From an uncultured Verrucomicrobia subdivision 3 bacterium (lineage in GTDB: Bacteria; Verrucomicrobiota; Verrucomicrobiia; Limisphaerales; UBA11358), in assembly GCA_903865745.1 (NCBI GenBank), contig CAIPKV010000052.1:62001-126000 (forward strand): a stretch of 64,000 nucleotides of DNA. The letters are read 5' to 3'. The notes under the pieces are model-generated. The model was not told the origin of the DNA. It saw nothing but the letters and a program-made list of their open reading frames with translations, and ran no database searches. Numbering within the stretch: the first letter of the stretch is position 1; every line of letters starts with the position of its first letter. Position numbers and translations under genes: made by a program. Positions 1-64,000 of this stretch are shown piece by piece.

Positions 1-477
1 GCCCACCGGATACTCGCCGCGAAAAGTGATTTCAGAAATACCATCGCGGTCGAGGGGAATTATTTTATCGCCAAGCTTGAGCGAAAATTTTTGTGTGAGC
101 GGTGCGGCGGGCGTGAGCGGTTTGGCGTAATGCTCCGCGCCGGTCTTGATGAATTGGTTGAAAATATCCCAATGCCACAGCCGACCATCGCCGCCGAGAT
201 ACAACTGGCCCGCGCCAATGCCGCCAATAGGCATGCCGACGAACTTGAGTTCATTGCCGCGAAGAACTTCCGGTGTGCCGCGCTCGAAAAGAGATTTCAC
301 CCAGTCCGGAGAAAGTTTTTTGTCGGCGGGTACTAAATGGTCAAAATCCGCGCGTGTGAACGGCCCCGCCATGGCTGGCAACCGGGAGAAAGCCAGTCCG
401 AGTGCGGTTACGGCGGAGACCTTGAGGAAATCACGGCGAGCCCATTGGTTTTTAGAAAAATTAGATAGCGGTTTCAT
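1..477 (-). CDS. GH116-type glycoside hydrolase (GBA2/DUF608-like), N-terminal part only
   Basis: The gene starts at the ATG at 477 and runs off the left edge, leaving 159 codons. The N-terminus carries an Arg-Arg twin-arginine motif (RRDFLK) followed by a hydrophobic stretch and an Ala-x-Ala-like site, so export by Tat is likely. Around residues 80-100 the segment GGIGAGQLYLGGDGRLWHWD matches the opening of GH116 enzymes (bile-acid beta-glucosidase/glucosylceramidase GBA2 and bacterial beta-glucosidases). The catalytic domain lies outside the window, so substrate cannot be judged. It is followed upstream on the same strand by a sulfatase, which suits a polysaccharide-degrading setting. Family assignment is fairly sure; activity is inferred. 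Confidence 0.8.
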   Translation of the reverse strand, partial: MKPLSNFSKNQWARRDFLKVSAVTALGLAFSRLPAMAGPFTRADFDHLVPADKKLSPDWVKSLFERGTPEVLRGNELKFVGMPIGGIGAGQLYLGGDGRLWHWDIFNQFIKTGAEHYAKPLTPAAPLTQKFSLKLGDKIIPLDRDGISEITFRGEYPVG

Positions 478-549
478 GTTCAGGTAACTTTTGAATTATT
501 TTGTAACAAAAACTAATGGCTTTGTGGGGTTAAAGGAACTGTTGTTGAG

Positions 550-2178
550 CTAGTCAATAGTTCCCTGGCTTTTCCACCAAGTGGGGTCCGGTTGCCAGGT
601 TGGATTCAGAAATTCGGCGTGTTGTTTTTCGAGGTGTTCTTTTTGTTTCAATGCAGCTTTATGCTGCTGTTCGGCCCAGGTTGGTTTGTAATCGGGGTTC
701 GGAGCTGGAAATTTAGCGTCGGTGGACTTCAGCCAGGCCTGTAATTGCGACCATAGGTCACTAGTGCGTTTAGTTTCAATCACAGCCAGATCGTGCTGCT
801 CGCCAATGTCGGCGGCCAAATTGTAAAGTTCGTTGCGGCCGTCTTCCCAGTAATGAATGAGCTTCCAGTCGCCTGAACGTATGATGGAAGAAGGTTCGCC
901 ACCTTGATTGCCATAGTGGGGGTAATGCCAGAAAAGCGGACGAGGTGGGACACTGCCGCCTTTTAGCAGAGGCACGAGGCTTATACCATCAATGGTGTGC
1001 TTCGGCGGGGAGTTCACGCCGGCAAGTTCCAGCAGGGTTGGAAAAAAATCAATGCCAATGACGGGTGTGTCACAAATGCTTTCCGGAAGCGTGACGCCGG
1101 GTGCGCGGATGTAAATTGGCACGCGAATGCCACCCTCCCATTGACGTCCCTTGCCGCCGCGATAAGGTAGTTGGGAAGAGCTAAAACTATCGCCCGAAAC
1201 CACGCCGCCATTATCGCTGGTGAAAACTATAATGGTATTGGTGGTGAGGCCGAGTTCATCAATTCTTTTAAGGACGCGGCCAACGGCATTATCCATTTCA
1301 TCAATCAGTCCGGCGTAAATTGGATTATCTTGCACCAAGCGGACAGGCAGGGTGCGGTCAATTTTAAAACGCTCTTTTGGCGCTGGTTTAGTGGATGCCT
1401 TCGCACGATATTTTTCCCAGAGCGGCTTGGTGGTTTCAATCGGGCCATGTACCGCATAAAACGCGAGATAGGCCAGAAATGGGCCGTTGGTATTTTTTTC
1501 AATGAACGAAATGGTTTCGTCGGCGAGACGTTGGGTCAGCGATTGCCCGCGGGGGCCGCTGGGAAGATTTGGATTAATCCACGGCGCGTAGTAACCACCC
1601 TCTGGTCCGCCTGCTTCCCAGCCGCCGATGTTGACGTCGAAGCCCCGGTCTTCCGGCCAGGCACCCTTGCTGCCCAAATGCCACTTGCCGGCAAAAAAAG
1701 TTTTGTAACCGGCGTTTTTGAGCGCAGCTGCCAAGGTGGTTTGCTCGGCCGGCAAATTTTTAACATAATCTGGCACCAGTAATTTAGTCTTACGCTGGCT
1801 CGCAAATTCTTTGCCCGTCTTTGCCCCAAGATAATCCGTAATGCCGTGGCGGGTTGGATATTGGCCGAGTAGAATGCTGGCGCGCGATGGACTACACACA
1901 GAACAGGCAGCGTATCCCTGCGTGAAACGCATCCCGCTGCGAGCGAAAGAATCGATATTCGGTGTCTCGTAAAACTGACTACCCTCCACCCCTACATCCT
2001 TAATGCCCAAATCATCGACAAGGATGAACAGAATGTTCGGCTTGCTCGCGGCTCTAACCCCCAGCGACATGAAAAGTAATGAGCAAAATAGACAGGTGAT
2101 CAGTTTGCGGTTGCGCACGCATTGGGTCCGATGAAGGATACGCAGCTTTAATTTGAAAATGTTTATATTCACGTGCAT
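550..2178 (-). CDS. secreted sulfatase (arylsulfatase family, formylglycine type)
   Basis: This 542-residue protein hydrolyses sulfate esters, probably on glycans outside the cytoplasm. After an unusually long basic leader (about 25 residues) there is a hydrophobic signal segment ending near Ala44. The metal-binding start (NILFILVDDLG), the formylglycine motif CSPSR within CSVCSPSRASILLGQYPTRHG, GKWHLG and the second metal site (FTSDNGG) are all present, so it looks active once an FGly-generating enzyme modifies the Cys. The C-terminal sulfatase subdomain (ELYNLAADIGEQHDL) is intact. A downstream Met (near residue 37) would give too short a signal peptide, so I keep the ATG at 2178. A truncated relative lies just upstream on the same strand. 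Confidence 0.93.
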   Translation of the reverse strand: MHVNINIFKLKLRILHRTQCVRNRKLITCLFCSLLFMSLGVRAASKPNILFILVDDLGIKDVGVEGSQFYETPNIDSFARSGMRFTQGYAACSVCSPSRASILLGQYPTRHGITDYLGAKTGKEFASQRKTKLLVPDYVKNLPAEQTTLAAALKNAGYKTFFAGKWHLGSKGAWPEDRGFDVNIGGWEAGGPEGGYYAPWINPNLPSGPRGQSLTQRLADETISFIEKNTNGPFLAYLAFYAVHGPIETTKPLWEKYRAKASTKPAPKERFKIDRTLPVRLVQDNPIYAGLIDEMDNAVGRVLKRIDELGLTTNTIIVFTSDNGGVVSGDSFSSSQLPYRGGKGRQWEGGIRVPIYIRAPGVTLPESICDTPVIGIDFFPTLLELAGVNSPPKHTIDGISLVPLLKGGSVPPRPLFWHYPHYGNQGGEPSSIIRSGDWKLIHYWEDGRNELYNLAADIGEQHDLAVIETKRTSDLWSQLQAWLKSTDAKFPAPNPDYKPTWAEQQHKAALKQKEHLEKQHAEFLNPTWQPDPTWWKSQGTID

Positions 2179-2281
2179 TAAACTTGCGTTTGTATTTTCA
2201 AAGGGTTGATTGTCTGTCTTTAGTCCGTCGGCTTTTGCTCTTGTGATTGTTGTAAATCATCGGTGAAACGTACCGTAAGAT

Positions 2282-2503
2282 CTATTTGCGACAGTTAAAA
2301 CCACAAGCCAATCCACCATTGCTGGCGATGGAATCCAAGTTCGGCGTTGGGATATCCTTGCAGCCGTTGAACCCGACATCGTGGTAACCCTGGTCGTCGG
2401 TGAGAATGATGATGAGATTCGGAGGCGGCGTGGGCACGCCCCAGGCTTTGTAACCCAAAATAATCGCTAAAATCAACAGGGTAATGCGATAGGTAAACTT
2501 CAT
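2282..2503 (-). pseudogene. truncated sulfatase remnant (N-terminus only)
   Basis: The ATG at 2501-2503 opens 73 codons: a clean signal peptide, then [20 protein letters not shown] and [11 protein letters not shown], which is the start of a second sulfatase including the Asp-Asp metal ligands. It stops right after the NLDSIASNG segment with an unrelated tail ([10 protein letters not shown]), before the formylglycine motif. No remaining sulfatase sequence lies in the 100 bp before the complete sulfatase. It therefore looks like the surviving 5' end of a deleted paralogue. The intact start and signal peptide could still be expressed, but the product cannot be catalytic. Confidence 0.75.
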
Positions 2504-2886
2504 CGTGTTGGATTCAAGTGGCAGTCTATGGCTTTAAAATAAATGAGCGATAAAATAAATGCTGCACTAACACAACCGCAGGCGACTTCGGCTAATGCTC
2601 AATTCATGAATATCTCCAGTGGCGAATGAGTCACACGGTAAAACTGGGATTACTTCTTAACCAAATCCTAAACGCGTTTGAACTGACATGCCACCCCGAG
2701 AACTCGTGGTATCGGATGTTGCTGCCGCTAAACCAACGCAACTCGAATTTGATTCGCATTTAGCTTGCCAGCTAAACTAAAACATTGAACCTGTCTTTCG
2801 AGACGACATCGCCGCGCGAAAGTTTTGGGTTTCTTCTAACAACTTTCCCGCGCGTGTGTCGTAGTGTTAATGCCAACAACGTCTAT
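2504..2886. other. divergent intergenic region, no gene seen
   Basis: This stretch separates the sulfatase remnant (leftward) from the DUF4139 gene (rightward) and should hold both promoters. I find no convincing -35/-10 pair. A short perfect hairpin, TTTAGCT-tgcc-AGCTAAA, sits at 2759-2776, about 110 bp before the DUF4139 start. A second AGCTA hairpin (GTAGCT-tttt-AGCTAC) lies near 4505-4520 beyond the end of that gene. Whether either is a binding site is unknown. Confidence 0.4.
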
Positions 2887-4335
2887 ATGAAAACTATTCC
2901 CGTCCTTTTTGCCTTGTCCACGCTCGCGCTCGCCGCTAGCGCCGAACCCGCGCTCACCATCTACAACCAGAACTTCGCCGTCGTCCGCGACACCGTGTCG
3001 CTCGACCTCAAGGCCGGCGCGAACCCCGTCGTTTACTCCGGCGCGACCGCCCAAGTGGAGCCTGACTCCGTCATTTTGCGCGACCCTGCCGGCAAACATT
3101 CGTTGCAAATCCTCGAGCAGAACTATCGCAACGACCCCGTCTCGCAGGAACTTCTCCTCTCGCTCTTCGAGGGCAAAGAGATTGAGTTCCAAAACGTCCG
3201 CACCAAGGACAGCACCCAAATCACCGAACTCATCCCCGGCAAAATTATCCGTAGCGGCTTCGTTCCCGGCGGCGGCAACGATCAGCCCATCATCGAGGTC
3301 AATGGCAAGCTCCAGTTCTCCCTGCCGGGTCAGCCCCTCTTTCCCGACCTTGGCAGTGACACCATCCTCAAACCCGCGTTCAACTGGCTCCTCCAATCCG
3401 ACCGCGCTGGCAGCTTTGACGCCGAGGTCGGTTACGTCACCGCCGGTTTCGACTGGAGCGCCAGTTACAATCTTGTCTCGCCAGAAAAGGGCGACCTGTG
3501 CGACCTCGTCGGCTGGATCACGATGAACAACAACAGTGGCAAGACCTTTGAGAACGCCAAGATCAAGCTCATGGCCGGTGACGTGAACAAAATCCAGCCG
3601 CAAGCTTATGGCGGTGGTCGGCCGATGTTGAAAGCCGCCCACGCTATGGTCATGGACACCGCCATGGAAGCCCCCGCCGTCTCCGAGAAGGCCTTTGACG
3701 AATTTCATCTCTACAGCATCGCCCGGCCGACCACGCTGCACGATCACGAGACCAAGCAGGTCGAATTTGTTCATGCCGAAAAGATGTACGCGCCCACCAT
3801 TTACGTCTATGACGGCGCGGAAGGTTTTCAATTCTACGGACTGAACTACGAGCAAGGCTACGGCCAGAGCGACAACAAGAAGATCATCGTCCAGCGCGAA
3901 TTCAAGAACGCCGAGACCAACCAGCTCGGCATCGCATTGCCGGCGGGCAAGCTCCGTTTCTATCGCCGCGATGACGACGGCCAGTTGCAATTCGTCGGCG
4001 AGAACACCATTGACCACACCCCGCGCAACGAGACCGTCCGCATCACCACCGGCAACGCCTTCGACCTCGTGGGCGAGCGCAAGCAGACCGACTTTCACGT
4101 GGACACCGCCGAGAAATGGATCGATGAATCCTTCGAAATCAAGCTGCGCAACCGCAAGAAGACCGATGCCGTGGAGATTCGCGTGGTGGAGCATCTCTAT
4201 CGCTGGAACAATTGGAGTATCACGGCGAAGTCCGACGAGTACACCAAGAAAGATTCCCAGACCATCGAGTTCCGCATCCCGGTCAAGCCCGACGAAGAGA
4301 AGACCGTCACCTACACCGTGCACTATTCGTGGTGA
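2887..4335 (+). CDS. DUF4139 domain-containing exported protein
   Basis: The most sensible start is the ATG at 2887, which begins a standard signal peptide (MKTIPVLFALSTLALAASAEP); the reading frame is open further upstream but that part has no such features. The 482-residue mature-type protein begins with ALTIYNQNFAVVRDTVSLDL, typical of DUF4139 proteins, and contains the mid-region GYVTAGFDWSASYNLV and the C-terminal beta-rich stretch ending in TVTYTVHYSW. The family is built of beta-sandwich domains and is usually exported; no biochemical role is established. It is monocistronic and converges on smc across a repeat-rich gap. Confidence 0.85.
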   Translation: MKTIPVLFALSTLALAASAEPALTIYNQNFAVVRDTVSLDLKAGANPVVYSGATAQVEPDSVILRDPAGKHSLQILEQNYRNDPVSQELLLSLFEGKEIEFQNVRTKDSTQITELIPGKIIRSGFVPGGGNDQPIIEVNGKLQFSLPGQPLFPDLGSDTILKPAFNWLLQSDRAGSFDAEVGYVTAGFDWSASYNLVSPEKGDLCDLVGWITMNNNSGKTFENAKIKLMAGDVNKIQPQAYGGGRPMLKAAHAMVMDTAMEAPAVSEKAFDEFHLYSIARPTTLHDHETKQVEFVHAEKMYAPTIYVYDGAEGFQFYGLNYEQGYGQSDNKKIIVQREFKNAETNQLGIALPAGKLRFYRRDDDGQLQFVGENTIDHTPRNETVRITTGNAFDLVGERKQTDFHVDTAEKWIDESFEIKLRNRKKTDAVEIRVVEHLYRWNNWSITAKSDEYTKKDSQTIEFRIPVKPDEEKTVTYTVHYSW

Positions 4336-4349
4336 CGGAAGTAAGACTC

Positions 4350-4425
4350 AACAGAAGGTAACGAAGGGAACCAAGGAATTCCCTTATTTCAGTCCCAACC
4401 TTCGTTACCTTTGCTCGCTTCTGTT
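4350..4425. repeat. palindromic extragenic element, copy E1
   Basis: A 76-bp imperfect inverted repeat begins AACAGAAGGTAACGAAGGG and ends CCTTCGTTACC...CTTCTGTT, 15 bp after the DUF4139 stop. The left arm is itself built of 9-bp steps of the type ACNAAGGNA. Two relatives (E2, E3) lie in the same gap. The arms could form a long hairpin in RNA and may act as a transcription barrier. It carries no transposase and looks like a REP/MITE-class element. Confidence 0.75.
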
Positions 4426-4574
4426 AAGTGTGGTCCGGTTTTGTCCCGGTTCGCGCATTTCGCGTGGTTTGCGGTGGATGATTTGCTCCCCTGACTCCCC
4501 AACTGTAGCTTTTTAGCTACCATTTCCGCTGAACACGAGCCTGCCCGCGTCAACTATAGCTGATACACCAAACG

Positions 4575-4823
4575 GTAAATGGCCGATTGGGGGGTGTAAA
4601 TGGCTTGGTGGAGGTCGTAAATGGCTTTTTGTGCCCGGTAAATGACTTGGTGCGGAGTGTAAATGACCTTTTATGCCTCGTAAATGACTTGGCGGGGGTG
4701 GTAAACGTCGGTTTGCCTCCGGTAAATGGCTTGGCGTGGGGTGTAAATGGCTTGGCGCGCCTAGTAAATGACTTGTTGGGGGTAATAAATGGCTTTTTCA
4801 TACCGGTAAATGGTTTGCCGGCC
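4575..4823. repeat. 21-bp tandem repeat array 1 (12 units)
   Basis: Twelve consecutive units each begin exactly 21 bp after the previous one, with no indel. The core is GTAAATGRCTTG at unit positions 1-12; positions 13-21 vary. Ten of twelve units begin GTAAATG. Two unit types recur: one continuing CTTGGYG, one T-rich (CTTTTTGTGC-like), alternating over units 2-7. The array sits between the convergent DUF4139 gene and smc. Because 21 is a multiple of 3, open frames of heptapeptide repeats appear on both strands (for example Lys-Pro/Ser-Phe-Thr on minus), but without ribosome sites or homologues I do not treat them as coding. Confidence 0.93.
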
Positions 4824-4842
4824 ATAACCAGCGAAAAACTGG

Positions 4843-4916
4843 ACAGAAGGCAACGACGGTAACCGAGGGATTTCTAATTATTTCGCCAAAACTTCGTTTC
4901 CTTTGTTCCCTTCTGT
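4843..4916. repeat. palindromic extragenic element, copy E2
   Basis: A second ACAGAAGG-type inverted repeat follows the 21-bp array by about 20 bp. It starts ACAGAAGGCAACGACGGTAA and ends TTTGTTCCCTTCTGT, with the same 9-bp internal rhythm as E1 but clear sequence divergence, as expected for an old copy. Confidence 0.7.
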
Positions 4917-4945
4917 AGTTTTCCGTTTGATCCGCTCGGATTCTG

Positions 4946-5025
4946 AACAGAAGGGAACAAAGCTAACTAAGGAATTAACTATTATTGAAGCTCAACCTTC
5001 ATTTTCTTCGTTCCCTTCGGTGGTT
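4946..5025. repeat. palindromic extragenic element, copy E3
   Basis: A third copy starts AACAGAAGGGAACAAAGC and ends TTCTTCGTTCCCTTCGG. Its right arm is more degraded than in E1 and E2. Together E1-E3 flank and follow array 1, so this convergent gap of about 780 bp is almost entirely repeat sequence. Confidence 0.65.
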
Positions 5026-5063
5026 AACCCGCCGGAAACGTTGTCTCACCACTCGCGCCCATC

Positions 5064-5097
5064 AAAAAACCGGCGGATGATAGTCATCCGCCGGTTT
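5064..5097 (-). terminator. rho-independent terminator of smc
   Basis: A perfect 14-bp stem (AAACCGGCGGATGA paired with TCATCCGCCGGTTT) with a 3-nt loop lies 17 bp after the smc stop. Read on the minus strand it is followed by a run of six T, the classic intrinsic terminator layout. Confidence 0.9.
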
Positions 5098-5114
5098 GCT
5101 TTGGTGATTTACTG

Positions 5115-8100
5115 CTAGTTTGCCGCCAGTGCCGGTGTGGGCGCCGCTGCTTCGTCCGCCTTGTGGAACTTCACGCTGACGATCTTGCTCACGCCGTGCT
5201 CTTGCATGGTCACACCGTAGAGGATGTCCGCCATGCCGATGGTGCGTTTGTTGTGCGTGATGATGATAAACTGCGAGTGCGCGAGGAACCGTTGCAGAAT
5301 CTTCACGAAGCGGATGACGTTGGATTCGTCGAGCGGCGCGTCCAACTCGTCCAGCACGCAGAACGGGCTGGGTTTCACTTGATAGATGGAGAACAGCAGC
5401 GAGACGGCCACCATCGTTTGCTCACCGCCGGACAGCAGGGAGATGCTCTGCAACTGTTTGCCGGGCGGGCGCGCAACAATCTCGATGCCGGATTCGAGCA
5501 CATCGTTTTCGTCCGAGAGAATCAGGTCGGCTTTGCCGCCGCCGAAGACGTCCACGAACATTGCGCGGAAGTTATCGCGGATTTTTTCAAAGGTCTCGAT
5601 GAACATCTGGCGCGTCTGCGTGTTGATGCGGTTGATGACTTCGAGCAATTGAATGCGGGCATGCACGAGGTCGTCGTGCTGCGTGGTGAGGAAGGTGTGG
5701 CGCTGCTCGGTTTCCTCGTACTCCTCGATGGCGACGAGATTGACCGGGCCCATCTCATCAAGCTTCTGTTGCAAGTCGGCCACCGACTGCGCGACGGAAG
5801 CCCAATCGGTCGCCACCCCGGCTTCGGCCATTTGTTCGGGCGTCAGCGTCTCAACCTTGGCGGGACCTTCGTCGGCGTGGGTGATGGTGATGCATTCGCT
5901 GCGGATGTCGTCGAGGTTCAGATGATATTTGGACTGCACCTTTTCGCGCAGGTTTGTCACGGACATATTTTTCTGCGCCAATTCGACTTCAACACCGCTG
6001 CGCAGGTTTTGAATTTCGGTCAACCGGCTGCGTTGCGAGCGCAACGTTTCTTCGCGCAAACCGATTTCGCCGTCCTGCGCATTCTTCCGGCCGATGAGTT
6101 CGGCGGTCTGGGCGCTGACTTGTTCGCGCTCGTGCTGGAGGCGTTCAATCTCGCCGCGCGCCGCCTGAATTTCCGTCTGTGCCTGCTCCTGCTTGGCGAT
6201 GAACGAGGAACACTCGTTCTTGCGCAGCTCCACAATCTGGGCCAGCTCGCGGATGCGTTGTTCGAGCGCCACGAGCTGGAGCTTGAACGACGACGCCAAT
6301 TGTTCGTCGGAGGCCAAAGCGACTTTGCTCTCGGTCAAGGCGGTGTTCGCCGCATCGCGCTGGACGCGCAGGTTTTCCAAATCAGCGGTGAGAGTGGTGA
6401 CCGATTCCTGACCGGTGCGTTCGCGGGTTTCGAGTTCGTTTAAACGGGCGCTGAGCGCCTCGCGTTTTTGCAAACCTTCCTGCTCCTGGGCGGCGAGACT
6501 CTGCACCTCGAACATTACCGTCTCAATTTTTTGTTGCAGGAGGCGATTGGAGTTTTGCAGCGCCTTGAATTCGCCTTCGCGCGTGGCGATGGCGACTTCC
6601 TGCACGCGCAGTTCGGTTTGCGCGGCTTGCAAGGAGGCTTGCAGTTCGGTCTGTTCGCTCAACAGTTCACCACGCTTGCGACTCGCGTCTTCAACCAGCT
6701 TTTGTAGTTCAGCAAGTTCGGCTTGCAGTTCGGTAATTTGATTCTTACGGCCGAGAATGGAGGAGGGGGCCTTGCCATTGCTGCCTTTATTAAGATAGCC
6801 GCCGGTATAAATGCCGTGGCGATTCAGGAGTTCACCGCCGAGCGTAACGAAGTCGCAGCCGGCGTGGCCATTCTGGATTTGCACCGTGGCGGTCTCCAAG
6901 TCGGCGGCGATGAACGTGCGGCCGAGCAGCGATTTCAACAGCGCTTCCACCGAAGGCTCGGCGTGAATCACGCTCATCGCATGGATAATCTGCCCGGTCG
7001 GCAAGCCCGCCTGTGCCGCCTCGCTCTTCTCGCCGGGCGCCATCTCGCCCACAAATGACAGCTGCTTCTCATCCTCATATTGATGGATGGCGAGCGCGGC
7101 CACACTGGCGCGACCGGACTTGTTCGTGTTGAGTTCCGCCAGAATTTCCTGCGCGGACGACGGCTGCTCGGTGAGGACGAGTTGCAGATTGTGGCCGAGG
7201 GCGTTTTCCACGGCGGTGACAAATTGATCTGGCACGCGAATCCGGTCCGCCAGCGAGCCGATGACGGAACGCGACTGGCGCAAGGCGGCCACCGCACCGG
7301 CATCGAAGCCTTCATGCGACCCTTCGAGCTGTTCCAGCACCGTGAGGCGCGAACGCTTGTCAGACTGCTGATGCAAATACTTGTCCTGTTCGGAAGATGC
7401 GGTCTGCAATTCGGCCTGTAGTTCGCGCAACCGGTTCTGTCGCTGTTCGACGGAGCCGCGCGTGGTGGCGACATTGAGCTTTTCAACTTCGACGCTGGCG
7501 GTGAATTCCTGCAAGCGGGTCTCGAGGCCGGTGCGCTCGACTTCCAGTTGAATCTTCTCGGCGGAAAGTTTTTCGAGCCGGACGATGTTGCCCTGCTTCT
7601 GCAAATCAAGCGCGGTGATTTCGTTGCGCAGGCGCGACAAATCTTGCGCGGCGGCGAACGCGGTGGCCTGCGCCTGACGCAATTGTTCCTGACGCTCGCG
7701 CAGATTGTTTTCGATTTGCGACAAACCTTCGCGTTTCGCCTGCAACGCTTCTTTGTGCTGCGCCAATGCGGCTTCCGCGACGGCAAGGCGTTCGGTCACG
7801 GAAATCAATTCAATGGAGGCGGCGTGGCAGCGTTCCTCGGCCTGCGAGATTTCGGCGAGCGCCTTGGCGTTTTGAGTTTCGATTTCGCGCAGGCGTTCTT
7901 CGTTGAAATGAATGCGGCTTTCGTTGCGGTCAATACCGGACTTCAGCTCCAGCCCACGCTGCTGTTGCGCCGCCACTTCGTGTTCGAGTTCGGAAAGCAG
8001 TTCGCGCAGTTTGGAGATTTCGTTCTCAAACCGGAGGATATCATTGGAGCCGGTTTCAATTTCGTTGCGCAGATTTTCCACCGTGGTCTGACGTTCGGTG

Positions 8101-8840
8101 ATCTCGGCTTGCAGCAAATCAAACTGATGCCGCGCGAGCTGCGTTTCGAGATGTTGCAGTTCCTGCGAGATTTGTTTGTAACGGCGCGCCTTGCCCGCCT
8201 GCCGCTGGAGGGAGCCAATCTGGCGTTTCACTTCCTTAATCGTATCGGCGATGCGCAGCAGGTTCTGCTCGGTGTACTCCAGCTTGCGCAGGGATTCCCT
8301 TTTCTGCGACTTGAACTTCGTGATGCCGGCGGCTTCTTCAAAAATCATCCGGCGATCTTCCGGCTTGCTGGAAAGAATCTGGGTGATGTGACCCTGGGCC
8401 AAAATGCTGTAGCTCGTGCGGCCGATGCCGGTGCCCATGAAGAGCTGTTGAATGTCTTTTAGGCGGCACGGCGTGCGGTTCAGGAAATATTCACTGCCAC
8501 CATCACGATAAATCCGGCGGGTCAAAGTCACTTCATCATAGGAAACCTCGACGCCCGCCGCCTTCAGGCTTTCTTCGCCAACGCCGCCGAGCGTGAGCGA
8601 CACTTCGCCCATGCCCATCGGCTTGCGACCGTCCGTGCCGTTGAAGATGACATCGGCCATTTCGCCACCGCGCAGCGCTTTGGCGGACTGTTCACCGAGC
8701 ACCCAGCGGATGGCGTCCGAGACGTTGGACTTGCCGCAGCCGTTGGGCCCGACAATGGCCGTGACGCCGGGCTGAAAGTTCAGGGACGTCTTATCCGCAA
8801 AGGATTTGAAACCTAAAACTGTGAGATTTTTTAGATACAT
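5115..8840 (-). CDS. smc: chromosome segregation protein SMC
   Basis: SMC is the coiled-coil ATPase of the bacterial condensin-like complex (with ScpA and ScpB) that organises and segregates the chromosome. The 1241-residue protein has the Walker A motif GPNGCGKSN at residues 31-39, the Q-loop region (ILAQGHITQILSSKPEDRR), two long coiled coils rich in Gln and Glu, a hinge around residues 510-680 (GGELLNRHGIYTGG near its end), and the C-terminal signature LLSGGEQTMVAVSLLF followed by Walker B CVLDELDAPLDESN. Length is usual for the family. The gene is monocistronic, starts at the ATG at 8840 and ends in a strong terminator. scpA and scpB are not in this window. Confidence 0.97.
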   Translation of the reverse strand: MYLKNLTVLGFKSFADKTSLNFQPGVTAIVGPNGCGKSNVSDAIRWVLGEQSAKALRGGEMADVIFNGTDGRKPMGMGEVSLTLGGVGEESLKAAGVEVSYDEVTLTRRIYRDGGSEYFLNRTPCRLKDIQQLFMGTGIGRTSYSILAQGHITQILSSKPEDRRMIFEEAAGITKFKSQKRESLRKLEYTEQNLLRIADTIKEVKRQIGSLQRQAGKARRYKQISQELQHLETQLARHQFDLLQAEITERQTTVENLRNEIETGSNDILRFENEISKLRELLSELEHEVAAQQQRGLELKSGIDRNESRIHFNEERLREIETQNAKALAEISQAEERCHAASIELISVTERLAVAEAALAQHKEALQAKREGLSQIENNLRERQEQLRQAQATAFAAAQDLSRLRNEITALDLQKQGNIVRLEKLSAEKIQLEVERTGLETRLQEFTASVEVEKLNVATTRGSVEQRQNRLRELQAELQTASSEQDKYLHQQSDKRSRLTVLEQLEGSHEGFDAGAVAALRQSRSVIGSLADRIRVPDQFVTAVENALGHNLQLVLTEQPSSAQEILAELNTNKSGRASVAALAIHQYEDEKQLSFVGEMAPGEKSEAAQAGLPTGQIIHAMSVIHAEPSVEALLKSLLGRTFIAADLETATVQIQNGHAGCDFVTLGGELLNRHGIYTGGYLNKGSNGKAPSSILGRKNQITELQAELAELQKLVEDASRKRGELLSEQTELQASLQAAQTELRVQEVAIATREGEFKALQNSNRLLQQKIETVMFEVQSLAAQEQEGLQKREALSARLNELETRERTGQESVTTLTADLENLRVQRDAANTALTESKVALASDEQLASSFKLQLVALEQRIRELAQIVELRKNECSSFIAKQEQAQTEIQAARGEIERLQHEREQVSAQTAELIGRKNAQDGEIGLREETLRSQRSRLTEIQNLRSGVEVELAQKNMSVTNLREKVQSKYHLNLDDIRSECITITHADEGPAKVETLTPEQMAEAGVATDWASVAQSVADLQQKLDEMGPVNLVAIEEYEETEQRHTFLTTQHDDLVHARIQLLEVINRINTQTRQMFIETFEKIRDNFRAMFVDVFGGGKADLILSDENDVLESGIEIVARPPGKQLQSISLLSGGEQTMVAVSLLFSIYQVKPSPFCVLDELDAPLDESNVIRFVKILQRFLAHSQFIIITHNKRTIGMADILYGVTMQEHGVSKIVSVKFHKADEAAAPTPALAAN

Positions 8841-9052
8841 AATCTATTTCGTCTAGCCAACCAAAGGTTTCGGTTCCTGTAAAGAGAAAACCACAATATG
8901 TTGTACACAATTGCCGCCATGGCCCTACTAATTGGTGAAAAGGTCGTGTGCCATCTTCGCGAAAACCGTCGGTTTTAGCGTTAAAATTGCGCTGCCTGAA
9001 CCCAAATAGTGGTGTCGGGAAAAAAGCCGGTTGGGCTACCAACGGGCCCGGC

Positions 9053-9808
9053 CTAGCGGACGGTGTTGATGAGGGAGGCGAGACCTTGAATCCGGACTTC
9101 GAGCGTGTCGCCGGATTGAATCGGGCCGACGCCGCTTGGGGTGCCGGTGAGAATCACGTCGCCGGGTAGCAACGTCATGTTGGTGGAAACGAAGCTGACG
9201 ATTTCCGCCGGCTTGAAGAGCAGTTCGCGCGTATTGGAGTTCTGCCGGAGCTGGCCATTCTGAAATTGTTGAATGCTCAGTTCGCTTGGGTCCAGCATCG
9301 TTTCAACATACGGGCCGAGCGGGGTGAACGTGTCGAACGATTTACAGCGCGCCCATTGCGATTCGGCTTTTTGAATCGTCCGGTCGCTGATGTCCTGCGC
9401 GGCGGTGTAGCCAAAGATATAGCGCGCGGCGGTCGTGGGCGTGACGTTGCGGATTTTGCGGCCGATGACGATGGCGAGTTCCGCCTCAAAGTCGGTGCGA
9501 TGATCGCGAAAGGGGATTTCAATCTTGCCGCCGTCGGCCAGCAGCGACGTCGTGGCTTTGAACCAGATGAGCGGTTCCTTCGGCAGCTCGCGTTTCATCT
9601 CGCGCGCGTGGTCCAGGTAATTGATACCGACAGCGATGATCTTGCTCGGCACGACCGGCACGAGGGTCTTGACGCCTTTGCGGGGCGTGGGCTTGCGGTC
9701 GAAGGACGGCGCGCCGAAGACATCACCGCGCAGGCGGAAGAGTTCGCCGTCCACGACCCGGGCGTAAAATATTTCTTCGCCTTTTGAGAATCTGCCGATA
9801 GCCGCCAT
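9053..9808 (-). CDS. fumarylacetoacetate hydrolase (FAH) family protein
   Basis: FAH-family enzymes hydrolyse or decarboxylate 3-oxo carbonyl substrates such as acylpyruvates or oxaloacetate using a divalent metal. The 251-residue protein shows the family start of the catalytic domain (KIIAVGINYLDHAREM), the acidic metal ligands in DFEAELAIVIGRKI and GYTAAQDISDR, and the late signature LLPGDVILTGTPSGVG. I chose the ATG at 9808 instead of the upstream TTG at 9850, because the longer form would run into the divergent small gene and its leader adds nothing conserved. The exact substrate cannot be read from the sequence. Confidence 0.92.
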   Translation of the reverse strand: MAAIGRFSKGEEIFYARVVDGELFRLRGDVFGAPSFDRKPTPRKGVKTLVPVVPSKIIAVGINYLDHAREMKRELPKEPLIWFKATTSLLADGGKIEIPFRDHRTDFEAELAIVIGRKIRNVTPTTAARYIFGYTAAQDISDRTIQKAESQWARCKSFDTFTPLGPYVETMLDPSELSIQQFQNGQLRQNSNTRELLFKPAEIVSFVSTNMTLLPGDVILTGTPSGVGPIQSGDTLEVRIQGLASLINTVR

Positions 9809-9905
9809 AAGCTCGGAGCTAATTAAACCAATGCTTTCGCCTATCGGCAAGGAGTTAAAGCCCGTCCGGCTTGCTGAAACCGTCCTTTGCCTTTATATTC
9901 ACCGC

Positions 9906-10037
9906 ATGAGCTGGCTGACGAAGCAGGAACAATTGATTCTCTGCCTCGTCATCGGGCTGCTGGTGACGGGGTTGGCGGTGAAGTATTACCGTGAAGCCCA
10001 TCCCGCCACGACGAGCAGTCAGCCGGTCCAACCTTAA
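9906..10037 (+). CDS. small single-span membrane protein
   Basis: The ATG at 9906 opens a 43-residue protein: a short charged start (MSWLTKQEQ), one transmembrane helix (LILCLVIGLLVTGLAV) and a short tail (KYYREAHPATTSSQPVQP). It ends 3 bp before the Minf_1886-type gene, so the two are probably co-transcribed. Similar short membrane anchors sometimes begin ComEA-like proteins, but no helix-hairpin-helix follows here, so function is unknown. A coding role is supported mainly by its clear membrane segment and tight spacing. Confidence 0.6.
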   Translation: MSWLTKQEQLILCLVIGLLVTGLAVKYYREAHPATTSSQPVQP

Positions 10038-10040
10038 GTT

Positions 10041-10460
10041 ATGCAAGAAGTCAATTTTGACGAAGCGCTGGAGCAAATCCTCGCGAAGGACGAACGTTTT
10101 CATCGTGACGCGTACCTGTTCATGCGCGAGGGGCTCGACTTCACACAGAAGCTGGTCGGCCGCGAGAATCAGGGCAAGGTCCGCCACGTTACCGGCCAGG
10201 AATTGCTCGATGGCCTGCGCCAATATGCGCTGCAACAGTTCGGCCCGATGGTGACGACCGTGTTCGACGAGTGGGGCATCCGCAATTGTCAGGACTTTGG
10301 CGAGATTGTCTTCAACATGGTTGAGATCGGCCTGCTCGCCAAGACGGAGAAAGATACGCGCGACGACTTCCAGAGCGGCTATGATTTCACCGATGCCTTT
10401 CGCAAACCTTTCTGGCCGGCAGCCAAGCTCAAGCCGGATGCGAAGCCTTCCGCCGTCTAA
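10041..10460 (+). CDS. Minf_1886-type conserved protein (Verrucomicrobia/Planctomycetes-restricted family)
   Basis: The 139-residue cytosolic protein begins MQEVNFDEALEQILAKDERF and contains the segments YLFMREGLDFTQKLVG, HVTGQELLDGLRQYA, FGPMVTTVFDEWGI and QDFGEIVFNMVEIGLL. This is the pattern I know from the Minf_1886 family, found largely in the Planctomycetes-Verrucomicrobia group and without an assigned role. It has no signal or membrane segment. It follows the small membrane protein by 3 bp and precedes the M16 peptidase by about 70 bp. It is a useful lineage marker for the window. Confidence 0.85.
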   Translation: MQEVNFDEALEQILAKDERFHRDAYLFMREGLDFTQKLVGRENQGKVRHVTGQELLDGLRQYALQQFGPMVTTVFDEWGIRNCQDFGEIVFNMVEIGLLAKTEKDTRDDFQSGYDFTDAFRKPFWPAAKLKPDAKPSAV

Positions 10461-10529
10461 ATTCGGTTTCAGCCCGCACGTGAATTGAATTGCCCCGTGG
10501 CAATTCCAGTTTATTTTACTCATCTGTAC

Positions 10530-13076
10530 ATGGCTGAAAAATCTAGCACCCCCATCCCGTCCATTCCGCCCGGCGTCAAACTCACTACGCTCGAGAGCGG
10601 CCTGACCATCATTGTCCGCGAAGACCATAGCGCGCCCGTCGTTTCCGCGCAGGCGTGGGCGATGGCGGGCAGCATTCACGAAGGTCGCTGGCTCGGCGCC
10701 GGACTTTCGCACGTGCTCGAGCACATGCTTTTCAAGGGCACGACCACCCGGCCCGGCAGCCGCATTGATCAGGAAGTGCAGGAGGCCGGCGGCTATATGA
10801 ACGCCTACACCAGCTTTGATCGCACGGTCTATCACATTGATGTGCCGAACACTGGCGCCGTGAAGGCCATCGATATCCTGTGCGACATCATGCAGCACGC
10901 CTCGCTGCCGCCCGATGAACTCGCCAAGGAGATGGATGTCATTCGTCGCGAAATGGACATGTGCCATGACGATCCGGGCCGCCGCGCGAGCCGCCGTTTA
11001 TTTGAAACGGCTTACACCAAAAGCCCCTATCGCTTCACCATCATCGGTTACCCGGACATTTTCAACGAGGTGAAGCCCGAAGATATTCGTAATTATTACA
11101 CGGAGAAATACGCCCCCAACAATGTCTTCTACGTCGTCGCCGGCGATGTGAAGCATGACGAAGTCGTCGCGCAAATCAAAACCGCCTACGCCCAGAGTAA
11201 ATCCAAGGCCATGCCGCCCAGCGTCCTGCCTTTGGAACCGCGCCAGACGGCGGCGCGCGAAATCATCGAGGAATCGCCCGTGGAACTCGGCCATGTCCAT
11301 TTTGCCTGGCACATTCCTGAGTTGCGCCATGCCGATGTACCAGCGCTCGATGTCCTCGCTGTTTTGCTTGGCAGTGGTCGCAGTTCGCGCCTGTTCCAAC
11401 AGGTGCGCGAGAAGCAAGGCGTCGTTCACCATGTGGATGCCTGGACTTACAGCCCCGGCTTACCGGGCCTGTTTGGCATCAGCGCGGTGGTGGATGGCGA
11501 CCAATTTGAAGCCGCGCAGAAAGCCATTCTCGCCGAGATTGAGAAGATTAAGATGCTGTCGGCTTCCTCCAATGAATTGCACAAAGCCATCAAGCAATTC
11601 ATCTCCGCCACGTTGTCCGCGCGCAAGACCATGGAAGGTCAGGCGCAGAATCTCGGTGGCAACTGGCTCGCCGCGAATGACCTCAATTTCTCCGAGCGCT
11701 ACCTCGCCGCCGTCAAGAACGTCACGCTCGCGGATATCCAGCGCGTTTCGCGCCATTATCTGACGGCGGAGAATCGCACGCTTTACGCGCTGCTGCCGGA
11801 AGGTGCCACGCCGAAGACCAAGGCCAATGTCGAGACCAACACCGACAACGCCATCCAGAAAATTGTTTTGTCGAATGGCCTCAAGCTGCTCGTGAAGGAA
11901 GATCATCGTCTGCCGTTCGTGGAATTCCGCGCTGTGTTCAAGGGCGGCGTTCTGGCGGAAACCACCGCGAACAACGGCACCACCATGCTGCTCGCCAAGA
12001 TGCTCATCAAGGGCACGGCCACACGGAATGCGGAAAAGATTGCGACGGAGATTGAATCCGTCGGCGGCCACATTGACAGCTACGGCGGCAATAATAGTTT
12101 CGGCATCAACACCGAAGTGTTGAGCGAAGACTTTGCCACCGGCTTGAACCTGCTGGCTGATGTGATTCTGAATCCCGTTTTTCCCGCCGACGAATTGGAG
12201 CGCGAGAAGGAGATTCAGATTGCCGGCATTCGCGCCCGCAAGGATGAACTGCTCAAGACCGCGAGCCTCGCCATGCGCCGCGCGCTGTTTGGGGAGAGCG
12301 GATACGGTCTGGATTCGCTCGGCTCCGAGGAGTCCGCCGGCAAAGTTTCGGTGGCCGACCTAAAAGCCTTTCATCGCCGGCTCACTGCGCCCAACAATTG
12401 CGTGCTCGCGATTTTCGGCGATGTCAAAACCGCCGAAGTCAAAGCCGCCGTTGAACAGGCGTTCGCGCGTTGGCCGATGGCGGAAGGCAAAGCCCTTGCG
12501 ATTCAACCCCAAGCTCCTAGCGCTCAACTTCCCGCCCGCGTCGAAGAGACGCGCGACAAGAAGCAGGCGGTGCTCGTCGTTGGTTTTCCGGGCACCACGA
12601 TGGGGGACGACGACAAATATGCGCTCGACCTGTTGCAGGAGGGTTGCAGCGACCTCGGCTCGCGTTTGTTTTTGCGGATTCGCGAGCAGCTCGGGCTGGC
12701 ATACTATGTGGGCGCGCAGAATTTCGCCGGGCTGGTGCCAGGCTACTTCGCATTTTACACCGGCACCGAGCCAACCAAGGTGGGGCAGGTGGAAGCCGAA
12801 TTGTTAAAGGAAGCCGAATTGCTCCGCACGGAAGGGTTGACGGCGGAAGAATTGAAGCGGGCGAAGGCCAAGATTATCGGCCAGAAGAAAATCGCCCGGG
12901 CCGACCTCGGCAACCTCGCTTCGACGTCCGCCTTGGACGAACTGTACGGGCTGGGCTGGCAGCGCGCAGAACTGGACGATGCCAAGTACGAAGCCGTGAC
13001 GCTGGACCAGATCGAAGCCGTCGCCCAGAAATATCTTAAGCCCGACGCCCTGGTCATCTCCGTCGTCAAACCTTAA
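10530..13076 (+). CDS. M16 family zinc metallopeptidase, two-domain form
   Basis: From the ATG at 10530 this is an 848-residue protein holding two M16 modules. The N-terminal module has the inverted zinc motif HxxEH at residues 61-65 (HVLEH) with a downstream acidic helix (EMDVIRREMDM) for the third ligand, so it should be catalytic. The C-terminal module (from about residue 440, LKLLVKEDHRLPFVEFRAVFKGG) lacks HxxEH, having NNGTTMLLAKML at that place, and should be the non-catalytic clamp half. Two-half M16 proteins (pitrilysin or PqqL style) degrade peptides. No signal peptide is evident, so it is probably cytosolic. An upstream in-frame ATG at 10485 is less likely. The stop is followed at once by repeat array 2. 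Confidence 0.94.
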   Translation: MAEKSSTPIPSIPPGVKLTTLESGLTIIVREDHSAPVVSAQAWAMAGSIHEGRWLGAGLSHVLEHMLFKGTTTRPGSRIDQEVQEAGGYMNAYTSFDRTVYHIDVPNTGAVKAIDILCDIMQHASLPPDELAKEMDVIRREMDMCHDDPGRRASRRLFETAYTKSPYRFTIIGYPDIFNEVKPEDIRNYYTEKYAPNNVFYVVAGDVKHDEVVAQIKTAYAQSKSKAMPPSVLPLEPRQTAAREIIEESPVELGHVHFAWHIPELRHADVPALDVLAVLLGSGRSSRLFQQVREKQGVVHHVDAWTYSPGLPGLFGISAVVDGDQFEAAQKAILAEIEKIKMLSASSNELHKAIKQFISATLSARKTMEGQAQNLGGNWLAANDLNFSERYLAAVKNVTLADIQRVSRHYLTAENRTLYALLPEGATPKTKANVETNTDNAIQKIVLSNGLKLLVKEDHRLPFVEFRAVFKGGVLAETTANNGTTMLLAKMLIKGTATRNAEKIATEIESVGGHIDSYGGNNSFGINTEVLSEDFATGLNLLADVILNPVFPADELEREKEIQIAGIRARKDELLKTASLAMRRALFGESGYGLDSLGSEESAGKVSVADLKAFHRRLTAPNNCVLAIFGDVKTAEVKAAVEQAFARWPMAEGKALAIQPQAPSAQLPARVEETRDKKQAVLVVGFPGTTMGDDDKYALDLLQEGCSDLGSRLFLRIREQLGLAYYVGAQNFAGLVPGYFAFYTGTEPTKVGQVEAELLKEAELLRTEGLTAEELKRAKAKIIGQKKIARADLGNLASTSALDELYGLGWQRAELDDAKYEAVTLDQIEAVAQKYLKPDALVISVVKP

Positions 13077-13098
13077 CCCTTCCCGGCTCCCTGAACTG

Positions 13099-13329
13099 AC
13101 TTGCGGGCGTCACAAAATGACTCCCTTGTGGTCAGCAATGACGTCATTGTCTCGCGCACAGGCGTCAGTTTGTCAGGAATAGACGTCAGTTTGTCAGAAA
13201 CAGACGTCATTGTCTCACACACAGACGTCATTGTCTCACACACAGACGTCAGTTTGTCAGCCATAGACGTCAGTTTGCTCCGGACAGACGTCAGTTTGTC
13301 GCAAACTGACGTCAGTACGTGTATAAAAA
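13099..13329. repeat. 21-bp tandem repeat array 2 (9 clear plus 2 degenerate units)
   Basis: Nine units run without indels from 13141 to 13329, each 21 bp, and two weaker ones precede them back to about 13099, only 22 bp after the M16 stop. Units begin ACGTCA and fall into two types, ACGTCAGTTTGTCAG and ACGTCATTGTCTCAC; two of the latter at 13204 and 13225 are identical. Positions 15-21 are the most variable. The TGACGTCA-like core is palindromic. The array lies between the convergent M16 and delta-60 genes. The consensus shares nothing with array 1 except the period. Confidence 0.93.
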
Positions 13330-13553
13330 ACAACAGTTGGCGGACGATAAATATGGTTAAGCCGTTGCCAATGGATGGCTTGGACCGAAAACGCGGTTTT
13401 TGACCCGGGACAGACCCGAATTTCATAAATTGGCACGAACCCAGCGCGACTAGGATGGAGGCAAAGGGCAGCTGCACGGAAAGGGTTGGAAAAAAGCGGT
13501 AGAATTTCTTCCATAGTTGCAACCGCCGATGAAATATATTTTGGTTGTTTAGC
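13330..13553. other. gap after array 2, no gene seen
   Basis: Between the array and the end of the delta-60 gene I see no convincing coding sequence. Short open frames here read out of the array and have no homologue I recognise. A small AAAACGCGGTTTTT hairpin at about 13388-13401 is the only structure, and it is weak as a terminator. Confidence 0.4.
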
Positions 13554-15248
13554 TTACTGTGGGCTGGCCACGCGATAGAAACGCATGGGGAAGCTTTTTG
13601 CACCTTCATCACGAAAGATTCCAGTGCCAGCGGAATCGGTCTGGTTGGTGACGCTGTTGCTCCAAGCCGAAGCATTGAGCGCCTCGCAGGTTTGTAGGAT
13701 ATAGGTCTGTAACGGGTTGCCTTGAAACTGGATCACGGCAACACCGTCGTTAAGGTTGAGCGAGTTAATGAGGACGGTTTGAGGTTTTGAAGCAATCAAC
13801 GTTGCCCGTGCCATGGTCGTGGTAACTGCTGTGTTCACAGTTGGATTGGTTGTTGCGGACAGCATTTGCACCGGTACCCGCCGCCACGCCTTCAAATCGT
13901 CATGGGTCGTGAAGCGCTTCTGGAACTCGGTGTCCAAGGAACCGTCTGGATTCAGCCGCGCGAAATAGGGACACTTGACGCCGTTCACTTCAGAAAAAAA
14001 TCCTACAATTAGGATGCGTCCGTCCGCTTGCAGTGCCACGCCCATGACCCGGGTATCGCCGCCAGTCACACAATGGAAGGCGGGATCAGTCGAACCGTCC
14101 GACAGAAGACGTGCGAGACCGTGGAAAGGTTCGCCGTTCACCTTCGAGAAATCGCCAGCCAGAAGCAACTTGCCGTCTGGTTGAAGAACCATGGTAGAAT
14201 AACTGCTAACGACTACATCAACTGGATTCGTTACGGGAAAGCTGGGTGGCCCTGAAATGGAATAGCCATGATGTTTCTTCCCCTCAAATGAGCTGTTGAA
14301 GCTGAAGTCAGGTTGCCAAGTGGAGTCGAAGCGCATCAGGTGGCTACCGTTGGTTCCTTCCACAGCCAGAATCGCGCCGCCGTCAGGAAGACGCGTGGCG
14401 TAGCGGCATAATTCAATTGGCGCTTCCTTGAAAAGTGAGGCTAGTTCCGGTGCCACGTCAGCCGCCGATGGAGGTTCACCCCATAATGGGAACCCAACAT
14501 TCCGATTTTTCTGCGGCCACGAAGTCCAAGTTGTGCGCGTATTGCGATGCCAGTCAATGCTACGTTGCGCGCCAAAGCCGTTATCCCTAAAAAGCAGAGA
14601 CATTTGCGCGTATGGCCAATCATTCGAGATTATGTCTATGCCTGGTCGGGGAACATATGCCCCGGAGGAATCCAGAAGGTAGGTAGTTAGATAGTTAAAG
14701 CGGCAAGCTATTGTAAATGAGGGCACGGCCACACAACCATTCGTGAGCAGGGCGGCGGGATAGAGCACCCCAACACGACCACACCGGGCAGGCGGGTTCG
14801 AATATCCGCGCCACGGCTCGAATGAATCGTCCAGTTTGCCATTGGGCAGAATCATGGCATAACCATTTCGTGGTTTTCCGTCCACGGCTTGGAATACGCC
14901 GGTAAGAAGCATCCGTCCGTCTGGTGCGGAGGTGATGTGTGCATACTGGGGGGCAGTAGTGTTGGCCGGAACGATGTTGCAACGGAAAGTTCGGTCAAGT
15001 GAACCATCAGGGTGAAAGCGAAATGCGCCGTCTTGAATCAGGTTGATCATTCCCGAAGTTGTATCTAAGGCAAAGAGACTGATGCCGCAACTCACTACAA
15101 TCCTACCGTCCGGCTGCACTGCAACCCCACCCATTGGAAAGTTGATTGCATAGATTTCAGTCGGTTCGGCCGGCGTTGTTTCCGCGTGTGCTGGCACGCA
15201 AATAGCCAGAGTCCATACAATACCCAGTAGTGTTAATCTGTTTTGCAT
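13554..15248 (-). CDS. exported delta-60 repeat protein
   Basis: The ATG at 15248 gives a 564-residue protein with a signal peptide (MQNRLTLLGIVWTLAICVPAHAE); a GTG eight codons earlier is possible but less likely. The body consists of delta-60 repeats of the type LQPDGKLLLAGDF...VNGEP...ARLLSDGSTDPAF and LQADGRILIVGFFSEVNGV...ARLNPDGSLDTEF, which are expected to fold as a beta-propeller-like array. The C-terminal 100 residues (TYILQTCEALNASAWSNSV...FYRVASPQ) form a beta-rich tail common in secreted verrucomicrobial proteins. Function is unknown; adhesion or surface display is plausible. It converges on the M16 gene over repeat array 2. Confidence 0.85.
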   Translation of the reverse strand: MQNRLTLLGIVWTLAICVPAHAETTPAEPTEIYAINFPMGGVAVQPDGRIVVSCGISLFALDTTSGMINLIQDGAFRFHPDGSLDRTFRCNIVPANTTAPQYAHITSAPDGRMLLTGVFQAVDGKPRNGYAMILPNGKLDDSFEPWRGYSNPPARCGRVGVLYPAALLTNGCVAVPSFTIACRFNYLTTYLLDSSGAYVPRPGIDIISNDWPYAQMSLLFRDNGFGAQRSIDWHRNTRTTWTSWPQKNRNVGFPLWGEPPSAADVAPELASLFKEAPIELCRYATRLPDGGAILAVEGTNGSHLMRFDSTWQPDFSFNSSFEGKKHHGYSISGPPSFPVTNPVDVVVSSYSTMVLQPDGKLLLAGDFSKVNGEPFHGLARLLSDGSTDPAFHCVTGGDTRVMGVALQADGRILIVGFFSEVNGVKCPYFARLNPDGSLDTEFQKRFTTHDDLKAWRRVPVQMLSATTNPTVNTAVTTTMARATLIASKPQTVLINSLNLNDGVAVIQFQGNPLQTYILQTCEALNASAWSNSVTNQTDSAGTGIFRDEGAKSFPMRFYRVASPQ

Positions 15249-15306
15249 CCCTAAAGTTAGAGAATTTGACACAACTGCAATTTATTATAAACAGGAGCCG
15301 TCATTA

Positions 15307-15410
15307 AAATTCTGCCAGTGCTTTCTAAATTCTCTCTTGACGTGGTCTTTGCAAAGGACTTCAAACAAGTTGGAAAGGCTGGTATTGGAGGTCTTGTCAT
15401 CACGGCCAGC
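15307..15410 (-). pseudogene. decayed copy of the gltX 3' end
   Basis: About 105 bp here align to the last codons of gltX at 16278-16390, in the same orientation. Shared blocks include TCTTTGC, GGACTT, AGGCTGG, GGAGGTCTTG and TCACGG. By eye about 70 per cent of bases match, with two single-base gaps. In the gltX frame the copy has an internal TAG, so it is not functional. The minus-strand text still resembles the GluRS tail (SLSNLFEVLCKDHV against SLYHLLQVLGKERV). It lies just beyond the toxin-antitoxin/DUF2442 cassette, which is therefore bracketed by the true gltX end and this remnant. Confidence 0.7.
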
Positions 15411-15415
15411 CACAT

Positions 15416-15685
15416 TTAAGCCGCCACTTTTGCGCGACGCAAACCCGGGGCTTCGGGGAGTCCTTGCAGCAAGCCTTCGACGCTTAAATGATAATCCAGC
15501 AACGGCCATTCGATGCCGTAACCCGCGCCGATGGGCTGGCAGTTGGTCCGCTCGGCCTCGCTCGCATGCAGCAGGGTGGGATAATACGCGAGCGGCATTG
15601 TTAACCCGTGCCCATCCATCAACTCGACGCTCAGTGTGTCAGTCGTCGTCTCGATGTGTTTGACTTTAAGGTCTGAAAAACTCAT
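15416..15685 (-). CDS. DUF2442 domain-containing protein
   Basis: This 89-residue protein (LKVKHIETTTDTLSVELMDGHGLTMPLAYYPTLLHAS...GYGIEWPLLDYHLSVEGLLQG) is a standard DUF2442 protein, including the final W..LD..LSVEGLL motif. DUF2442 proteins are usually found beside small toxin-like proteins (often DUF4160) and are suspected antitoxin or regulatory partners. Here it starts 29 bp after the RelE-like toxin ends, so it appears to be the third gene of the cassette. The unusual partner may mean a composite toxin-antitoxin unit. Confidence 0.87.
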   Translation of the reverse strand: MSFSDLKVKHIETTTDTLSVELMDGHGLTMPLAYYPTLLHASEAERTNCQPIGAGYGIEWPLLDYHLSVEGLLQGLPEAPGLRRAKVAA

Positions 15686-15714
15686 GCCATTTCTCCAAAA
15701 TCATCTGTTCATTT

Positions 15715-15984
15715 TCAAGCTGGGAACTGGCGGTCAAATTCCTTGTGGCTGCCAATCCATGCCCATACCCAGACATCGCCTTCAAATCTTTGGGCGACGG
15801 CCCGGTAATCCCGCGTCACCCGTACCGACCAGAAACGCGAATCGGAACGCAACCGTTCTAATTGCAATGAAGGATGGGCCGGATTTTGGAGAAACTTCTG
15901 GTGCGTCGCCCGGGCGGCTTCTTTGATGTCGGATGGTAGTTTGTGATAAGCCTGCCAAAACTTCTCCGTGCCCAGAGATTTCAC
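15715..15984 (-). CDS. RelE/ParE-family toxin
   Basis: The 89-residue protein starts at a GTG (15984), 5 bp after the antitoxin stop, as expected for translational coupling. It shows the RelE/ParE fold pattern: an N-terminal helix (FWQAYHKLPSDIKEAARATHQKFL), then LERLRSDSRFWSVRVTRDYRAVAQRFEGDVWVWAWIGSHKEFDRQF. The strand-rich core with the Arg pair (SVRVTRDYRAV) and the C-terminal SHKEFD segment are typical of toxins of this family, which usually cleave mRNA at the ribosome or inhibit gyrase. The target cannot be told from sequence alone. Confidence 0.87.
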   Translation of the reverse strand: MKSLGTEKFWQAYHKLPSDIKEAARATHQKFLQNPAHPSLQLERLRSDSRFWSVRVTRDYRAVAQRFEGDVWVWAWIGSHKEFDRQFPA

Positions 15985-15989
15985 TCGGG

Positions 15990-16229
15990 TTATTTGAAGT
16001 CGCTGTCCCGCACTTCGCGAAGGGTGGCGGGATTGGCTTTCAATTGGGCGGCGATTTCATCGCCCAAGGCGGTGAGTGTCGGGCGCGGGCGCTCATCCGC
16101 GATGATGCGCTGCCATTTGGCATCGCCATTCAATTCGGGAAGAATGGCAGGCAAGTCGTCGGCCAAACGTTCGCGCTCGGCGGGCGGCAAGGCTTGGATG
16201 GCAGCTTCAATTTCGGCGACAGTACTCAT
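15990..16229 (-). CDS. putative antitoxin of the RelE-like toxin
   Basis: A 79-residue acidic protein (MSTVAEIEAAIQALPPAERERLADDLPAILPEL...EIAAQLKANPATLREVRDSDFK) lies directly upstream of the toxin. The opening EIEAAIQALPPAERERLADDL is typical of small verrucomicrobial and proteobacterial antitoxins of the addiction-module kind, with a likely disordered C-terminal tail that would wrap the toxin. No clear DNA-binding fold can be seen, so autoregulation is only an inference. It starts 48 bp after the gltX stop on the same strand, so it may be read through from gltX. Confidence 0.75.
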   Translation of the reverse strand: MSTVAEIEAAIQALPPAERERLADDLPAILPELNGDAKWQRIIADERPRPTLTALGDEIAAQLKANPATLREVRDSDFK

Positions 16230-16277
16230 TGTGTGGGCAAGTTACTCTGGTCTGGGCGCGTGGTAAAATGATTTCTT

Positions 16278-17624
16278 TCAGGCGAATACCGCCAGCGCCT
16301 TCTCAATTCTGGCCATGACACGTTCTTTGCCGAGGACTTGGAGCAGGTGGTAGAGGCTGGGGCCGGAGGTCTTGCCGGTCACGGCGAGGCGGCAAGGATG
16401 TACCATCACGCCCACCTTCACGCCGAGCGCTTTGGCGGTTTCCTTGAGTGCGACTTCCAAGCTCTCGGCATTGAACGCGGGGGCGGCGGCAAAGGCGTCA
16501 CGCAGCTTTTCCAAGCGCGGCTTGGCTTCCGGCACAAAATCTTTCTTAGCGGCTTCGGTGTCGTAGGCAATCGTGTCGGTGAAATAAAAGCCGGCGTACC
16601 CCGGGAGTTCGTTAAAGGTCTTGAACTTGCCTTTGCACGTGTCCAGTGCGGCTTTGACGTAGCCGAGCGGATAGTGGTTCGTATCCACCCCGGCTTTGGC
16701 GAAGGCGTGAACGGCGAGTTCGTAAAAGCGGTCGTCGGCCAGTTCGCGGGCGTATTCGCCCTGGAGCCAGAGGAGCTTCTCGTAATCGAACCGCGCGTTG
16801 TGCCGTAAAATTTGCGGCAAATCAAAGCGCTCGATAGTCTCGGCGAGGGTGAGCTTCTCGCGATTTTCCTTGGGCGACCAGCCGAGGAGGCAGAGAAAAT
16901 TGATCACGGCTTCGGGCAGGAAACCGGTGTCGAGATAGCTGGTGAGGGACGCGCCGGTATCGCGCTTGCTCATCTTGGAACCGTCGCCATTCAGGATGAG
17001 CGGGATGTGGGCGTAATGCGGCGGGGCCACGCCAAACGCCTTGAACAGGGCAATATGCTTGGCGGTGTTGCTTAAATGATCTTCACCGCGGATGACGTGG
17101 GTGATGTTCATCTCCAAATCGTCAATGACGTTGACAAGATGGAACACGGGCTGACCATCGGAGCGCTGAATGACGAAGTCGGGATCGATCTCTTCACGGT
17201 CGGTGAGTTTGCGCACGACGTCGCCGACGACGAGGTCGTGGATGGTGACGGGTTCGCGCTGCATCTTGAACTTGATGGCGCCTTCGGATTCGTAGGCGAG
17301 GCCGCGGGAGAGCAGGGCCTCGATGCGCGCTTGATAATTGGCTTTGCGCTGGCTTTGGAAATAGGGGCCGCACGGGCCTTTGCTGGGTCCGGTGGCGTCG
17401 CCGGTGAGCGGACCTTCGTCCCAATCGAGCCCGAGCCAGCGCAGGCCGTTGAGGATGACATCGACGGCTTCCTGGGAATTGCGCGCGGCGTCAGTGTCTT
17501 CGATGCGCAGGACGAACGTGCCGCCGGTGTGCCGGGCGTAAAGCCAGTTGAAGAGGGCCGTGCGCGCACCGCCAATGTGGAGGTAGCCGGTCGGGGAGGG
17601 AGCGAATCGAACGCGAGGTTTCAT
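16278..17624 (-). CDS. gltX: glutamyl-tRNA synthetase, short form
   Basis: GluRS charges tRNA-Glu with glutamate. The class I signatures are present: HIGG at residues 16-19 and KMSKR at 217-221, plus HVIRGEDHLSNTAKH in the Rossmann fold. At 448 residues it is shorter than the usual 465-500. The loss is in one place: after LLSRGLAYESEG (about residue 115) the chain goes straight to AIKFKMQREPVTIHDLVVG. This omits the 35-40 residue connective segment that in many bacterial GluRS proteins holds Cys residues for zinc. The anticodon-binding C-terminus seems complete (SLYHLLQVLGKERVMARIEKAL). A decayed copy of its 3' end lies about 0.9 kb downstream. Confidence 0.96.
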   Translation of the reverse strand: MKPRVRFAPSPTGYLHIGGARTALFNWLYARHTGGTFVLRIEDTDAARNSQEAVDVILNGLRWLGLDWDEGPLTGDATGPSKGPCGPYFQSQRKANYQARIEALLSRGLAYESEGAIKFKMQREPVTIHDLVVGDVVRKLTDREEIDPDFVIQRSDGQPVFHLVNVIDDLEMNITHVIRGEDHLSNTAKHIALFKAFGVAPPHYAHIPLILNGDGSKMSKRDTGASLTSYLDTGFLPEAVINFLCLLGWSPKENREKLTLAETIERFDLPQILRHNARFDYEKLLWLQGEYARELADDRFYELAVHAFAKAGVDTNHYPLGYVKAALDTCKGKFKTFNELPGYAGFYFTDTIAYDTEAAKKDFVPEAKPRLEKLRDAFAAAPAFNAESLEVALKETAKALGVKVGVMVHPCRLAVTGKTSGPSLYHLLQVLGKERVMARIEKALAVFA

Positions 17625-17637
17625 GGATTTATTTTAA

Positions 17638-17670
17638 CCACGGATGGACACGGATGAACACTGATAAAAA
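17638..17670. repeat. CACGGATG-type short extragenic repeat
   Basis: The text AACCACGGATGGACACGGAT followed by GAACACTGATAAAAA is a short direct repeat with a step of about 10 bp (CACGGATGRA). This motif is common in intergenic DNA of this and related phyla. It lies between the gltX start and the terminator of the outer-membrane-protein operon. Confidence 0.6.
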
Positions 17671-17706
17671 TTAAAAACGCGCAGCGGTCGTGGGACCGCG
17701 ACGCGT
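17665..17706 (-). terminator. intrinsic terminator of the CHASE2-FecR-barrel genes
   Basis: Stem ACGCG-ca-GCGGTC, loop GTGG, then GACCGC-ga-CGCGT at 17677-17706, 11 paired bases with one internal mismatch pair. On the minus strand it is followed by TTTTTAATTTTTA. It lies 17 bp after the stop of the beta-barrel gene. Confidence 0.8.
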
Positions 17707-17723
17707 GGGGAAGCTGGGTTAGG

Positions 17724-18716
17724 TCAGAAACTGAAGTTGAGATTCGCGCCGACACCTTCGTTGTACTCGTGATATTCGGCTACGAAGCGATCATCTGAAT
17801 TCTTGACGTTGGCGTTGAAAAAGGCGCGCACGCTGAAATGTTCATTGAAGCCATAGGCCAGGGTGACGCCGTAGGAGTTCAGATAATCATTCCGGTCGGA
17901 GTTCTGCAGGGTGTTGTAGCGGTAATTGGAAAACTGAAAGCGGTAGTAAGGCTGGAGCGAGAGTTGCCGCGTAATCTGCCAGGTCAAGGTCAGGCTGACA
18001 GATTCGTCGAAGCGGTTGTTGATTTCGGTGTAGGTGCCGGGCGGGGCCGGCTCGGTGGTGAAATGGTAATCAATCTGGTTGCCAACGCTGAACAGGAGCT
18101 GCTGGCTGATGGGAAAAAAGCGCTGGATGGTGAAGGCGGGGAGCCACTCGGAGTAAGTCTGGTGGTCGGTCTCCTGATCGAGCAGGCGCGTGTAGTTTCC
18201 GCCAAGCCCGAACTGCCACTTGCCAACGCTGTAACGGCCGCTGACGAAGGCGGTCTGTGCATTGAAGTCGAGGGAGGTAAGCCGGTCGTTGCCGTAGTCA
18301 TACCACTGGCTGGAATAGCCGATGACGGCGGCGAATTTACCGGGGCCGAGCTGCCATTCCGGCGGCGTGAAGGCGGCTTGAATCGTATTGACATAGACCG
18401 GGCTGGCGATGGCGGCAGCACCCTCGGCATAGTTGGCGTCGGAAGAATAGAACGCCTGGCTGTCGAAGAAGACGTTGAAATAATTCGGACGCGGATGGAG
18501 CCGGAGAATGCGCTGCGGGCCGACGTCGAGATTCTCGCCGGGGTAAAGTTCAGGCGCATTGGTCTCGGCCAGCGAGGCGGACAAGGGCTGTTGCATCTGC
18601 TGCGCCAACTGGGTGTTTTGAAACTGCTGGACGTTCACCGGCTGTGCCCGCAGGGTTAAAATGCTGCCAGACAACAGGAACAAGCAAGCGAGCGAGCGTA
18701 TGATTTTGAGAGACAT
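17724..18716 (-). CDS. predicted outer-membrane beta-barrel protein
   Basis: I start this gene at the ATG at 18716, giving 330 residues with a signal peptide (MSLKIIRSLACLFLLSGSILTLRAQ). After a Gln-rich linker the sequence is a run of alternating amphipathic strands with aromatic girdles (YFNVFFDSQAFYSSD, FAAVIGYSSQWYDYG, WQFGLGGNYTRLL, LSLQPYYRFQFSNYRY, YGVTLAYGFNEHFSVRAFFNAN) and ends in Phe (GVGANLNFSF), the usual outer-membrane insertion signal. It is the last of three same-strand genes after the CHASE2 cyclase and FecR proteins, which suggests a surface partner of that sensory unit. Substrate or pore role is unknown. Confidence 0.8.
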   Translation of the reverse strand: MSLKIIRSLACLFLLSGSILTLRAQPVNVQQFQNTQLAQQMQQPLSASLAETNAPELYPGENLDVGPQRILRLHPRPNYFNVFFDSQAFYSSDANYAEGAAAIASPVYVNTIQAAFTPPEWQLGPGKFAAVIGYSSQWYDYGNDRLTSLDFNAQTAFVSGRYSVGKWQFGLGGNYTRLLDQETDHQTYSEWLPAFTIQRFFPISQQLLFSVGNQIDYHFTTEPAPPGTYTEINNRFDESVSLTLTWQITRQLSLQPYYRFQFSNYRYNTLQNSDRNDYLNSYGVTLAYGFNEHFSVRAFFNANVKNSDDRFVAEYHEYNEGVGANLNFSF

Positions 18717-18749
18717 GATAAGAAGAGCCCTATTAACCAAGCCAAATGC

Positions 18750-20576
18750 CTAATGCAACGCCGAGATGGTGATGCCGCCGCCGTTCACCGCGTTCTGCGC
18801 TGGTTTTCCGCCGTAGGTCACGTTCTGGATGAAGTTGACATCGCCGGGCACGGAGGCGGCGTCGGTGTTCGGGTTCGGTGCGAGGACGCCATAGAGACTC
18901 TGCAAATTCACACTGCTGCCCGCACCGAAGGCGACGTTGAGGAGATTGATGGTGTTGGCCGACATGTTAACCGTGCCGTAGTCGGATAGGTTTGCATTTT
19001 CTACCGTCACCACATTGGGCGCGGTGAAATTAGCCGTTGCGCCCGTTCCGGTAGCAGTCAGGACCTGGCCGTCGGCATTCAGCAAAATGCTATCACCGGA
19101 ATTCAAGGTGAGGTAATGCGCTTCAATCGACGTATCCGACACCGACAAAGAGCCGGTCGTCGAAGTGAGGTTCACAGATCCACTGCCGGCGTCCGTGACG
19201 AAGGTGGTGTTGCCTGGCGCCCCGATATTCACGGAGGAGTTGTAAGTGAGATTGATCGCGTTAGGTGCCGACAATATCAGGTAGGCCGTCTGAATGGTGC
19301 AGTTGATGAGGCTGATGGTGTCGCCCGAAGTGAGCCCCAAATTGCCGACGGAATTCAAGAGGCTGACATTGTTCAAAGTCATCGCGGCGGGCGAATAGAG
19401 CTCGAAGTCGCCGACATTGGCGGTCAGGGTAATGCCCGGGGTGAAATTAATCTGGTTACCAGCGACGAGCTCAAGCTGGTTCGCGGCGGACAGTCCGTTG
19501 AACGCCACGGAGCCGTCCAGATTGATGTTCTGGGAGGCGACAAAATCAAACACCGTTTGGCTGGCATAACCGCTCATGTCCACTTCTAAACCGTCAGGAT
19601 TGGCTCCGGAAGTATTGAAGGCGAGATTCTGGGCGGCAAATCCCTGGAAGACCTGGCCGTTGTAAAAACTATTGTTCGCCAGCGTAAATGTGGGGTTCAG
19701 AAAGATGCGCGCGGGCGGAATCGGGATGCTTGGATCAGAGAGGGACGACTGATTTATGGTGGCGTCGGTCTTGAGCGCATTCTGCACCGCACTGGAGTTG
19801 ACCGCCGTTTGCACCGTGTTGGGATCAATCACTTCAACCTGATCCACGGTGGCATTGTTGCCAGCGAGCAGGCCGGTATCGGTCAGGTGGCCTGACTTGA
19901 TTAATTTGTTTTGGGTATTAATTTCGTTGAAGATCAAGGACAGCGAGGGCAGCGGGTGGTTAAAGCCTTCAATCAATTGACTATTGCGAATCAGGTCTTC
20001 CAACCGGAACACCACGATGGGGGCGAGCTGGGTGCTGCCGGGAAGAATGAAGGTTAACTGGCCGGGTTGCAGCTGCTGATGCAGGCCGTTGGGCAGCTTT
20101 ATATCCACCCCGTCCTCCAGCGAAATCACCTTGAAGCCACCGTTGGGCGTGGCTGTGACAATCAAGGTCGAGCCCAACACGGAAGCGGTCGCGGAACCGG
20201 TGTGAATGGAGCCGCCGCCTTGGCCGTGGGGCGAGTGGAAGAGCAGGCTGCCTTGTTTCAGATCAATGGAACGGCTGGCCGGATCGAACGAAAAAATGGT
20301 GTCCGCCCCAACGCGGGTAACGGTCTTGTCGGCCGCCACCAGTTCTGCCCGGGAAGCCGCTCCGGTGCGGAGGATATCTGGCATGGAAAAATTGTCATTC
20401 ACGGTCGCGGGTTTTGCCTGCTGGTCAGCGGCGGAAATGATTTTGACATCGTTCACCACCTGGGTGACGCGGGATTGCTTCAAATCCATTGCTTGGCTGG
20501 TAAAAGCGCTGGCAATAAAACCGAGGCACAACCCAAGCGTGATAATCTTTTTCATGACTTTTTTGGTTAAACTCAT
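18750..20576 (-). CDS. FecR-domain exported protein with beta-helix-like tail
   Basis: The 608-residue protein has a signal peptide (KKIITLGLCLGFIASAFTSQA), then a FecR domain at about residues 30-200: LRTGAASRAELVAADKTVTRVGADTIFSFD, IDLKQGSLLFHSPHG, SATASVLGSTLIVTATPNGGFKVISLEDGVDIKLPNG and LQPGQ. The rest is rich in Asn, Ser, Thr and Leu with repeated short strands (NQLELVAGNQINFTPGITLTANVGDFELYS), reminiscent of filamentous haemagglutinin-like beta-helices. Unlike FecR of iron uptake it has no nearby sigma factor or TonB receptor. In several phyla FecR proteins sit beside CHASE2 cyclases as here, suggesting envelope sensing. Confidence 0.85.
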   Translation of the reverse strand: MSLTKKVMKKIITLGLCLGFIASAFTSQAMDLKQSRVTQVVNDVKIISAADQQAKPATVNDNFSMPDILRTGAASRAELVAADKTVTRVGADTIFSFDPASRSIDLKQGSLLFHSPHGQGGGSIHTGSATASVLGSTLIVTATPNGGFKVISLEDGVDIKLPNGLHQQLQPGQLTFILPGSTQLAPIVVFRLEDLIRNSQLIEGFNHPLPSLSLIFNEINTQNKLIKSGHLTDTGLLAGNNATVDQVEVIDPNTVQTAVNSSAVQNALKTDATINQSSLSDPSIPIPPARIFLNPTFTLANNSFYNGQVFQGFAAQNLAFNTSGANPDGLEVDMSGYASQTVFDFVASQNINLDGSVAFNGLSAANQLELVAGNQINFTPGITLTANVGDFELYSPAAMTLNNVSLLNSVGNLGLTSGDTISLINCTIQTAYLILSAPNAINLTYNSSVNIGAPGNTTFVTDAGSGSVNLTSTTGSLSVSDTSIEAHYLTLNSGDSILLNADGQVLTATGTGATANFTAPNVVTVENANLSDYGTVNMSANTINLLNVAFGAGSSVNLQSLYGVLAPNPNTDAASVPGDVNFIQNVTYGGKPAQNAVNGGGITISALH

Positions 20577-20681
20577 CCTCTCGTAAACCTAATTCAATAG
20601 ATTAACACCGCTTTTGCGTCAAATCCAATTTTAATAAGCGGCTACAGTCAGCGAGCCGGGGGCGGTAAGTTGGCGAACGAT

Positions 20682-22835
20682 TCATTTTTCGGAAAGGGTG
20701 AAAGACCCATCCCAGTTTTCCGGCGGTGGACTGATTTCATAGGCCGCACAGCGGGATAAATACATCCCGCAAAGAAAATCCTCTCCGCCAATCTGGTGGC
20801 GAGCGGTCTCGAACTTTGCCGCTGCCGCAGAAAATTTGCGGGTGCGATATAGCCGGATTGCCTCGTGATAGATTTCCAACCAGACGGGCGGCGGCTCTGA
20901 CCGGTCGCCCAGAATGCTAAATACCTCGATGGGCTGCGTCTTGCCTTTCACGGTTAGCAAATCTACGGAGCGGTAAATAAAGACATCGCGGGTCAATTTT
21001 TCCACCTGTTCGCCGATGAGGATGTCCGTGTGAAACTGCTTGGTTGCGCTTTCCAGCCGGGCGGCTAGGTTTACGCCATCGCCGAGCACGGTGAACTCCA
21101 TGCGCTGCGGATGACCAATATTGCCGACAATGACTTCGCCGTGGTTGACGCCGATGCCAATGGTGAGCCGGAGGCGATCGTCTTTTGTCTGCCACTGGTC
21201 ATTCAGTTTGACGAGGGCTGCGCGCATTTGCAACGCGGCCGTCACCGCCCCTCGAGCGTCAGCCTTGATACCATGGCTGTGCGTGTCACCCCAGACAGCC
21301 ATGATGGCGTCGCCGATAAATTTTTGAAGTGTGCCTTCGTTATTCAGAACACTGCCGACCATGTCCGCAAAATACTCGTTGAGTTGCGCGACGAGCTTAT
21401 CGGCATCCGTGCTCTCCGTCATGGTGGTGAACCCACGGATGTCGGAGAACAAAACTGTCACCGGCTGTTTGCGGCCTTTCAACGCCTCCACAAATGAGCG
21501 GCGGTCGTCGAGGATGGTTTTGGCGACGTTTGAAGAAACGTAGCGGTCGAGGACGTTGCGATAGCGCCGGCGCTCGAACTGTTCGAGGGTGTATTCAAAA
21601 ACAATGCCGAAAGCGCCGGTGGTGATGAGACAAAACAGCGGCGGCATCATGTCCACAACGAAGCGCTGGTGAGTAAAAGCAAACTGGCAGGCGGCAAAAA
21701 ACGCGGCGGCGGTACTGGCCAGCAGCAGGCTTTTGAGCAACGCCTGCGGGATGCCCAGGCAGATGGCGACGGCCAATAGCATTGCACCTAGCGCCAGCCA
21801 GAAATTAGCGTTGGGCGAAGTTTCCGTCAGCCAATCGCCGTGCCGCAGGGCGGAAAGCATTTGCGCTTGGATTTCCGGCCCGGGCATTTCACCGAATGGC
21901 GTGCCATGAACGTCGTGGAATATTTCAGCTAGCGGGCCGACGATGACAATTTTGTTCGAGACGGCTAGTCCACCCTCAAACGGTGGTTTTTGCCACAGCG
22001 CATCCACGAACATATTTTCCACCGGCCAAGGGCGATAGGTGCCGGCTGGGCCTTGAAAGTTGATATAGGTCATTTCTCCCGGCAGTGGGGAGAATAATTT
22101 GCCGGTATTGCCATTGAATTTTTTGACGGCCAGGGCCGTGATCTGGGTCAGGTCGTCGGGGATTTTTCCACTACGGATTTGTTTATTCAGGAGGGCAACG
22201 ATGCGGGGATCAAAACCGGACGCCTCCAACGATTCGCGTTCCACGGAAGTTTGATAGCGAGTGCGGCGGACAACGCCATCGCCGTCGGTCCAGATATTTA
22301 CCAGGCCGACAACGGATTCCGAGCCTGGCAGCAGCAGGCGTCCATTTGGCGGCGTAAGTTTTTGGGTTCGGCCAGTGGAACCTTCCTCGCCTGCCAACAT
22401 TTCGCCAATCACCACGCGATCCCGGTATTTTCGCAAGGCGGCGGCGAAGACATCGTCCCCGTCGGTCTGGCTGGCGAAAACAAAGTCGAACAGCACCACC
22501 TTTGCGCCGGCGTTCATGAGTTTTTCCAAAATCGCTGCATACACGCTGCGATCCCACGGCCACGGCTGTTGCATCTGTTGGAGCACCGGCGAAGCGGAAA
22601 TTTCCTCAGGCGCGAGTGTATCGAGCCGGAATGAACTAGTCCCGAGACCGATTAGCTTGATATCCGGGTCGGGTAATTCTGATCCACGCAACAGGTACCG
22701 CCGGTCAATTAGCGCTCCCTCGGCCTTTTGCCAGAGGCTTGAGGTGGTCAGCCAACTGCTGCGGGCTAGCAGCATAAACAGGATACCGACCGCAATTACC
22801 AGCCACTTTGGGCGATGAATTAAGTACCGAATCAT
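20682..22835 (-). CDS. CHASE2 domain adenylate/guanylate cyclase
   Basis: This 717-residue inner-membrane protein has an N-terminal transmembrane helix (WLVIAVGILFMLLA), a periplasmic CHASE2 sensor at about residues 40-335 (IKLIGLGTSSF, WPWDRSVYAAILEKLMNAGAKVVLFDFVFA, KIVIVGPLAEIFHDVHGTPFGEMPGPEIQAQMLSAL), two to three further membrane helices, and a class III cyclase domain at about 450-640. The metal Asp residues (FSDIRGFT and IGDAIMAVWGD) and substrate residues (Lys in LQKFIGD, Asp in VLGDGVNLAARLE) favour ATP, so cAMP is the probable product. A short C-terminal helical region follows. It is the first gene of the CHASE2-FecR-barrel set. Confidence 0.93.
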   Translation of the reverse strand: MIRYLIHRPKWLVIAVGILFMLLARSSWLTTSSLWQKAEGALIDRRYLLRGSELPDPDIKLIGLGTSSFRLDTLAPEEISASPVLQQMQQPWPWDRSVYAAILEKLMNAGAKVVLFDFVFASQTDGDDVFAAALRKYRDRVVIGEMLAGEEGSTGRTQKLTPPNGRLLLPGSESVVGLVNIWTDGDGVVRRTRYQTSVERESLEASGFDPRIVALLNKQIRSGKIPDDLTQITALAVKKFNGNTGKLFSPLPGEMTYINFQGPAGTYRPWPVENMFVDALWQKPPFEGGLAVSNKIVIVGPLAEIFHDVHGTPFGEMPGPEIQAQMLSALRHGDWLTETSPNANFWLALGAMLLAVAICLGIPQALLKSLLLASTAAAFFAACQFAFTHQRFVVDMMPPLFCLITTGAFGIVFEYTLEQFERRRYRNVLDRYVSSNVAKTILDDRRSFVEALKGRKQPVTVLFSDIRGFTTMTESTDADKLVAQLNEYFADMVGSVLNNEGTLQKFIGDAIMAVWGDTHSHGIKADARGAVTAALQMRAALVKLNDQWQTKDDRLRLTIGIGVNHGEVIVGNIGHPQRMEFTVLGDGVNLAARLESATKQFHTDILIGEQVEKLTRDVFIYRSVDLLTVKGKTQPIEVFSILGDRSEPPPVWLEIYHEAIRLYRTRKFSAAAAKFETARHQIGGEDFLCGMYLSRCAAYEISPPPENWDGSFTLSEK

Positions 22836-22947
22836 GAATAAAAAAACTGCCGCAGTTAAATCGCAGTCCAGCCAGCCAGACTCAAGTAAATAAAATTTGC
22901 TTCGTTGTCACATTAAGGACGCAGCGGGGATGCTAAGATTTCACGTC

Positions 22948-23595
22948 ATGAGAGGACATTTGTTGGGTATTCTGTTTTTGGCATTAACACTTAGCCGAGT
23001 AACGGCGGCAGAAAAAATCCTGTTCGTAACTGACTTTTCCCGTGGACTTACGAACGATTGGAAGAATGTGCCGCTTTACAAGCAGTCGACTGTTTACTCA
23101 GCGATGCGCGACGGGACGAATTTTTATGTCCATGCGGCGGCGGACAACTCCTGCTCTGCTTTAACGCATAAACTGAACCTCAATCCGCCGACGAAACTTT
23201 TGTTACGCTGGCGCTGGCGAATTGACGGCGTGCCGACCAATGGTTCGGAACGTGATTTAGCTAAGTTCGACCATGTGGCGCGGGTATTTGTGGCCTTCGA
23301 CACGTTCATTGGTCCGCCGCGGACGCTGAATTATTTCTGGGCCAATGTTGAGCCAACTGGTTCTCTACTAGATCATCCGATGACCAGTCGCGCGAAAATG
23401 TTCATTGTGGAGTCGGGCAATGCTCGTGCTGGCGGTTGGGTATCCGAGGAGCGTGACGTTACTGCCGATTGGAAACGCGCATTCCCCGGCAAGGCCATGC
23501 CGAAAATTGTAGCGGTAGGGATGTTAACGGACGGCGACAGCCTGATTACTAAATTGTCCGGCGACTACGCCAACATAGAGCTGATAGCGGAATAA
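22948..23595 (+). CDS. DUF3047 domain-containing exported protein
   Basis: I start at the ATG at 22948, which gives 215 residues beginning with a signal peptide (MRGHLLGILFLALTLSRVTAAE). The body matches DUF3047: LLLRWRWRIDGVPTNGSERDLAKFDHVARVFVAFD, LNYFWANVEPTGSLLDHP, MFIVESGNARAGGWVSEERDVTADWKRAFPG and GMLTDGDSL. The family is exported and probably all-beta with carbohydrate-binding-like strands; no role is known. It is divergent from the CHASE2 gene and converges on HU, sharing the HU terminator region at its stop codon. Confidence 0.87.
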   Translation: MRGHLLGILFLALTLSRVTAAEKILFVTDFSRGLTNDWKNVPLYKQSTVYSAMRDGTNFYVHAAADNSCSALTHKLNLNPPTKLLLRWRWRIDGVPTNGSERDLAKFDHVARVFVAFDTFIGPPRTLNYFWANVEPTGSLLDHPMTSRAKMFIVESGNARAGGWVSEERDVTADWKRAFPGKAMPKIVAVGMLTDGDSLITKLSGDYANIELIAE

Positions 23596-23625
23596 AAAAG
23601 AGCGCCCCGTTGCCGAGGCGCTCTT
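23593..23625 (-). terminator. intrinsic terminator of the HU gene
   Basis: A perfect 9-bp stem (AAGAGCGCC with GGCGCTCTT) and 10-nt loop, followed on the minus strand by six T and an A. It begins 17 bp after the HU stop and overlaps the DUF3047 stop codon on the other strand, so convergent transcripts meet here. Confidence 0.9.
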
Positions 23626-23642
23626 GATGCGTGAGATTAAAA

Positions 23643-23930
23643 TTACTTGGTGCCGAGGATCGCGTCCTTCGCAGCCTTGGCCACGCGGAACTTCACCACG
23701 CGCTTGGCTTTGATCTGAATCTGTTCGCCGGTCTTGGGGTTGCGGCCGATGCGGGCAGCGCGGTTCTTCAATACGAGCTTGCCGATGCCAGGCAAGGTGA
23801 ACGTGTCTTTGGCGTGCTTGTAGGCGAGCGCGGCAATGGAGTCGAGGATTTCGACAGCCTGTTTTTTGGAGAGTCCGTTTTTCTCCGCGACGAGCGCGGC
23901 GATCTGAGCTTTGGAGAGTGCTTTTGCCAT
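23643..23930 (-). CDS. HU family nucleoid DNA-binding protein
   Basis: A 95-residue HU-type protein: the dimerisation helices (LSKAQIAALVAEKNGLSKKQAVEILDSIAALAY), the beta arm region with LPGIGKLVLKNRAARIGRNPKTGEQIQIKAKRVVKFRVAKAAKDAI. The RIGRNPKTGE segment, where the flexible DNA-binding arm begins, is conserved. HU bends DNA and shapes the nucleoid. Length and sequence are standard, and whether it should be called HU or IHF-like cannot be told. It is monocistronic with a strong terminator, as expected for an abundant protein. Confidence 0.95.
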   Translation of the reverse strand: MAKALSKAQIAALVAEKNGLSKKQAVEILDSIAALAYKHAKDTFTLPGIGKLVLKNRAARIGRNPKTGEQIQIKAKRVVKFRVAKAAKDAILGTK

Positions 23931-24110
23931 ATTTGTCTTTTAGTTGTGTTGTTGTTGTTTGTTTATGTTGTTCGAAAAGTCACGAGACTTGATACGAATT
24001 AAAATCCAATGCGCCTACCGTGCAAGCGAAAAAGTGAAAAAACACAAAGTTTTTTGAGGGGATAGATGCGCCGGACTTGACATCGCGAGACAATTTCCGA
24101 CCATTCGCGC

Positions 24111-25118
24111 GTGGCGCTTTTCACTATCCAGAACGAATTTCGTTATGAAATCACCCGGAAGATTTTCGAGGGTGGCATGGGCATTGTCTATGAGGCGGAA
24201 CAGCATGGCTCGCGCGCGTTCGTAAAGCGGGTCGCCATCAAGGTCATCCGCCCCAATTTCGGCAGTCAAAAGATGTTCATGGATAATTTTGTGGGCGAGG
24301 CCAAGCTCGTCGCGGATTTGATTCATACGAACATTGTACAAACCTATCAGCTCGGCGAAGCGAATGGGCTATGCTTCATTGCAATGGAACTGATTCGGGG
24401 TGTGAATCTGGAACAGTTCACCCACCAGATTACGGACAAGAAGCGGGTTTTGCCGAAGGAACTCGCAGTGTTCATCACCAGCCGGGTGGCGCGCGGGTTG
24501 GCTTACGCGCATAACAAGACCGACAAGGACAATAAGCCGATGGGGATTGTCCACCGTGACGTCAGTTTCAAGAACATCATGATCGCTTTTGAGGGCGACG
24601 TGAAGCTGACTGATTTTGGTATCGCAAAAGCGAAGGGTTTTCTGACTGACCAAGAAGGCGAAGTCGTCGCCGGCAAGCCGGATTACATGAGTCCTGAACA
24701 GGCTGATTTTCAGGTAACCGACAAACGTTCGGACATTTTCTCCACCGGCGTCGTGTTGGCGCACCTGTTACTCGGGCGCAATATATTTAAGGGCGCAAAC
24801 GCTGAGGAATCACGCCAGCGCATCATGCAGCAGCCGGTTCCCGATTTCCGTTCTCTTGACCCAAGGATTGATGACAAGCTAAACGATATCCTGCACCATT
24901 GCCTCGCGCGTGATTTACACCATCGCTACGCTACCGCCGACCAGTTGCTGACTGAGTTGGAATATTACATGTATCACGGCGGATACGGTCCGACCAACGA
25001 GACGCTTGGTAAATTCATCCGCGAACTTTTTGGTCAGGACCCGATAAAAGCTACGCCTACCGATGCGCTCGACAAGACCATCATTCTCGACGAGACCACG
25101 CGGTCACAGATTAAGTAA
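24111..25118 (+). CDS. bacterial serine/threonine protein kinase
   Basis: The gene starts at a GTG (24111); an ATG upstream in frame is followed by a stop. The 335-residue kinase has the glycine loop FEGGMGIVYEAE, the ATP lysine at 44 (VAIKVI), the catalytic HRD at 148-150, DFG at 168-170 and GKPDYMSPEQ in the activation loop. The usual Lys two residues after the catalytic Asp is Ser (HRDVSFKN), a variant seen in a bacterial subfamily with HRDVSPxN. There is no membrane helix or sensor domain, only a short tail, so it is a soluble kinase. aguB follows 5 bp later, so the two are likely co-transcribed. Confidence 0.93.
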   Translation: MALFTIQNEFRYEITRKIFEGGMGIVYEAEQHGSRAFVKRVAIKVIRPNFGSQKMFMDNFVGEAKLVADLIHTNIVQTYQLGEANGLCFIAMELIRGVNLEQFTHQITDKKRVLPKELAVFITSRVARGLAYAHNKTDKDNKPMGIVHRDVSFKNIMIAFEGDVKLTDFGIAKAKGFLTDQEGEVVAGKPDYMSPEQADFQVTDKRSDIFSTGVVLAHLLLGRNIFKGANAEESRQRIMQQPVPDFRSLDPRIDDKLNDILHHCLARDLHHRYATADQLLTELEYYMYHGGYGPTNETLGKFIRELFGQDPIKATPTDALDKTIILDETTRSQIK

Positions 25119-25123
25119 ATTCC

Positions 25124-26023
25124 ATGAAACGTCTCGCTTCATCCGTAGTCAATCTTGGTCTGATTCAGACTGACGTGTCGGTTAATGTTGAAACGAACCT
25201 TAAGAAAACCGTTTCGCTCATCGAACGCGCCGCCAAATCCGGCGCGAATATTATCTGCACCCAGGAGCTGTTTCGCTCGCAGTATTTCTGTCAGAGCGAA
25301 GACCACGCCAATTTCAAGCTGGCCGAACCCATTCCCGGCCCCAGTGCCGACACCTTCCGCAAGCTTGCCAAGAAACTCAAGGTGGTCATCATCGCCTCGC
25401 TGTTCGAGAAGCGCGCCAGCGGCGTCTATCACAACACCGCCGCCATCATTGACGCGGATGGCTCGCTGCTCGGCATCTACCGGAAGATGCACATTCCTGA
25501 CGACCCGTTGTTTTACGAGAAGTTCTATTTTACGCCGGGTGATTTGGGGTTCAAGACCTGGGAAACCCGCTATGGCAAAATTGGCGTACTGATCTGCTGG
25601 GATCAGTGGTATCCCGAAGCAGCTCGGCTTACAGCCATGCAGGGCGCAGAAATTCTTTTCTATCCCACCGCCATTGGCTGGCATCCGAGCGAAAAGAAAG
25701 AATATGGCGAACGCCAGCATGGCGCTTGGGAGACCATCCAGCGCAGCCACGCCGTCGCCAACGGCTGCTTCGTCGCCTCCGTCAACCGGATTGGCCACGA
25801 AGTTATCAAGGGCGTTGGCGGCGATGGCATTGAATTTTGGGGTCAAAGCTTCGTGGCTGGCACTTCTGGCGAAATCCTTGCCAAAGCGTCTTCAAACGAG
25901 GAAGAAATTTTGATTGTGCCCGTTGATCTCGCCAAAGTGGATACCACGCGCACGCACTGGCCTTTCCTGCGCGACCGCCGGATTGATGCGTATGGCAACC
26001 TCACCAAGCGGTTTGTCGACTAA
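25124..26023 (+). CDS. aguB: N-carbamoylputrescine amidase (carbon-nitrogen hydrolase)
   Basis: AguB converts N-carbamoylputrescine to putrescine, CO2 and ammonia in the agmatine route of polyamine synthesis. The nitrilase triad is present: Glu48 (CTQELF), Lys121 (YRKMHIPDD) and Cys158 (LICWDQWYPEAARL). The segments FYEKFYFTPGD, PTAIGWHP and GDGIEFWGQSFVAGTSGEI are typical of AguB among nitrilases. At 299 residues the length is normal. aguA (agmatine deiminase) is usually adjacent but is not in this window. The gene follows the kinase by 5 bp and overlaps the next gene by about 30 bp. Confidence 0.92.
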   Translation: MKRLASSVVNLGLIQTDVSVNVETNLKKTVSLIERAAKSGANIICTQELFRSQYFCQSEDHANFKLAEPIPGPSADTFRKLAKKLKVVIIASLFEKRASGVYHNTAAIIDADGSLLGIYRKMHIPDDPLFYEKFYFTPGDLGFKTWETRYGKIGVLICWDQWYPEAARLTAMQGAEILFYPTAIGWHPSEKKEYGERQHGAWETIQRSHAVANGCFVASVNRIGHEVIKGVGGDGIEFWGQSFVAGTSGEILAKASSNEEEILIVPVDLAKVDTTRTHWPFLRDRRIDAYGNLTKRFVD

Positions 26024-26873
26024 GCCGTCCTTCTGGATCACGGGTGCTAACGGATTAATAGGTAGTTATTTCGTTCAGACCGCTCCACTGTTTGCTCCCC
26101 GCTGGCGTGTGCGGGCGCTCACCCGGGCGGACTTTGACCTGCTCGATTTCGCTTCGGTCCGCCGGGAATTTGCGAAAGACCAGCCAAAGCTGATCCTGCA
26201 TTGCGCGGCCGTTTCCACGGTGGCAGACGCGCAAAAAAATCCTCCGCTTGCGCGGCGCGTAAATGTTGAAGTCACGCAATTGCTCGCAGAACTGGCGGCA
26301 GAAATCCCGTTTGTATTCTTTTCCACAGATCTGGTTTTTGACGGCCGTAAAGGTAATTACACCGAGACGGATGCCGCCAATCCATTGCACCTTTACGGCG
26401 AGACGAAACTAGCGGCGGAAGGGGTTGTCCTGAAAAATCCTCGCCATTTGGTCATCCGCACGTCGCTCAATGGCGGTATATCACGCGCGGGTAACCGGGG
26501 GTTCAACGAGCAGTTGCGCTCCGCGTTGTCGGCAGCCGAGCAGGGGATGACGCTGTTCTCGGACGAGTTCCGCAGCCCGATTGCTGCCAGCGAAACCGCG
26601 CGGGCGGTCTGGGAGTTGGTGGAAAAAAACTGCTCGGGAATCTATCACATCGCCGGCGCGGAAAAATTATCGCGCTGGCAGATCGGCGAGTTGCTAGTCA
26701 AACGCTGGCCAGAAGTAACGGCGAAGTTACAGTCCGGTTCAGCCAAGGATTTCCCCGGTCCGCCCCGCGCCTTGGACACGTCGCTCAATATTTCCAAGGT
26801 GCAAAATATTCTGTCCAAGCCATTGCCCACCTTAAGCGATTGGCTGGAGCAAAATCCTGATTTGGATTTTTGA
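25992..26873 (+). CDS. RmlD-like NAD(P)-dependent sugar/nucleotide reductase (SDR superfamily)
   Basis: Starting at the ATG at 25992 (inside the end of aguB, different frame) this is a 293-residue extended SDR protein. It has the nucleotide loop TGANGLIGSYF, the substrate-site Ser-Thr (FFSTDLVFDG) and the catalytic YxxxK (YGETK), then VIRTSLNGG and a C-terminal half like dTDP-4-dehydrorhamnose reductase (GIYHIAGAEKLSRWQIGELLVKRWPE). RmlD itself is normally found with rmlA, B and C, which are absent here, so the actual substrate is open. Overlap with aguB suggests translational coupling. Confidence 0.85.
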   Translation: MATSPSGLSTKPSFWITGANGLIGSYFVQTAPLFAPRWRVRALTRADFDLLDFASVRREFAKDQPKLILHCAAVSTVADAQKNPPLARRVNVEVTQLLAELAAEIPFVFFSTDLVFDGRKGNYTETDAANPLHLYGETKLAAEGVVLKNPRHLVIRTSLNGGISRAGNRGFNEQLRSALSAAEQGMTLFSDEFRSPIAASETARAVWELVEKNCSGIYHIAGAEKLSRWQIGELLVKRWPEVTAKLQSGSAKDFPGPPRALDTSLNISKVQNILSKPLPTLSDWLEQNPDLDF

Positions 26874-26912
26874 GTGGCGAAGGTTGTCGTTGGTCAGGAC
26901 CGTCTTCGGCCC

Positions 26913-28994
26913 TTAAAGCAATTTAGCGTCCAATTCCAAAATGGTGATGGAGCAGGGCGGATACGTGCGGGTGAAGCTGGTTCCGAGGCCGCTGACCGTT
27001 TCCGTTTCAGGCACAACCTTCTTTGGCTCGTCGAGCGAGTTGGTCGCGTCCCGATTGGCCGCTTTGAGCACAGTGGCCGAACCTTCGGCCCCGATGCTAC
27101 TCACGCCGCTGATGTCTAGCTTCACCAACTGCGGGGCGTCGGCACGGTTGACGATTTTGACAATAATCTTCCCAGTGTTGCGCTCACGCGTGGCCGAATA
27201 AAAAAGCGATTTTACTTCGTTCGTGGTTGCGGGCTGCTCCACGCCGTTATGTTTTTTTGCCGGCGGTTGCCATTGGTAAGTCGGCAGGTTTTGCGCGGCG
27301 ATGGCGAGCACCTCGTCGCCCTGATGCTGGCTAAACATTTTCTGTGCGTAATACGATGGCGAACCGTAGCTGTTCAAGGCGTCGTAGCCAATGAGGTCGG
27401 ATTTCCACTGCATCGAACGCCCCGCGCCGAGGTCGCTGACGTTCACGAACAACGGTGCATAGCAATGCATCATGACAATGTCGGCATTGCGCTCCAGACA
27501 GCACATCCAGGCCGCGTCACCGAGCGCCCCGGCCAGATTGGGCGTGGGCGAACCCACGCGCGTGGCCCATTCCCCAACGAAGATCTTCGTCTTATTATCG
27601 CGATTACGCGTATCATACATGAACGCCTGCGATTCCATCTCCTCCTCTGAGCGATAGTAATGTTCGTCGTTCAAATCCGCTGTCCGGCTTTTCACGTTGG
27701 CGGTCGAGATGAGCTGGAGCTGGGGATATTTGGCCTTGATGGCGTCGTAAAACTGCGCAAACCGTCCGTCGTAGCTGCCGGACTTATCGAACCAATCTTC
27801 GTTGCCAATTTCCACGTAGCGCAGTTTGAAGGGCTGCGGGTAACCGTCCTGGATGCGTTGCGCGCCCCACTTGGTTGAGGCGTCGCCGGTCACGTATTCA
27901 ATCTCGTCCAAGGCCTCTTGCACATAGGGTTCAAGCTTCGGACCCGCGGGAACATAATCATGGCGCAAGGTGTAACCGGCAAAGACCGCCAACACCGGTT
28001 CCATGTTCAAGTCCTGACACCAGCCGAGGAATTCGGGCAACCCGAACCCGTCGGTGGACCAATAACCCCAGCAGCTCGGATGCCCCGGACGCTGTTCAGT
28101 TGGGCCGATCATGCGCTTCCAATTAAACCGGCGGTTGAAATAATCGCCTTCGACGTAATTACCACCCGGGCAGCGCAAAAACTTCGGGCCGGCATCGGCG
28201 AGGATTTGCGAGAGGTCCGCGCGGTCGCCATTCGTACGGTTTTTATAGGTGGGCGGAAACAGCGAGACTTGTTGCAGCCAGATTGTGCCCGGGGCCGTGG
28301 TCGTGAGCTTGAAAATGTTTTCCTTCGACGCAGCCACGTTTTCCGTTGTAAGCGTGGTGGTGAATTTTTTCCAGTCGCTCGTCAGGCCCGAGATTTCGGC
28401 GTGGGCAAAAACCGTCTTGCCATCCGCGCTTTCCAAGCTCACCGCGAGCGGCGCGTCGTAGCCGGGAGCGGCTTTGGCAAAAAACGAAACTGAATAAGTC
28501 GTCAGTGGTCGGACCGGAATTCCCCAATAACCGCCATTGACGATGCCGGCGGGAGCGTTGGTTGAAGCGGTCGCCGCCGCCAACTTCAGGCTCACGTTCA
28601 GCGCTTCATTCAGCGGATTATTTGTATCCAGCGAGATCACCGCCCCGCCGACCGTGCTCCAGAATTTGGGCGCGACCCCGGCCGGATATTTCGCTGGATA
28701 ATCTTGCGCCGGATCATAATTGGCAGGCTTGATGATTTCGGGAATAGCATCCGCCTTAAACGCGCGATTGCGGATCAACTCCCCGTAAAGACCGCCTTCA
28801 TAGGAATAATTAATCTCCTCAGTCATCAGGCCGTAAAACGTTGGCGGCATCGGGGCGGTCACCTTGTCCGCCTGGATTTGAATGACGGGCAGATTGGTTT
28901 GCGCCAACCCCGCCCCGGTGGCGGCCAATAGCGAGCAAAGGACGATAAACTTTGACGTGAACAGGGGACGCGCCACACATTTAATTAGGTTCAT
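26913..28994 (-). CDS. secreted GH51 alpha-L-arabinofuranosidase
   Basis: From the ATG at 28994 this is a 693-residue protein with a signal peptide (to about AGLAQ). It continues with the GH51 opening (MPPTFYGLMTEEINYSYEGGLYGELIRNRAF), a carbohydrate-binding-like beta insert at about residues 110-250, and the catalytic barrel. The acid/base is Glu399 in YVEIGNED and the nucleophile Glu475 in FVGEWA. A C-terminal beta domain closes the protein (TYPPCSITILELDAKLL). It should release arabinose from arabinan or arabinoxylan. It is convergent with the SDR gene 40 bp away and divergent from gluQ. Confidence 0.94.
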   Translation of the reverse strand: MNLIKCVARPLFTSKFIVLCSLLAATGAGLAQTNLPVIQIQADKVTAPMPPTFYGLMTEEINYSYEGGLYGELIRNRAFKADAIPEIIKPANYDPAQDYPAKYPAGVAPKFWSTVGGAVISLDTNNPLNEALNVSLKLAAATASTNAPAGIVNGGYWGIPVRPLTTYSVSFFAKAAPGYDAPLAVSLESADGKTVFAHAEISGLTSDWKKFTTTLTTENVAASKENIFKLTTTAPGTIWLQQVSLFPPTYKNRTNGDRADLSQILADAGPKFLRCPGGNYVEGDYFNRRFNWKRMIGPTEQRPGHPSCWGYWSTDGFGLPEFLGWCQDLNMEPVLAVFAGYTLRHDYVPAGPKLEPYVQEALDEIEYVTGDASTKWGAQRIQDGYPQPFKLRYVEIGNEDWFDKSGSYDGRFAQFYDAIKAKYPQLQLISTANVKSRTADLNDEHYYRSEEEMESQAFMYDTRNRDNKTKIFVGEWATRVGSPTPNLAGALGDAAWMCCLERNADIVMMHCYAPLFVNVSDLGAGRSMQWKSDLIGYDALNSYGSPSYYAQKMFSQHQGDEVLAIAAQNLPTYQWQPPAKKHNGVEQPATTNEVKSLFYSATRERNTGKIIVKIVNRADAPQLVKLDISGVSSIGAEGSATVLKAANRDATNSLDEPKKVVPETETVSGLGTSFTRTYPPCSITILELDAKLL

Positions 28995-29099
28995 AAAGTA
29001 ATTATTAAATTCGTCCCGCCCAAAAGTCCATACCAAATTCGGTTGATACCCAAAAAAGAATCCTTTGTTTTCTGCTGCGACGTGGTTTTATTTTCCGCC

Positions 29100-29966
29100 G
29101 TGAGTTCCCCAACAGCCATTCCCAGTGCCAACTATCGCGGTCGGCTGGCGCCTTCGCCGACGGGATATTTGCATCTCGGTCATGCGCGGACATTCTGGGT
29201 GGCTCAGGCGCGCGCCCGGGCGGCTGGTGGCCAACTCATATTGCGCAATGAAGACCTGGACTCCACCCGCTACAAAATGGAATTCGTGGACGCGATGCTC
29301 GAAGACTTACGCTGGTTCGGCTTTCACTGGGATGAAGGTCCCGACACCGGCGGCAAATGCGCTCCCTACCATCAAAGTGAACGCGGCTCATTTTACCAGG
29401 ACGCTTTGGAAAAGCTGCGTCAAGGCAATTTCATTTATCCCTGCACTTGCTCGCGCAAAGACATCCAGGCCGCCACGCGCGCGCCCCATGCGAATGACGA
29501 TGGCGAGCCGGTTTACCCCGGGACTTGCCGGGGAAATCGGCCATCGGAAATCGCCAATCATAAATTCGCCTGGCGTTTCCGCGTGCCGGCTGGCGAAACC
29601 ATCGCGTTTACCGACGGCAATCTGGGCCGCCAAAGCTTGGTGGCGGGCAAACATTTTGGCGATTTCGTGGTGTGGCGCGGTGACGGCGTGCCCGCGTATC
29701 AGCTCGCCTGTGTTGCGGACGACGCGGCGATGCAGATCACCGAAGTGGTGCGTGGGGCCGATTTGCTCGTCAGTACCGCGCGGCAAATCCTGTTATATCG
29801 GGCGCTGGGCTTTCCCCTTCCCGACTTTTTCCACTGTGAATTAATGCTCGATGAAACGGGCGTGCGTTTGGCCAAACGGCATGACGCCTTAAGCTTGCGG
29901 CAATTGCGGGCGCGCGGTGAATCGCCGGAGAGTTTACGCCGCGACTGGGCGGCGAAAGCTAAATGA
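29100..29966 (+). CDS. gluQ: glutamyl-Q tRNA(Asp) synthetase
   Basis: GluQ (YadB) is a GluRS paralogue without an anticodon-binding domain; it attaches glutamate to queuosine in tRNA-Asp. I use the GTG at 29100; a TTG 19 codons earlier adds only an unrelated leader. The 288-residue protein has HLGH (YLHLGHARTFW), LRNEDLDSTR, Cys residues of the zinc site (YPCTCSRKDI...YPGTCRG), ITEVVRGADLL and RLAKRHDALSL in place of KMSKS. Its promoter region is shared with the divergent GH51 gene. Confidence 0.94.
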   Translation: MSSPTAIPSANYRGRLAPSPTGYLHLGHARTFWVAQARARAAGGQLILRNEDLDSTRYKMEFVDAMLEDLRWFGFHWDEGPDTGGKCAPYHQSERGSFYQDALEKLRQGNFIYPCTCSRKDIQAATRAPHANDDGEPVYPGTCRGNRPSEIANHKFAWRFRVPAGETIAFTDGNLGRQSLVAGKHFGDFVVWRGDGVPAYQLACVADDAAMQITEVVRGADLLVSTARQILLYRALGFPLPDFFHCELMLDETGVRLAKRHDALSLRQLRARGESPESLRRDWAAKAK

Positions 29967-30101
29967 CGCTGCCCACCTCGACAAAAGCACCTGCGGGACT
30001 TGCGCGGTCTGGTGCGTCTGCTTCGGGAATATTCCCGCACCCGCATCGCACCGTCCCTGAATAAACTTCTTTAGGGTGGCGGTTGCGGTTAGGGTGGCCG
30101 C

Positions 30102-30371
30102 TTGAAACCATCCTGCGGCCTGCGGACAAATTTCCCCATCGTCTTGAAACACTGGCGCCTGGCTCACCACCTCGCCCAGCGACAAATGGCCAGCGAACTC
30201 GGGTTCGGCGATTCCACGGTGGGCGCCTGGGAAACGGGGGAGCGTTTTCCCGACGGCTTTGCGCTGGAAAATATCTCTATCTATACCGGTCTCACGCCCT
30301 GCCGGCTTTTCTGCGAACAGTCGGCCCGCTGCCTGCCGGGCCAATGCCGGCTCCTCACCAGCCGGGCGTGA
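30102..30371 (+). CDS. small XRE-type helix-turn-helix protein with four-Cys tail
   Basis: A short frame of up to 89 residues, with TTG at 30102 as best start, contains a recognisable XRE helix-turn-helix: LKHWRLAHHLAQRQMASELGFGDSTVGAWETGERFP. The C-terminus, TPCRLFCEQSARCLPGQC, has four Cys spaced CX3CX5CX4C, suggesting metal binding or redox sensing. No ATG lies at the expected place, so the start is uncertain. It follows gluQ by about 135 bp and precedes a palindromic element and 21-bp array 3. It could be a real regulator or a gene in decay. Confidence 0.6.
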   Translation: MKPSCGLRTNFPIVLKHWRLAHHLAQRQMASELGFGDSTVGAWETGERFPDGFALENISIYTGLTPCRLFCEQSARCLPGQCRLLTSRA

Positions 30372-30398
30372 GTGTACCTCTTAGGGCAATTCTTATTT

Positions 30399-30534
30399 GG
30401 TAGGGAAGGCGCGCTGCGCCGTCCGCTGTCCGGCGCTTTCCTGACTTCTGCCGGACAGCCTCCCGTTCCGCTGGCTACGGCGGGGACGGCGCCAGCGGGG
30501 GCATCGCAGCGCCATGTCCCTACCATGCCAGAAT
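30399..30534. repeat. GGTAGGG palindromic element (MITE/REP-like)
   Basis: A 136-bp GC-rich stretch begins GGTAGGGAAGGCGCGCTGCG and ends CGCAGCGCCATGTCCCTACC. The ends form imperfect inverted repeats of about 20 bp, and the interior has further self-complementary blocks (CTGTCCGGC with GCCGGACAG; CGCCGTCC with GGACGGCG). There is no reading frame of interest. It resembles small non-autonomous mobile elements. Confidence 0.75.
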
Positions 30535-30718
30535 AACGTCAAGAGTCACCACGGGCGTGACGCGCGCCGACTCCACTTTAAGTGGACATAGAGTTCTCGC
30601 TTACCGTCAGCGCGGCCCCCATGCTGCGCCCTGTGATGTTGATTGCCACCCATCCGATGCTCGCCCCCGCCACTGGACTCACCAGTGCCGCCCGCCAGTC
30701 ATTGCTTGGCGTCAGCCA

Positions 30719-31012
30719 ATTATCCGTGGGCACTCACAGACCTTCCGTGGTTGACCACAGGTCATCCATGATCGTCAACGAGTCTCCCATGAGCGACCAC
30801 AGAACATCCGTGAGACCTCACAGGGTATCTGTGAGCGCTCATGGAACACTCGTGAGACCTCATGGATCATCCGTTGGACCTCATGGAAGGTCTGTGAGGC
30901 CTCATGGACCATCCATGGGACCGCATGGGACACCTGTGAGCGCTCATGGACTATCCGTGAGACCTCATGGAAGACCTGTGGTCTCTCATGGATTACCTAT
31001 GAACACCAACCA
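30719..31012. repeat. 21-bp tandem repeat array 3 (14 units)
   Basis: Fourteen 21-bp units without indels end 55 bp before the start of the next gene. The later units have consensus near NNCATCCGTGAGACCTCATGG; the first four are more diverged (GACCACAG endings in place of CTCATGG), so the array seems to have grown toward its right side. Two subtypes recur at positions 12-16 (GACCT and GCGCT). The plus-strand frame reads Ser-Val-Arg-Pro-His-Gly heptads, but I see no ribosome site or homologue supporting translation. This array lies in a gap between two rightward genes, unlike the other three. Confidence 0.93.
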
Positions 31013-31067
31013 ATCAACCATCCACAACCACACAGAACCCGTATAAACCCACAAGAAAAAATTATTT

Positions 31068-31775
31068 ATGCCCTATCAAGATTATATTGACCACACTGAC
31101 ATCGGTCTCGCGTCCCAAATGATCACCTTCCGCGACAATATCGGGGGTGAACTCGTGGCTTTGGGCATTCTGGCCACGGATGAGGACATTGTCCAACAGG
31201 CGTTGGATGCCACCCGGTTCCGGGCGGTCGTGGATTTCAACGGCACCATGCAGCAAGCCGCCATGGGCTGGACGGCCGAGAAGAATTTTGAACGCGACGG
31301 CGGCAGCCTTGCCGCCGCCAGCCAAAATGTACCGGTTCTCTCGAAGGACTTCCCGCCCGCCGTGCCGCCGGGCATTTTGGCGCGGTTCCGCTATCTGGCG
31401 CAGCGCATCAAGGCGCTTAAGACCTACACCATCGCCATCGGCCAGACGCTCGGTTTGGAAGGCATCAGCGCCGTGGCCAATGCCACCATCGCGGGCACCG
31501 CCCAACCCATTGCCCGGGGTCGGGCCTTGGTCAGCGGCGGCGCGGAAATCAGCTCCAACAAGGCGGATGCCGAAGCAGTGGATATTTACGGCCAGCGCGA
31601 TGGTGACCTTGCGCCTCTACGGCTCGCGCGCGTTATGCATCTGCCCTTCATTGATGCCCGACCGTTGCTGGTGCCCGGCAAGCCGGAGACGCGGGAATAT
31701 TACACCGTCTTCGTCCGCAACGATCAGGAATACGGCCAGTCCAGCGCCACCATCAAAGTCGTCGTCACCGCCTGA
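31068..31775 (+). CDS. conserved-looking protein of unknown function
   Basis: The 235-residue protein starts MPYQDYIDHTDIGLASQMITFRDNIGGELVALGI and is mostly helical in its first 140 residues. There is a middle helix FRYLAQRIKALKTYTIAIGQTLGLEG and then a beta-rich C-terminal domain: GRALVSGGAEISSNKADAEAVDIYGQRDGD, FIDARPLLVPGKPETREYYTVFVRND, YGQSSATIKVVVTA. This end looks like a fibronectin-III-type sandwich. I have an impression of similar two-part proteins in other Verrucomicrobia, but I cannot name a function. No signal peptide or membrane segment is visible. Array 3 ends 55 bp upstream, inside its leader region. Confidence 0.7.
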   Translation: MPYQDYIDHTDIGLASQMITFRDNIGGELVALGILATDEDIVQQALDATRFRAVVDFNGTMQQAAMGWTAEKNFERDGGSLAAASQNVPVLSKDFPPAVPPGILARFRYLAQRIKALKTYTIAIGQTLGLEGISAVANATIAGTAQPIARGRALVSGGAEISSNKADAEAVDIYGQRDGDLAPLRLARVMHLPFIDARPLLVPGKPETREYYTVFVRNDQEYGQSSATIKVVVTA

Positions 31776-31936
31776 ACAGAATCCAGTCAGAAGGAGTTCA
31801 ACGCCAAGACGCAAAGCCCGGGCATTGAAACGCGGTTGTTCATCAACTTGCTTGGAAATTATCAAAAACCGCAGTCATGTATTAATTTCAGTTGCGTCTT
31901 GAACGGTTTGGACTAAATATCATTCTAATCAAATAT

Positions 31937-32203
31937 ATGAAGCCACTGTCATTAATTTTTGGATTCTTACTGACCGCCAACCTCGCGCTGCGCGCCGATG
32001 ACGCCAAGCCCACGCCCGATAAGCTCACGACTTGTCCGGTCTCCGGTGAGAAACTCGATGGCGATATGGGCAAGCCCTATGTTTTCATCTATCAGGGTCA
32101 GGAAGTAAAACTGTGCTGCCAGAATTGCAAAAAGGATTTCGACAAAGACCCGAATAAGTTCATCGTGAAGATTCGCACCGCCGATGCGGTCCCCAAGAAA
32201 TGA
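31937..32203 (+). CDS. exported YHS/TRASH-like heavy-metal-binding protein
   Basis: From the ATG at 31937 this 88-residue protein has a signal peptide (MKPLSLIFGFLLTANLALRADD), then a compact metal-binding domain: TTCPVSGEKLDGDMGKPYVFIYQGQEVKLCCQNCKKDFDKDPNKF. The Cys...Cys-Cys-x-x-Cys layout is that of YHS/TRASH domains that bind copper or related metals. It is the first gene of a five-gene rightward group ending in a CusA-like pump, so a periplasmic copper- or silver-binding role is likely. Confidence 0.82.
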   Translation: MKPLSLIFGFLLTANLALRADDAKPTPDKLTTCPVSGEKLDGDMGKPYVFIYQGQEVKLCCQNCKKDFDKDPNKFIVKIRTADAVPKK

Positions 32204-32264
32204 CGATTAAAAGCCAAATTACGGTTGGCAGGGTTTCATTGGTTGGGGAATACTTAACCAGAAT

Positions 32265-32594
32265 ATGAAAGTAGTGCTGGCCATCCTTTGCAGTCTGGTC
32301 CTCGTTTTGGGGCCGGCCATGGCGATGGCCGGGCCAGCCGCTGGCGTCGGCGCGCCAAAACATGATTGCGGCTGCGGTGGCCGGATGAGTTGCTGCCAGC
32401 ATGCCACCTTGCCGCAACCGTCGCCCGCCACGGCACCGGCAGGTTCGCAGACCCAAATTATTTCAGTTTTATCAGCCAGCTTGATCCGGGTTTTGGCTCA
32501 TACCGGCTTGACCCAGATTTCCCCGACCGTTTCCCCTGCGTCAGCGGCCGTCAGTGCGCCGATATTCGTGCGTCACTGCGCCTGGCTCATCTGA
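32265..32594 (+). CDS. small exported Cys-rich protein of the metal module
   Basis: A 109-residue protein with a clear signal peptide (MKVVLAILCSLVLVLGPAMAMA) and a short Cys cluster, HDCGCGGRMSCCQH, able to coordinate a soft metal. The rest is Ala, Pro and Ser rich and ends with a Cys near the C-terminus (VRHCAWLI). I do not recognise a named family. Its position between the YHS-like and HMBD genes argues for metal handling. Confidence 0.65.
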   Translation: MKVVLAILCSLVLVLGPAMAMAGPAAGVGAPKHDCGCGGRMSCCQHATLPQPSPATAPAGSQTQIISVLSASLIRVLAHTGLTQISPTVSPASAAVSAPIFVRHCAWLI

Positions 32595-32746
32595 TTCTTC
32601 TCCGCTAAAAGCCCGTGGTGTGCCTTGAGCCGGCGCATGACGGTCTATTTCCTTTGCTCCACGGTTTTGTGCCCGTGACTTTTCCCTGAATTTTCCGTCG
32701 CGCACAGTCGGCGGGAACCAAAATTACAAATTGAAATTAAATAGCT

Positions 32747-33049
32747 ATGAAAACAAAAATGATTCTGACGGTTATTTTAGCGGCGGTATTCGTTGGTGGT
32801 GCCAGGTGGTCTGCGTCCTCGCGCGCATTGGCGGCGGACGGCGCGGCGGCCACCCAAAAAATCCTGTATTACACCTGCCCGATGCATCCCTCGGTCAGGG
32901 CGGATAAACCCGGTGATTGCCCGGAATGCGGCATGCATCTGGTGCCGGTCTATGCCACCAGTCAGACCACTAATACTACCCCGGCAACTGCTGAAACCAA
33001 TGCGCCGGCGATGCTGCCGGGATGTTGTTCGCCAGGCAACAGTCATTAA
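32747..33049 (+). CDS. heavy-metal-binding-domain (HMBD) exported protein
   Basis: The 100-residue protein has an N-terminal signal or anchor helix (MILTVILAAVFVGGARW) and one HMBD module: YYTCPMHPSVRADKPGDCPECGMHLVPVY. This Cys-Pro-Met-His...Cys-Pro-x-Cys-Gly-Met motif is the metal-binding segment often fused to CusB-like adaptors and P-type ATPases. A further Cys pair (PGCCSPG) lies at the C-terminus. It precedes the cusB-like gene by 13 bp, so co-translation is likely. The adaptor itself carries a second, degenerate module. Confidence 0.85.
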   Translation: MKTKMILTVILAAVFVGGARWSASSRALAADGAAATQKILYYTCPMHPSVRADKPGDCPECGMHLVPVYATSQTTNTTPATAETNAPAMLPGCCSPGNSH

Positions 33050-33062
33050 CCGGAACCTCACC

Positions 33063-33929
33063 ATGAAATCCAAACTAGTATTCCTTGGATTGTTGGTCGT
33101 GGCCGTCGGCGTGGGTGTCGCGTGGGTGGCTAAAAGCCATTCACCGGCAACCGCGACGGCGGCGGTGACTGGCCGCAAAATCCTCTATTACCAAAGTTCC
33201 ATGCACCCGTGGATCAAGTCGGATAAGCCGGGCAAGTGCCCCATCTGCGGCATGAATCTCGTGCCGGTCTATGAAGGGGATGCGCGGGCAGGGGGCGATA
33301 CCAATCTGGTGACCCTGAATGCGGATAGCGTGAGCGCCATTAATGTGCAAACGGAACTAGTCCAGCGCCGGGTCATCACGCACACCATCCATGTCATCGG
33401 CCGCATTCAGAAAAATTCTGCGACGGCGGCGTGGTTTGTATTCGACATATACGAGCGGGACCTACCGTGGATCAAGACGGGACAGCAGTTAGACGTGACC
33501 TTGCCCGCCGTGCCGGACAAAGTTTATTCGGCGCAAATCAAAGAGTACGGCTCGGAGACGTTTGCCGACCGTTCGCTGGATGACATGAGCGATAGCACGA
33601 AAATCCGCGCCTACATCCTTAATTCGCCCGTCGAAGTTCCCGGCTTTGAAGCCAAGGCTTATTTCAACAATCTGCACGCGGAAGCTCATATTGTGGCCAC
33701 CACCCCGGAAGTACTGGCCGTGCCCCGCAGCGCCGTCATCTCGCGCGGTGCGGGTCCGCTGGTTTATGTCGAAAAGAGCGCGGGGTATTACAGTGCGAAA
33801 GCCCTCAAGCTCGGTCGCATCGGCGATGACTATGCCGAGGTGCTCGCCGGACTGGAGGTCGGTGATAAGGTGGTGACCAATGGCGGCCTGCTGATCGACG
33901 CCGAGGCGCAACTCTCCAACGGACAATAA
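33063..33929 (+). CDS. CusB-like RND efflux adaptor, short form
   Basis: The ATG at 33063 gives 288 residues, much shorter than typical CusB (about 400). It has an N-terminal anchor (LVFLGLLVVAVGVGVAWVA), an HMBD-like module in which the first Cys is replaced (YYQSSMHPWIKSDKPGKCPICGMNLVPVY), then the membrane-fusion-protein body: VITHTIHVIGRIQKN, IYERDLPWIKTGQQLDVTLP and a C-terminal beta domain (VLAVPRSAVISRGAGPLVYVE, LEVGDKVVTNGG). The long alpha-hairpin seems missing, since the chain goes from the first barrel half straight to the second. It lies 3 bp before the pump gene. Confidence 0.88.
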   Translation: MKSKLVFLGLLVVAVGVGVAWVAKSHSPATATAAVTGRKILYYQSSMHPWIKSDKPGKCPICGMNLVPVYEGDARAGGDTNLVTLNADSVSAINVQTELVQRRVITHTIHVIGRIQKNSATAAWFVFDIYERDLPWIKTGQQLDVTLPAVPDKVYSAQIKEYGSETFADRSLDDMSDSTKIRAYILNSPVEVPGFEAKAYFNNLHAEAHIVATTPEVLAVPRSAVISRGAGPLVYVEKSAGYYSAKALKLGRIGDDYAEVLAGLEVGDKVVTNGGLLIDAEAQLSNGQ

Positions 33930-33932
33930 ATT

Positions 33933-36900
33933 ATGATCAACCGCATCATTGAATGGTCGTTGCGCAACCGTTTCCTTGTCATCTGTGGTGTGGCGCTGCT
34001 CATCGGTCTCGGCGGGCGGGCGCTCTATCGCACGCCGGTGGATGCGATACCCGACTTGAGCGAAAACCAGGTCGTGGTCTTTGCGGATTGGCCGGGACGC
34101 AGCCCGCAGGAAGTCGAAGACCAGGTCACTTATCCGCTGTCGGTGAATTTGCAGGGGCTTGCGGGCGTGAAAACGGTCCGGGCCAATTCCATGTTCGGTT
34201 TCTCGCTCGTCACGATTATTTTCGACGACCGGATTGATAACTACTTTGCGCGCTCGCGCGTGCTGGAGCGTTTGAATTATCTCGGCAGCCAGCTGCCTGC
34301 CGGGGTCACGCCGCAACTGGGCCCGGATGCGACCGGTCTCGGCTGGGTCTATCAATATTACCTCGACGTTGATCCGAAAAAATCTCCGCACGGCGGTTAC
34401 GACCTCGGCCAGTTGCGCGCGACCCAGGATTGGTTTGTGCGCTACCAGTTGAATTCCGTTCAGGGAGTGGCGGAGGTGGCGACGGTGGGCGGTTTTGTGC
34501 GGCAATATCAGATTGAAGTTTCGTCACTGAAAATGCGCGATCGCCAGGTGACGCTGCAAACGGTCATGGACGCCGTGAAGCAAAGCAATTTGAACGTGGG
34601 CGGCAAAGTGATTGAAGAAAACGGCATGGAATTTGTCGTGCGCGGGATTGGACTCGTGAAGTCGGCAGGGGATTTGGAGAACATTGTGCTGCAACAAAAT
34701 CGCGGCCTGCCCGTGTATCTCAAGGACGTGGCAAATGTGCAGATCGGCGGCGACTTTCGGCGGGGTGCTCTGGATATTGATGGCCACGAAGCGGTCGGAG
34801 GCATCGTGGTGATGCGCACCGGCGAAAACGCGATGCAAGTCATCCGCGACGTGAAGGCCAAGATTGCGCAAATCTCGCCCAGCCTGCCGCCGGGCGTGAG
34901 CATCAAATCCTTCTATGACCGTAGTGAATTAATTACGCGAACGCTCGACACACTTAAACATGCGCTCGCCGAAGAGGCGCTGCTCGTGACGCTGGTCATC
35001 ATCGTTTTTCTTTTTCATTTTAGGAGCATCCTCATCGTCACGCTGCCGCTGCCGCTTTCGATTTTGTTCTCATTCATTTTGATGAATCAATTCGGCATCA
35101 CGTCAAACATCATGTCACTATCCGGCATCGCCATTGCTATCGGCGTGCTGGTGGATGCGGGCATAGTGATGGCAGAAAACGCCATTCGCCATTGTGAACG
35201 GGCGGAAAAATTAAAGGGCGGGCGGCTGAACCCGGCCGAATCCTTACAAGTCACCCTCGAAGCCGCGCAGCAAGTGGGTCGGCCGATTTTCTTCGCGATG
35301 GTCATTATCATTCTTGCCTTCGTGCCGGTATTCGCGTTGAGCGGTCAGGAAGGGAAGTTATTTCATCCACTGGCCTTCACAAAGACGTTTGCGATGCTCG
35401 GCTCGACGATTCTTGCCATCACGCTCGTGCCGGTGTTGTGCGCCACCTTCATCCGCGGACCGTTTCATTCGGAAGCTTCCAATCCGCTCATGAAAGTGTT
35501 GCTGGCAATCTACAATCCTATTTTGGATCTGGCCTTGCGCTTCCGCAAAACCGTCCTCGGCCTGGCTGGCATTTGTTTGGTGGTCGCGCTGACGCTGGCG
35601 TTTGGTGTGCCAAAACCGCTGTTCAATCAACTCTCAAAGCTCAACCCGCAACTCGCTGCCAAGCTGCCGCCCGGCATGGGCAGCGAATTCATGCCGACGC
35701 TGAACGAAGGTAGTCTGCTCTTCATGCCGGTGCTGCTGCCGAGCACATCATTGACGGAGGTGAAACGCATCATGGCGTGGCAGGACACGGTCATCAAACA
35801 GACGCCGGAAGTCGATTCCGTGGGCGGCAAGCTGGGCCGTTCGGAAACGGCCACCGATCCCGCGCCAGTAGAAATGATTGAGACGACCATCATGCTCAAG
35901 CCGGAAGCGCAGTGGCGTCCCGGTATGACCAAGGAAAAGCTCATCGCTGAATTGGAGGATAAATTATCCAAAATGCCCGGCTCCATCCCGGGTTTTTTGC
36001 AGCCGATTGAGAACCGCATTTTAATGATCAGCACCGGCATCCGCGCGCAGGTCGGCATCAAGATATTGGGCGATAATCTGGATGAGTTGCAAAAAAAAGC
36101 GTTTGAGGTTGAGCGCGTGGTCCGCAGCGTGCCCGGTGCCGTGGGTGTCGCCGCGTCGCGCACCTTGGGTAAACCTTATCTCAATATTGCCGTGGACCGC
36201 GTGGCGATGTCGCATCATAGCCTGCGTGCGGAGGATGTTTTGGACGTGGTCGAAGCCGGCATTGGCGGGGTCAATATCGCCACCGCCATCCAGGGGCGCG
36301 AGCGTATCCCGATTCAAGTGCGCATCGAGCGCGGCGAACGGGATGACATCGAAAAGCTCGGCGATCTGTTAGTGCCGGTTGGCGACGGTAAATACATTCC
36401 CCTCGGTCAAGTTGCCACCATCACGCGCGAAGTCGGGCCGAGCGAAATCGCCAGTGAAAACGGGCGGCTCCGCGTGTTCGTGCAGGCGAATGTTGAGGGT
36501 CGCGACCTCGCCGGTTTTGTACGCGAAACCCAGACGCGCATTGCCAAAGAAATCACTATGCCGCTGGGCATGACCATTGAATGGAGCGGCCAGTTTGAAA
36601 ACCAGATTCGGGCGCAAAAGACGCTGGAAGTCATTGTGCCGGTTGCTTTGTTCGTAATCTTCATTCTGCTTTACCTCGTTTACCGGAATTTTAAGGAAGC
36701 TGCGCACGTCATCCTCGCAGTACCGTTCGCGCTGACCGGCGGCGTATTTCTGCAATGGTGGCTGGGCTACAATTTCAGCGTGGCGGTGTGGGTTGGCTAC
36801 ATTGCGCTGTTCGGCACGGCCATACAAACGGGCGTCGTGATGGTTGTCTATCTTGATGAGGCGGTAAAAAAGAAGATGATTGAACGGGGTGAGAATTTTT

Positions 36901-37160
36901 CCCGGGCCGATTTGATTCGCGCGGTGAAAGACGGCGCGCGATTACGGCTGCGACCAAAAGTCATGACCGTGGCCACGATTGTTGCCGGCTTGCTGCCGAT
37001 ATTGTGGAGCACCCGGACGGGTGCGGAAGTGATGAAGCCGCTGGCGACACCCGTTATCGGCGGCATGCTGAGCAGCTTGGTACACATCTTGATCGTGACC
37101 CCGGTAATCTTTTGCTGGTTGCGCGAACGTGAAATGGTCAAAAAGACCGTAAAACTATAA
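33933..37160 (+). CDS. CusA/CzcA-family heavy-metal RND efflux pump
   Basis: The 1075-residue inner-membrane pump drives proton-coupled export of metal ions such as copper or silver through the periplasm. It starts MINRIIEWSLRNRFLVICGVALLIGLGG and has two periplasmic loops and twelve predicted helices. TM4 (GIAIAIGVLVDAGIVMAENAIRH) has the acidic residue of the HME-RND proton path, and the segments DLSENQVVVFADWPGRSPQEVEDQVTYPL and GYIALFGTAIQTGVVMVVYLDEAV are family hallmarks. Length is normal. No TolC-like outer-membrane channel gene is present in the window. Confidence 0.96.
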   Translation: MINRIIEWSLRNRFLVICGVALLIGLGGRALYRTPVDAIPDLSENQVVVFADWPGRSPQEVEDQVTYPLSVNLQGLAGVKTVRANSMFGFSLVTIIFDDRIDNYFARSRVLERLNYLGSQLPAGVTPQLGPDATGLGWVYQYYLDVDPKKSPHGGYDLGQLRATQDWFVRYQLNSVQGVAEVATVGGFVRQYQIEVSSLKMRDRQVTLQTVMDAVKQSNLNVGGKVIEENGMEFVVRGIGLVKSAGDLENIVLQQNRGLPVYLKDVANVQIGGDFRRGALDIDGHEAVGGIVVMRTGENAMQVIRDVKAKIAQISPSLPPGVSIKSFYDRSELITRTLDTLKHALAEEALLVTLVIIVFLFHFRSILIVTLPLPLSILFSFILMNQFGITSNIMSLSGIAIAIGVLVDAGIVMAENAIRHCERAEKLKGGRLNPAESLQVTLEAAQQVGRPIFFAMVIIILAFVPVFALSGQEGKLFHPLAFTKTFAMLGSTILAITLVPVLCATFIRGPFHSEASNPLMKVLLAIYNPILDLALRFRKTVLGLAGICLVVALTLAFGVPKPLFNQLSKLNPQLAAKLPPGMGSEFMPTLNEGSLLFMPVLLPSTSLTEVKRIMAWQDTVIKQTPEVDSVGGKLGRSETATDPAPVEMIETTIMLKPEAQWRPGMTKEKLIAELEDKLSKMPGSIPGFLQPIENRILMISTGIRAQVGIKILGDNLDELQKKAFEVERVVRSVPGAVGVAASRTLGKPYLNIAVDRVAMSHHSLRAEDVLDVVEAGIGGVNIATAIQGRERIPIQVRIERGERDDIEKLGDLLVPVGDGKYIPLGQVATITREVGPSEIASENGRLRVFVQANVEGRDLAGFVRETQTRIAKEITMPLGMTIEWSGQFENQIRAQKTLEVIVPVALFVIFILLYLVYRNFKEAAHVILAVPFALTGGVFLQWWLGYNFSVAVWVGYIALFGTAIQTGVVMVVYLDEAVKKKMIERGENFSRADLIRAVKDGARLRLRPKVMTVATIVAGLLPILWSTRTGAEVMKPLATPVIGGMLSSLVHILIVTPVIFCWLREREMVKKTVKL

Positions 37161-37439
37161 ACGCAAACCCCGTCTCGGAATAACAAATTGCTTAAAGGGA
37201 CAAGGTCAGTGTGCGAGGCTATGGCGTCATTGCCGACCATAATGAAGCCACTTTAAGCCGGCAGCAAATCAGTCAAGGTGGCTGATTTCAGGTCGCGAAT
37301 AGTGTGGGGTCCCATATAATTGAGTCTCAAATTTATTCAAAATATGCTTGTGAAATATTTCACGATAGGGCAACTTTCGCGGCTCTGACACTTGACCGTT
37401 TTCATCTGCGGGGAGTTTTTGTTGTCAGGTTTCAAATTT

Positions 37440-38381
37440 GTGAACTGTTTCGGAAAATTTAGTATCGTTTTGGCCATTTTCGCGGCGGCTTTCGTGATGA
37501 AAGCGTCCGCAGAAACTGCCGTCGCCCCGACGGGTTCAGCGCCAGTGCCGGAAATGGCTGAACCGCTGGTGACCCAGATTGCGCCGACGATTTTCCATAT
37601 CGGGCCGGTCCCGGTCACCAATTCCATGCTTTGTACTTGGATTGTGGCGGCCCTGATCATCTTTATTGTGCGGATCACAACCTGGAAGATGAAAGAGGTT
37701 CCTTCCGGTGGCCAGAATCTGATGGAAGCGCTCATCGAAGGTTGGGAAAGTCTGATGGGCAATGTGCTCGAGCCGAAGGTGGTCAAATGGGTGTTCCCGT
37801 TCGCGATGTCCTTCTTTATTTTCATCGTCATCTCCAACCTGACGGATTTGCTGCCGGGCGTCGGTAGCATCGGGATGGGGCATGCAGACAAAACCAGTTC
37901 GTTGCCGTTTGCGATTGAGCATGTCACCAAGCCGTTCTTCCGTCCGCCCACGACGGACGCCAATTTGACCGTCGCCATGGCGGGCATCTTTTTCATCATG
38001 GGACTTTATTGGGCGCTGAAATTCAACGGCCCGGTCGGTCTGGTTAAGCATGTTTTCGGCGTGAAGGTGGAAACGAACAAGTGGCTTTATCCGCTGCTGC
38101 TGTTGCTGTTCATTTTCATCGGCGTGATGGAATCATTTTCCATCCTGTTCATCCGGCCGGTGGCGCTCGCCCTGCGTCTTTATGGCAATATTTTCGGCGG
38201 TGAAACCATGCTGACGATGGCGCTCTCGCAGAAGCCGTGGTGGTTTGCGGTGCTGGTGTCGATCCCGGGCTACTTTTTTGAAGTGGTCGTCTGCTTGTTG
38301 CAGGCCTTTGTGTTCACGATGCTGGTGGTCGCGTTTGTCGGTACGCTGTGCACGCACGCGGATGAAGAACACGGACATTGA
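37440..38381 (+). CDS. atpB: F-type ATP synthase subunit a
   Basis: Subunit a forms the proton half-channels of Fo. The sequence has the helices and the essential Arg region: FIRPVALALRLYGNIFGGETMLTMAL, followed by EVVVCLLQAFVFTMLVVAFVGTL. The N-terminus is hard to place. I prefer the GTG at 37440, which begins a neat hydrophobic leader (NCFGKFSIVLAIFAAAFVMKASAE); a TTG at 37392 and the ATG at 37497 are alternatives. A long N-terminal extension with a cleavable-looking leader is known for some a subunits. It is the first gene of the atp operon, and no atpI precedes it. Confidence 0.94.
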   Translation: MNCFGKFSIVLAIFAAAFVMKASAETAVAPTGSAPVPEMAEPLVTQIAPTIFHIGPVPVTNSMLCTWIVAALIIFIVRITTWKMKEVPSGGQNLMEALIEGWESLMGNVLEPKVVKWVFPFAMSFFIFIVISNLTDLLPGVGSIGMGHADKTSSLPFAIEHVTKPFFRPPTTDANLTVAMAGIFFIMGLYWALKFNGPVGLVKHVFGVKVETNKWLYPLLLLLFIFIGVMESFSILFIRPVALALRLYGNIFGGETMLTMALSQKPWWFAVLVSIPGYFFEVVVCLLQAFVFTMLVVAFVGTLCTHADEEHGH

Positions 38382-38453
38382 TTTTAACAATTTGCAACCG
38401 GGAGACCTTTCGGCGAACGGTTGCGAGAAACTGAAACTAAAACGAAAAAACAT

Positions 38454-38654
38454 ATGCTCGCAGAATTAACTGGTAATATTCACATCGGTCTGGCTTTCGG
38501 TGGCGCGGCCATCGGTATCGGCATCGCCGCCGCTGGCGGTGTCATGGCCATCGGCCGCAACCCCGGCGCGTTCGGCAAAGTCTTCACGACGATGCTCATC
38601 GGTATGGCGCTCGCTGAAGGGTTGGCGATTCTCGCCTGGATCGTCATCAAGTAA
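38454..38654 (+). CDS. atpE: F-type ATP synthase subunit c
   Basis: The ATG at 38454 gives a 66-residue hairpin of two helices. The first has the glycine-rich packing motif (GLAFGGAAIGIGIAAAGGVMAIG), the polar loop is RNPGAFGKV and the second helix has the ion-binding Glu (GMALAEGLAILAWIVI). The usual Na+-type Gln/Ser-Glu ligands are not seen, so protons are the likely coupling ion. It follows atpB by about 70 bp. Confidence 0.96.
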   Translation: MLAELTGNIHIGLAFGGAAIGIGIAAAGGVMAIGRNPGAFGKVFTTMLIGMALAEGLAILAWIVIK

Positions 38655-38663
38655 CCACCGGTT

Positions 38664-39155
38664 ATGATCGAGGTTCTTGGTATTCATTGGAGCGAGCTGC
38701 TCGTGCAAACGATCAGCTTTTCCTTCGTGATGCTGGTATTGTGGAAAGCGGCTTATAAGCCGATTTTCACCATGCTGGAAACGCGCAAGGCAAAAATCGC
38801 CGAAGGCATGGCCAATGCCGACAAGATTAAGGTCCAACTTGCCGAAACCGAAGCCGAACGTAAACGGATTCTGGCCGAGGCCGGTGAACAGGCGGCCAAG
38901 CTGATTGACGAAGCCCGCAATGCCGCCATCCGCGTCAGCGAAACCGAGACGCAGAAGGCCATCACCGCCGCCGAGCAGATCATCATCAAGGCCCGCGAAG
39001 CTGCCGCGCAGGATTATGCGCGCATGCTCGCCGAGCTGAAGCGCGAAGTCGGCCGCCTCGTGGTGCAGACCACGGCGACGGTGACCGGCAAGATTCTCAC
39101 GCCGGAAGATCAGTCGCGGCTGGCCGTGGAAACTGAGAAGCAACTGGCGAAATAA
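38664..39155 (+). CDS. atpF: F-type ATP synthase subunit b
   Basis: The 163-residue subunit b has one N-terminal membrane helix (LLVQTISFSFVMLVLWKAAYKPIF) and a long charged helix (TRKAKIAEGMANADKIKVQLAETEAERKRILAEA...) that forms the peripheral stalk. It starts 9 bp after atpE. There is only one b gene; no b' is seen. Confidence 0.95.
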   Translation: MIEVLGIHWSELLVQTISFSFVMLVLWKAAYKPIFTMLETRKAKIAEGMANADKIKVQLAETEAERKRILAEAGEQAAKLIDEARNAAIRVSETETQKAITAAEQIIIKAREAAAQDYARMLAELKREVGRLVVQTTATVTGKILTPEDQSRLAVETEKQLAK

Positions 39156-39185
39156 TTCCAGCGGCGCTCCAAGAGCACCGCTTGA

Positions 39186-39596
39186 GTGGCGACCGCTACC
39201 GAAATGAAAATATCCAAACTGGCCCAACGCGAAGCCTGGCAATTGTTCCGCACCTGCCGTGTCAACGGGTTGCTCGACGGGCAGCGCGTCCGGCAGACGA
39301 TCACGTTGCTCGTGGAGAAGAAGCCGCGTGGCTACGTGGAGATTCTTTCCCGGCTGCACCGGTTGGTGAAGCTGGATTTGGATCAGCGCGCCGCCAGCGT
39401 GGAAAGCGCGGTGCCGCTCTCCGCCGATTTGCAGAAGCAGGTTGCGGCGCGGCTGAAGGATATTTACGGCGACGGCCTGAACCTCGCGTTTGCGCAGAAC
39501 GCGTCGCTCATCGGCGGTTTGCGGATTCAGGTCGGCAGCGACCTTTACGATGGCAGTGTGAAAATGCGTTTGGAAAAATTGCAGCAAAGTTTTTAA
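39186..39596 (+). CDS. atpH: F-type ATP synthase subunit delta, short form
   Basis: The gene starts at GTG 39186 (or ATG 39204) and encodes 136 residues where delta is usually about 175-185. The C-terminal part is recognisable (VPLSADLQKQVAARLKDIYG...SLIGGLRIQVGSDLYDGSVKMRLEKLQQSF), including the conserved GGLRI..GSD..YDGS motif. The N-terminal six-helix domain that binds alpha is reduced. Position between atpF and atpA confirms the assignment. Confidence 0.9.
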   Translation: MATATEMKISKLAQREAWQLFRTCRVNGLLDGQRVRQTITLLVEKKPRGYVEILSRLHRLVKLDLDQRAASVESAVPLSADLQKQVAARLKDIYGDGLNLAFAQNASLIGGLRIQVGSDLYDGSVKMRLEKLQQSF

Positions 39597-39605
39597 CCGG
39601 ATATT

Positions 39606-41138
39606 ATGAGTAATTTGTTATCGGAAATCGAAGCCCAGATCGCGGGTGCCAAAACCGCGACGGCGAAACAGAATGTCGGCACCGTGCGCGAAATCGGCGA
39701 CGGCGTGGCCAAAATCGAAGGCCTCACCGACACGATGCTCAACGAGATGCTCGACTTCGGCAACGGCATTGTCGGCCTCGCGTTGAACCTCGAAGAGACT
39801 GAAGTGGGCGCCATCATTCTCGGCGACTACACGAAGGTCAAAGAAGGCACCGAAGTCCGCACCACGGGCAAGCTGCTCCAGGTGCCGGTCGGCAAAGGCC
39901 TGCTCGGTCGCGTGGTCAACACCCTCGGCGAGCCGGTGGACGGCAAAGGTCCGATCAAGCAGTCCGCTTTCTATCCCGTTGAAAAAATCGCGCCCGGCAT
40001 CATCAAGCGCCGGCCCGTGAGCCAACCGGTGCAGACCGGTATCATGGCGATTGACGCGATGGTGCCGATTGGTCGCGGTCAGCGCGAATTGATCATCGGT
40101 GACCGTGGTACGGGCAAGACCACCATCGGCGTGGATACAATGATTAATCAGGCGCGCATCAACAAGGCCGCTGAACTCGCGGGCGATACGGAGACCCGCC
40201 CGATTTATAACATTTACGTCGCGGTCGGTCAGAAGCAGTCGAACATCGCGCGCGTCATCGGCATTCTCGAAGAAGCCGGGGCGATGCCTTATACGATTAT
40301 CGTCGTGGCTTCCGCGTCTGATTCAGCGTCCAACCAATATCTCGCGCCGTTCGCAGGCGCGGCGATTGGCGAATGGTTCATGGATAACGGCATGGATGCG
40401 CTCATCATTTATGATGATCTCTCCAAGCACGCCGTTGCCTATCGCCAGGTCTCGCTCATCTTGAAGCGTCCGTCGGGCCGCGAAGCCTATCCCGGTGACG
40501 TGTTTTATCTCCACAGCCGCTTGCTCGAACGCAGTGCGCGCGTGGGTGAAAAATACGGTAACGGTTCGCTCACCGCGCTGCCGATCATTGAGACGCAGGC
40601 CGGTGACGTATCGGCTTACATCCCGACGAACGTGATTTCCATCACGGACGGTCAGATTTATCTGGAAACAGATTTGTTCTATCAAGGTGTCCGCCCCGCC
40701 GTCTCCGTCGGTCTGTCCGTTTCGCGCGTCGGTTCCGCCGCGCAGATCAAGGGCATGAAGCAGGTGGCTGGTCGTATCAAAGGCGACTTGGCGCAGTTCC
40801 GCGAACTCGCGGCGTTCGCGCAATTTGGTTCCGACCTCGATGCCAAGACGCAGGCGCTCCTCGAACGCGGCAAGCGTATCATCGAAATTTTCAAGCAGCA
40901 ACAGTATGACCCGGTTTCTGTAGAAGCGCAGGTCGTGGTGCTGTGGACCGCGCAGAATAATTTCTTTGACGACGTCCCGGTGGCCAAGGTGAAGGATTTT
41001 CAGCAGAAGCTTTCCGAGTATTTCCACACACGCAAGCCGGACTTGCTCAAGAAGATTCTCAAAGAGAAGGCCATCAGCGACGCCATTGCGGCGGAGCTGA
41101 AGGCGGCGGTCACGGAATTCAAGCAGAGCTACCGCTGA
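39606..41138 (+). CDS. atpA: F-type ATP synthase subunit alpha
   Basis: The 510-residue alpha subunit has the Walker A-type loop [11 protein letters not shown], the Arg-finger region [23 protein letters not shown], and the usual beta-barrel N-terminus ([16 protein letters not shown]). It forms the non-catalytic sites of F1. It starts 9 bp after atpH and ends 6 bp before atpG. A long open frame on the opposite strand across atpA-atpC is only a shadow of codon bias. Confidence 0.98.
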
Positions 41139-41144
41139 TAATTC

Positions 41145-42023
41145 ATGCCCAGCACGCGCGACATACGCCGGCGAATCAAGTCGGTCAAGAACACCGCCCA
41201 GATTACCAAGGCGATGCAGATGGTGGCCGCGGCCAAGATGCGCAAGGCGCAGTCGGCGGCGCTCGTCGGGCGGCCGTATGCCCAGTTGCTGAATGAAATC
41301 ATGGCCGAAGCGGCAACGCGCACGGTCGGTTTCGATCATCCGTTGTTGCAGGCGCGACCCGTGAAGAAGCGCGCGGTGGTTCTCGTTAGCACGGATCGCG
41401 GTTTGTGCGGCGGTTTGAACAGCAACATTTTCCGCGAAGCCCTGAAGCTGGACAAAGACACGACGGTGTTCATCACGGCAGGCAAGAAGGCCGCTCAATT
41501 TGTCGGGCGCACCAAGCGCAATCTTGCGGCGGAGTTTTCTTACAAAGATACGCCGGACTTTGCCGAGGCGCGCGCCATCTCGAAGTTCGTGCAGCAGTTG
41601 TTTTTGAAGGGCGAAGTGGACGCCGTGGATATTTTGTTCCCGCGCTTCGTTAATACGTTGACGCAGTTGCCCACGACGGTTCCGTTTCTGCCCATCGGCA
41701 AGATTTCCGCGGCGACCAGCGGCGTCAACGCGCCGGCGCAGGAGTTGCCCGCTGCCAGCACGACGGACGTATTCGATTTCGAGCCGGACGAAGAGACGGT
41801 GCTCGGCGCGCTGCTGCCGCACAGTTTGAATTTCCAGATGCACCAGATTCTGCTGGAGACCAAGGCGAGCGAGCAGAGCGCGCGCATGGTGGCGATGAAG
41901 AATGCCACGGACAACGCCAAGCAGATCATCAAGGACCTGACGCTCGAATACAACAAGCTGCGCCAGGCGAATATCACGAAGGAACTGTTGGAGATCACCA
42001 CCGCGCAGATGGCGGTGGGTTAA
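41145..42023 (+). CDS. atpG: F-type ATP synthase subunit gamma
   Basis: The 292-residue rotor subunit starts with the standard helix (MPSTRDIRRRIKSVKNTAQITKAMQMVAAAKMRKAQ), has the STDRGLCGGLNSNIFRE motif and ends with the C-terminal helix (NATDNAKQIIKDLTLEYNKLRQANITKELLEI). It is of normal length and in the usual place between alpha and beta. Confidence 0.97.
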   Translation: MPSTRDIRRRIKSVKNTAQITKAMQMVAAAKMRKAQSAALVGRPYAQLLNEIMAEAATRTVGFDHPLLQARPVKKRAVVLVSTDRGLCGGLNSNIFREALKLDKDTTVFITAGKKAAQFVGRTKRNLAAEFSYKDTPDFAEARAISKFVQQLFLKGEVDAVDILFPRFVNTLTQLPTTVPFLPIGKISAATSGVNAPAQELPAASTTDVFDFEPDEETVLGALLPHSLNFQMHQILLETKASEQSARMVAMKNATDNAKQIIKDLTLEYNKLRQANITKELLEITTAQMAVG

Positions 42024-42032
42024 TAAATTTAG

Positions 42033-43502
<1,470 letters not shown>

Positions 43503-43913
43503 ATGGCCTATCAACTCAAACTCGAGATCGTCACGCCGGAGGCGAAAGTGTTCGCCGACGACGTGGAGATGGTCACCCTCACCGGCATTGACGGCGAGAT
43601 GGGCATCTATCCCGAGCACATGCCGGTGATGACCCAGCTCGTGGCGGGCGAGATTTGCGCGCGCAAGAATGGTGAGAACATTTATCTGGCCGTGGGCGAC
43701 GGCTTCGTGCAGATCACCGGCAAACGCGTCGCGGTCCTGACGGATATGGCCATCAAGGCGTCCGACATCGATGAAGCGGCCGCCGAAGCGGCGCAGAAGA
43801 AGGCCGAAGCGCGGCTGACGCAGAAGCTCAGCGATGAAGAGACCGCGACTGTGCAAGCGGCCCTCGTGCATGCGACCACGCAGATCAAGGTCAAGCAGCG
43901 GCACAAACACTAA
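43503..43913 (+). CDS. atpC: F-type ATP synthase subunit epsilon
   Basis: The 136-residue epsilon subunit has the beta-sandwich (LKLEIVTPEAKVFADDVEMVTLTGIDGEMGIYPEHMPVMTQL..GEI) and two C-terminal helices that can brake rotation. Its ATG follows the atpD stop with no gap. It is the last operon gene before the terminator. Confidence 0.96.
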   Translation: MAYQLKLEIVTPEAKVFADDVEMVTLTGIDGEMGIYPEHMPVMTQLVAGEICARKNGENIYLAVGDGFVQITGKRVAVLTDMAIKASDIDEAAAEAAQKKAEARLTQKLSDEETATVQAALVHATTQIKVKQRHKH

Positions 43914-43932
43914 GCCTTTAACAAAAACTTCC

Positions 43933-43968
43933 ACGGCGCGAAGAACCTCCTTCGCGCCGTTTTCATTT
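43933..43968 (+). terminator. intrinsic terminator of the atp operon
   Basis: A perfect 11-bp stem (ACGGCGCGAAG with CTTCGCGCCGT) and 6-nt loop, followed by TTTCATTTCG, ends the operon 19 bp after the atpC stop. Confidence 0.85.
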
Positions 43969-43999
43969 CGTTGCCATCCTCCCGCCTTCGGTCAGCCCG

Positions 44000-46555
44000 T
44001 TACTGCGACCTAACACTACCGATGATTTGGACCTCGCTAAGTTCGGCGGGCGTGTTCGGCGGCTGGCCCGTGAAGCTGATACGCACATAGCGTCCGCTGT
44101 TCCCGGCGGCGCAGGTATCCGTGCGCGACTGGGTCGTGGCGGACGTCGCGGACTCATCAGCGGCTACGCGCCATTGCTGGCCGTCATCGGAGACGGAAAT
44201 CTGGTATTGGAAGTTGCCGGCCACGGGGAAAATCAGCTTCGCCGCCTTAATGGTGCACAACCGTTCCAAATCCATTTGCCACCATGCGCCCGTCGCGGCG
44301 TTCGTTGCCGCCCAGAAAGTCGTGGCATCGCCATCGTTGGCGAACCGCGTCGCATGGTCGGGCGCGGCACTGCTCGCGCTCGTCGGCGCATCCTTACCGA
44401 ACGTCTGTTCCACCGCATGCGCTCCCTTCGTGGAAAAACGCACATAGTTCCGCGCGGGAACCGCAGGCGTCACCCCCGGAACGAATTCCGGCGTACCCGC
44501 CGTGACCAGCGTCAGGGTTGCATCCGCCAGCCCGTCCGCGTGCGCGCGGATGACCGTCTCGCCACCGTAATACGACCGGAATTCAATCGCCGCCTGACCA
44601 TCGCGAATGGCAATGTCCGAGTCCGGCGCGAAGGTGATGCTCGGCCCCGTCGGAAATTCCCCCGGGCCCGACTCGATCGACAGCGTCACCGGCACGCAGT
44701 TGCTGATCGCCGTGCCCGCCGCGTCCGCCACCGTCACCACCACTTGCGCGTCATCCGTCGCGTCCGTGCCGTGAATCATCGTCTTGTCCGCCGTAAGTTT
44801 TAGTTTGGCCGGCGTACCGGCGGCGGGCCAGGCGGGCGGGGGAATGTGCCGATACTCATTGCGGTACCAATAATACTGCCGCTTTGGCAACCGGAAATAA
44901 TCCACCATGCCCATGCAGCCGAAGTGGCCGGCGATGCTCCCATGATCGAACGCGCACCAGAGCGCCTGTCCGCTGCGCCACGGAAACTCCGTCGTCTGCA
45001 AGTCACCGAAGCCCGCCTCGTATTTACCCGGGCGGTCGGCCACCGTCGAGCCGTACTCGCTGACCACACTCGGAATGCCGGGATCCAGAAACAAGCGCGC
45101 GCCGTCGCCATTATAGCCCGCCACATCGCCCAGCTTATCGATGTCACCGCGTTGCGCGCCGCCGATGGCCGCCGGCCGCGAGGGGTCCAGCTCATGCGTC
45201 AGCGCGACCAGTTCTTTCAGAAACTTCCGCACGGCCGGCAAGGTGGATTTGGCGGTGAAGAATACCTCGTTGTCCATACTCCAGACGATGATGCTGGGAT
45301 GATTGCGGAAGATGCGAATCTCATCGCGCAAACTGTTCCGCACACTTTGCTCGAAGCCCGCTTGATACTGCGGCTGGGGCGGATACGCACTCGTCCCCCA
45401 CGGATTCTTAAAGGCGCCCGTGCCCCAGAAACAATTCTCCGACCAGAACAGCAGCCCCGTCTCGTCACACGCCTGCGCGAAGGCCGGCGCGTGCGGGTAA
45501 TGCGAGCCGCGGATAAATTGGAACCCCGCCTCCTTGATCAACTGGATATCGCGCGCGAACCCGGCATCCGTCACCGCATCGCCCCAGCCCGCATGATCCT
45601 GGTGCGCGTTCACCCCGTGAAAATAGTAGTGCGCCCCGTTCAGGAAGAACCCCTGATCCGCCGTCCACTGGAACCAGCGGAAACCGAACGGCGTGCGGTA
45701 CGTATCCAGCAATTGCCCGCCGACGGACACCTTCGTGGCCACCGCGTACAAGGTGGGCGACTCCGGCGACCACAGCTGCGGGTTCGCAATGGCGGGCGCG
45801 GTTTGTTCCACCGTCACCGTCGCCCCGGCCGCGATGGTCTGCGCCGACTTCACCGTGGCAACGACCTTGCTCGCGGCGTCCACGATATCCGATTCCACGG
45901 TAACCAGTTTCTGGCGGGTAAAATGATTTTGGATTTCCGTTTTAATATTCACCACGCCCAACGTCGCCGACAAGTTGGGCGTCGTGACCGCCGTGCCATA
46001 CCAGGTCACGTGCAGCGGGGCGGTCACCACCAACCGGACATCGCGGTAGATGCCACCGGAGAACACGTGCTCGCCCGCGCGCGGCGCGAGTTCCGGATTC
46101 CATTGGTTGTTCACGCGCACGGCAATCACGTTGTCGCCCGGCTTAACCGCCGCCGTGATATCCAATGAGAAGCCTGTGTAACCGCCTTGGTGTTCACCGC
46201 AGCGCTGGCCGTTCACGAAGACCTCCGCCACTTGGAACACGCCATCGAATTCCAGGAAGAAGCGCTGTTTGGCCCAGGCCGCCGGGATGGTCAGGTGCTT
46301 GCGATACCAGCCGTAGCCCGTGTAAAACTCGGGGGACAGGAAGTACGGCTCGCTGAACGAGTGCGGCAAACCGATGGGCGCCCACGCGGCATCGGCGTAG
46401 GCGGGAGCTTCGGCGCCGGGGAAATCACCCAAAGAGAATTTCCAATCCCGGTTCAGGTTTAAGGATTGGCGGGGCAACGGTTCCGCGCTGAAGGCAGCGG
46501 CGGCGCTGGCGAGCATAAGGAAAATGAACAGGACCCAAGCACGATAAAATGGCAT
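44000..46555 (-). CDS. secreted GH2 beta-galactosidase-type enzyme with F5/8-type C domain
   Basis: I start at the ATG at 46555 (851 residues); a TTG five codons earlier is the alternative. After a signal peptide (to about FSAEP) come the GH2 sugar-binding domain (LNLNRDWKFSLGDF...GYGWYRKHLTIP..FLEFDGVFQVAEVFVNG), immunoglobulin-like domain and catalytic barrel. Numbered from the TTG form, the acid/base is Glu435 (WSMDNE) and the nucleophile Glu505 (VVSEYGS). A DUF4982-like and Ig-like region follows, then a discoidin-type carbohydrate-binding domain over the last 130 residues (ATRFANDGDATTFWAAT...GRYVRISFTG). Substrate could be a galactoside or glucuronide. Confidence 0.92.
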   Translation of the reverse strand: MPFYRAWVLFIFLMLASAAAAFSAEPLPRQSLNLNRDWKFSLGDFPGAEAPAYADAAWAPIGLPHSFSEPYFLSPEFYTGYGWYRKHLTIPAAWAKQRFFLEFDGVFQVAEVFVNGQRCGEHQGGYTGFSLDITAAVKPGDNVIAVRVNNQWNPELAPRAGEHVFSGGIYRDVRLVVTAPLHVTWYGTAVTTPNLSATLGVVNIKTEIQNHFTRQKLVTVESDIVDAASKVVATVKSAQTIAAGATVTVEQTAPAIANPQLWSPESPTLYAVATKVSVGGQLLDTYRTPFGFRWFQWTADQGFFLNGAHYYFHGVNAHQDHAGWGDAVTDAGFARDIQLIKEAGFQFIRGSHYPHAPAFAQACDETGLLFWSENCFWGTGAFKNPWGTSAYPPQPQYQAGFEQSVRNSLRDEIRIFRNHPSIIVWSMDNEVFFTAKSTLPAVRKFLKELVALTHELDPSRPAAIGGAQRGDIDKLGDVAGYNGDGARLFLDPGIPSVVSEYGSTVADRPGKYEAGFGDLQTTEFPWRSGQALWCAFDHGSIAGHFGCMGMVDYFRLPKRQYYWYRNEYRHIPPPAWPAAGTPAKLKLTADKTMIHGTDATDDAQVVVTVADAAGTAISNCVPVTLSIESGPGEFPTGPSITFAPDSDIAIRDGQAAIEFRSYYGGETVIRAHADGLADATLTLVTAGTPEFVPGVTPAVPARNYVRFSTKGAHAVEQTFGKDAPTSASSAAPDHATRFANDGDATTFWAATNAATGAWWQMDLERLCTIKAAKLIFPVAGNFQYQISVSDDGQQWRVAADESATSATTQSRTDTCAAGNSGRYVRISFTGQPPNTPAELSEVQIIGSVRSQ

Positions 46556-46868
46556 GGCGACATTTTCCAATTACGCCGCGAAATATCCAATTAAATCAAA
46601 CGGCGCTCTGAACTTTTAGTTTGGTTGGCGGGCTTTGACCCTGTTGAATCTTGGCGACTTATAAAGCAGTAATCCAACATGGTTGTTTTGTAAATACTTG
46701 GAACAGCTTAAATGCAAAAACTTAAAGCGTTAAGGATTGCTTCGGTAGTATTGTCGAAATTAGCCAAACATTTTAGCTGTTCTTGGATGTTCAGTACCGC
46801 AACATTTTTTCAGGCGCCATACGGCGGCTTTTGCCAAGATTTAGCGGAAGCGAGAGAGGATTTTGAAA

Positions 46869-46943
46869 TGGTAGCGCGCACGGGAATCGAACCCGTCTTC
46901 ACGAATTGAGAATCCGTTGTCCTAGCCGATAGACGAGCACGCC
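46869..46943 (-). tRNA. tRNA-Glu (anticodon CUC)
   Basis: The minus strand folds as a full cloverleaf of 75 nt. The acceptor stem is GGCGTGC with GCGCGCT (two G-U pairs), the D arm contains GGCTAGGAC, the anticodon loop is TTCTCAA giving CUC, and the T arm is CGGGTTCGATTCCCG. The CCA end is encoded. It reads GAG codons. The plus-strand frame that overlaps it at 46712-46909 is spurious. Confidence 0.96.
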
Positions 46944-46991
46944 AAGAGCACAAATTTTAACCGTCTGCACCGCGAAGTCAATCCACAGCTC

Positions 46992-47612
46992 TTACTCAAC
47001 GTCTTCGCCCAGCTCCACGTTCCAGTAGGCAAGATCCACGAAATGTTTCCAGCTGTCATGCTTGTGCAGCGTGAAGTTGATCTGCACGAATGGCCGCCAC
47101 TTCGGGCGCTTGGGCTTGCGCACCAGGTTCAAGCCCGCCTCGAACGGCGTGCGGTTCGACTTGCGCGTATTGCACGCGATGCACGAGCAGACAATGTTTT
47201 CCCAGGTCGTCGGGCCGCCGCGGTCGCGCGGGATGACGTGGTCGAGGTTCAAATCTTTCCGGTCGAAAACCTTGCCACAGTACTGGCACGTATCCTTGTC
47301 GCGTTCGAAAATATTATGCCGCGTGAACTTCACTTCCTTCTTCGGCATGCGGTCGTACATGAAGAGCAGGATTATTTTCGGCACGCGGATGCGGAAAGAA
47401 ATCGCGTGGATGGAATCGTCGTGCGGCGCGTCGGCGGAGACATCGCGCCACTCCTGAAAATTGAAAGTGCGGAACGAGCCGTCGGGGTTATTCATCACCA
47501 CCTGCGCCTGGCCTTGGAAGAGTAGTGTGAGCGCGCGGCGGGCGGTGCAGACGTTGACCGCCTGCCAAAGCCGGTTCAAAACCAAGACATGCTGGTTAAG
47601 TGCGGATTTCAT
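46992..47612 (-). CDS. HNH endonuclease family protein
   Basis: The ATG at 47612 gives 206 residues; an open frame continues upstream but it runs through the divergent TPR gene and is not conserved. The N-terminal half (LVLNRLWQAVNVCTARRALTLLFQGQAQVV) is typical of a widespread chromosomal HNH family. The nuclease centre is CQYCGKVFDRKDLNLDHVIPRDRGGPTTWENIVCSCIACNTRKSN, with both zinc Cys pairs, the DH of the active site and the Asn. These proteins are usually housekeeping and not mobile; the target is unknown. Confidence 0.9.
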   Translation of the reverse strand: MKSALNQHVLVLNRLWQAVNVCTARRALTLLFQGQAQVVMNNPDGSFRTFNFQEWRDVSADAPHDDSIHAISFRIRVPKIILLFMYDRMPKKEVKFTRHNIFERDKDTCQYCGKVFDRKDLNLDHVIPRDRGGPTTWENIVCSCIACNTRKSNRTPFEAGLNLVRKPKRPKWRPFVQINFTLHKHDSWKHFVDLAYWNVELGEDVE

Positions 47613-47729
47613 GACGCAACTGGCGGGACAGTAACAATATTTGTTCTGCCGGTCAATGCTTCCGCAAGTAACAGTTGCGTTACACGCGACGCGATTGCCA
47701 AAGCCGCCGGCCTCTGGCATTGTGACGCC

Positions 47730-49541
47730 ATGAAATTTCTTTGTGCCATCGCCGTGCTGTTTGCTGTCTGCGGATTTAACGCGCAGGCGCAGTCTCAGGC
47801 GGATGATAAATACATTGGCATCTACGGGCTCATCCAGCAGGCGGACAACTTCGCCACCATGGGCGACCCGGGCGAGGCGCTCGCCGCGTTCAGCGATGCG
47901 CAACGTCAGTTGCAGTCCTTTCAAAAAGAGTATCCCGAATGGAATCCGAACATCGTCAGCTTCCGGCTCAGTCACATTGCTGACCAGATCGCCGACCTCC
48001 AAAGCCACGCGGCCATGGTCACCACCGCTAAGAAGCAAGTCGCCCAGGCCGTGACCAACGCGCCCGTCGCAGTGGTGCCGGTGGCTCCCGAAATGCCCAG
48101 CGAGCTCGATAATCTCCGCATCCAATTGCAGGTCGCACAGGCGGCGAACGCCATCTGGCAGGACAAGCTCCGCGAAGCGCAGGCCGCCCAACCGACTACC
48201 GCCGATCCGCGCGAACTCGAGAAGGCGCAGCAGAAAATCCGTGACCTCATGAAGCAGATTGATCTGCTCAACGCCGCCGGCGGCAGCGCGACCAACCCCG
48301 TTGCGCCTGTCACGCAATACGTCACCAACGTCGTGACCGTTTATGTAACCAACACGCCCTCGGTCGTGGTCACGAATCTCGCTGAAGTTTTTCAGACTAA
48401 CACCACCTCCGTCATCGTCACCAATTATGTCACCGTGACCAATGTGGACACCAATGCCCTCGCGATGGCCGAACTCGACCGCGCCGCCGCCGTGCGGAAT
48501 TACAACAGCGAACATGACCGCGCTGAGAAACTTTCCGCGCAGTTGAAAACCCTCCTTGCCAGCGGGGCCGCGGCGGGCGCCGGTGCCAGTGTCGCCGCTA
48601 ATACTACTCCCGTTCCGGCGGCGACCAGTGATGCCACGCTCGCCAGTTTGCGCGCGGATAACGACCGGCTTCAAAATGAGTTCACCGCTTTGAAATCACA
48701 GGTCGAAGTCGCCTCACTTGAAAAGATGGCGCTGCAAAATCGTTTGCAGGCCGCCTTGGCGGGTACCAATACCAACAGCCAACCGGCTGACGGCTCCACC
48801 CAGCTTGCTGCGCTGAACAGTGAAGTGGCCGTGCTCCGTTCCCGGCTCGCGGCCGATGAGGCGACGCCGGCGCCCTACACGCCCGAGGAATTGGCCGTCA
48901 TGAATGCCGTTGTGCCGCTGCCGCCCAGTGCCGATGGCGAGAAGAAAGCCCTCAGCGAGATGCCCGCCGGTACCGCTGATCTCGTGGCGTCTGCGCAGGC
49001 GCATTTTGCCGCGCAACAATTCGATGCCGCCGAGGCCGACTATCTGAAAATTCTCGATCACGACCAGAATAACGGCATTGCGCTCGCCAACCTCGCCACC
49101 ATTGAATTGCAGCAGGGCAAGCTCGATGCCGCCGACAAGCACATCACCGCGGCGCTTGCCCAGAGTCCTAATGACGCCTACAACTTGTCCACGCTGGGTT
49201 ACCTTAAATTCCGCGAGGATAAATATGACGAATCGCTGGTCGCCCTGAGCCGCGCTGCGCAACTCGACCCGAACAATCCCGAAATCCAGAATTATCTCGG
49301 CGTCACCCTAAGCCATCAGGGCCAGCGCAAGGCGGCCGAAGCCGCGCTGCGCCGCGCCATTGAGCTCAACCCGAATTACGCGCCAGCACATAATAATCTA
49401 GCCGTGATTTATTTGAGCCAGAACCCGCCACTGCCCGACCTCGCGCGCTGGCATTACCAGAAGGCGCTCGCCGCCGGCCAGCCGCGCAACGTCGAGCTCG
49501 AGCAGATGCTCACCGACAAAGGCGCGCCGGTAAGCCAGTAA
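47730..49541 (+). CDS. exported TPR-repeat protein
   Basis: The ATG at 47730 gives 603 residues with a signal peptide (MKFLCAIAVLFAVCGFNAQA). An N-terminal helical region (residues about 25-170) is followed by an unusual Thr/Val/Asn-rich linker (YVTNVVTVYVTNTPSVVVTN...), coiled-coil segments (AELDRAAAVRNYNSEHDRAEKLSAQLKTL), and C-terminal tetratricopeptide repeats at about 430-600 (LVASAQAHFAAQQFDAAEADYLKILDHDQNNGIALANLATIEL; YNLSTLGYLKFREDKYDESLVALSRAAQLDPNNPEIQNYLGVTL). TPRs mediate protein contacts; the partner is unknown. It is divergent from the HNH gene. Confidence 0.88.
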   Translation: MKFLCAIAVLFAVCGFNAQAQSQADDKYIGIYGLIQQADNFATMGDPGEALAAFSDAQRQLQSFQKEYPEWNPNIVSFRLSHIADQIADLQSHAAMVTTAKKQVAQAVTNAPVAVVPVAPEMPSELDNLRIQLQVAQAANAIWQDKLREAQAAQPTTADPRELEKAQQKIRDLMKQIDLLNAAGGSATNPVAPVTQYVTNVVTVYVTNTPSVVVTNLAEVFQTNTTSVIVTNYVTVTNVDTNALAMAELDRAAAVRNYNSEHDRAEKLSAQLKTLLASGAAAGAGASVAANTTPVPAATSDATLASLRADNDRLQNEFTALKSQVEVASLEKMALQNRLQAALAGTNTNSQPADGSTQLAALNSEVAVLRSRLAADEATPAPYTPEELAVMNAVVPLPPSADGEKKALSEMPAGTADLVASAQAHFAAQQFDAAEADYLKILDHDQNNGIALANLATIELQQGKLDAADKHITAALAQSPNDAYNLSTLGYLKFREDKYDESLVALSRAAQLDPNNPEIQNYLGVTLSHQGQRKAAEAALRRAIELNPNYAPAHNNLAVIYLSQNPPLPDLARWHYQKALAAGQPRNVELEQMLTDKGAPVSQ

Positions 49542-49550
49542 ATCAGCCGC

Positions 49551-49592
49551 CTCCCTCGCCCCGTCGGACGGGGAGAGGGCAGGGGTGAGGGG
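49551..49592. repeat. CCCTCGCCCCGTCGGACGGGG short palindromic repeat
   Basis: A GC-rich palindrome (stem CCCTCGCCCCGT with ACGGGGAGAGGG, one mismatch) with the tail CAGGGGTGAGGGG fills most of the 63 bp between the TPR and YjbQ genes. This is a very common extragenic sequence in diverse bacterial genomes. It could weaken read-through between the two genes. Confidence 0.7.
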
Positions 49593-49604
49593 AAGATTAA
49601 AATC

Positions 49605-50027
49605 ATGTTCCGCCAGGCCTTTCACGAACTCGTCATCCCTACGCGCGGGCGCGGGCTGACCGATTTCACCCGCTTAGTCGTGCAGTGGCTTGGTGAGCAC
49701 AAATTCCGCGACGGCCTCGTGACCCTGCATTTGCGACACACCTCCGCTTCGTTGCTCATCCAAGAAAATGCCGACCCCGACGTGCGTCGTGATCTCGACG
49801 CTTTTTTTGAGCGACTCGTGCCAGACGGCGACCCGCTGTTTGTGCACACCGCCGAGGGGGACGACGACATGGCCGCGCATATCCGGACCGCGCTGACCGC
49901 GGTGAACCTCTCCATCCCGCTGCATGGCGGACAACTGGCGTTGGGGACATGGCAGGGGATTTATCTCTGGGAACACCGGACGCACCCGCACACCCGCCGC
50001 ATCTCGCTCCACTTCATCGGGGAATAG
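49605..50027 (+). CDS. YjbQ/UPF0047 family protein (secondary thiamine-phosphate synthase type)
   Basis: The 140-residue protein shows the family pattern: LTDFTRLVVQWLGEH, GLVTLHLRHTSASLLIQENADPDVRRDLDAFFERLVP, DDDMAAHIRTALTAVNLSIPLHGGQLALGTWQGIYLWEHR. Some members have a weak thiamine-phosphate synthase activity that can complement thiE mutants; the normal role is uncertain. The conserved His, Thr-Ser-Ala and Glu-Asn-Ala-Asp residues are present. Repeat array 4 starts 15 bp after the stop. Confidence 0.93.
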   Translation: MFRQAFHELVIPTRGRGLTDFTRLVVQWLGEHKFRDGLVTLHLRHTSASLLIQENADPDVRRDLDAFFERLVPDGDPLFVHTAEGDDDMAAHIRTALTAVNLSIPLHGGQLALGTWQGIYLWEHRTHPHTRRISLHFIGE

Positions 50028-50041
50028 ACCAGCGCCGCCGT

Positions 50042-50293
50042 CAACGGGTCCGTTCACACCATCAACTCCTCCAGTCGAGCCGCCAACTCCTCCGTGGTTC
50101 TCGCTAGCCCCTTCGTTTGCGCCGCGAACTCCCCCAATATTCCTACCAGCCCCTCCGTTCGTGGCGTCAACTCCTCCGTTCACGCCGCCAGCCCCTCCAA
50201 ACTCGCCACCAACTCCTCCAAGATTCCCGCCAGCCCCTCCAACCATGCCGCCAACTCCTCCGTTGGCGCCGCCAACGGGGCCAATCTTACGGG
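50042..50293. repeat. 21-bp tandem repeat array 4 (12 units)
   Basis: Twelve 21-bp units without indels begin 15 bp after the YjbQ stop. The pyrimidine-rich core is CARCYCCTCC, followed by a variable part often ending in GCCGC. Units at 50147, 50168, 50189, 50210, 50231 and 50252 strictly alternate CAGCCCCTCC and CAACTCCTCC, giving a 42-bp higher-order period. The minus-strand frame reads Gly-Gly-Val/Ala heptads and runs on antisense into the YjbQ gene; I do not consider it coding. The array lies between the convergent YjbQ and rex genes. Confidence 0.93.
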
Positions 50294-50506
50294 CGCCAGA
50301 GGGGGAAATGGCCATAATTACGACAAATATGCGGGAAAACAACGCCCGCGCGCCGTAATTGCTCAAAAAGAGTCAGTTGATGGCTGCAAGAACGTCACGA
50401 AGCACGGCAATTCGTTCCTGGGTATCTTGTAAGGATGAAGTGGGCGCAATTAATATAATTCCTGGCAACAATAACAATTTGCAGCTGTTCCCTTAGCGCT
50501 GCCGCC
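50294..50506. other. gap between array 4 and rex, no gene seen
   Basis: No reading frame here has recognisable content. The sequence turns AT-rich after about 50430. I see no clear terminator for rex, although transcripts from both sides should end in this region. Confidence 0.35.
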
Positions 50507-51139
50507 TCAGCCGTGGATGAAGTAACTGAGGTTTTCTAATTCGATGGCGAGGTTGACGTTGTTGACCATCACATCCTCCGGCACCGCGAGCACGATGGGC
50601 GAGAAATTCAGGATGCCGGTCACGCCGCTCTCGATGAGTTGGTTGGCCACGGCTTGAGCGGCGGCGGCCGGTACGGAAAGGATGGCCATTTTGACGGCGT
50701 GTTCGCGGATGAAGCCAGGCAGCGCGTCCATGCCGAGGATGGGCTGCTTGATTTGTTTGTCGCGTTTGCGGTTCGGCTCGGCATCAAAGGCGGCCACGAT
50801 TTCAAAGCCTTCCTTCTCGAAGCCGCGATAGGATACGAGCGCGAGACCAAGATTACCCACACCGACAAGAATAACCGGTTGCAGGCTGGTCGTGCCTAAT
50901 TCGTCGGAAATTTTTACGGACAATTCTTTGACGTCGTAACCCAGGCCGCGCGTGCCGAAGGTGCCGAAGTAAGCTAAATCTTTGCGGAGCTGGGTGGGTT
51001 TGACGCCGGCGGCTTTGGCGAGGGCCTCGCTGGAAACGGTGCCGATATCGTTCTCGCGCAGGCGGGCCAGGCAGCGCAGGTAGATGGAGAGACGGTATAT
51101 CGTCTTGCGCGGAATAACGGGTCGGCCAGCCTTTTTCAC
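50507..51139 (-). CDS. rex: redox-sensing transcriptional repressor Rex
   Basis: Rex senses the NADH/NAD+ ratio and represses fermentation and respiration genes when NADH is low. The 210-residue protein starts at a GTG and has the winged-helix DNA-binding domain (IPRKTIYRLSIYLRCLARL, VSSEALAKAAGVKPTQLRKDLAYFGTFGTRGLGYDV) and the Rossmann NAD(H) domain (ILVGVGNLGLALVSYRGFEKEGFEIVAAFD). The C-terminal swap helix is present (VMVNNVNLAIELENLSYFI). A perfect Rex operator lies 40 bp upstream, so it is probably autorepressed. Confidence 0.96.
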   Translation of the reverse strand: MKKAGRPVIPRKTIYRLSIYLRCLARLRENDIGTVSSEALAKAAGVKPTQLRKDLAYFGTFGTRGLGYDVKELSVKISDELGTTSLQPVILVGVGNLGLALVSYRGFEKEGFEIVAAFDAEPNRKRDKQIKQPILGMDALPGFIREHAVKMAILSVPAAAAQAVANQLIESGVTGILNFSPIVLAVPEDVMVNNVNLAIELENLSYFIHG

Positions 51140-51178
51140 GTCCGAAAATTACGCTAGGGCAGGGCGCGCGGCAAGCGT

Positions 51179-51196
51179 TTGTGAAAATATTCACAA
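51179..51196. promoter_or_regulatory. Rex operator (ROP box)
   Basis: The 18-bp sequence TTGTGAAAATATTCACAA is a perfect 7+4+7 palindrome (TTGTGAA-n4-TTCACAA) that matches the known Rex consensus. It lies 40 bp upstream of the rex start, where it could cover the promoter. It may also act on the divergent ATP-grasp gene starting at 51417, but that is 220 bp away. Confidence 0.93.
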
Positions 51197-51416
51197 ATTT
51201 AGGGTCGTTCGGCAAGCGGCCTGCTTATAGAACGGGGTATGACCAATCTGATAGCGAGTTTATTGGTTAAAAATAGATTGGCCGAACGGCTGGCAGCCTT
51301 GAAAATCAGGGTTGAAAGCTGCGCTGGCTTATTTTATACAGATGGCCGGAGGAATTTAGTTGTTCCCAATGGCTGGCGGTAAATGTTCACGCAGTAAAAA
51401 AATCAACTGACGGTTT

Positions 51417-52853
51417 ATGCTGACGAAATATCAGGTCAATAATGGTTTCGACGAAATGGCGGATGCGCAGACGGGGGTGCGCCCGCATTACCAGAAGTTC
51501 CACCAGTTATTTGGAGAACTGACGGAACCCGAGTTTCAAGCCAAGCGCGAGGCGATTGATAATGCGTTCCTGCGGCAGGGCGTCACCTTCAATGTGTACG
51601 GCGACGCGGCGGGTGCGGAGAAGATATTTCCCTTTGATTTGCTGCCGCGCATCATTCCGGCGAAGGAATGGGAATTTCTGGAGCGCGGCCTGACCCAGCG
51701 CATCACGGCGCTGAATCTCTTTCTGCATGATATTTATCATGAGCAGCGAATCCTGAAAGATGGCGTCATTCCGGAATTTTATATTTTGTCTGCGCGCCAT
51801 TTCCGGCGCGAGTTCGTGAACTTTAATGTGCCGAAGGATATTTATATCCACATTTGCGGCACGGACCTGATTCGCGATAAGGATGGAAATTATCTGGTGC
51901 TGGAAGATAACGGGCGCTGTCCCTCGGGCGTGAGCTATGTGCTGGAGAATCGCCGCGCAATGAAGCGCGCCTTTCCGGGGATGTTCGAGGGTATCGGGGT
52001 GCGGCCCGTGGAACATTATGCGCAGGAGCTTTTAAAATCGATGAAGTACATCGCGCCGGCGGGCGTCGCTGATCCCACGGTGGTGCTGCTCACGCCGGGC
52101 GCATATAACAGCGCGTATTTCGAGCATACCTATCTGGCGCGGCAGATGGGTATTGAGATTGTGGAAGGTCGTGATTTGTTTGTGCGGGATTCCCGCGTGT
52201 TCATGCGGACGACGAAGGGGCCGCAGCCGGTTCATGTGATTTACCGGCGCATTGACGACGATTTCATAGATCCAACGGTGTTCCGCAAAGATTCCATGCT
52301 CGGGGTGCCCGGGCTGATTAATGCGTATCGCGCGGGGAATGTTTCGCTGGCGAACTCCATCGGCACGGGCATTGCGGATGACAAGGTGGTTTATTATTTC
52401 GTGCCGCGGATGATTAAGTATTACCTCGATCAGGAGCCGATACTGCCGAATGTGCCGACCTACCTCGCGAGCGAGGAAGCGGACAAGAAATACATTTTGG
52501 AAAACCTCGAGAAGCTCGTCGTAAAAGCGGCCAACGAGTCCGGCGGCTATGGGATGTTGATGGGGCCAAAGGCGACGAAGGAGGAGATAGAGAAATTTCG
52601 CAAATTGATTATCGCCGAACCGCGCAACTATATCGCACAACCGATGATTAACCTGTCGCAACATCCGACGTGCTGCGACGGCAGCTTTGAGGGTCGCCAC
52701 GTGGACTTGCGGCCGTTCGTACTGAGCGGCGAGCGCACCAGCATTATTCCCGGCGGACTCACGCGGGTGGCGCTGCGTAAGGGCTCCCTGGTGGTGAACT
52801 CATCACAAGGTGGCGGGAGCAAGGACACCTGGGTGCTTTATGGTGATGAGTAA
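51417..52853 (+). CDS. circularly permuted type 2 ATP-grasp protein
   Basis: This 478-residue protein belongs to the circularly permuted ATP-grasp family (DUF404/407 type), thought to form amide bonds on a peptide or small-molecule carboxylate. Visible motifs are [91 protein letters not shown] and the end QGGGSKDTW. It opens a six-gene cluster with alpha-E and transglutaminase genes. A second copy is fused to alpha-E at 57448. The physiological substrate is not known. Confidence 0.93.
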
Positions 52854-52871
52854 AAGAAATGTTGAAGGAAG

Positions 52872-52933
52872 AATTATGAATGATGAATTTTTCCCCGCGC
52901 ACATGATTGTTTCATCATTCATCAATCATAATT
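52872..52933. repeat. AT-rich inverted repeat between ATP-grasp and alpha-E genes
   Basis: Left arm AATTATGAATGATGAA (52872-52887) is matched by the reverse complement of TTCATCATTCATCAATCATA plus ATT at 52911-52933, with a few inserted bases. This hairpin fills the 90-bp gap before the alpha-E gene and could modulate expression of the downstream part of the cluster. Confidence 0.65.
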
Positions 52934-52943
52934 TATAATTGCC

Positions 52944-53990
52944 ATGTTATCCCGCGTCGCTAACTCACTCTATTGGATGGCCCGTTACATCGAGCGCTCC
53001 GAAAACATCGCGCGTATCGTGGACGTGAACCTGCAGCTCCTGCTGGATATTCGCAACGTCGACGAGAAACGCCTGACCGCTTACTGGCTGCCCATCGTGC
53101 AAGCCACCGGCGATGAGGAGGCGTTCTTCAAAGCGCATCCGCAGGCCACCGGCAAAGCGGTGACGGAATTCTTGGTCTTCGAGATGGAGAATCCGAACTC
53201 GCTCCTGCAATCCATCTGTCAGGCGCGGGAAAATGCGCGCATGGTGCGCGACCAGATTACGTTGGAATTGTGGGAGGAGCTGAACCGGCTTTATTTATTT
53301 GTGCGCTCGCCGTATGCGCGGGAAGTCTGGCGACGCAGCGCGGGTGAATTTTTCCAGGAGATTAAGTCCAGCTCGTTGCACATCATTGGCATTATCGACG
53401 CCACGCTCATTCGCAACGAAGGCTGGTGGTTTGTGCGGGTCGGCCAGTTGCTCGAACGTGCTGACAAGACCACGCGCATCCTTGATGTGCGCTATCAGAG
53501 TTTGCCGGAACGCGGTGCGCCTGAGCGCATCAGCCCGGATGAAGCGCTGGAATGGTCCGCCGTGCTGCGGTCATGCAGCGCGTGGGATGCGTATAAAACC
53601 ATTCACGGTGCGGATGTGCATCCGAAGCAGGTGGCGGAATTTCTGTTGTTGAGCGACGTCTTCCCGCGTTCCGTGCGTTATTGCGTTAATGAATTGAATC
53701 AGGCGCTGCGCCGTATTTCGGGTGTGAGCGAAGGCCGCTTCACCAACGACGCAGAAAAGCTGACCGGTCGTTTCCTGGCGGAGCTTCAATTTAGCACCAT
53801 TGAGGAAATCTTTGAGGTCGGCCTGCATCGCTATCTCGACGAGGCGCAGTTAAAGCTCAACAACATTGGCGGCGAATTGTTTCGCGCGTATATCTTTCAA
53901 CCGTTCGAAAATCCGGACGAAGTCCACATGGTCCAACAGGAAGAACAGCAGCAGCAGTCCCAATCGTCAATCGCAATTCGTCAATCGTAA
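52944..53990 (+). CDS. alpha-E domain-containing protein
   Basis: The 348-residue protein starts LSRVANSLYWMARYIERSENIARIVDVNLQLLLD, the hallmark of alpha-E proteins (DUF403), which are all-helical and almost always encoded next to circularly permuted ATP-grasp and transglutaminase genes. Further family segments are QARENARMVRDQITLELWEELNRLY and FVRVGQLLERADKTTRILDVRY. The last residues (QQQQSQSSIAIRQS) are encoded by a CAATCGTCAATCG-type repeat and are probably not part of the fold. The next gene starts 6 bp later. Confidence 0.92.
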   Translation: MLSRVANSLYWMARYIERSENIARIVDVNLQLLLDIRNVDEKRLTAYWLPIVQATGDEEAFFKAHPQATGKAVTEFLVFEMENPNSLLQSICQARENARMVRDQITLELWEELNRLYLFVRSPYAREVWRRSAGEFFQEIKSSSLHIIGIIDATLIRNEGWWFVRVGQLLERADKTTRILDVRYQSLPERGAPERISPDEALEWSAVLRSCSAWDAYKTIHGADVHPKQVAEFLLLSDVFPRSVRYCVNELNQALRRISGVSEGRFTNDAEKLTGRFLAELQFSTIEEIFEVGLHRYLDEAQLKLNNIGGELFRAYIFQPFENPDEVHMVQQEEQQQQSQSSIAIRQS

Positions 53991-53996
53991 ATTCGA

Positions 53997-56900
53997 ATGT
54001 CCATCCACGTCGCGCTCCACCACAAGACGCATTATAAATATGACCGGCTCGTCACGCTTGGTCCGCAAGTCGTGCGGCTCCGGCCCGCGCCGCATTCGCG
54101 CACACGGATTTTGAGTTACTCGCTCAAAATCAAGCCCGAGAAACATTTCATTAACTGGCAGCAGGATCCGCAGTCCAACTATGCGGCGCGACTGGTGTTT
54201 CCGGAGCCGACGCGCGAATTTCTGGTGGAGGTGGATTTGGTGGCGGAGATGGCGGTGCTGAATCCGTTTGATTTTTTCCTCGAACCGAGCGCGCAGAAGT
54301 TTCCATTCGCTTATGATCCGGCGCTGGACCATGAGCTAGCACCCTTCCAGCGCAAGTGCTGGCTTACGCCGAATTTCACGCGCTATCTGACGGAGCTGCG
54401 GCGGGATTTGATTGGCGAGGTTAAACGGCGCACCAAACAGCAGCGGCTGGAATTGCCCGACAGCGAGAAGCAGCCGACGAATGATTTCATTGTCGCCATC
54501 AACCAGCGGTTGTGGAAAGACATCAAATATACGATTCGCATGGAGCCGGGCGTGCAAACGCCGGAAGAGACATTAACGAAGGTAAGTGGATCGTGTCGCG
54601 ACTCCGCGTGGCTACTCGTGCAATTGCTGCGGCATTTTGGTTTGGCAGCGCGATTTGTCAGCGGCTATTTAATCCAGCTCAAGCCGGATGTTAAATCGCT
54701 TGATGGGCCGAGCGGTGCGGAAAAAGATTTCACCGATTTGCACGCGTGGACGGAAGTTTATCTGCCGGGCGCCGGCTGGATTGGTCTCGACCCGACCTCC
54801 GGATTGCTCGCGGGCGAGGGTCATATTCCGCTGGCTTGCACGCCGGATCCGTCCAGTGCTGCACCCATCTCGGGGGGCGTTGACGAATGCGAAACGGAAT
54901 TTGAATTCGACATGACGGTGACCCGCGTTCACGAGTCACCGCGCGTTACCAAGCCCTACACTGAGGAGCAATGGGCGGATATCGAGCAGCTCGGCCATGC
55001 GATTGATGTGGATTTGAAAAAAGGCGATGTGCGCCTGACGATGGGTGGCGAGCCGACCTTTGTTTCCGTGGACGATCCTGACGGGCCGGAATGGAATTTC
55101 ACGGCAGTATCGCATAAGAAAAGAATCTTGTCTGGCGAACTTATCCGGCGGCTGCGCGGGAAATTTGCGCCGGGCGCTTTGCTGCATTATGGGCAAGGTA
55201 AATGGTATCCGGGTGAACCGCTCCCGCGCTATGCACTCGCTGCTTATTGGCGCAAAGACGGTGTGCCCGTCTGGAAAGATGATTCGCTGATCGCGGATGA
55301 ATCAAAGAATTACGGGCATGGCGCGAAGGAAGCTAAGGTATTGGCGGAACATCTTGCTAGAACCATTGGTGTGAAGCCGGAACATCTGATTCCCGCGTAC
55401 GAAGACGCGTTTTATTATACATGGAAGGAACGGCGTTTTCCGGTGAACGTCACGCCCGAGAAGTCTAATCTCAAAGACAAACTGGAACGCGACCGTATCG
55501 CGCGGATATTCCAACAGGGGCTCGGCTCGGTCGTCGGCTACACGCTGCCGCTCAAGCGCGCGTGGTATGGTAATCAGCAAGGCTGGATGTCTGGTGCTTG
55601 GTTCTTGCGCGATGACGATACGCTGTGGCTGATTCCCGGTGACTCCGCGATGGGCCTGCGTCTGCCGTTGGATTCCGTGCCGTGGGTTTCGGAAAAACAA
55701 TATCCGTGGCTGCGACAGCAGGACCCGTCAGAGCCGGACTTGCCGGAGTTGCCCAAAGAATTTCCGTATCGTTTGCGCCCGGAACTAAGCGGCCAGCGGT
55801 TCATGCGCGGCGGCGGCGCCCCAACGGCAGCTGGCTACGGACCAGGTCAGCGCCCGCAAAAGCTTGGTAAGCCAGAAGAGAAACCGTTGCCAGAAGAAGA
55901 TCCGAATCGTCGTCCGGTGCAGGGCGAAAGCGCGCCGTGGATTATTCGTACTGCGCTGTGCGTTGAACCGCGCGACGGACGGTTGCACGTTTTCATGCCG
56001 CCAGTGGAGCGCACGGAAGATTATTTAGACCTCATTGCCGGCATTGAAACGACCGCCGCCGAAACGGGTTTGCCCGTCGTCATTGAAGGCGAGACCCCGC
56101 CACGCGATCCGCGTCTGAACAAGCTCGCCGTCACGCCAGACCCCGGCGTGATTGAGGTCAACATGCATCCGAGCAAGACTTGGGAAGAACTCGTGGAGCG
56201 CACGACGGTTCTCTACGAAGAAGCGCGGCAGACGCGGCTGGGCACGGAAAAATTCATGGTGGATGGCCGCCACACTGGAACGGGCGGCGGCAACCACATT
56301 ATTATTGGTGGTGAGACGCCGACGGATTCGCCCGTGTTGCGCCGGCCGGATTTACTACGTTCGCTGTTAACCTATTGGCAGAATCATCCGTCGCTCAGCT
56401 GGCTGTTTAGTGGTCTCTTCATCGGGCCGACTTCGCAGGCACCCCGGATTGATGAGGCGCGGAATGATTCGCTGTACGAGCTCGACGTGGCGTTCCGCGA
56501 AATGGATAAGCAGATTAACCAGTTTGGTCAGACGCCCCCGTGGCTGGTGGACCGGCTGTTCCGCAATCTGTTGATTGATTCCAGCGGCAATACGCATCGT
56601 GCCGAATTTTCAATTGATAAACTGTATGCACCCGAGAGCAGTACTGGTCGTCTCGGTCTGGTTGAAATGCGCGCCTTCGAAATGCCGCCGCACGCGCAAA
56701 TGAGCCTAGCGCAACATCTGTTGTTGCGTGGACTCGTGGCAAAGTTTTGGAATGAGCCTTACAAGAATGACCTGGTGCGCTGGGGTACGGATATTCATGA
56801 CCGCTGGATGCTGCCGCATTTCTGCGAGACTGATTTCAAGGATGTCATTCATGATTTGCACGATGCGGGTTATCCATTCCGGTCGGAGTGGTTCGCGCCG

Positions 56901-57455
56901 CATTTCGAATTCCGTTTCCCGCGCATTGGCGACTTGGAGCAGCGCGACTTGCATATTGAGCTCCGCACTGCGCTAGAACCGTGGCACGTTCTCGGCGAGG
57001 AACCAGGTGGTGGCGGCACGGTGCGCTACGTGGATAGCTCGGTTGAGCGTTTGCAAATCAAGGCGCGCGGCCTCGCGGGTGACCGTTTCGCCATTACTTG
57101 CAATGGCCATCGCGTGCCGCTGCATCCCACGGGCACCAACGGCGAAGGCGTAGCAGGCGTGCGCTATCGCGCGTGGCAGCCCCCGGTTTGCTTGCAACCC
57201 ACCATTAAATCACACGCGCCGTTGCGCTTTGATTTGTATGACACTTGGAACCAGCGTTCGCTCGGTGGTTGCACTTATAATGTGGCGCACCCGGGCGGGC
57301 GCAGCTATGACACATTCCCCGTGAATTCCTACGAAGCGGAGTCGCGACGGCTGGCGCGGTTCTTCCGGCATGGGCATCTGCAAGGGAAGTTCAAGCCACC
57401 TATAGAAAATCTGAACAGTGACTTTCCGTTTACGCTAGATTTGCGTAATGTCTGA
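53997..57455 (+). CDS. transglutaminase-like/DUF2126 protein
   Basis: This 1152-residue protein combines an N-terminal domain, a papain-like transglutaminase core with catalytic Cys near residue 200 (VSGSCRDSAWLLVQLLRHFG), His near 249 (DLHAWTEVYLPGAGW) and Asp near 265 (GLDPTSG), and a very long DUF2126 region (VRLTMGGEPTFVSVDDPDGPEWN; GGGNHIIIGGETPTDSPVLRRPDLLRSLLTYWQNHPSLSWLF). The family is large and always cluster-associated. Likely it cleaves or transfers peptide amides. It overlaps the next gene by 8 bp. Confidence 0.93.
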   Translation: MSIHVALHHKTHYKYDRLVTLGPQVVRLRPAPHSRTRILSYSLKIKPEKHFINWQQDPQSNYAARLVFPEPTREFLVEVDLVAEMAVLNPFDFFLEPSAQKFPFAYDPALDHELAPFQRKCWLTPNFTRYLTELRRDLIGEVKRRTKQQRLELPDSEKQPTNDFIVAINQRLWKDIKYTIRMEPGVQTPEETLTKVSGSCRDSAWLLVQLLRHFGLAARFVSGYLIQLKPDVKSLDGPSGAEKDFTDLHAWTEVYLPGAGWIGLDPTSGLLAGEGHIPLACTPDPSSAAPISGGVDECETEFEFDMTVTRVHESPRVTKPYTEEQWADIEQLGHAIDVDLKKGDVRLTMGGEPTFVSVDDPDGPEWNFTAVSHKKRILSGELIRRLRGKFAPGALLHYGQGKWYPGEPLPRYALAAYWRKDGVPVWKDDSLIADESKNYGHGAKEAKVLAEHLARTIGVKPEHLIPAYEDAFYYTWKERRFPVNVTPEKSNLKDKLERDRIARIFQQGLGSVVGYTLPLKRAWYGNQQGWMSGAWFLRDDDTLWLIPGDSAMGLRLPLDSVPWVSEKQYPWLRQQDPSEPDLPELPKEFPYRLRPELSGQRFMRGGGAPTAAGYGPGQRPQKLGKPEEKPLPEEDPNRRPVQGESAPWIIRTALCVEPRDGRLHVFMPPVERTEDYLDLIAGIETTAAETGLPVVIEGETPPRDPRLNKLAVTPDPGVIEVNMHPSKTWEELVERTTVLYEEARQTRLGTEKFMVDGRHTGTGGGNHIIIGGETPTDSPVLRRPDLLRSLLTYWQNHPSLSWLFSGLFIGPTSQAPRIDEARNDSLYELDVAFREMDKQINQFGQTPPWLVDRLFRNLLIDSSGNTHRAEFSIDKLYAPESSTGRLGLVEMRAFEMPPHAQMSLAQHLLLRGLVAKFWNEPYKNDLVRWGTDIHDRWMLPHFCETDFKDVIHDLHDAGYPFRSEWFAPHFEFRFPRIGDLEQRDLHIELRTALEPWHVLGEEPGGGGTVRYVDSSVERLQIKARGLAGDRFAITCNGHRVPLHPTGTNGEGVAGVRYRAWQPPVCLQPTIKSHAPLRFDLYDTWNQRSLGGCTYNVAHPGGRSYDTFPVNSYEAESRRLARFFRHGHLQGKFKPPIENLNSDFPFTLDLRNV

Positions 57456-60051
57456 CGCAGGCGACATTAAGGGCCGCCGTAATCAGCCGCCGATGACACA
57501 ATCGCAATCTCAATCTGCGACGGGCGATACCGGGTTCGCAAAGAAAGCGAAGCTGGAAAGTCTCTTGTCCGGGTACCAACGGGCAGCCGACGCGTTTGAT
57601 GAACTGCTCGCGGCGGACAATAAGGTTTTACCCCACTACGCCATGCTGATGGGCGAGCTCGAGTCGTTCGGGCCGACGGAATTGTCGCGGCGCACGGACG
57701 CCTGCCAGCGCTTCGTCCACGAGCACGGCATCACCTACAACGTCTATGGCGACCCACGCGGCATGGAGCGCCCGTGGCAGCTCGACCCGGTACCCTTCGT
57801 CATCGCCCCGGAAGAATGGCACGCCCTCGAAACCGGTTTAATACAGCGCGCGACGTTGCTAAATCAGATTCTCGCCGATTGTTACGGCGCCCAAGAATTA
57901 ATCCGCTCGCGTTGGTTGTCGCCAGCGCTGGTTTTTGGCCAACCTGATTTTCTGAGGCCGTGTCACGGCATTCATGTGCCGGGGGATACCTGTCTGCATT
58001 TTTACGCGGCCGATCTTTCGCGCTCGCCCGATGGCCGTTGGTGGGTCGTATCCGATCGTACGCAGATTCCTACCGGTGCTGGCTACGCGCTCGCCAATCG
58101 ATTAGTTACATCCCGTATTCTGCCGGAACCATTCCGCGATAATCATGTCCATCGCCTCGCGGGTTTCTTTCTCGCGGTCAAGAACTCGCTCGCCCGTCTG
58201 TCGCCACGCCAAGCCGAGCGCGCCCGCATTGTCATGCTGACGCCTGGTCCGCACAACGAGACCTATTTTGAGCAGGCGTATCTCGCGCGTTATCTCGGTT
58301 ACATGCTGGTCGAAGGGCAGGACTTAACCGTGCGCGATAATCATGTTTTCTTAAAGACTTTGAGCGGCTTGGAAAGGGTGGATGTGATCTTGCGCCGCGT
58401 GGATGATGATTTCTGCGATCCGCTCGAACTGCGCAACGACTCCATCCTTGGCGTGCCGGGATTGGTCGAAGCCGTGCGTGCGGGCAATGTCGTCATGGCG
58501 AATGCGCTCGGCAGCGGCTTGGTCCAAAGCCCGGCGTTCATGTCGTTTCTGCCCGGGCTGTGCCGCCATTTGCTTGGTGAAGAATTAAAACTGCCCTCGG
58601 TCGCGACCTGGTGGTGCGGCCAGAAGGCGGCGCGCGAACACGTCCTCAAAAACCTGGACCGCCTCGTCGTGAAGCCCGCCTTCCGCACACACTTGAATAT
58701 CGCCGACGCCGAGCGCGACGAATTACGCAAGCGTATTGAGTTTGATCCCGACCTGTTTGTCGCCCAAGAGCGCGTGGGCCATTCCACGGCACCGGTGTGG
58801 CAGAAAGATACGCTCACGCCGCAGCCCGTCAGCCTCCGCGCCTTCCTCGTGGCCGATGGCAAGGGCGGGTATTGCGTCATGCCCGGCGGTCTCGCGCGTG
58901 TCTCGCCCGATAGCGGCGGGAAATTTATTTCCATGCAAACGGGCGGCAGCAGTAAGGATACATGGATTCCTTCCGCCACGCCCGTTGAGGAACTCACATT
59001 GCTCCACGGCTCTGGTCAAAATGTCGAGCTGCGTCGTACTGGAAATAATCTTCCGTCGCGCCTCGCGGATAACTTCTTCTGGCTTGGCCGCTATTCTGAA
59101 CGTGCGGACGCCACCTCACGCTTGTTGCGGAGTGCGCTGCTCCGGTTCAATCCGGAACGCACCGGCGGCGCGCTGCCGCTGCTGTCGCCGTTGTTGCAGA
59201 CGCTCGAGATGCAGGGCCAGTTGCCCGGTATTTCCAAGAAGCCGGAATTGTGGTCCAACGCTGAAGTGTTCGAGGCGGAACTGCTCGCAGCCATCTTTAA
59301 TCCGGAACGCGAAGGCGGCTTACGCCAGACAGCGGCGCATCTGCAACGCCTCGCAATGCTCGTGCGCGATCGCACTTCGAACGACATGTGGCGCGTGTTG
59401 AGCCAGATTGACGACCGGCTGGCGACCCCGCGTCCGAAGCAGGTCATGCTCGCAGGAGACGCCGTCGGGATATTGAACCAAACGCTGTTGGGTCTTGCGG
59501 CGTTCCACGGGCTTGCCCGCGAGAACATGACCCGCGCCCAAGCGTGGCGCTTTCTCGACATGGGCTTGCGCATTGAACGCGCCCTCTATCTCGGCACTTT
59601 GCTGGATGCGACCCTGCATTCGCCTGATGCAGAAAACCCCAGCCTGCTCGAGGCGGTGCTGGAAGTCGTCGATTGCAGTATCACGTTCCGCTCGCGCTAT
59701 AATCTATTACCGACCGTGCCGGCGGTGTTCGACTTGGTATTGCTTGACGACAAGAATCCCCGCTCAATCTTGTTCCAGATCAAACAGCTCGTGAAACATT
59801 TTGATAAGCTGCCCAAGGAGCGCGGCGACACCGCCAGCCCGGGGAAGACTATCCTCGCTAACAGCCTGGCGCGCTTGGAACGCTCCGACGCGCGGGAACT
59901 GGCCAGCGCCTCAAACAACTGGCGCGAGTCCGAGCTGGCCGCGACGATTCGCGATACCTTGAGCGCTCTGCCACAGTTATCCGACGCCATCGCCGCGAGC
60001 TACTTCGCGCATTCAGCCATCTCGCGCACGGGTCGGGAGGGGATGCGATGA
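57448..60051 (+). CDS. fused circularly permuted ATP-grasp and alpha-E protein
   Basis: This 867-residue protein is a natural fusion: residues about 40-520 are a circularly permuted ATP-grasp (HGITYNVYGDPRGMERPWQLDPVPFVI, VSDRTQIPTGAGYALANR, MLTPGPHNETYFEQAYLARYLGYMLVEGQDL, VILRRVDDDFCDP, TGGSSKDTW), and residues about 535-850 are alpha-E (LPSRLADNFFWLGRYSERADATSRLLRS). The first 35 residues (SDAGDIKGRRNQPPMTQSQS...) look disordered. It duplicates the two separate genes at 51417 and 52944. The start overlaps the previous gene and its stop overlaps the next (ATGA). Confidence 0.94.
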   Translation: MSDAGDIKGRRNQPPMTQSQSQSATGDTGFAKKAKLESLLSGYQRAADAFDELLAADNKVLPHYAMLMGELESFGPTELSRRTDACQRFVHEHGITYNVYGDPRGMERPWQLDPVPFVIAPEEWHALETGLIQRATLLNQILADCYGAQELIRSRWLSPALVFGQPDFLRPCHGIHVPGDTCLHFYAADLSRSPDGRWWVVSDRTQIPTGAGYALANRLVTSRILPEPFRDNHVHRLAGFFLAVKNSLARLSPRQAERARIVMLTPGPHNETYFEQAYLARYLGYMLVEGQDLTVRDNHVFLKTLSGLERVDVILRRVDDDFCDPLELRNDSILGVPGLVEAVRAGNVVMANALGSGLVQSPAFMSFLPGLCRHLLGEELKLPSVATWWCGQKAAREHVLKNLDRLVVKPAFRTHLNIADAERDELRKRIEFDPDLFVAQERVGHSTAPVWQKDTLTPQPVSLRAFLVADGKGGYCVMPGGLARVSPDSGGKFISMQTGGSSKDTWIPSATPVEELTLLHGSGQNVELRRTGNNLPSRLADNFFWLGRYSERADATSRLLRSALLRFNPERTGGALPLLSPLLQTLEMQGQLPGISKKPELWSNAEVFEAELLAAIFNPEREGGLRQTAAHLQRLAMLVRDRTSNDMWRVLSQIDDRLATPRPKQVMLAGDAVGILNQTLLGLAAFHGLARENMTRAQAWRFLDMGLRIERALYLGTLLDATLHSPDAENPSLLEAVLEVVDCSITFRSRYNLLPTVPAVFDLVLLDDKNPRSILFQIKQLVKHFDKLPKERGDTASPGKTILANSLARLERSDARELASASNNWRESELAATIRDTLSALPQLSDAIAASYFAHSAISRTGREGMR

Positions 60052-60923
60052 ACTATCACATTACGCATCGCACGCTCTACGATTATGCGGCCCCGGTATC
60101 CGTCTCGCATCATGTGGCGCGGCTTGAACCGCGCGTGAGCGGCGCGCAAACGTGCGACCGCTTCTCGCTCCAAATCTTCCCGGAGCCAGCCTTGCGCAAG
60201 ACGCGCACGGATTACTTTGGTAATCAGCTCTGCTTCTTTGCCATCCAGGAAATTCATTCCAAGCTGGAGATCATCACCAGCAGCTGCGTAACTGTGTCGC
60301 CTAAGACTTCAAGCGCGAACGAATCCACCGCTCCTTGGGAAACCGTCGCTGGGATGTTCCGCGATCCAGTCTCGCCCGAGGTTATCGAGCCTTACCAATT
60401 CGTCTTCGATTCGCCGCACATTCGCGCGTCGCTGGAGCTGGCGGAGTATGCGCGCGAAAGTTTTGCCGCCGACACACCGCTGCTGGCTGGGGCGCGCGAT
60501 CTGACGCGGCGCATCTTTGAGGATTTTAAGTTCGACCCGCGCGCGACCAATGTCGCCACGCCGCTGGAGGAGGTCTGGGAGAAGCGCCGGGGCGTGTGCC
60601 AGGACTTCGCGCATCTCGGCATTGCGTGTTTGCGCTCGCTGGGCTTGCCGGCGCGCTATGTTAGCGGCTACTTGCGCACGCGCCCGCCCGAAGGCAAGCC
60701 GCGCCTCGTCGGGGTCGATGCGAGTCATGCGTGGTTAAGCGCATTTTGTCCCGGCACTGGCTGGGTGGACTTTGATCCCACGAACAACGTGCAACCCGCT
60801 GAGGAACATATCATCGTCGCTTACGGCCGCGATTACGGTGATGTGAGTCCTGTCGCTGGCATCTTGACCGGTGGCGGCGCGCACGAGGTAAAAGTTTCCG
60901 TGGACGTGGAGCCGCTGGAATAA
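60048..60923 (+). CDS. transglutaminase family protein
   Basis: The 291-residue protein starts MNYHITHRTLYDYAAPVSVSHHVARLEPR, the usual N-terminal beta domain of this family, and has the catalytic triad segments [30 protein letters not shown] (Cys), DASHAWLSAFCPGTGW (His) and DFDPTNN (Asp). No signal peptide is present, so it acts in the cytosol. It is translationally coupled to the fusion gene through a 4-bp overlap. Confidence 0.94.
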   Translation: MNYHITHRTLYDYAAPVSVSHHVARLEPRVSGAQTCDRFSLQIFPEPALRKTRTDYFGNQLCFFAIQEIHSKLEIITSSCVTVSPKTSSANESTAPWETVAGMFRDPVSPEVIEPYQFVFDSPHIRASLELAEYARESFAADTPLLAGARDLTRRIFEDFKFDPRATNVATPLEEVWEKRRGVCQDFAHLGIACLRSLGLPARYVSGYLRTRPPEGKPRLVGVDASHAWLSAFCPGTGWVDFDPTNNVQPAEEHIIVAYGRDYGDVSPVAGILTGGGAHEVKVSVDVEPLE

Positions 60924-60953
60924 AGGACGCTGGATTAAAGGACTTATCAAACC

Positions 60954-61781
60954 ATGAAATGGGAAGTATTACATCGCACCCGTTATAACTATGCCACGCC
61001 CGTGCGCGATAGTTTCAACGATGTGCGCCTGCAGCCCATGCCGATTCCCGAGCAGACCGTCGAATCTTACCTGCTCAAGGTCATACCCGCGGTGCGGCTG
61101 ACCCATTCCAAAGATTTTTATTCCAACTGGATTCAGCACTTCGAGATCAGCGAGCCGCATAGCCACTTGTTGATCGAGGCCAGCTCCCGCGTCAGCACGC
61201 ATTGGCCCGCGCCTTTACCGGATGCGCCCCTGTGTCCCTTCGAGCTCATGCAAGGCGCACCGAACATCGAACGCTGCTTCGACTATCTGCTCGATAGCCG
61301 GTTCATCGAGCAATCGCCCACTGCCTGGAAGCTCGCACTGGATGCGACCGTTGGCATTGAGGATGCGTGGCAATGCGCGCTCGCCCTCATGCGCTTCGTC
61401 AATGGCTTCCTGAAATACGAATCCTTCTCCACCCACGTCCACACCCATATGACCGAGCTGCTCACTGACCGGCGCGGCGTGTGTCAGGATTTCGCGCACC
61501 TCATGATTGGGCTGTGTCGCGCCCTCAAGATTCCCGCACGTTACGTCAGTGGTTATCTGGCCACCGAAGCCGCGAGTGCTACGCATGCGTGGATGGAAGT
61601 CTTCGTGCCCGGTCACGGCTGGCGCGGCCTCGACCCGACCCATAACTGTCAGGTCGGCGAAACCTACATCAAGATTGGCAATGGCCGTGACTACGGCGAT
61701 GTGCCGCCCATCAGTGGCAACTACCGGGGCACGCGCGACCGTCAGATGCAGGTCGAGGTCAGGATCACGCCCGTTCATTAA
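60954..61781 (+). CDS. transglutaminase family protein
   Basis: A second small transglutaminase of 275 residues starts 30 bp later: [60 protein letters not shown] (Cys), [23 protein letters not shown] (His, Asp). It is clearly a paralogue of the preceding gene but diverged outside the core. It ends the six-gene cluster. No Anbu protease gene follows within the window. Confidence 0.94.
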
Positions 61782-61869
61782 GGTTATTTTTCTCGCCGTT
61801 GCGCTTGACCCAGACGTTAGGGCAGGGCAGTCTTCGCCCGAACCAGCCCTTAATCAACGCAACCAAACT

Positions 61870-62472
61870 ATGTCTATGAACGAATCCGGCTCCCTCCGTC
61901 TCTCCGACACCACGGCCAATCCCGCGCCGCTCGGCCTGCTGGGCTTTGGCCTGACTACCGTCCTCTTGAACCTCCACAACGCCGGCTTTTACGAGCTCAA
62001 CACCATGATTCTCGCCATGGGCATCTGTTATGGCGGTCTGGCACAAATCATTGCCGGCATCTTTGAGTGGAAGAAGGGCAATACCTTCGCCACCACCGCG
62101 TTTATCTCCTACGGCTTCTTCTGGCTCTCGCTCGTCGCGCTCATCGTCCTGCCCAAAATCATTCCCGCCCTCAAGCCCGCCGATGAAACCGCCATGGCCG
62201 CGTACCTCGCCATGTGGGGCCTGTTCACCGCCGTCATGTTTCTCGGCACCTTCAAGCTCAATCGCGCCCTGCAAGTCGTGTTCGGCTCGCTGACCATTCT
62301 CTTCTTCCTACTCGCCGTCGGGGAAGCGCCAGGCACCAGCATTGCGTTCAAACATTACACCGGCTTTGAAGGTCTCTTCTGCGGGTTCGCCGCCATCTAT
62401 ACCGGCCTGGCGCAAGTGCTCAATGAATTATACGGCCATAGCGTCCTGCCTCTCGGTAGTGTTAAGAAATAA
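61870..62472 (+). CDS. GPR1/FUN34/YaaH family acetate/succinate transporter
   Basis: From the ATG at 61870 this is a 200-residue inner-membrane protein with six helices. It has the family signature [24 protein letters not shown] and [37 protein letters not shown]. Such proteins (SatP in E. coli) carry acetate and succinate with protons. The frame is open further upstream but runs into the transglutaminase gene. It is likely an independent unit, 88 bp after that gene. Confidence 0.94.
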
Positions 62473-62548
62473 TCTGGTCCGCTGCCTATCCGCTTGAAAC
62501 CAACTGCCGCCGTTCATCGTCCATTACAATCACTATCGCATTAATATC

Positions 62549-63322
62549 ATGAGAACCAACAACCTCCTCCTCGTCGCCGCGCTCGCGGCGGTCATCCAAC
62601 TCAACGCTCTGGCGCAGACCACTGCGCCCGCGCCCGGCACCAATACCGTGGCTGCCGCAGCTCACGTCAATAAGGCGCTCATCCCCGTGAAGCATACCGG
62701 TGCTCGCACCGACCTGGTCATCCAGCGCGCCAAGGATAATCCCGGCAACTACGACCTCGAATTCATCGGCGATTCCATCACGCAAGGTTGGGAAACCCGC
62801 GGCTCGAATGTCTGGCAGGAAGTCGGCGCCAAATACAAGATCATCAATATGGGCGTCGGCGGTGATCGCACCGAACACGTCCTCTGGCGCTTTGAGCAGG
62901 GCCAGCTCGATGGCATCAAGGCCAAGGTCGCCATCGTCATGATTGGCACCAATAACTCCAACAAGAACAAGGACGGCACGGATCAATACACAGAAACCGA
63001 CATCCTCGAAGGCGTCACCGCCATCGTGAACCAGATTCGCACGCGCCAGCCCGATACCAAGATCCTCCTGTTCGGCATCTTTCCGCGCGGCAAAGCCTTT
63101 AACGCCCAGCGCGGCCGCCTCTTGGAAATCAATCAAGCCCTCGCCAAGCTGGACGATGGCCAGAACATCTTCTATCTCGACATCGGTTCCCAATTGATTG
63201 AAGCCGATGGCCCCATCTCCACTTCGATGATGAAGGACGCCCTGCATCCCGGCGAAGCGGGTTACCGCATCTGGGACGCCGCCATCGAAACGAAGCTCAA
63301 GGAACTGGGCGTTGGCAAGTAA
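62549..63322 (+). CDS. exported SGNH/GDSL hydrolase, copy 1
   Basis: The 257-residue protein has a signal peptide (MRTNNLLLVAALAAVIQLNALAQ) and the four SGNH blocks: GDSITQGW (Ser), GVGGDRTEH (Gly), IGTNNSN (Asn) and DALHPGEAGY (Asp, His). It resembles platelet-activating-factor acetylhydrolase-like esterases that remove acetyl groups from glycans in such organisms. A tandem paralogue follows 60 bp later. Confidence 0.93.
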   Translation: MRTNNLLLVAALAAVIQLNALAQTTAPAPGTNTVAAAAHVNKALIPVKHTGARTDLVIQRAKDNPGNYDLEFIGDSITQGWETRGSNVWQEVGAKYKIINMGVGGDRTEHVLWRFEQGQLDGIKAKVAIVMIGTNNSNKNKDGTDQYTETDILEGVTAIVNQIRTRQPDTKILLFGIFPRGKAFNAQRGRLLEINQALAKLDDGQNIFYLDIGSQLIEADGPISTSMMKDALHPGEAGYRIWDAAIETKLKELGVGK

Positions 63323-63382
63323 ATCCGTTGCCCAGACTATACCTAATGACTCGTCAGTCATAACCCGGGTAATCTTGTCGCT

Positions 63383-64000
63383 ATGAACCTTAAGAACCTC
63401 CTGCTCACCGGTGCGCTTGCCGCCGTCATCACGGCTAGCACCTTTGCTCAGACCAATGCGCCGGTTACGACCCTCGCCGTCGCCGCACCCGCGCACGTTA
63501 ATCAAGCGCTTATCCCCGTGCCGCGCACGGACTGGGCCGTCAAGCGTCAGGCCCTCGTACTCCAACGCGCCAAGGATGCCCCCGGCGATTATGATATCGA
63601 GTTCATCGGCGATTCCATCACGCAAGGCTGGGAAGAGGGCGGCCATAACGTCTGGCACGAGCTCGGCAGCAAATACAAGATCATCAACTTCGGTGTGAGT
63701 GGCGACCGCACGGAGCATGTGCTCTGGCGGTTTGAGCAAGGTCAGCTCGACGGCATCAAAGCCAAGGTTGCCATCGTCATGATTGGCACCAATAACTCCA
63801 ACAAGAACAAGGACGGCACGGATACTTACAGTGACAAAGATATTTTGGAAGGTGTCACGGCCATTGTGAACCAGATACGCACGCGCCAGCCGGACACCAA
63901 AGTCTTGCTGTTCGGCATCTTTCCGCGTGGCAAAGCCTTTAACGCCCAGCGCGGCCGCCTCTTGGAAATCAATCAGGCCCTCGCCAAGCTGGCGGATGGT
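63383..64000 (+). CDS. exported SGNH/GDSL hydrolase, copy 2, cut by the window edge
   Basis: A second SGNH gene starts at 63383 with a signal peptide (MNLKNLLLTGALAAVITASTFAQ) and runs past the end (206 codons visible). Ser (GDSITQGW), Gly (GVSGDRTEH) and Asn (IGTNNSN) blocks are present; the Asp-His block lies outside. N-terminal thirds of the two copies differ clearly. From about VLWRFEQGQLDGIK onward they are nearly identical in both protein and DNA, pointing to recent gene conversion. Confidence 0.93.
   Translation, partial: MNLKNLLLTGALAAVITASTFAQTNAPVTTLAVAAPAHVNQALIPVPRTDWAVKRQALVLQRAKDAPGDYDIEFIGDSITQGWEEGGHNVWHELGSKYKIINFGVSGDRTEHVLWRFEQGQLDGIKAKVAIVMIGTNNSNKNKDGTDTYSDKDILEGVTAIVNQIRTRQPDTKVLLFGIFPRGKAFNAQRGRLLEINQALAKLADG

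Follow-up and report, generated by a model that had tools for sequence, protein, structure and literature searches.

A row of GACGTC palindromes behind an M16 peptidase gene is the interior of a dispersed array element with 21-bp pitch in a Limisphaerales genome

Just behind an M16 peptidase gene in the window (the whole 64,000-nucleotide stretch analysed here) lies a tandem array whose palindromes recur every two helical turns, and the question it raises is whether these are sites for cooperative protein binding on one face of the helix, as a sequence-only reading had suggested, or part of something larger. Much of that earlier description holds. It is clear that ACGTCA begins eight of the eleven units (at 13141, 13183, 13204, 13225, 13246, 13267, 13288 and 13309) and that each of the eight is preceded by G, giving the GACGTC palindromes that had been noted; the units at 13099, 13120 and 13162 lack them. 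The neighbouring units at 13204 and 13225, reported as identical, are the same across all 21 bases, and the array does begin 22 bases downstream of the M16 stop codon (TAA, 13074-13076). The full octamer TGACGTCA occurs just twice, at 13139 and 13307, so the accurate wording is "GACGTC every 21 bp". Identity at lag 21 is 0.69, compared with 0.16-0.34 at the remaining lags from 15 to 27 and with a mean of 0.25 and a maximum of 0.34 in 2000 shuffles. The array was detected independently by TRF, as 21 bp with 6.3-7.6 copies and as 63 bp with 2.8 copies, and its units are dyad-symmetric relative to column permutations (P = 0.003; an earlier statistic gave P = 0.090). The coordinates of the features are collected in Table 1.

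Table 1. Features of the window discussed in the text.
Feature	Position	Strand	Remarks
Array 1	4565..4816	.	12 units of 21 bp; solo, flanked by convergent genes; units lack a dyad (P = 0.49)
M16 peptidase gene	10485..13076	+	Pfam PF00675 and PF05193; left neighbour of array 2, outside the system
Dispersed array element, family A, containing array 2	13090..13440	+	Approximate boundaries; homologous copies, ends judged by eye
Array 2	13099..13329	.	11 units of 21 bp, GACGTC in 8
Conserved right flank of family A	13318..13440	+	Starts ACGTGTATAAAAAACAACAG; kept among copies with differing interiors
Array 3	30725..30997	.	13 units of 21 bp; dyad P = 0.003; directly upstream of F2 gene
F2 gene (235 aa)	31068..31775	+	F2 profile match, downstream of array 3; paralogue at L239
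Array 4	50042..50293	.	12 units of 21 bp; solo, flanked by convergent genes; units lack a dyad (P = 0.55)

The M16 gene is irrelevant to the array system. Among 80 named records, mostly titled Verrucomicrobia and many of them subdivision 3 or Limisphaerales, the best matches to its protein show 88-89% identity, and no 21-bp array was seen 3' of M16 in the downstream stretches viewed for 14 relatives. TRF on the 80 M16 loci of these named relatives (1.06 Mb) returned no array of period 21 and 30 of period 7; a lag scan of the same loci at a looser score of 20 gave five lag-21 segments, a number equalled at some other lags. Heptamer-period arrays lie at or right after M16 in two relatives (L081:3113-3266 and L100:6090-6180). 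Downstream of lysS in relatives, no array was present in 4 of the 12 loci tried (L352, L353, L360 and L362), where synteny is broken and which are hence not clean empty sites; of the remainder, six have an unlocated gene end, L361 stops at a contig end and L351 is the host genome itself.

A search of the genome with the DNA of 13077-13560 recovered four copies of a family, here called A, at C79:90520-90868, C85:62539-62662, C52:10671-10909 and C28:53547-53674. These share a left end near CGGACTGACTYSCTTGCGG and a right flank of about 120 bp, which delimits an element of about 350 bp; the span originally given is therefore correct for the array, and the homologous unit is longer. The interiors are of different kinds: the window, C79 and C52 copies carry ACAGACGTC-like cores, and the C85 and C28 copies carry AAGCGGGAGCTT cores with 9-bp spacers, again at a pitch of 21 bp, with the cores kept and the spacers varying. 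A second family (L013, with copies in C13, C16, C3 and C29) likewise retains its flanks around interiors of two kinds. Array 2 is thus no isolated binding-site cluster but the interior of a dispersed element. Since the core differs even between copies of the same element within one genome, an array specific for GACGTC is unsupported; the sequence-only reading had made its proposal depend on conservation of the core in orthologous arrays, and by that measure the sequence-specific version falls while a version based on spacing stands.

The same replacement of interiors is seen between paralogous modules. The module at 30641-31775, which contains array 3 and the F2 gene, aligns with its paralogue in L239 at 81% identity across 1398 bp, a value that the flanks and genes exceed; the two F2 proteins are 95% identical, and their arrays are unrelated save for the first unit. 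Old units at the edge with new ones inside would correspond to the pattern of satellite turnover. On a wider scale, 76 arrays of the genome (63 parsed arrays and 13 new ones) fall by blastn into 49 clusters, 16 of them with several members, and interiors are unrelated within one family.

What the arrays have in common is their pitch. Four arrays of 21-bp period, mutually unrelated in sequence, lie in the window (Table 1); the host is a Limisphaerales (Verrucomicrobiota) MAG of 3.63 Mb in 87 contigs, of which 1.35 Mb (the window and further stretches) was sampled for pitch. A local lag scan of this sample at a score of at least 25 found 69 segments at lag 21, compared with one at lag 20, two at lag 22 and zero at lags 19 and 23; the harmonic lag 42 gave 63. 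TRF agreed, with 52 arrays of base period 21, one of 20, two of 22, two of 41, six of 42, 20 of period 7 and a few others. Among genus-mates, G014 has four lag-21 segments in 96 kb, G003, G017 and G018 have two in a combined 57 kb, and G005 has seven in 167 kb, although several of these seven are runs of heptamers or may be coding. A simple gene caller applied to the first 0.79 Mb puts 42 of 47 arrays between genes, and the remaining five, which are weak, overlap genes; a protein-coding repeat of seven residues was rejected on this evidence. An Rfam scan of the window returned one tRNA and nothing else.

In the larger sample, 63 of 72 non-overlapping array hits parsed to at least six units and were kept, and nine were dropped. 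The parsed arrays mostly have 9-17 units, with gaps in only 7 of 799 units, a figure obtained with a fixed-lag scan and a parser that are biased toward arrays free of indels; in the 52 period-21 rows of TRF, indels range from 0 to 14%, with 26 rows at 0%. The typical intergenic array has about 12 units, nearly always of 21-bp period and mostly of a sequence unrelated to the others. Some arrays look freshly expanded, with near-identical 21-bp units (L262:10848-11210 in G014, and L025:2400-2709), and old diverged arrays are found in the same genomes. Others (L009, L010, L012 and L020) are no more than a few hundred bases away from the end of a contig, which suggests that arrays break the assembly.

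Symmetry is the second common property. The unit profile is dyad-symmetric relative to column permutations at P<0.05 in 48 of the 63 arrays and at P<0.01 in 39 (an earlier, smaller test gave 23 of 33); a dyad is absent from 15, window arrays 1 and 4 among them. The cores number in the dozens and are unrelated to one another. In a wedge model, curvature was 0.156 for the arrays, 0.094 for column-permuted versions of the same pitch and 0.060 for random windows, falling to 0.072 and 0.098 when the arrays were re-pitched to 20 and 22, and 14 of 73 arrays exceeded the 95th percentile of their own permutations. The parameters of this model are provisional, column permutation also alters dinucleotides, and members of one array family do not count as independent samples, so that the greater curvature of the arrays is only a hint of a phased shape.

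The arrays are also tied to genes. In an all-against-all comparison of 905 called proteins, two families, F1 and F2, ranked first or joint first by size, with 8 and 6 members, and 13 of these 14 members have a 21-bp array no more than 700 bp upstream, the fourteenth having an upstream array of 20-bp period. Of the members found by profile in the sample, all 17 have an upstream array, counting that of L020, at a contig start, from the initial comparison only. A further 13 members, picked from protein searches blind to arrays, all have an array 33-370 bp upstream and none downstream, bringing the host genome to 30 of 30 F1/F2 genes found. The C-terminal domain of F1 is FN3-like (the F1 profile matches FN3 among solved structures, best E 3e-14); for Pfam fn3 it scores slightly below the cut-off. 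F2 gave no significant match, its profile compared with solved structures likewise gave none, and the window F2 gene has no Pfam family at E<=0.001; a single-sequence structure model of F2 had a mean pLDDT of 29.7 and was set aside. Searches found neither F1 nor F2 in viral contigs, no F1 in plasmids and no F2 in phage records. The single member of a third small family (L235:13566-14249, minus strand) has upstream of it a weak 21-bp array with no dyad.

The linkage extends beyond the host. Among 196 genomes of the order, F1 profiles match 23 and F2 profiles 27, often with several copies per genome (copy numbers being minima, since the candidates scored in each genome were capped), and a phylum-wide search for F1 matched 4 of 337 genomes, the host included. 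Sixty F loci were excised, four of them from the host genome; the other 56 were tested, 52 of them with at least 300 bp upstream. An array at lag 20-22 lies upstream in 34 of the 52 and downstream in none of the 56 (Fisher P = 3e-15). By individual lag, upstream arrays were counted at 33 loci for 21, one for 20, two for 22 and at most five for any other lag from 10 to 39. As we read the tables, these represent 22 genomes and 18 labelled families, and 29 of 33 parsed arrays have a dyad at P<0.05, again with unrelated cores. The two-turn phasing of dyad-symmetric units, the part of the cooperative-binding idea that survives, is therefore a property of the genome and of the order. The other 18 of the 52 loci have no array at the threshold used, and they speak against an obligatory link between array and F gene outside the host genome. 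At L279, L280, L298, L299, L305, L306, L307 and L331 the DNA between array and F gene contains small ORFs that look conserved and are rich in DP, W and P motifs (e.g. GDPGYVP), motifs that were not found in the sample of the host genome. Arrays with a base period of 8 bp (lags 16, 24 and 32) are found several hundred bp upstream of F genes at L280, L299, L306 and L330.

Array 2 itself is one of the 47 of the 63 arrays that have no adjacent F gene, so that the arrays are not only regulators of F genes. These solo arrays occur in all gene orientations, and no orientation bias large enough to claim was seen. Exactly one F-linked array is present in 12 of the 16 clusters with several members (7.0 expected by permutation, P = 0.012), while two clusters have two such arrays and two have none; the typical motif is thus represented by one F-linked array plus solo relatives, a pattern compatible with a mobile master copy as well as with a group of related targets.

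Free sequence, a pitch of 21 bp and symmetric units together narrow the mechanism, and what remains is phased shape; this suggests that spacing rather than sequence is what the cell uses. We give about an even chance to the reading in which a cis element coded by its pitch and indifferent to sequence belongs upstream of F genes and is curved or coated on one face, array 2 being a solo copy of it. Such an element would consist of about 12 tandem units, usually dyad-symmetric and fixed at 21 bp, two turns of B-DNA, a register in which each unit would present the same feature on the same side of the helix. From its normal site upstream of the small F1 genes, with their FN3-like C-terminus, and F2 genes it would act on the promoter as phased DNA, either curved or coated with protein, and its effect would depend on spacing and symmetry rather than on a particular sequence. 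The letters would turn over in concert within the conserved ends, as in a satellite, probably through unequal exchange or through conversion, in either case without loss of register. A broader proposal, put forward more tentatively and at somewhat below even confidence, is that bacteria have here an equivalent of satellite DNA, with selection acting on the length and symmetry of the unit and leaving its sequence free; any 21-bp unit with a dyad, present in about a dozen phased copies, could then serve as upstream control of the patchily distributed F1/F2 module while its letters are continually replaced.

The main rival, which we consider unlikely though serious, is a MITE-like or minisatellite-bearing mobile element without function for the cell, in which the F genes would be part of, or riders on, a full-length element and the solo arrays would be its short derivatives. 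Dispersed copies with conserved ends, the patchy and often multiple presence of F1 and F2 in the order and the excess of clusters with a single F-linked array are all in its favour, and BrickBuilt of Porphyromonas is a precedent (PMC4596501). On the other hand, inspection by eye showed no terminal inverted repeats in copies of family A or B, the array is upstream and never downstream where it is linked to F genes, and it is common to two dissimilar gene families. Mobility alone would fix neither a 21-bp pitch nor dyads in unrelated sequences, and the Y1 transposase family (PF01797) is not expanded, with 2 matches in the host compared to up to 9 in 23 relatives; RAYT-driven REP elements are disfavoured on this count.

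Alternatively, each array could be an operator to which a homodimeric protein of its own, possibly an F protein, binds cooperatively on one face, with the motif changing along with the partner. Dyads at two-turn spacing, the kept cores and varying spacers of the C85 and C28 copies and the predominance of one F-linked array per motif cluster are consistent with this, as is the lack of base-pair covariation between the arms of single units, which is expected of independent half-sites. We nevertheless regard it as improbable: it would require dozens of specificities, and the two F2 proteins are 95% identical yet have unrelated arrays, so that F2 does not set the motif, which disfavours, as far as these sequences indicate, a cognate F protein as the binder. 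Nor was a single-site regulon of the array cores evident; core motifs match outside the arrays 2146 times compared with 1209 in permuted controls, but 554 of this excess of 937 come from one low-complexity array. A leader RNA that precedes the F coding region and forms about 12 hairpins is the least probable of these alternatives and, in our view, very unlikely. Folding energies of 36 arrays do lie far below those of their shuffles with dinucleotides kept (mean z of -4.6 on one strand and -4.7 on the other), but both strands fold equally strongly and covariation between dyad arms of single units (mean z 0.09, 126 values) is not above that of control pairs (0.01, P = 0.35). RNA or cruciform hairpins with compensatory changes were rejected on the latter result, and RNA hairpins in general are disfavoured; RNA has no need of an exact 21-nt pitch, and the solo arrays occur in every gene orientation.

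Regulatory DNA is usually recognised by its sequence. What is conserved here is length (21 bp), symmetry and upstream position, and the sequence is replaced even between paralogous modules; the pitch-coded element, if confirmed, would be a system in which to test regulation through the shape or phasing of DNA, as well as concerted evolution in bacteria, and F1 and F2, a previously unlinked pair of families, would be open to study as one module.

Several known systems share some of these properties. Plasmid iterons are direct repeats about two turns apart, bound on one face by an initiator, and resemble the arrays in this spacing; unlike the arrays they are few, non-palindromic and confined to a replication origin with its Rep protein. 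In CRISPR arrays, repeats of about 23-50 bp alternate with unique spacers comparable to them in length; the arrays here do not fit this, the clearest case having 12-bp cores and 9-bp spacers. Of the features of a sequence-specific operator array, dyad sites in helical phase are present, but the core is not conserved among homologous arrays. In the open-licence part of the literature, neither pitch-locked, sequence-free arrays nor their link to F1/F2 was found described, and on that basis both appear to be new.

REP/BIME sequences and REPINs with RAYT are, like the arrays, many-copy extragenic palindromes, Verrucomicrobia included (PMC3733652, PMC3116915); REPs have a family sequence with a GTAG or CGTC tag, whereas the 12-unit arrays have arbitrary cores, unrelated across arrays, and form no such tagged family. 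Borg tandem repeats also form many independent, fast-evolving and sequence-unrelated arrays per genome, but their unit length is variable, about half lie inside ORFs, and the part of the source available (PMC9879509) reports neither a fixed pitch nor an upstream link to gene families, both of which the arrays have. Intergenic TAACTGA repeats are similarly enriched upstream of genes; they differ in being a fixed heptamer near start codons, with no pattern in the functions of the downstream genes (PMC4679880).

The nearest known object is BrickBuilt of Porphyromonas gingivalis, a 23-nt minisatellite of 1 to 22.8 units within a MITE, for which promoter activity has been reported (PMC4596501). In that source 2 of 19 BrickBuilt elements adjoin M16 peptidase genes, probably by coincidence. 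The likeness lies in intergenic tandem arrays of about two helical turns, with imperfect units, a conserved leader and tail and dispersed copies, and families A and B do keep both flanks around their repeats. BrickBuilt, however, has one repeat sequence and inverted-repeat ends (PMC4596501), whereas the arrays described here share no single repeat sequence among copies; they are mostly unrelated in sequence, dyad-symmetric, fixed at a pitch of 21 and linked, always from upstream, to two gene families.
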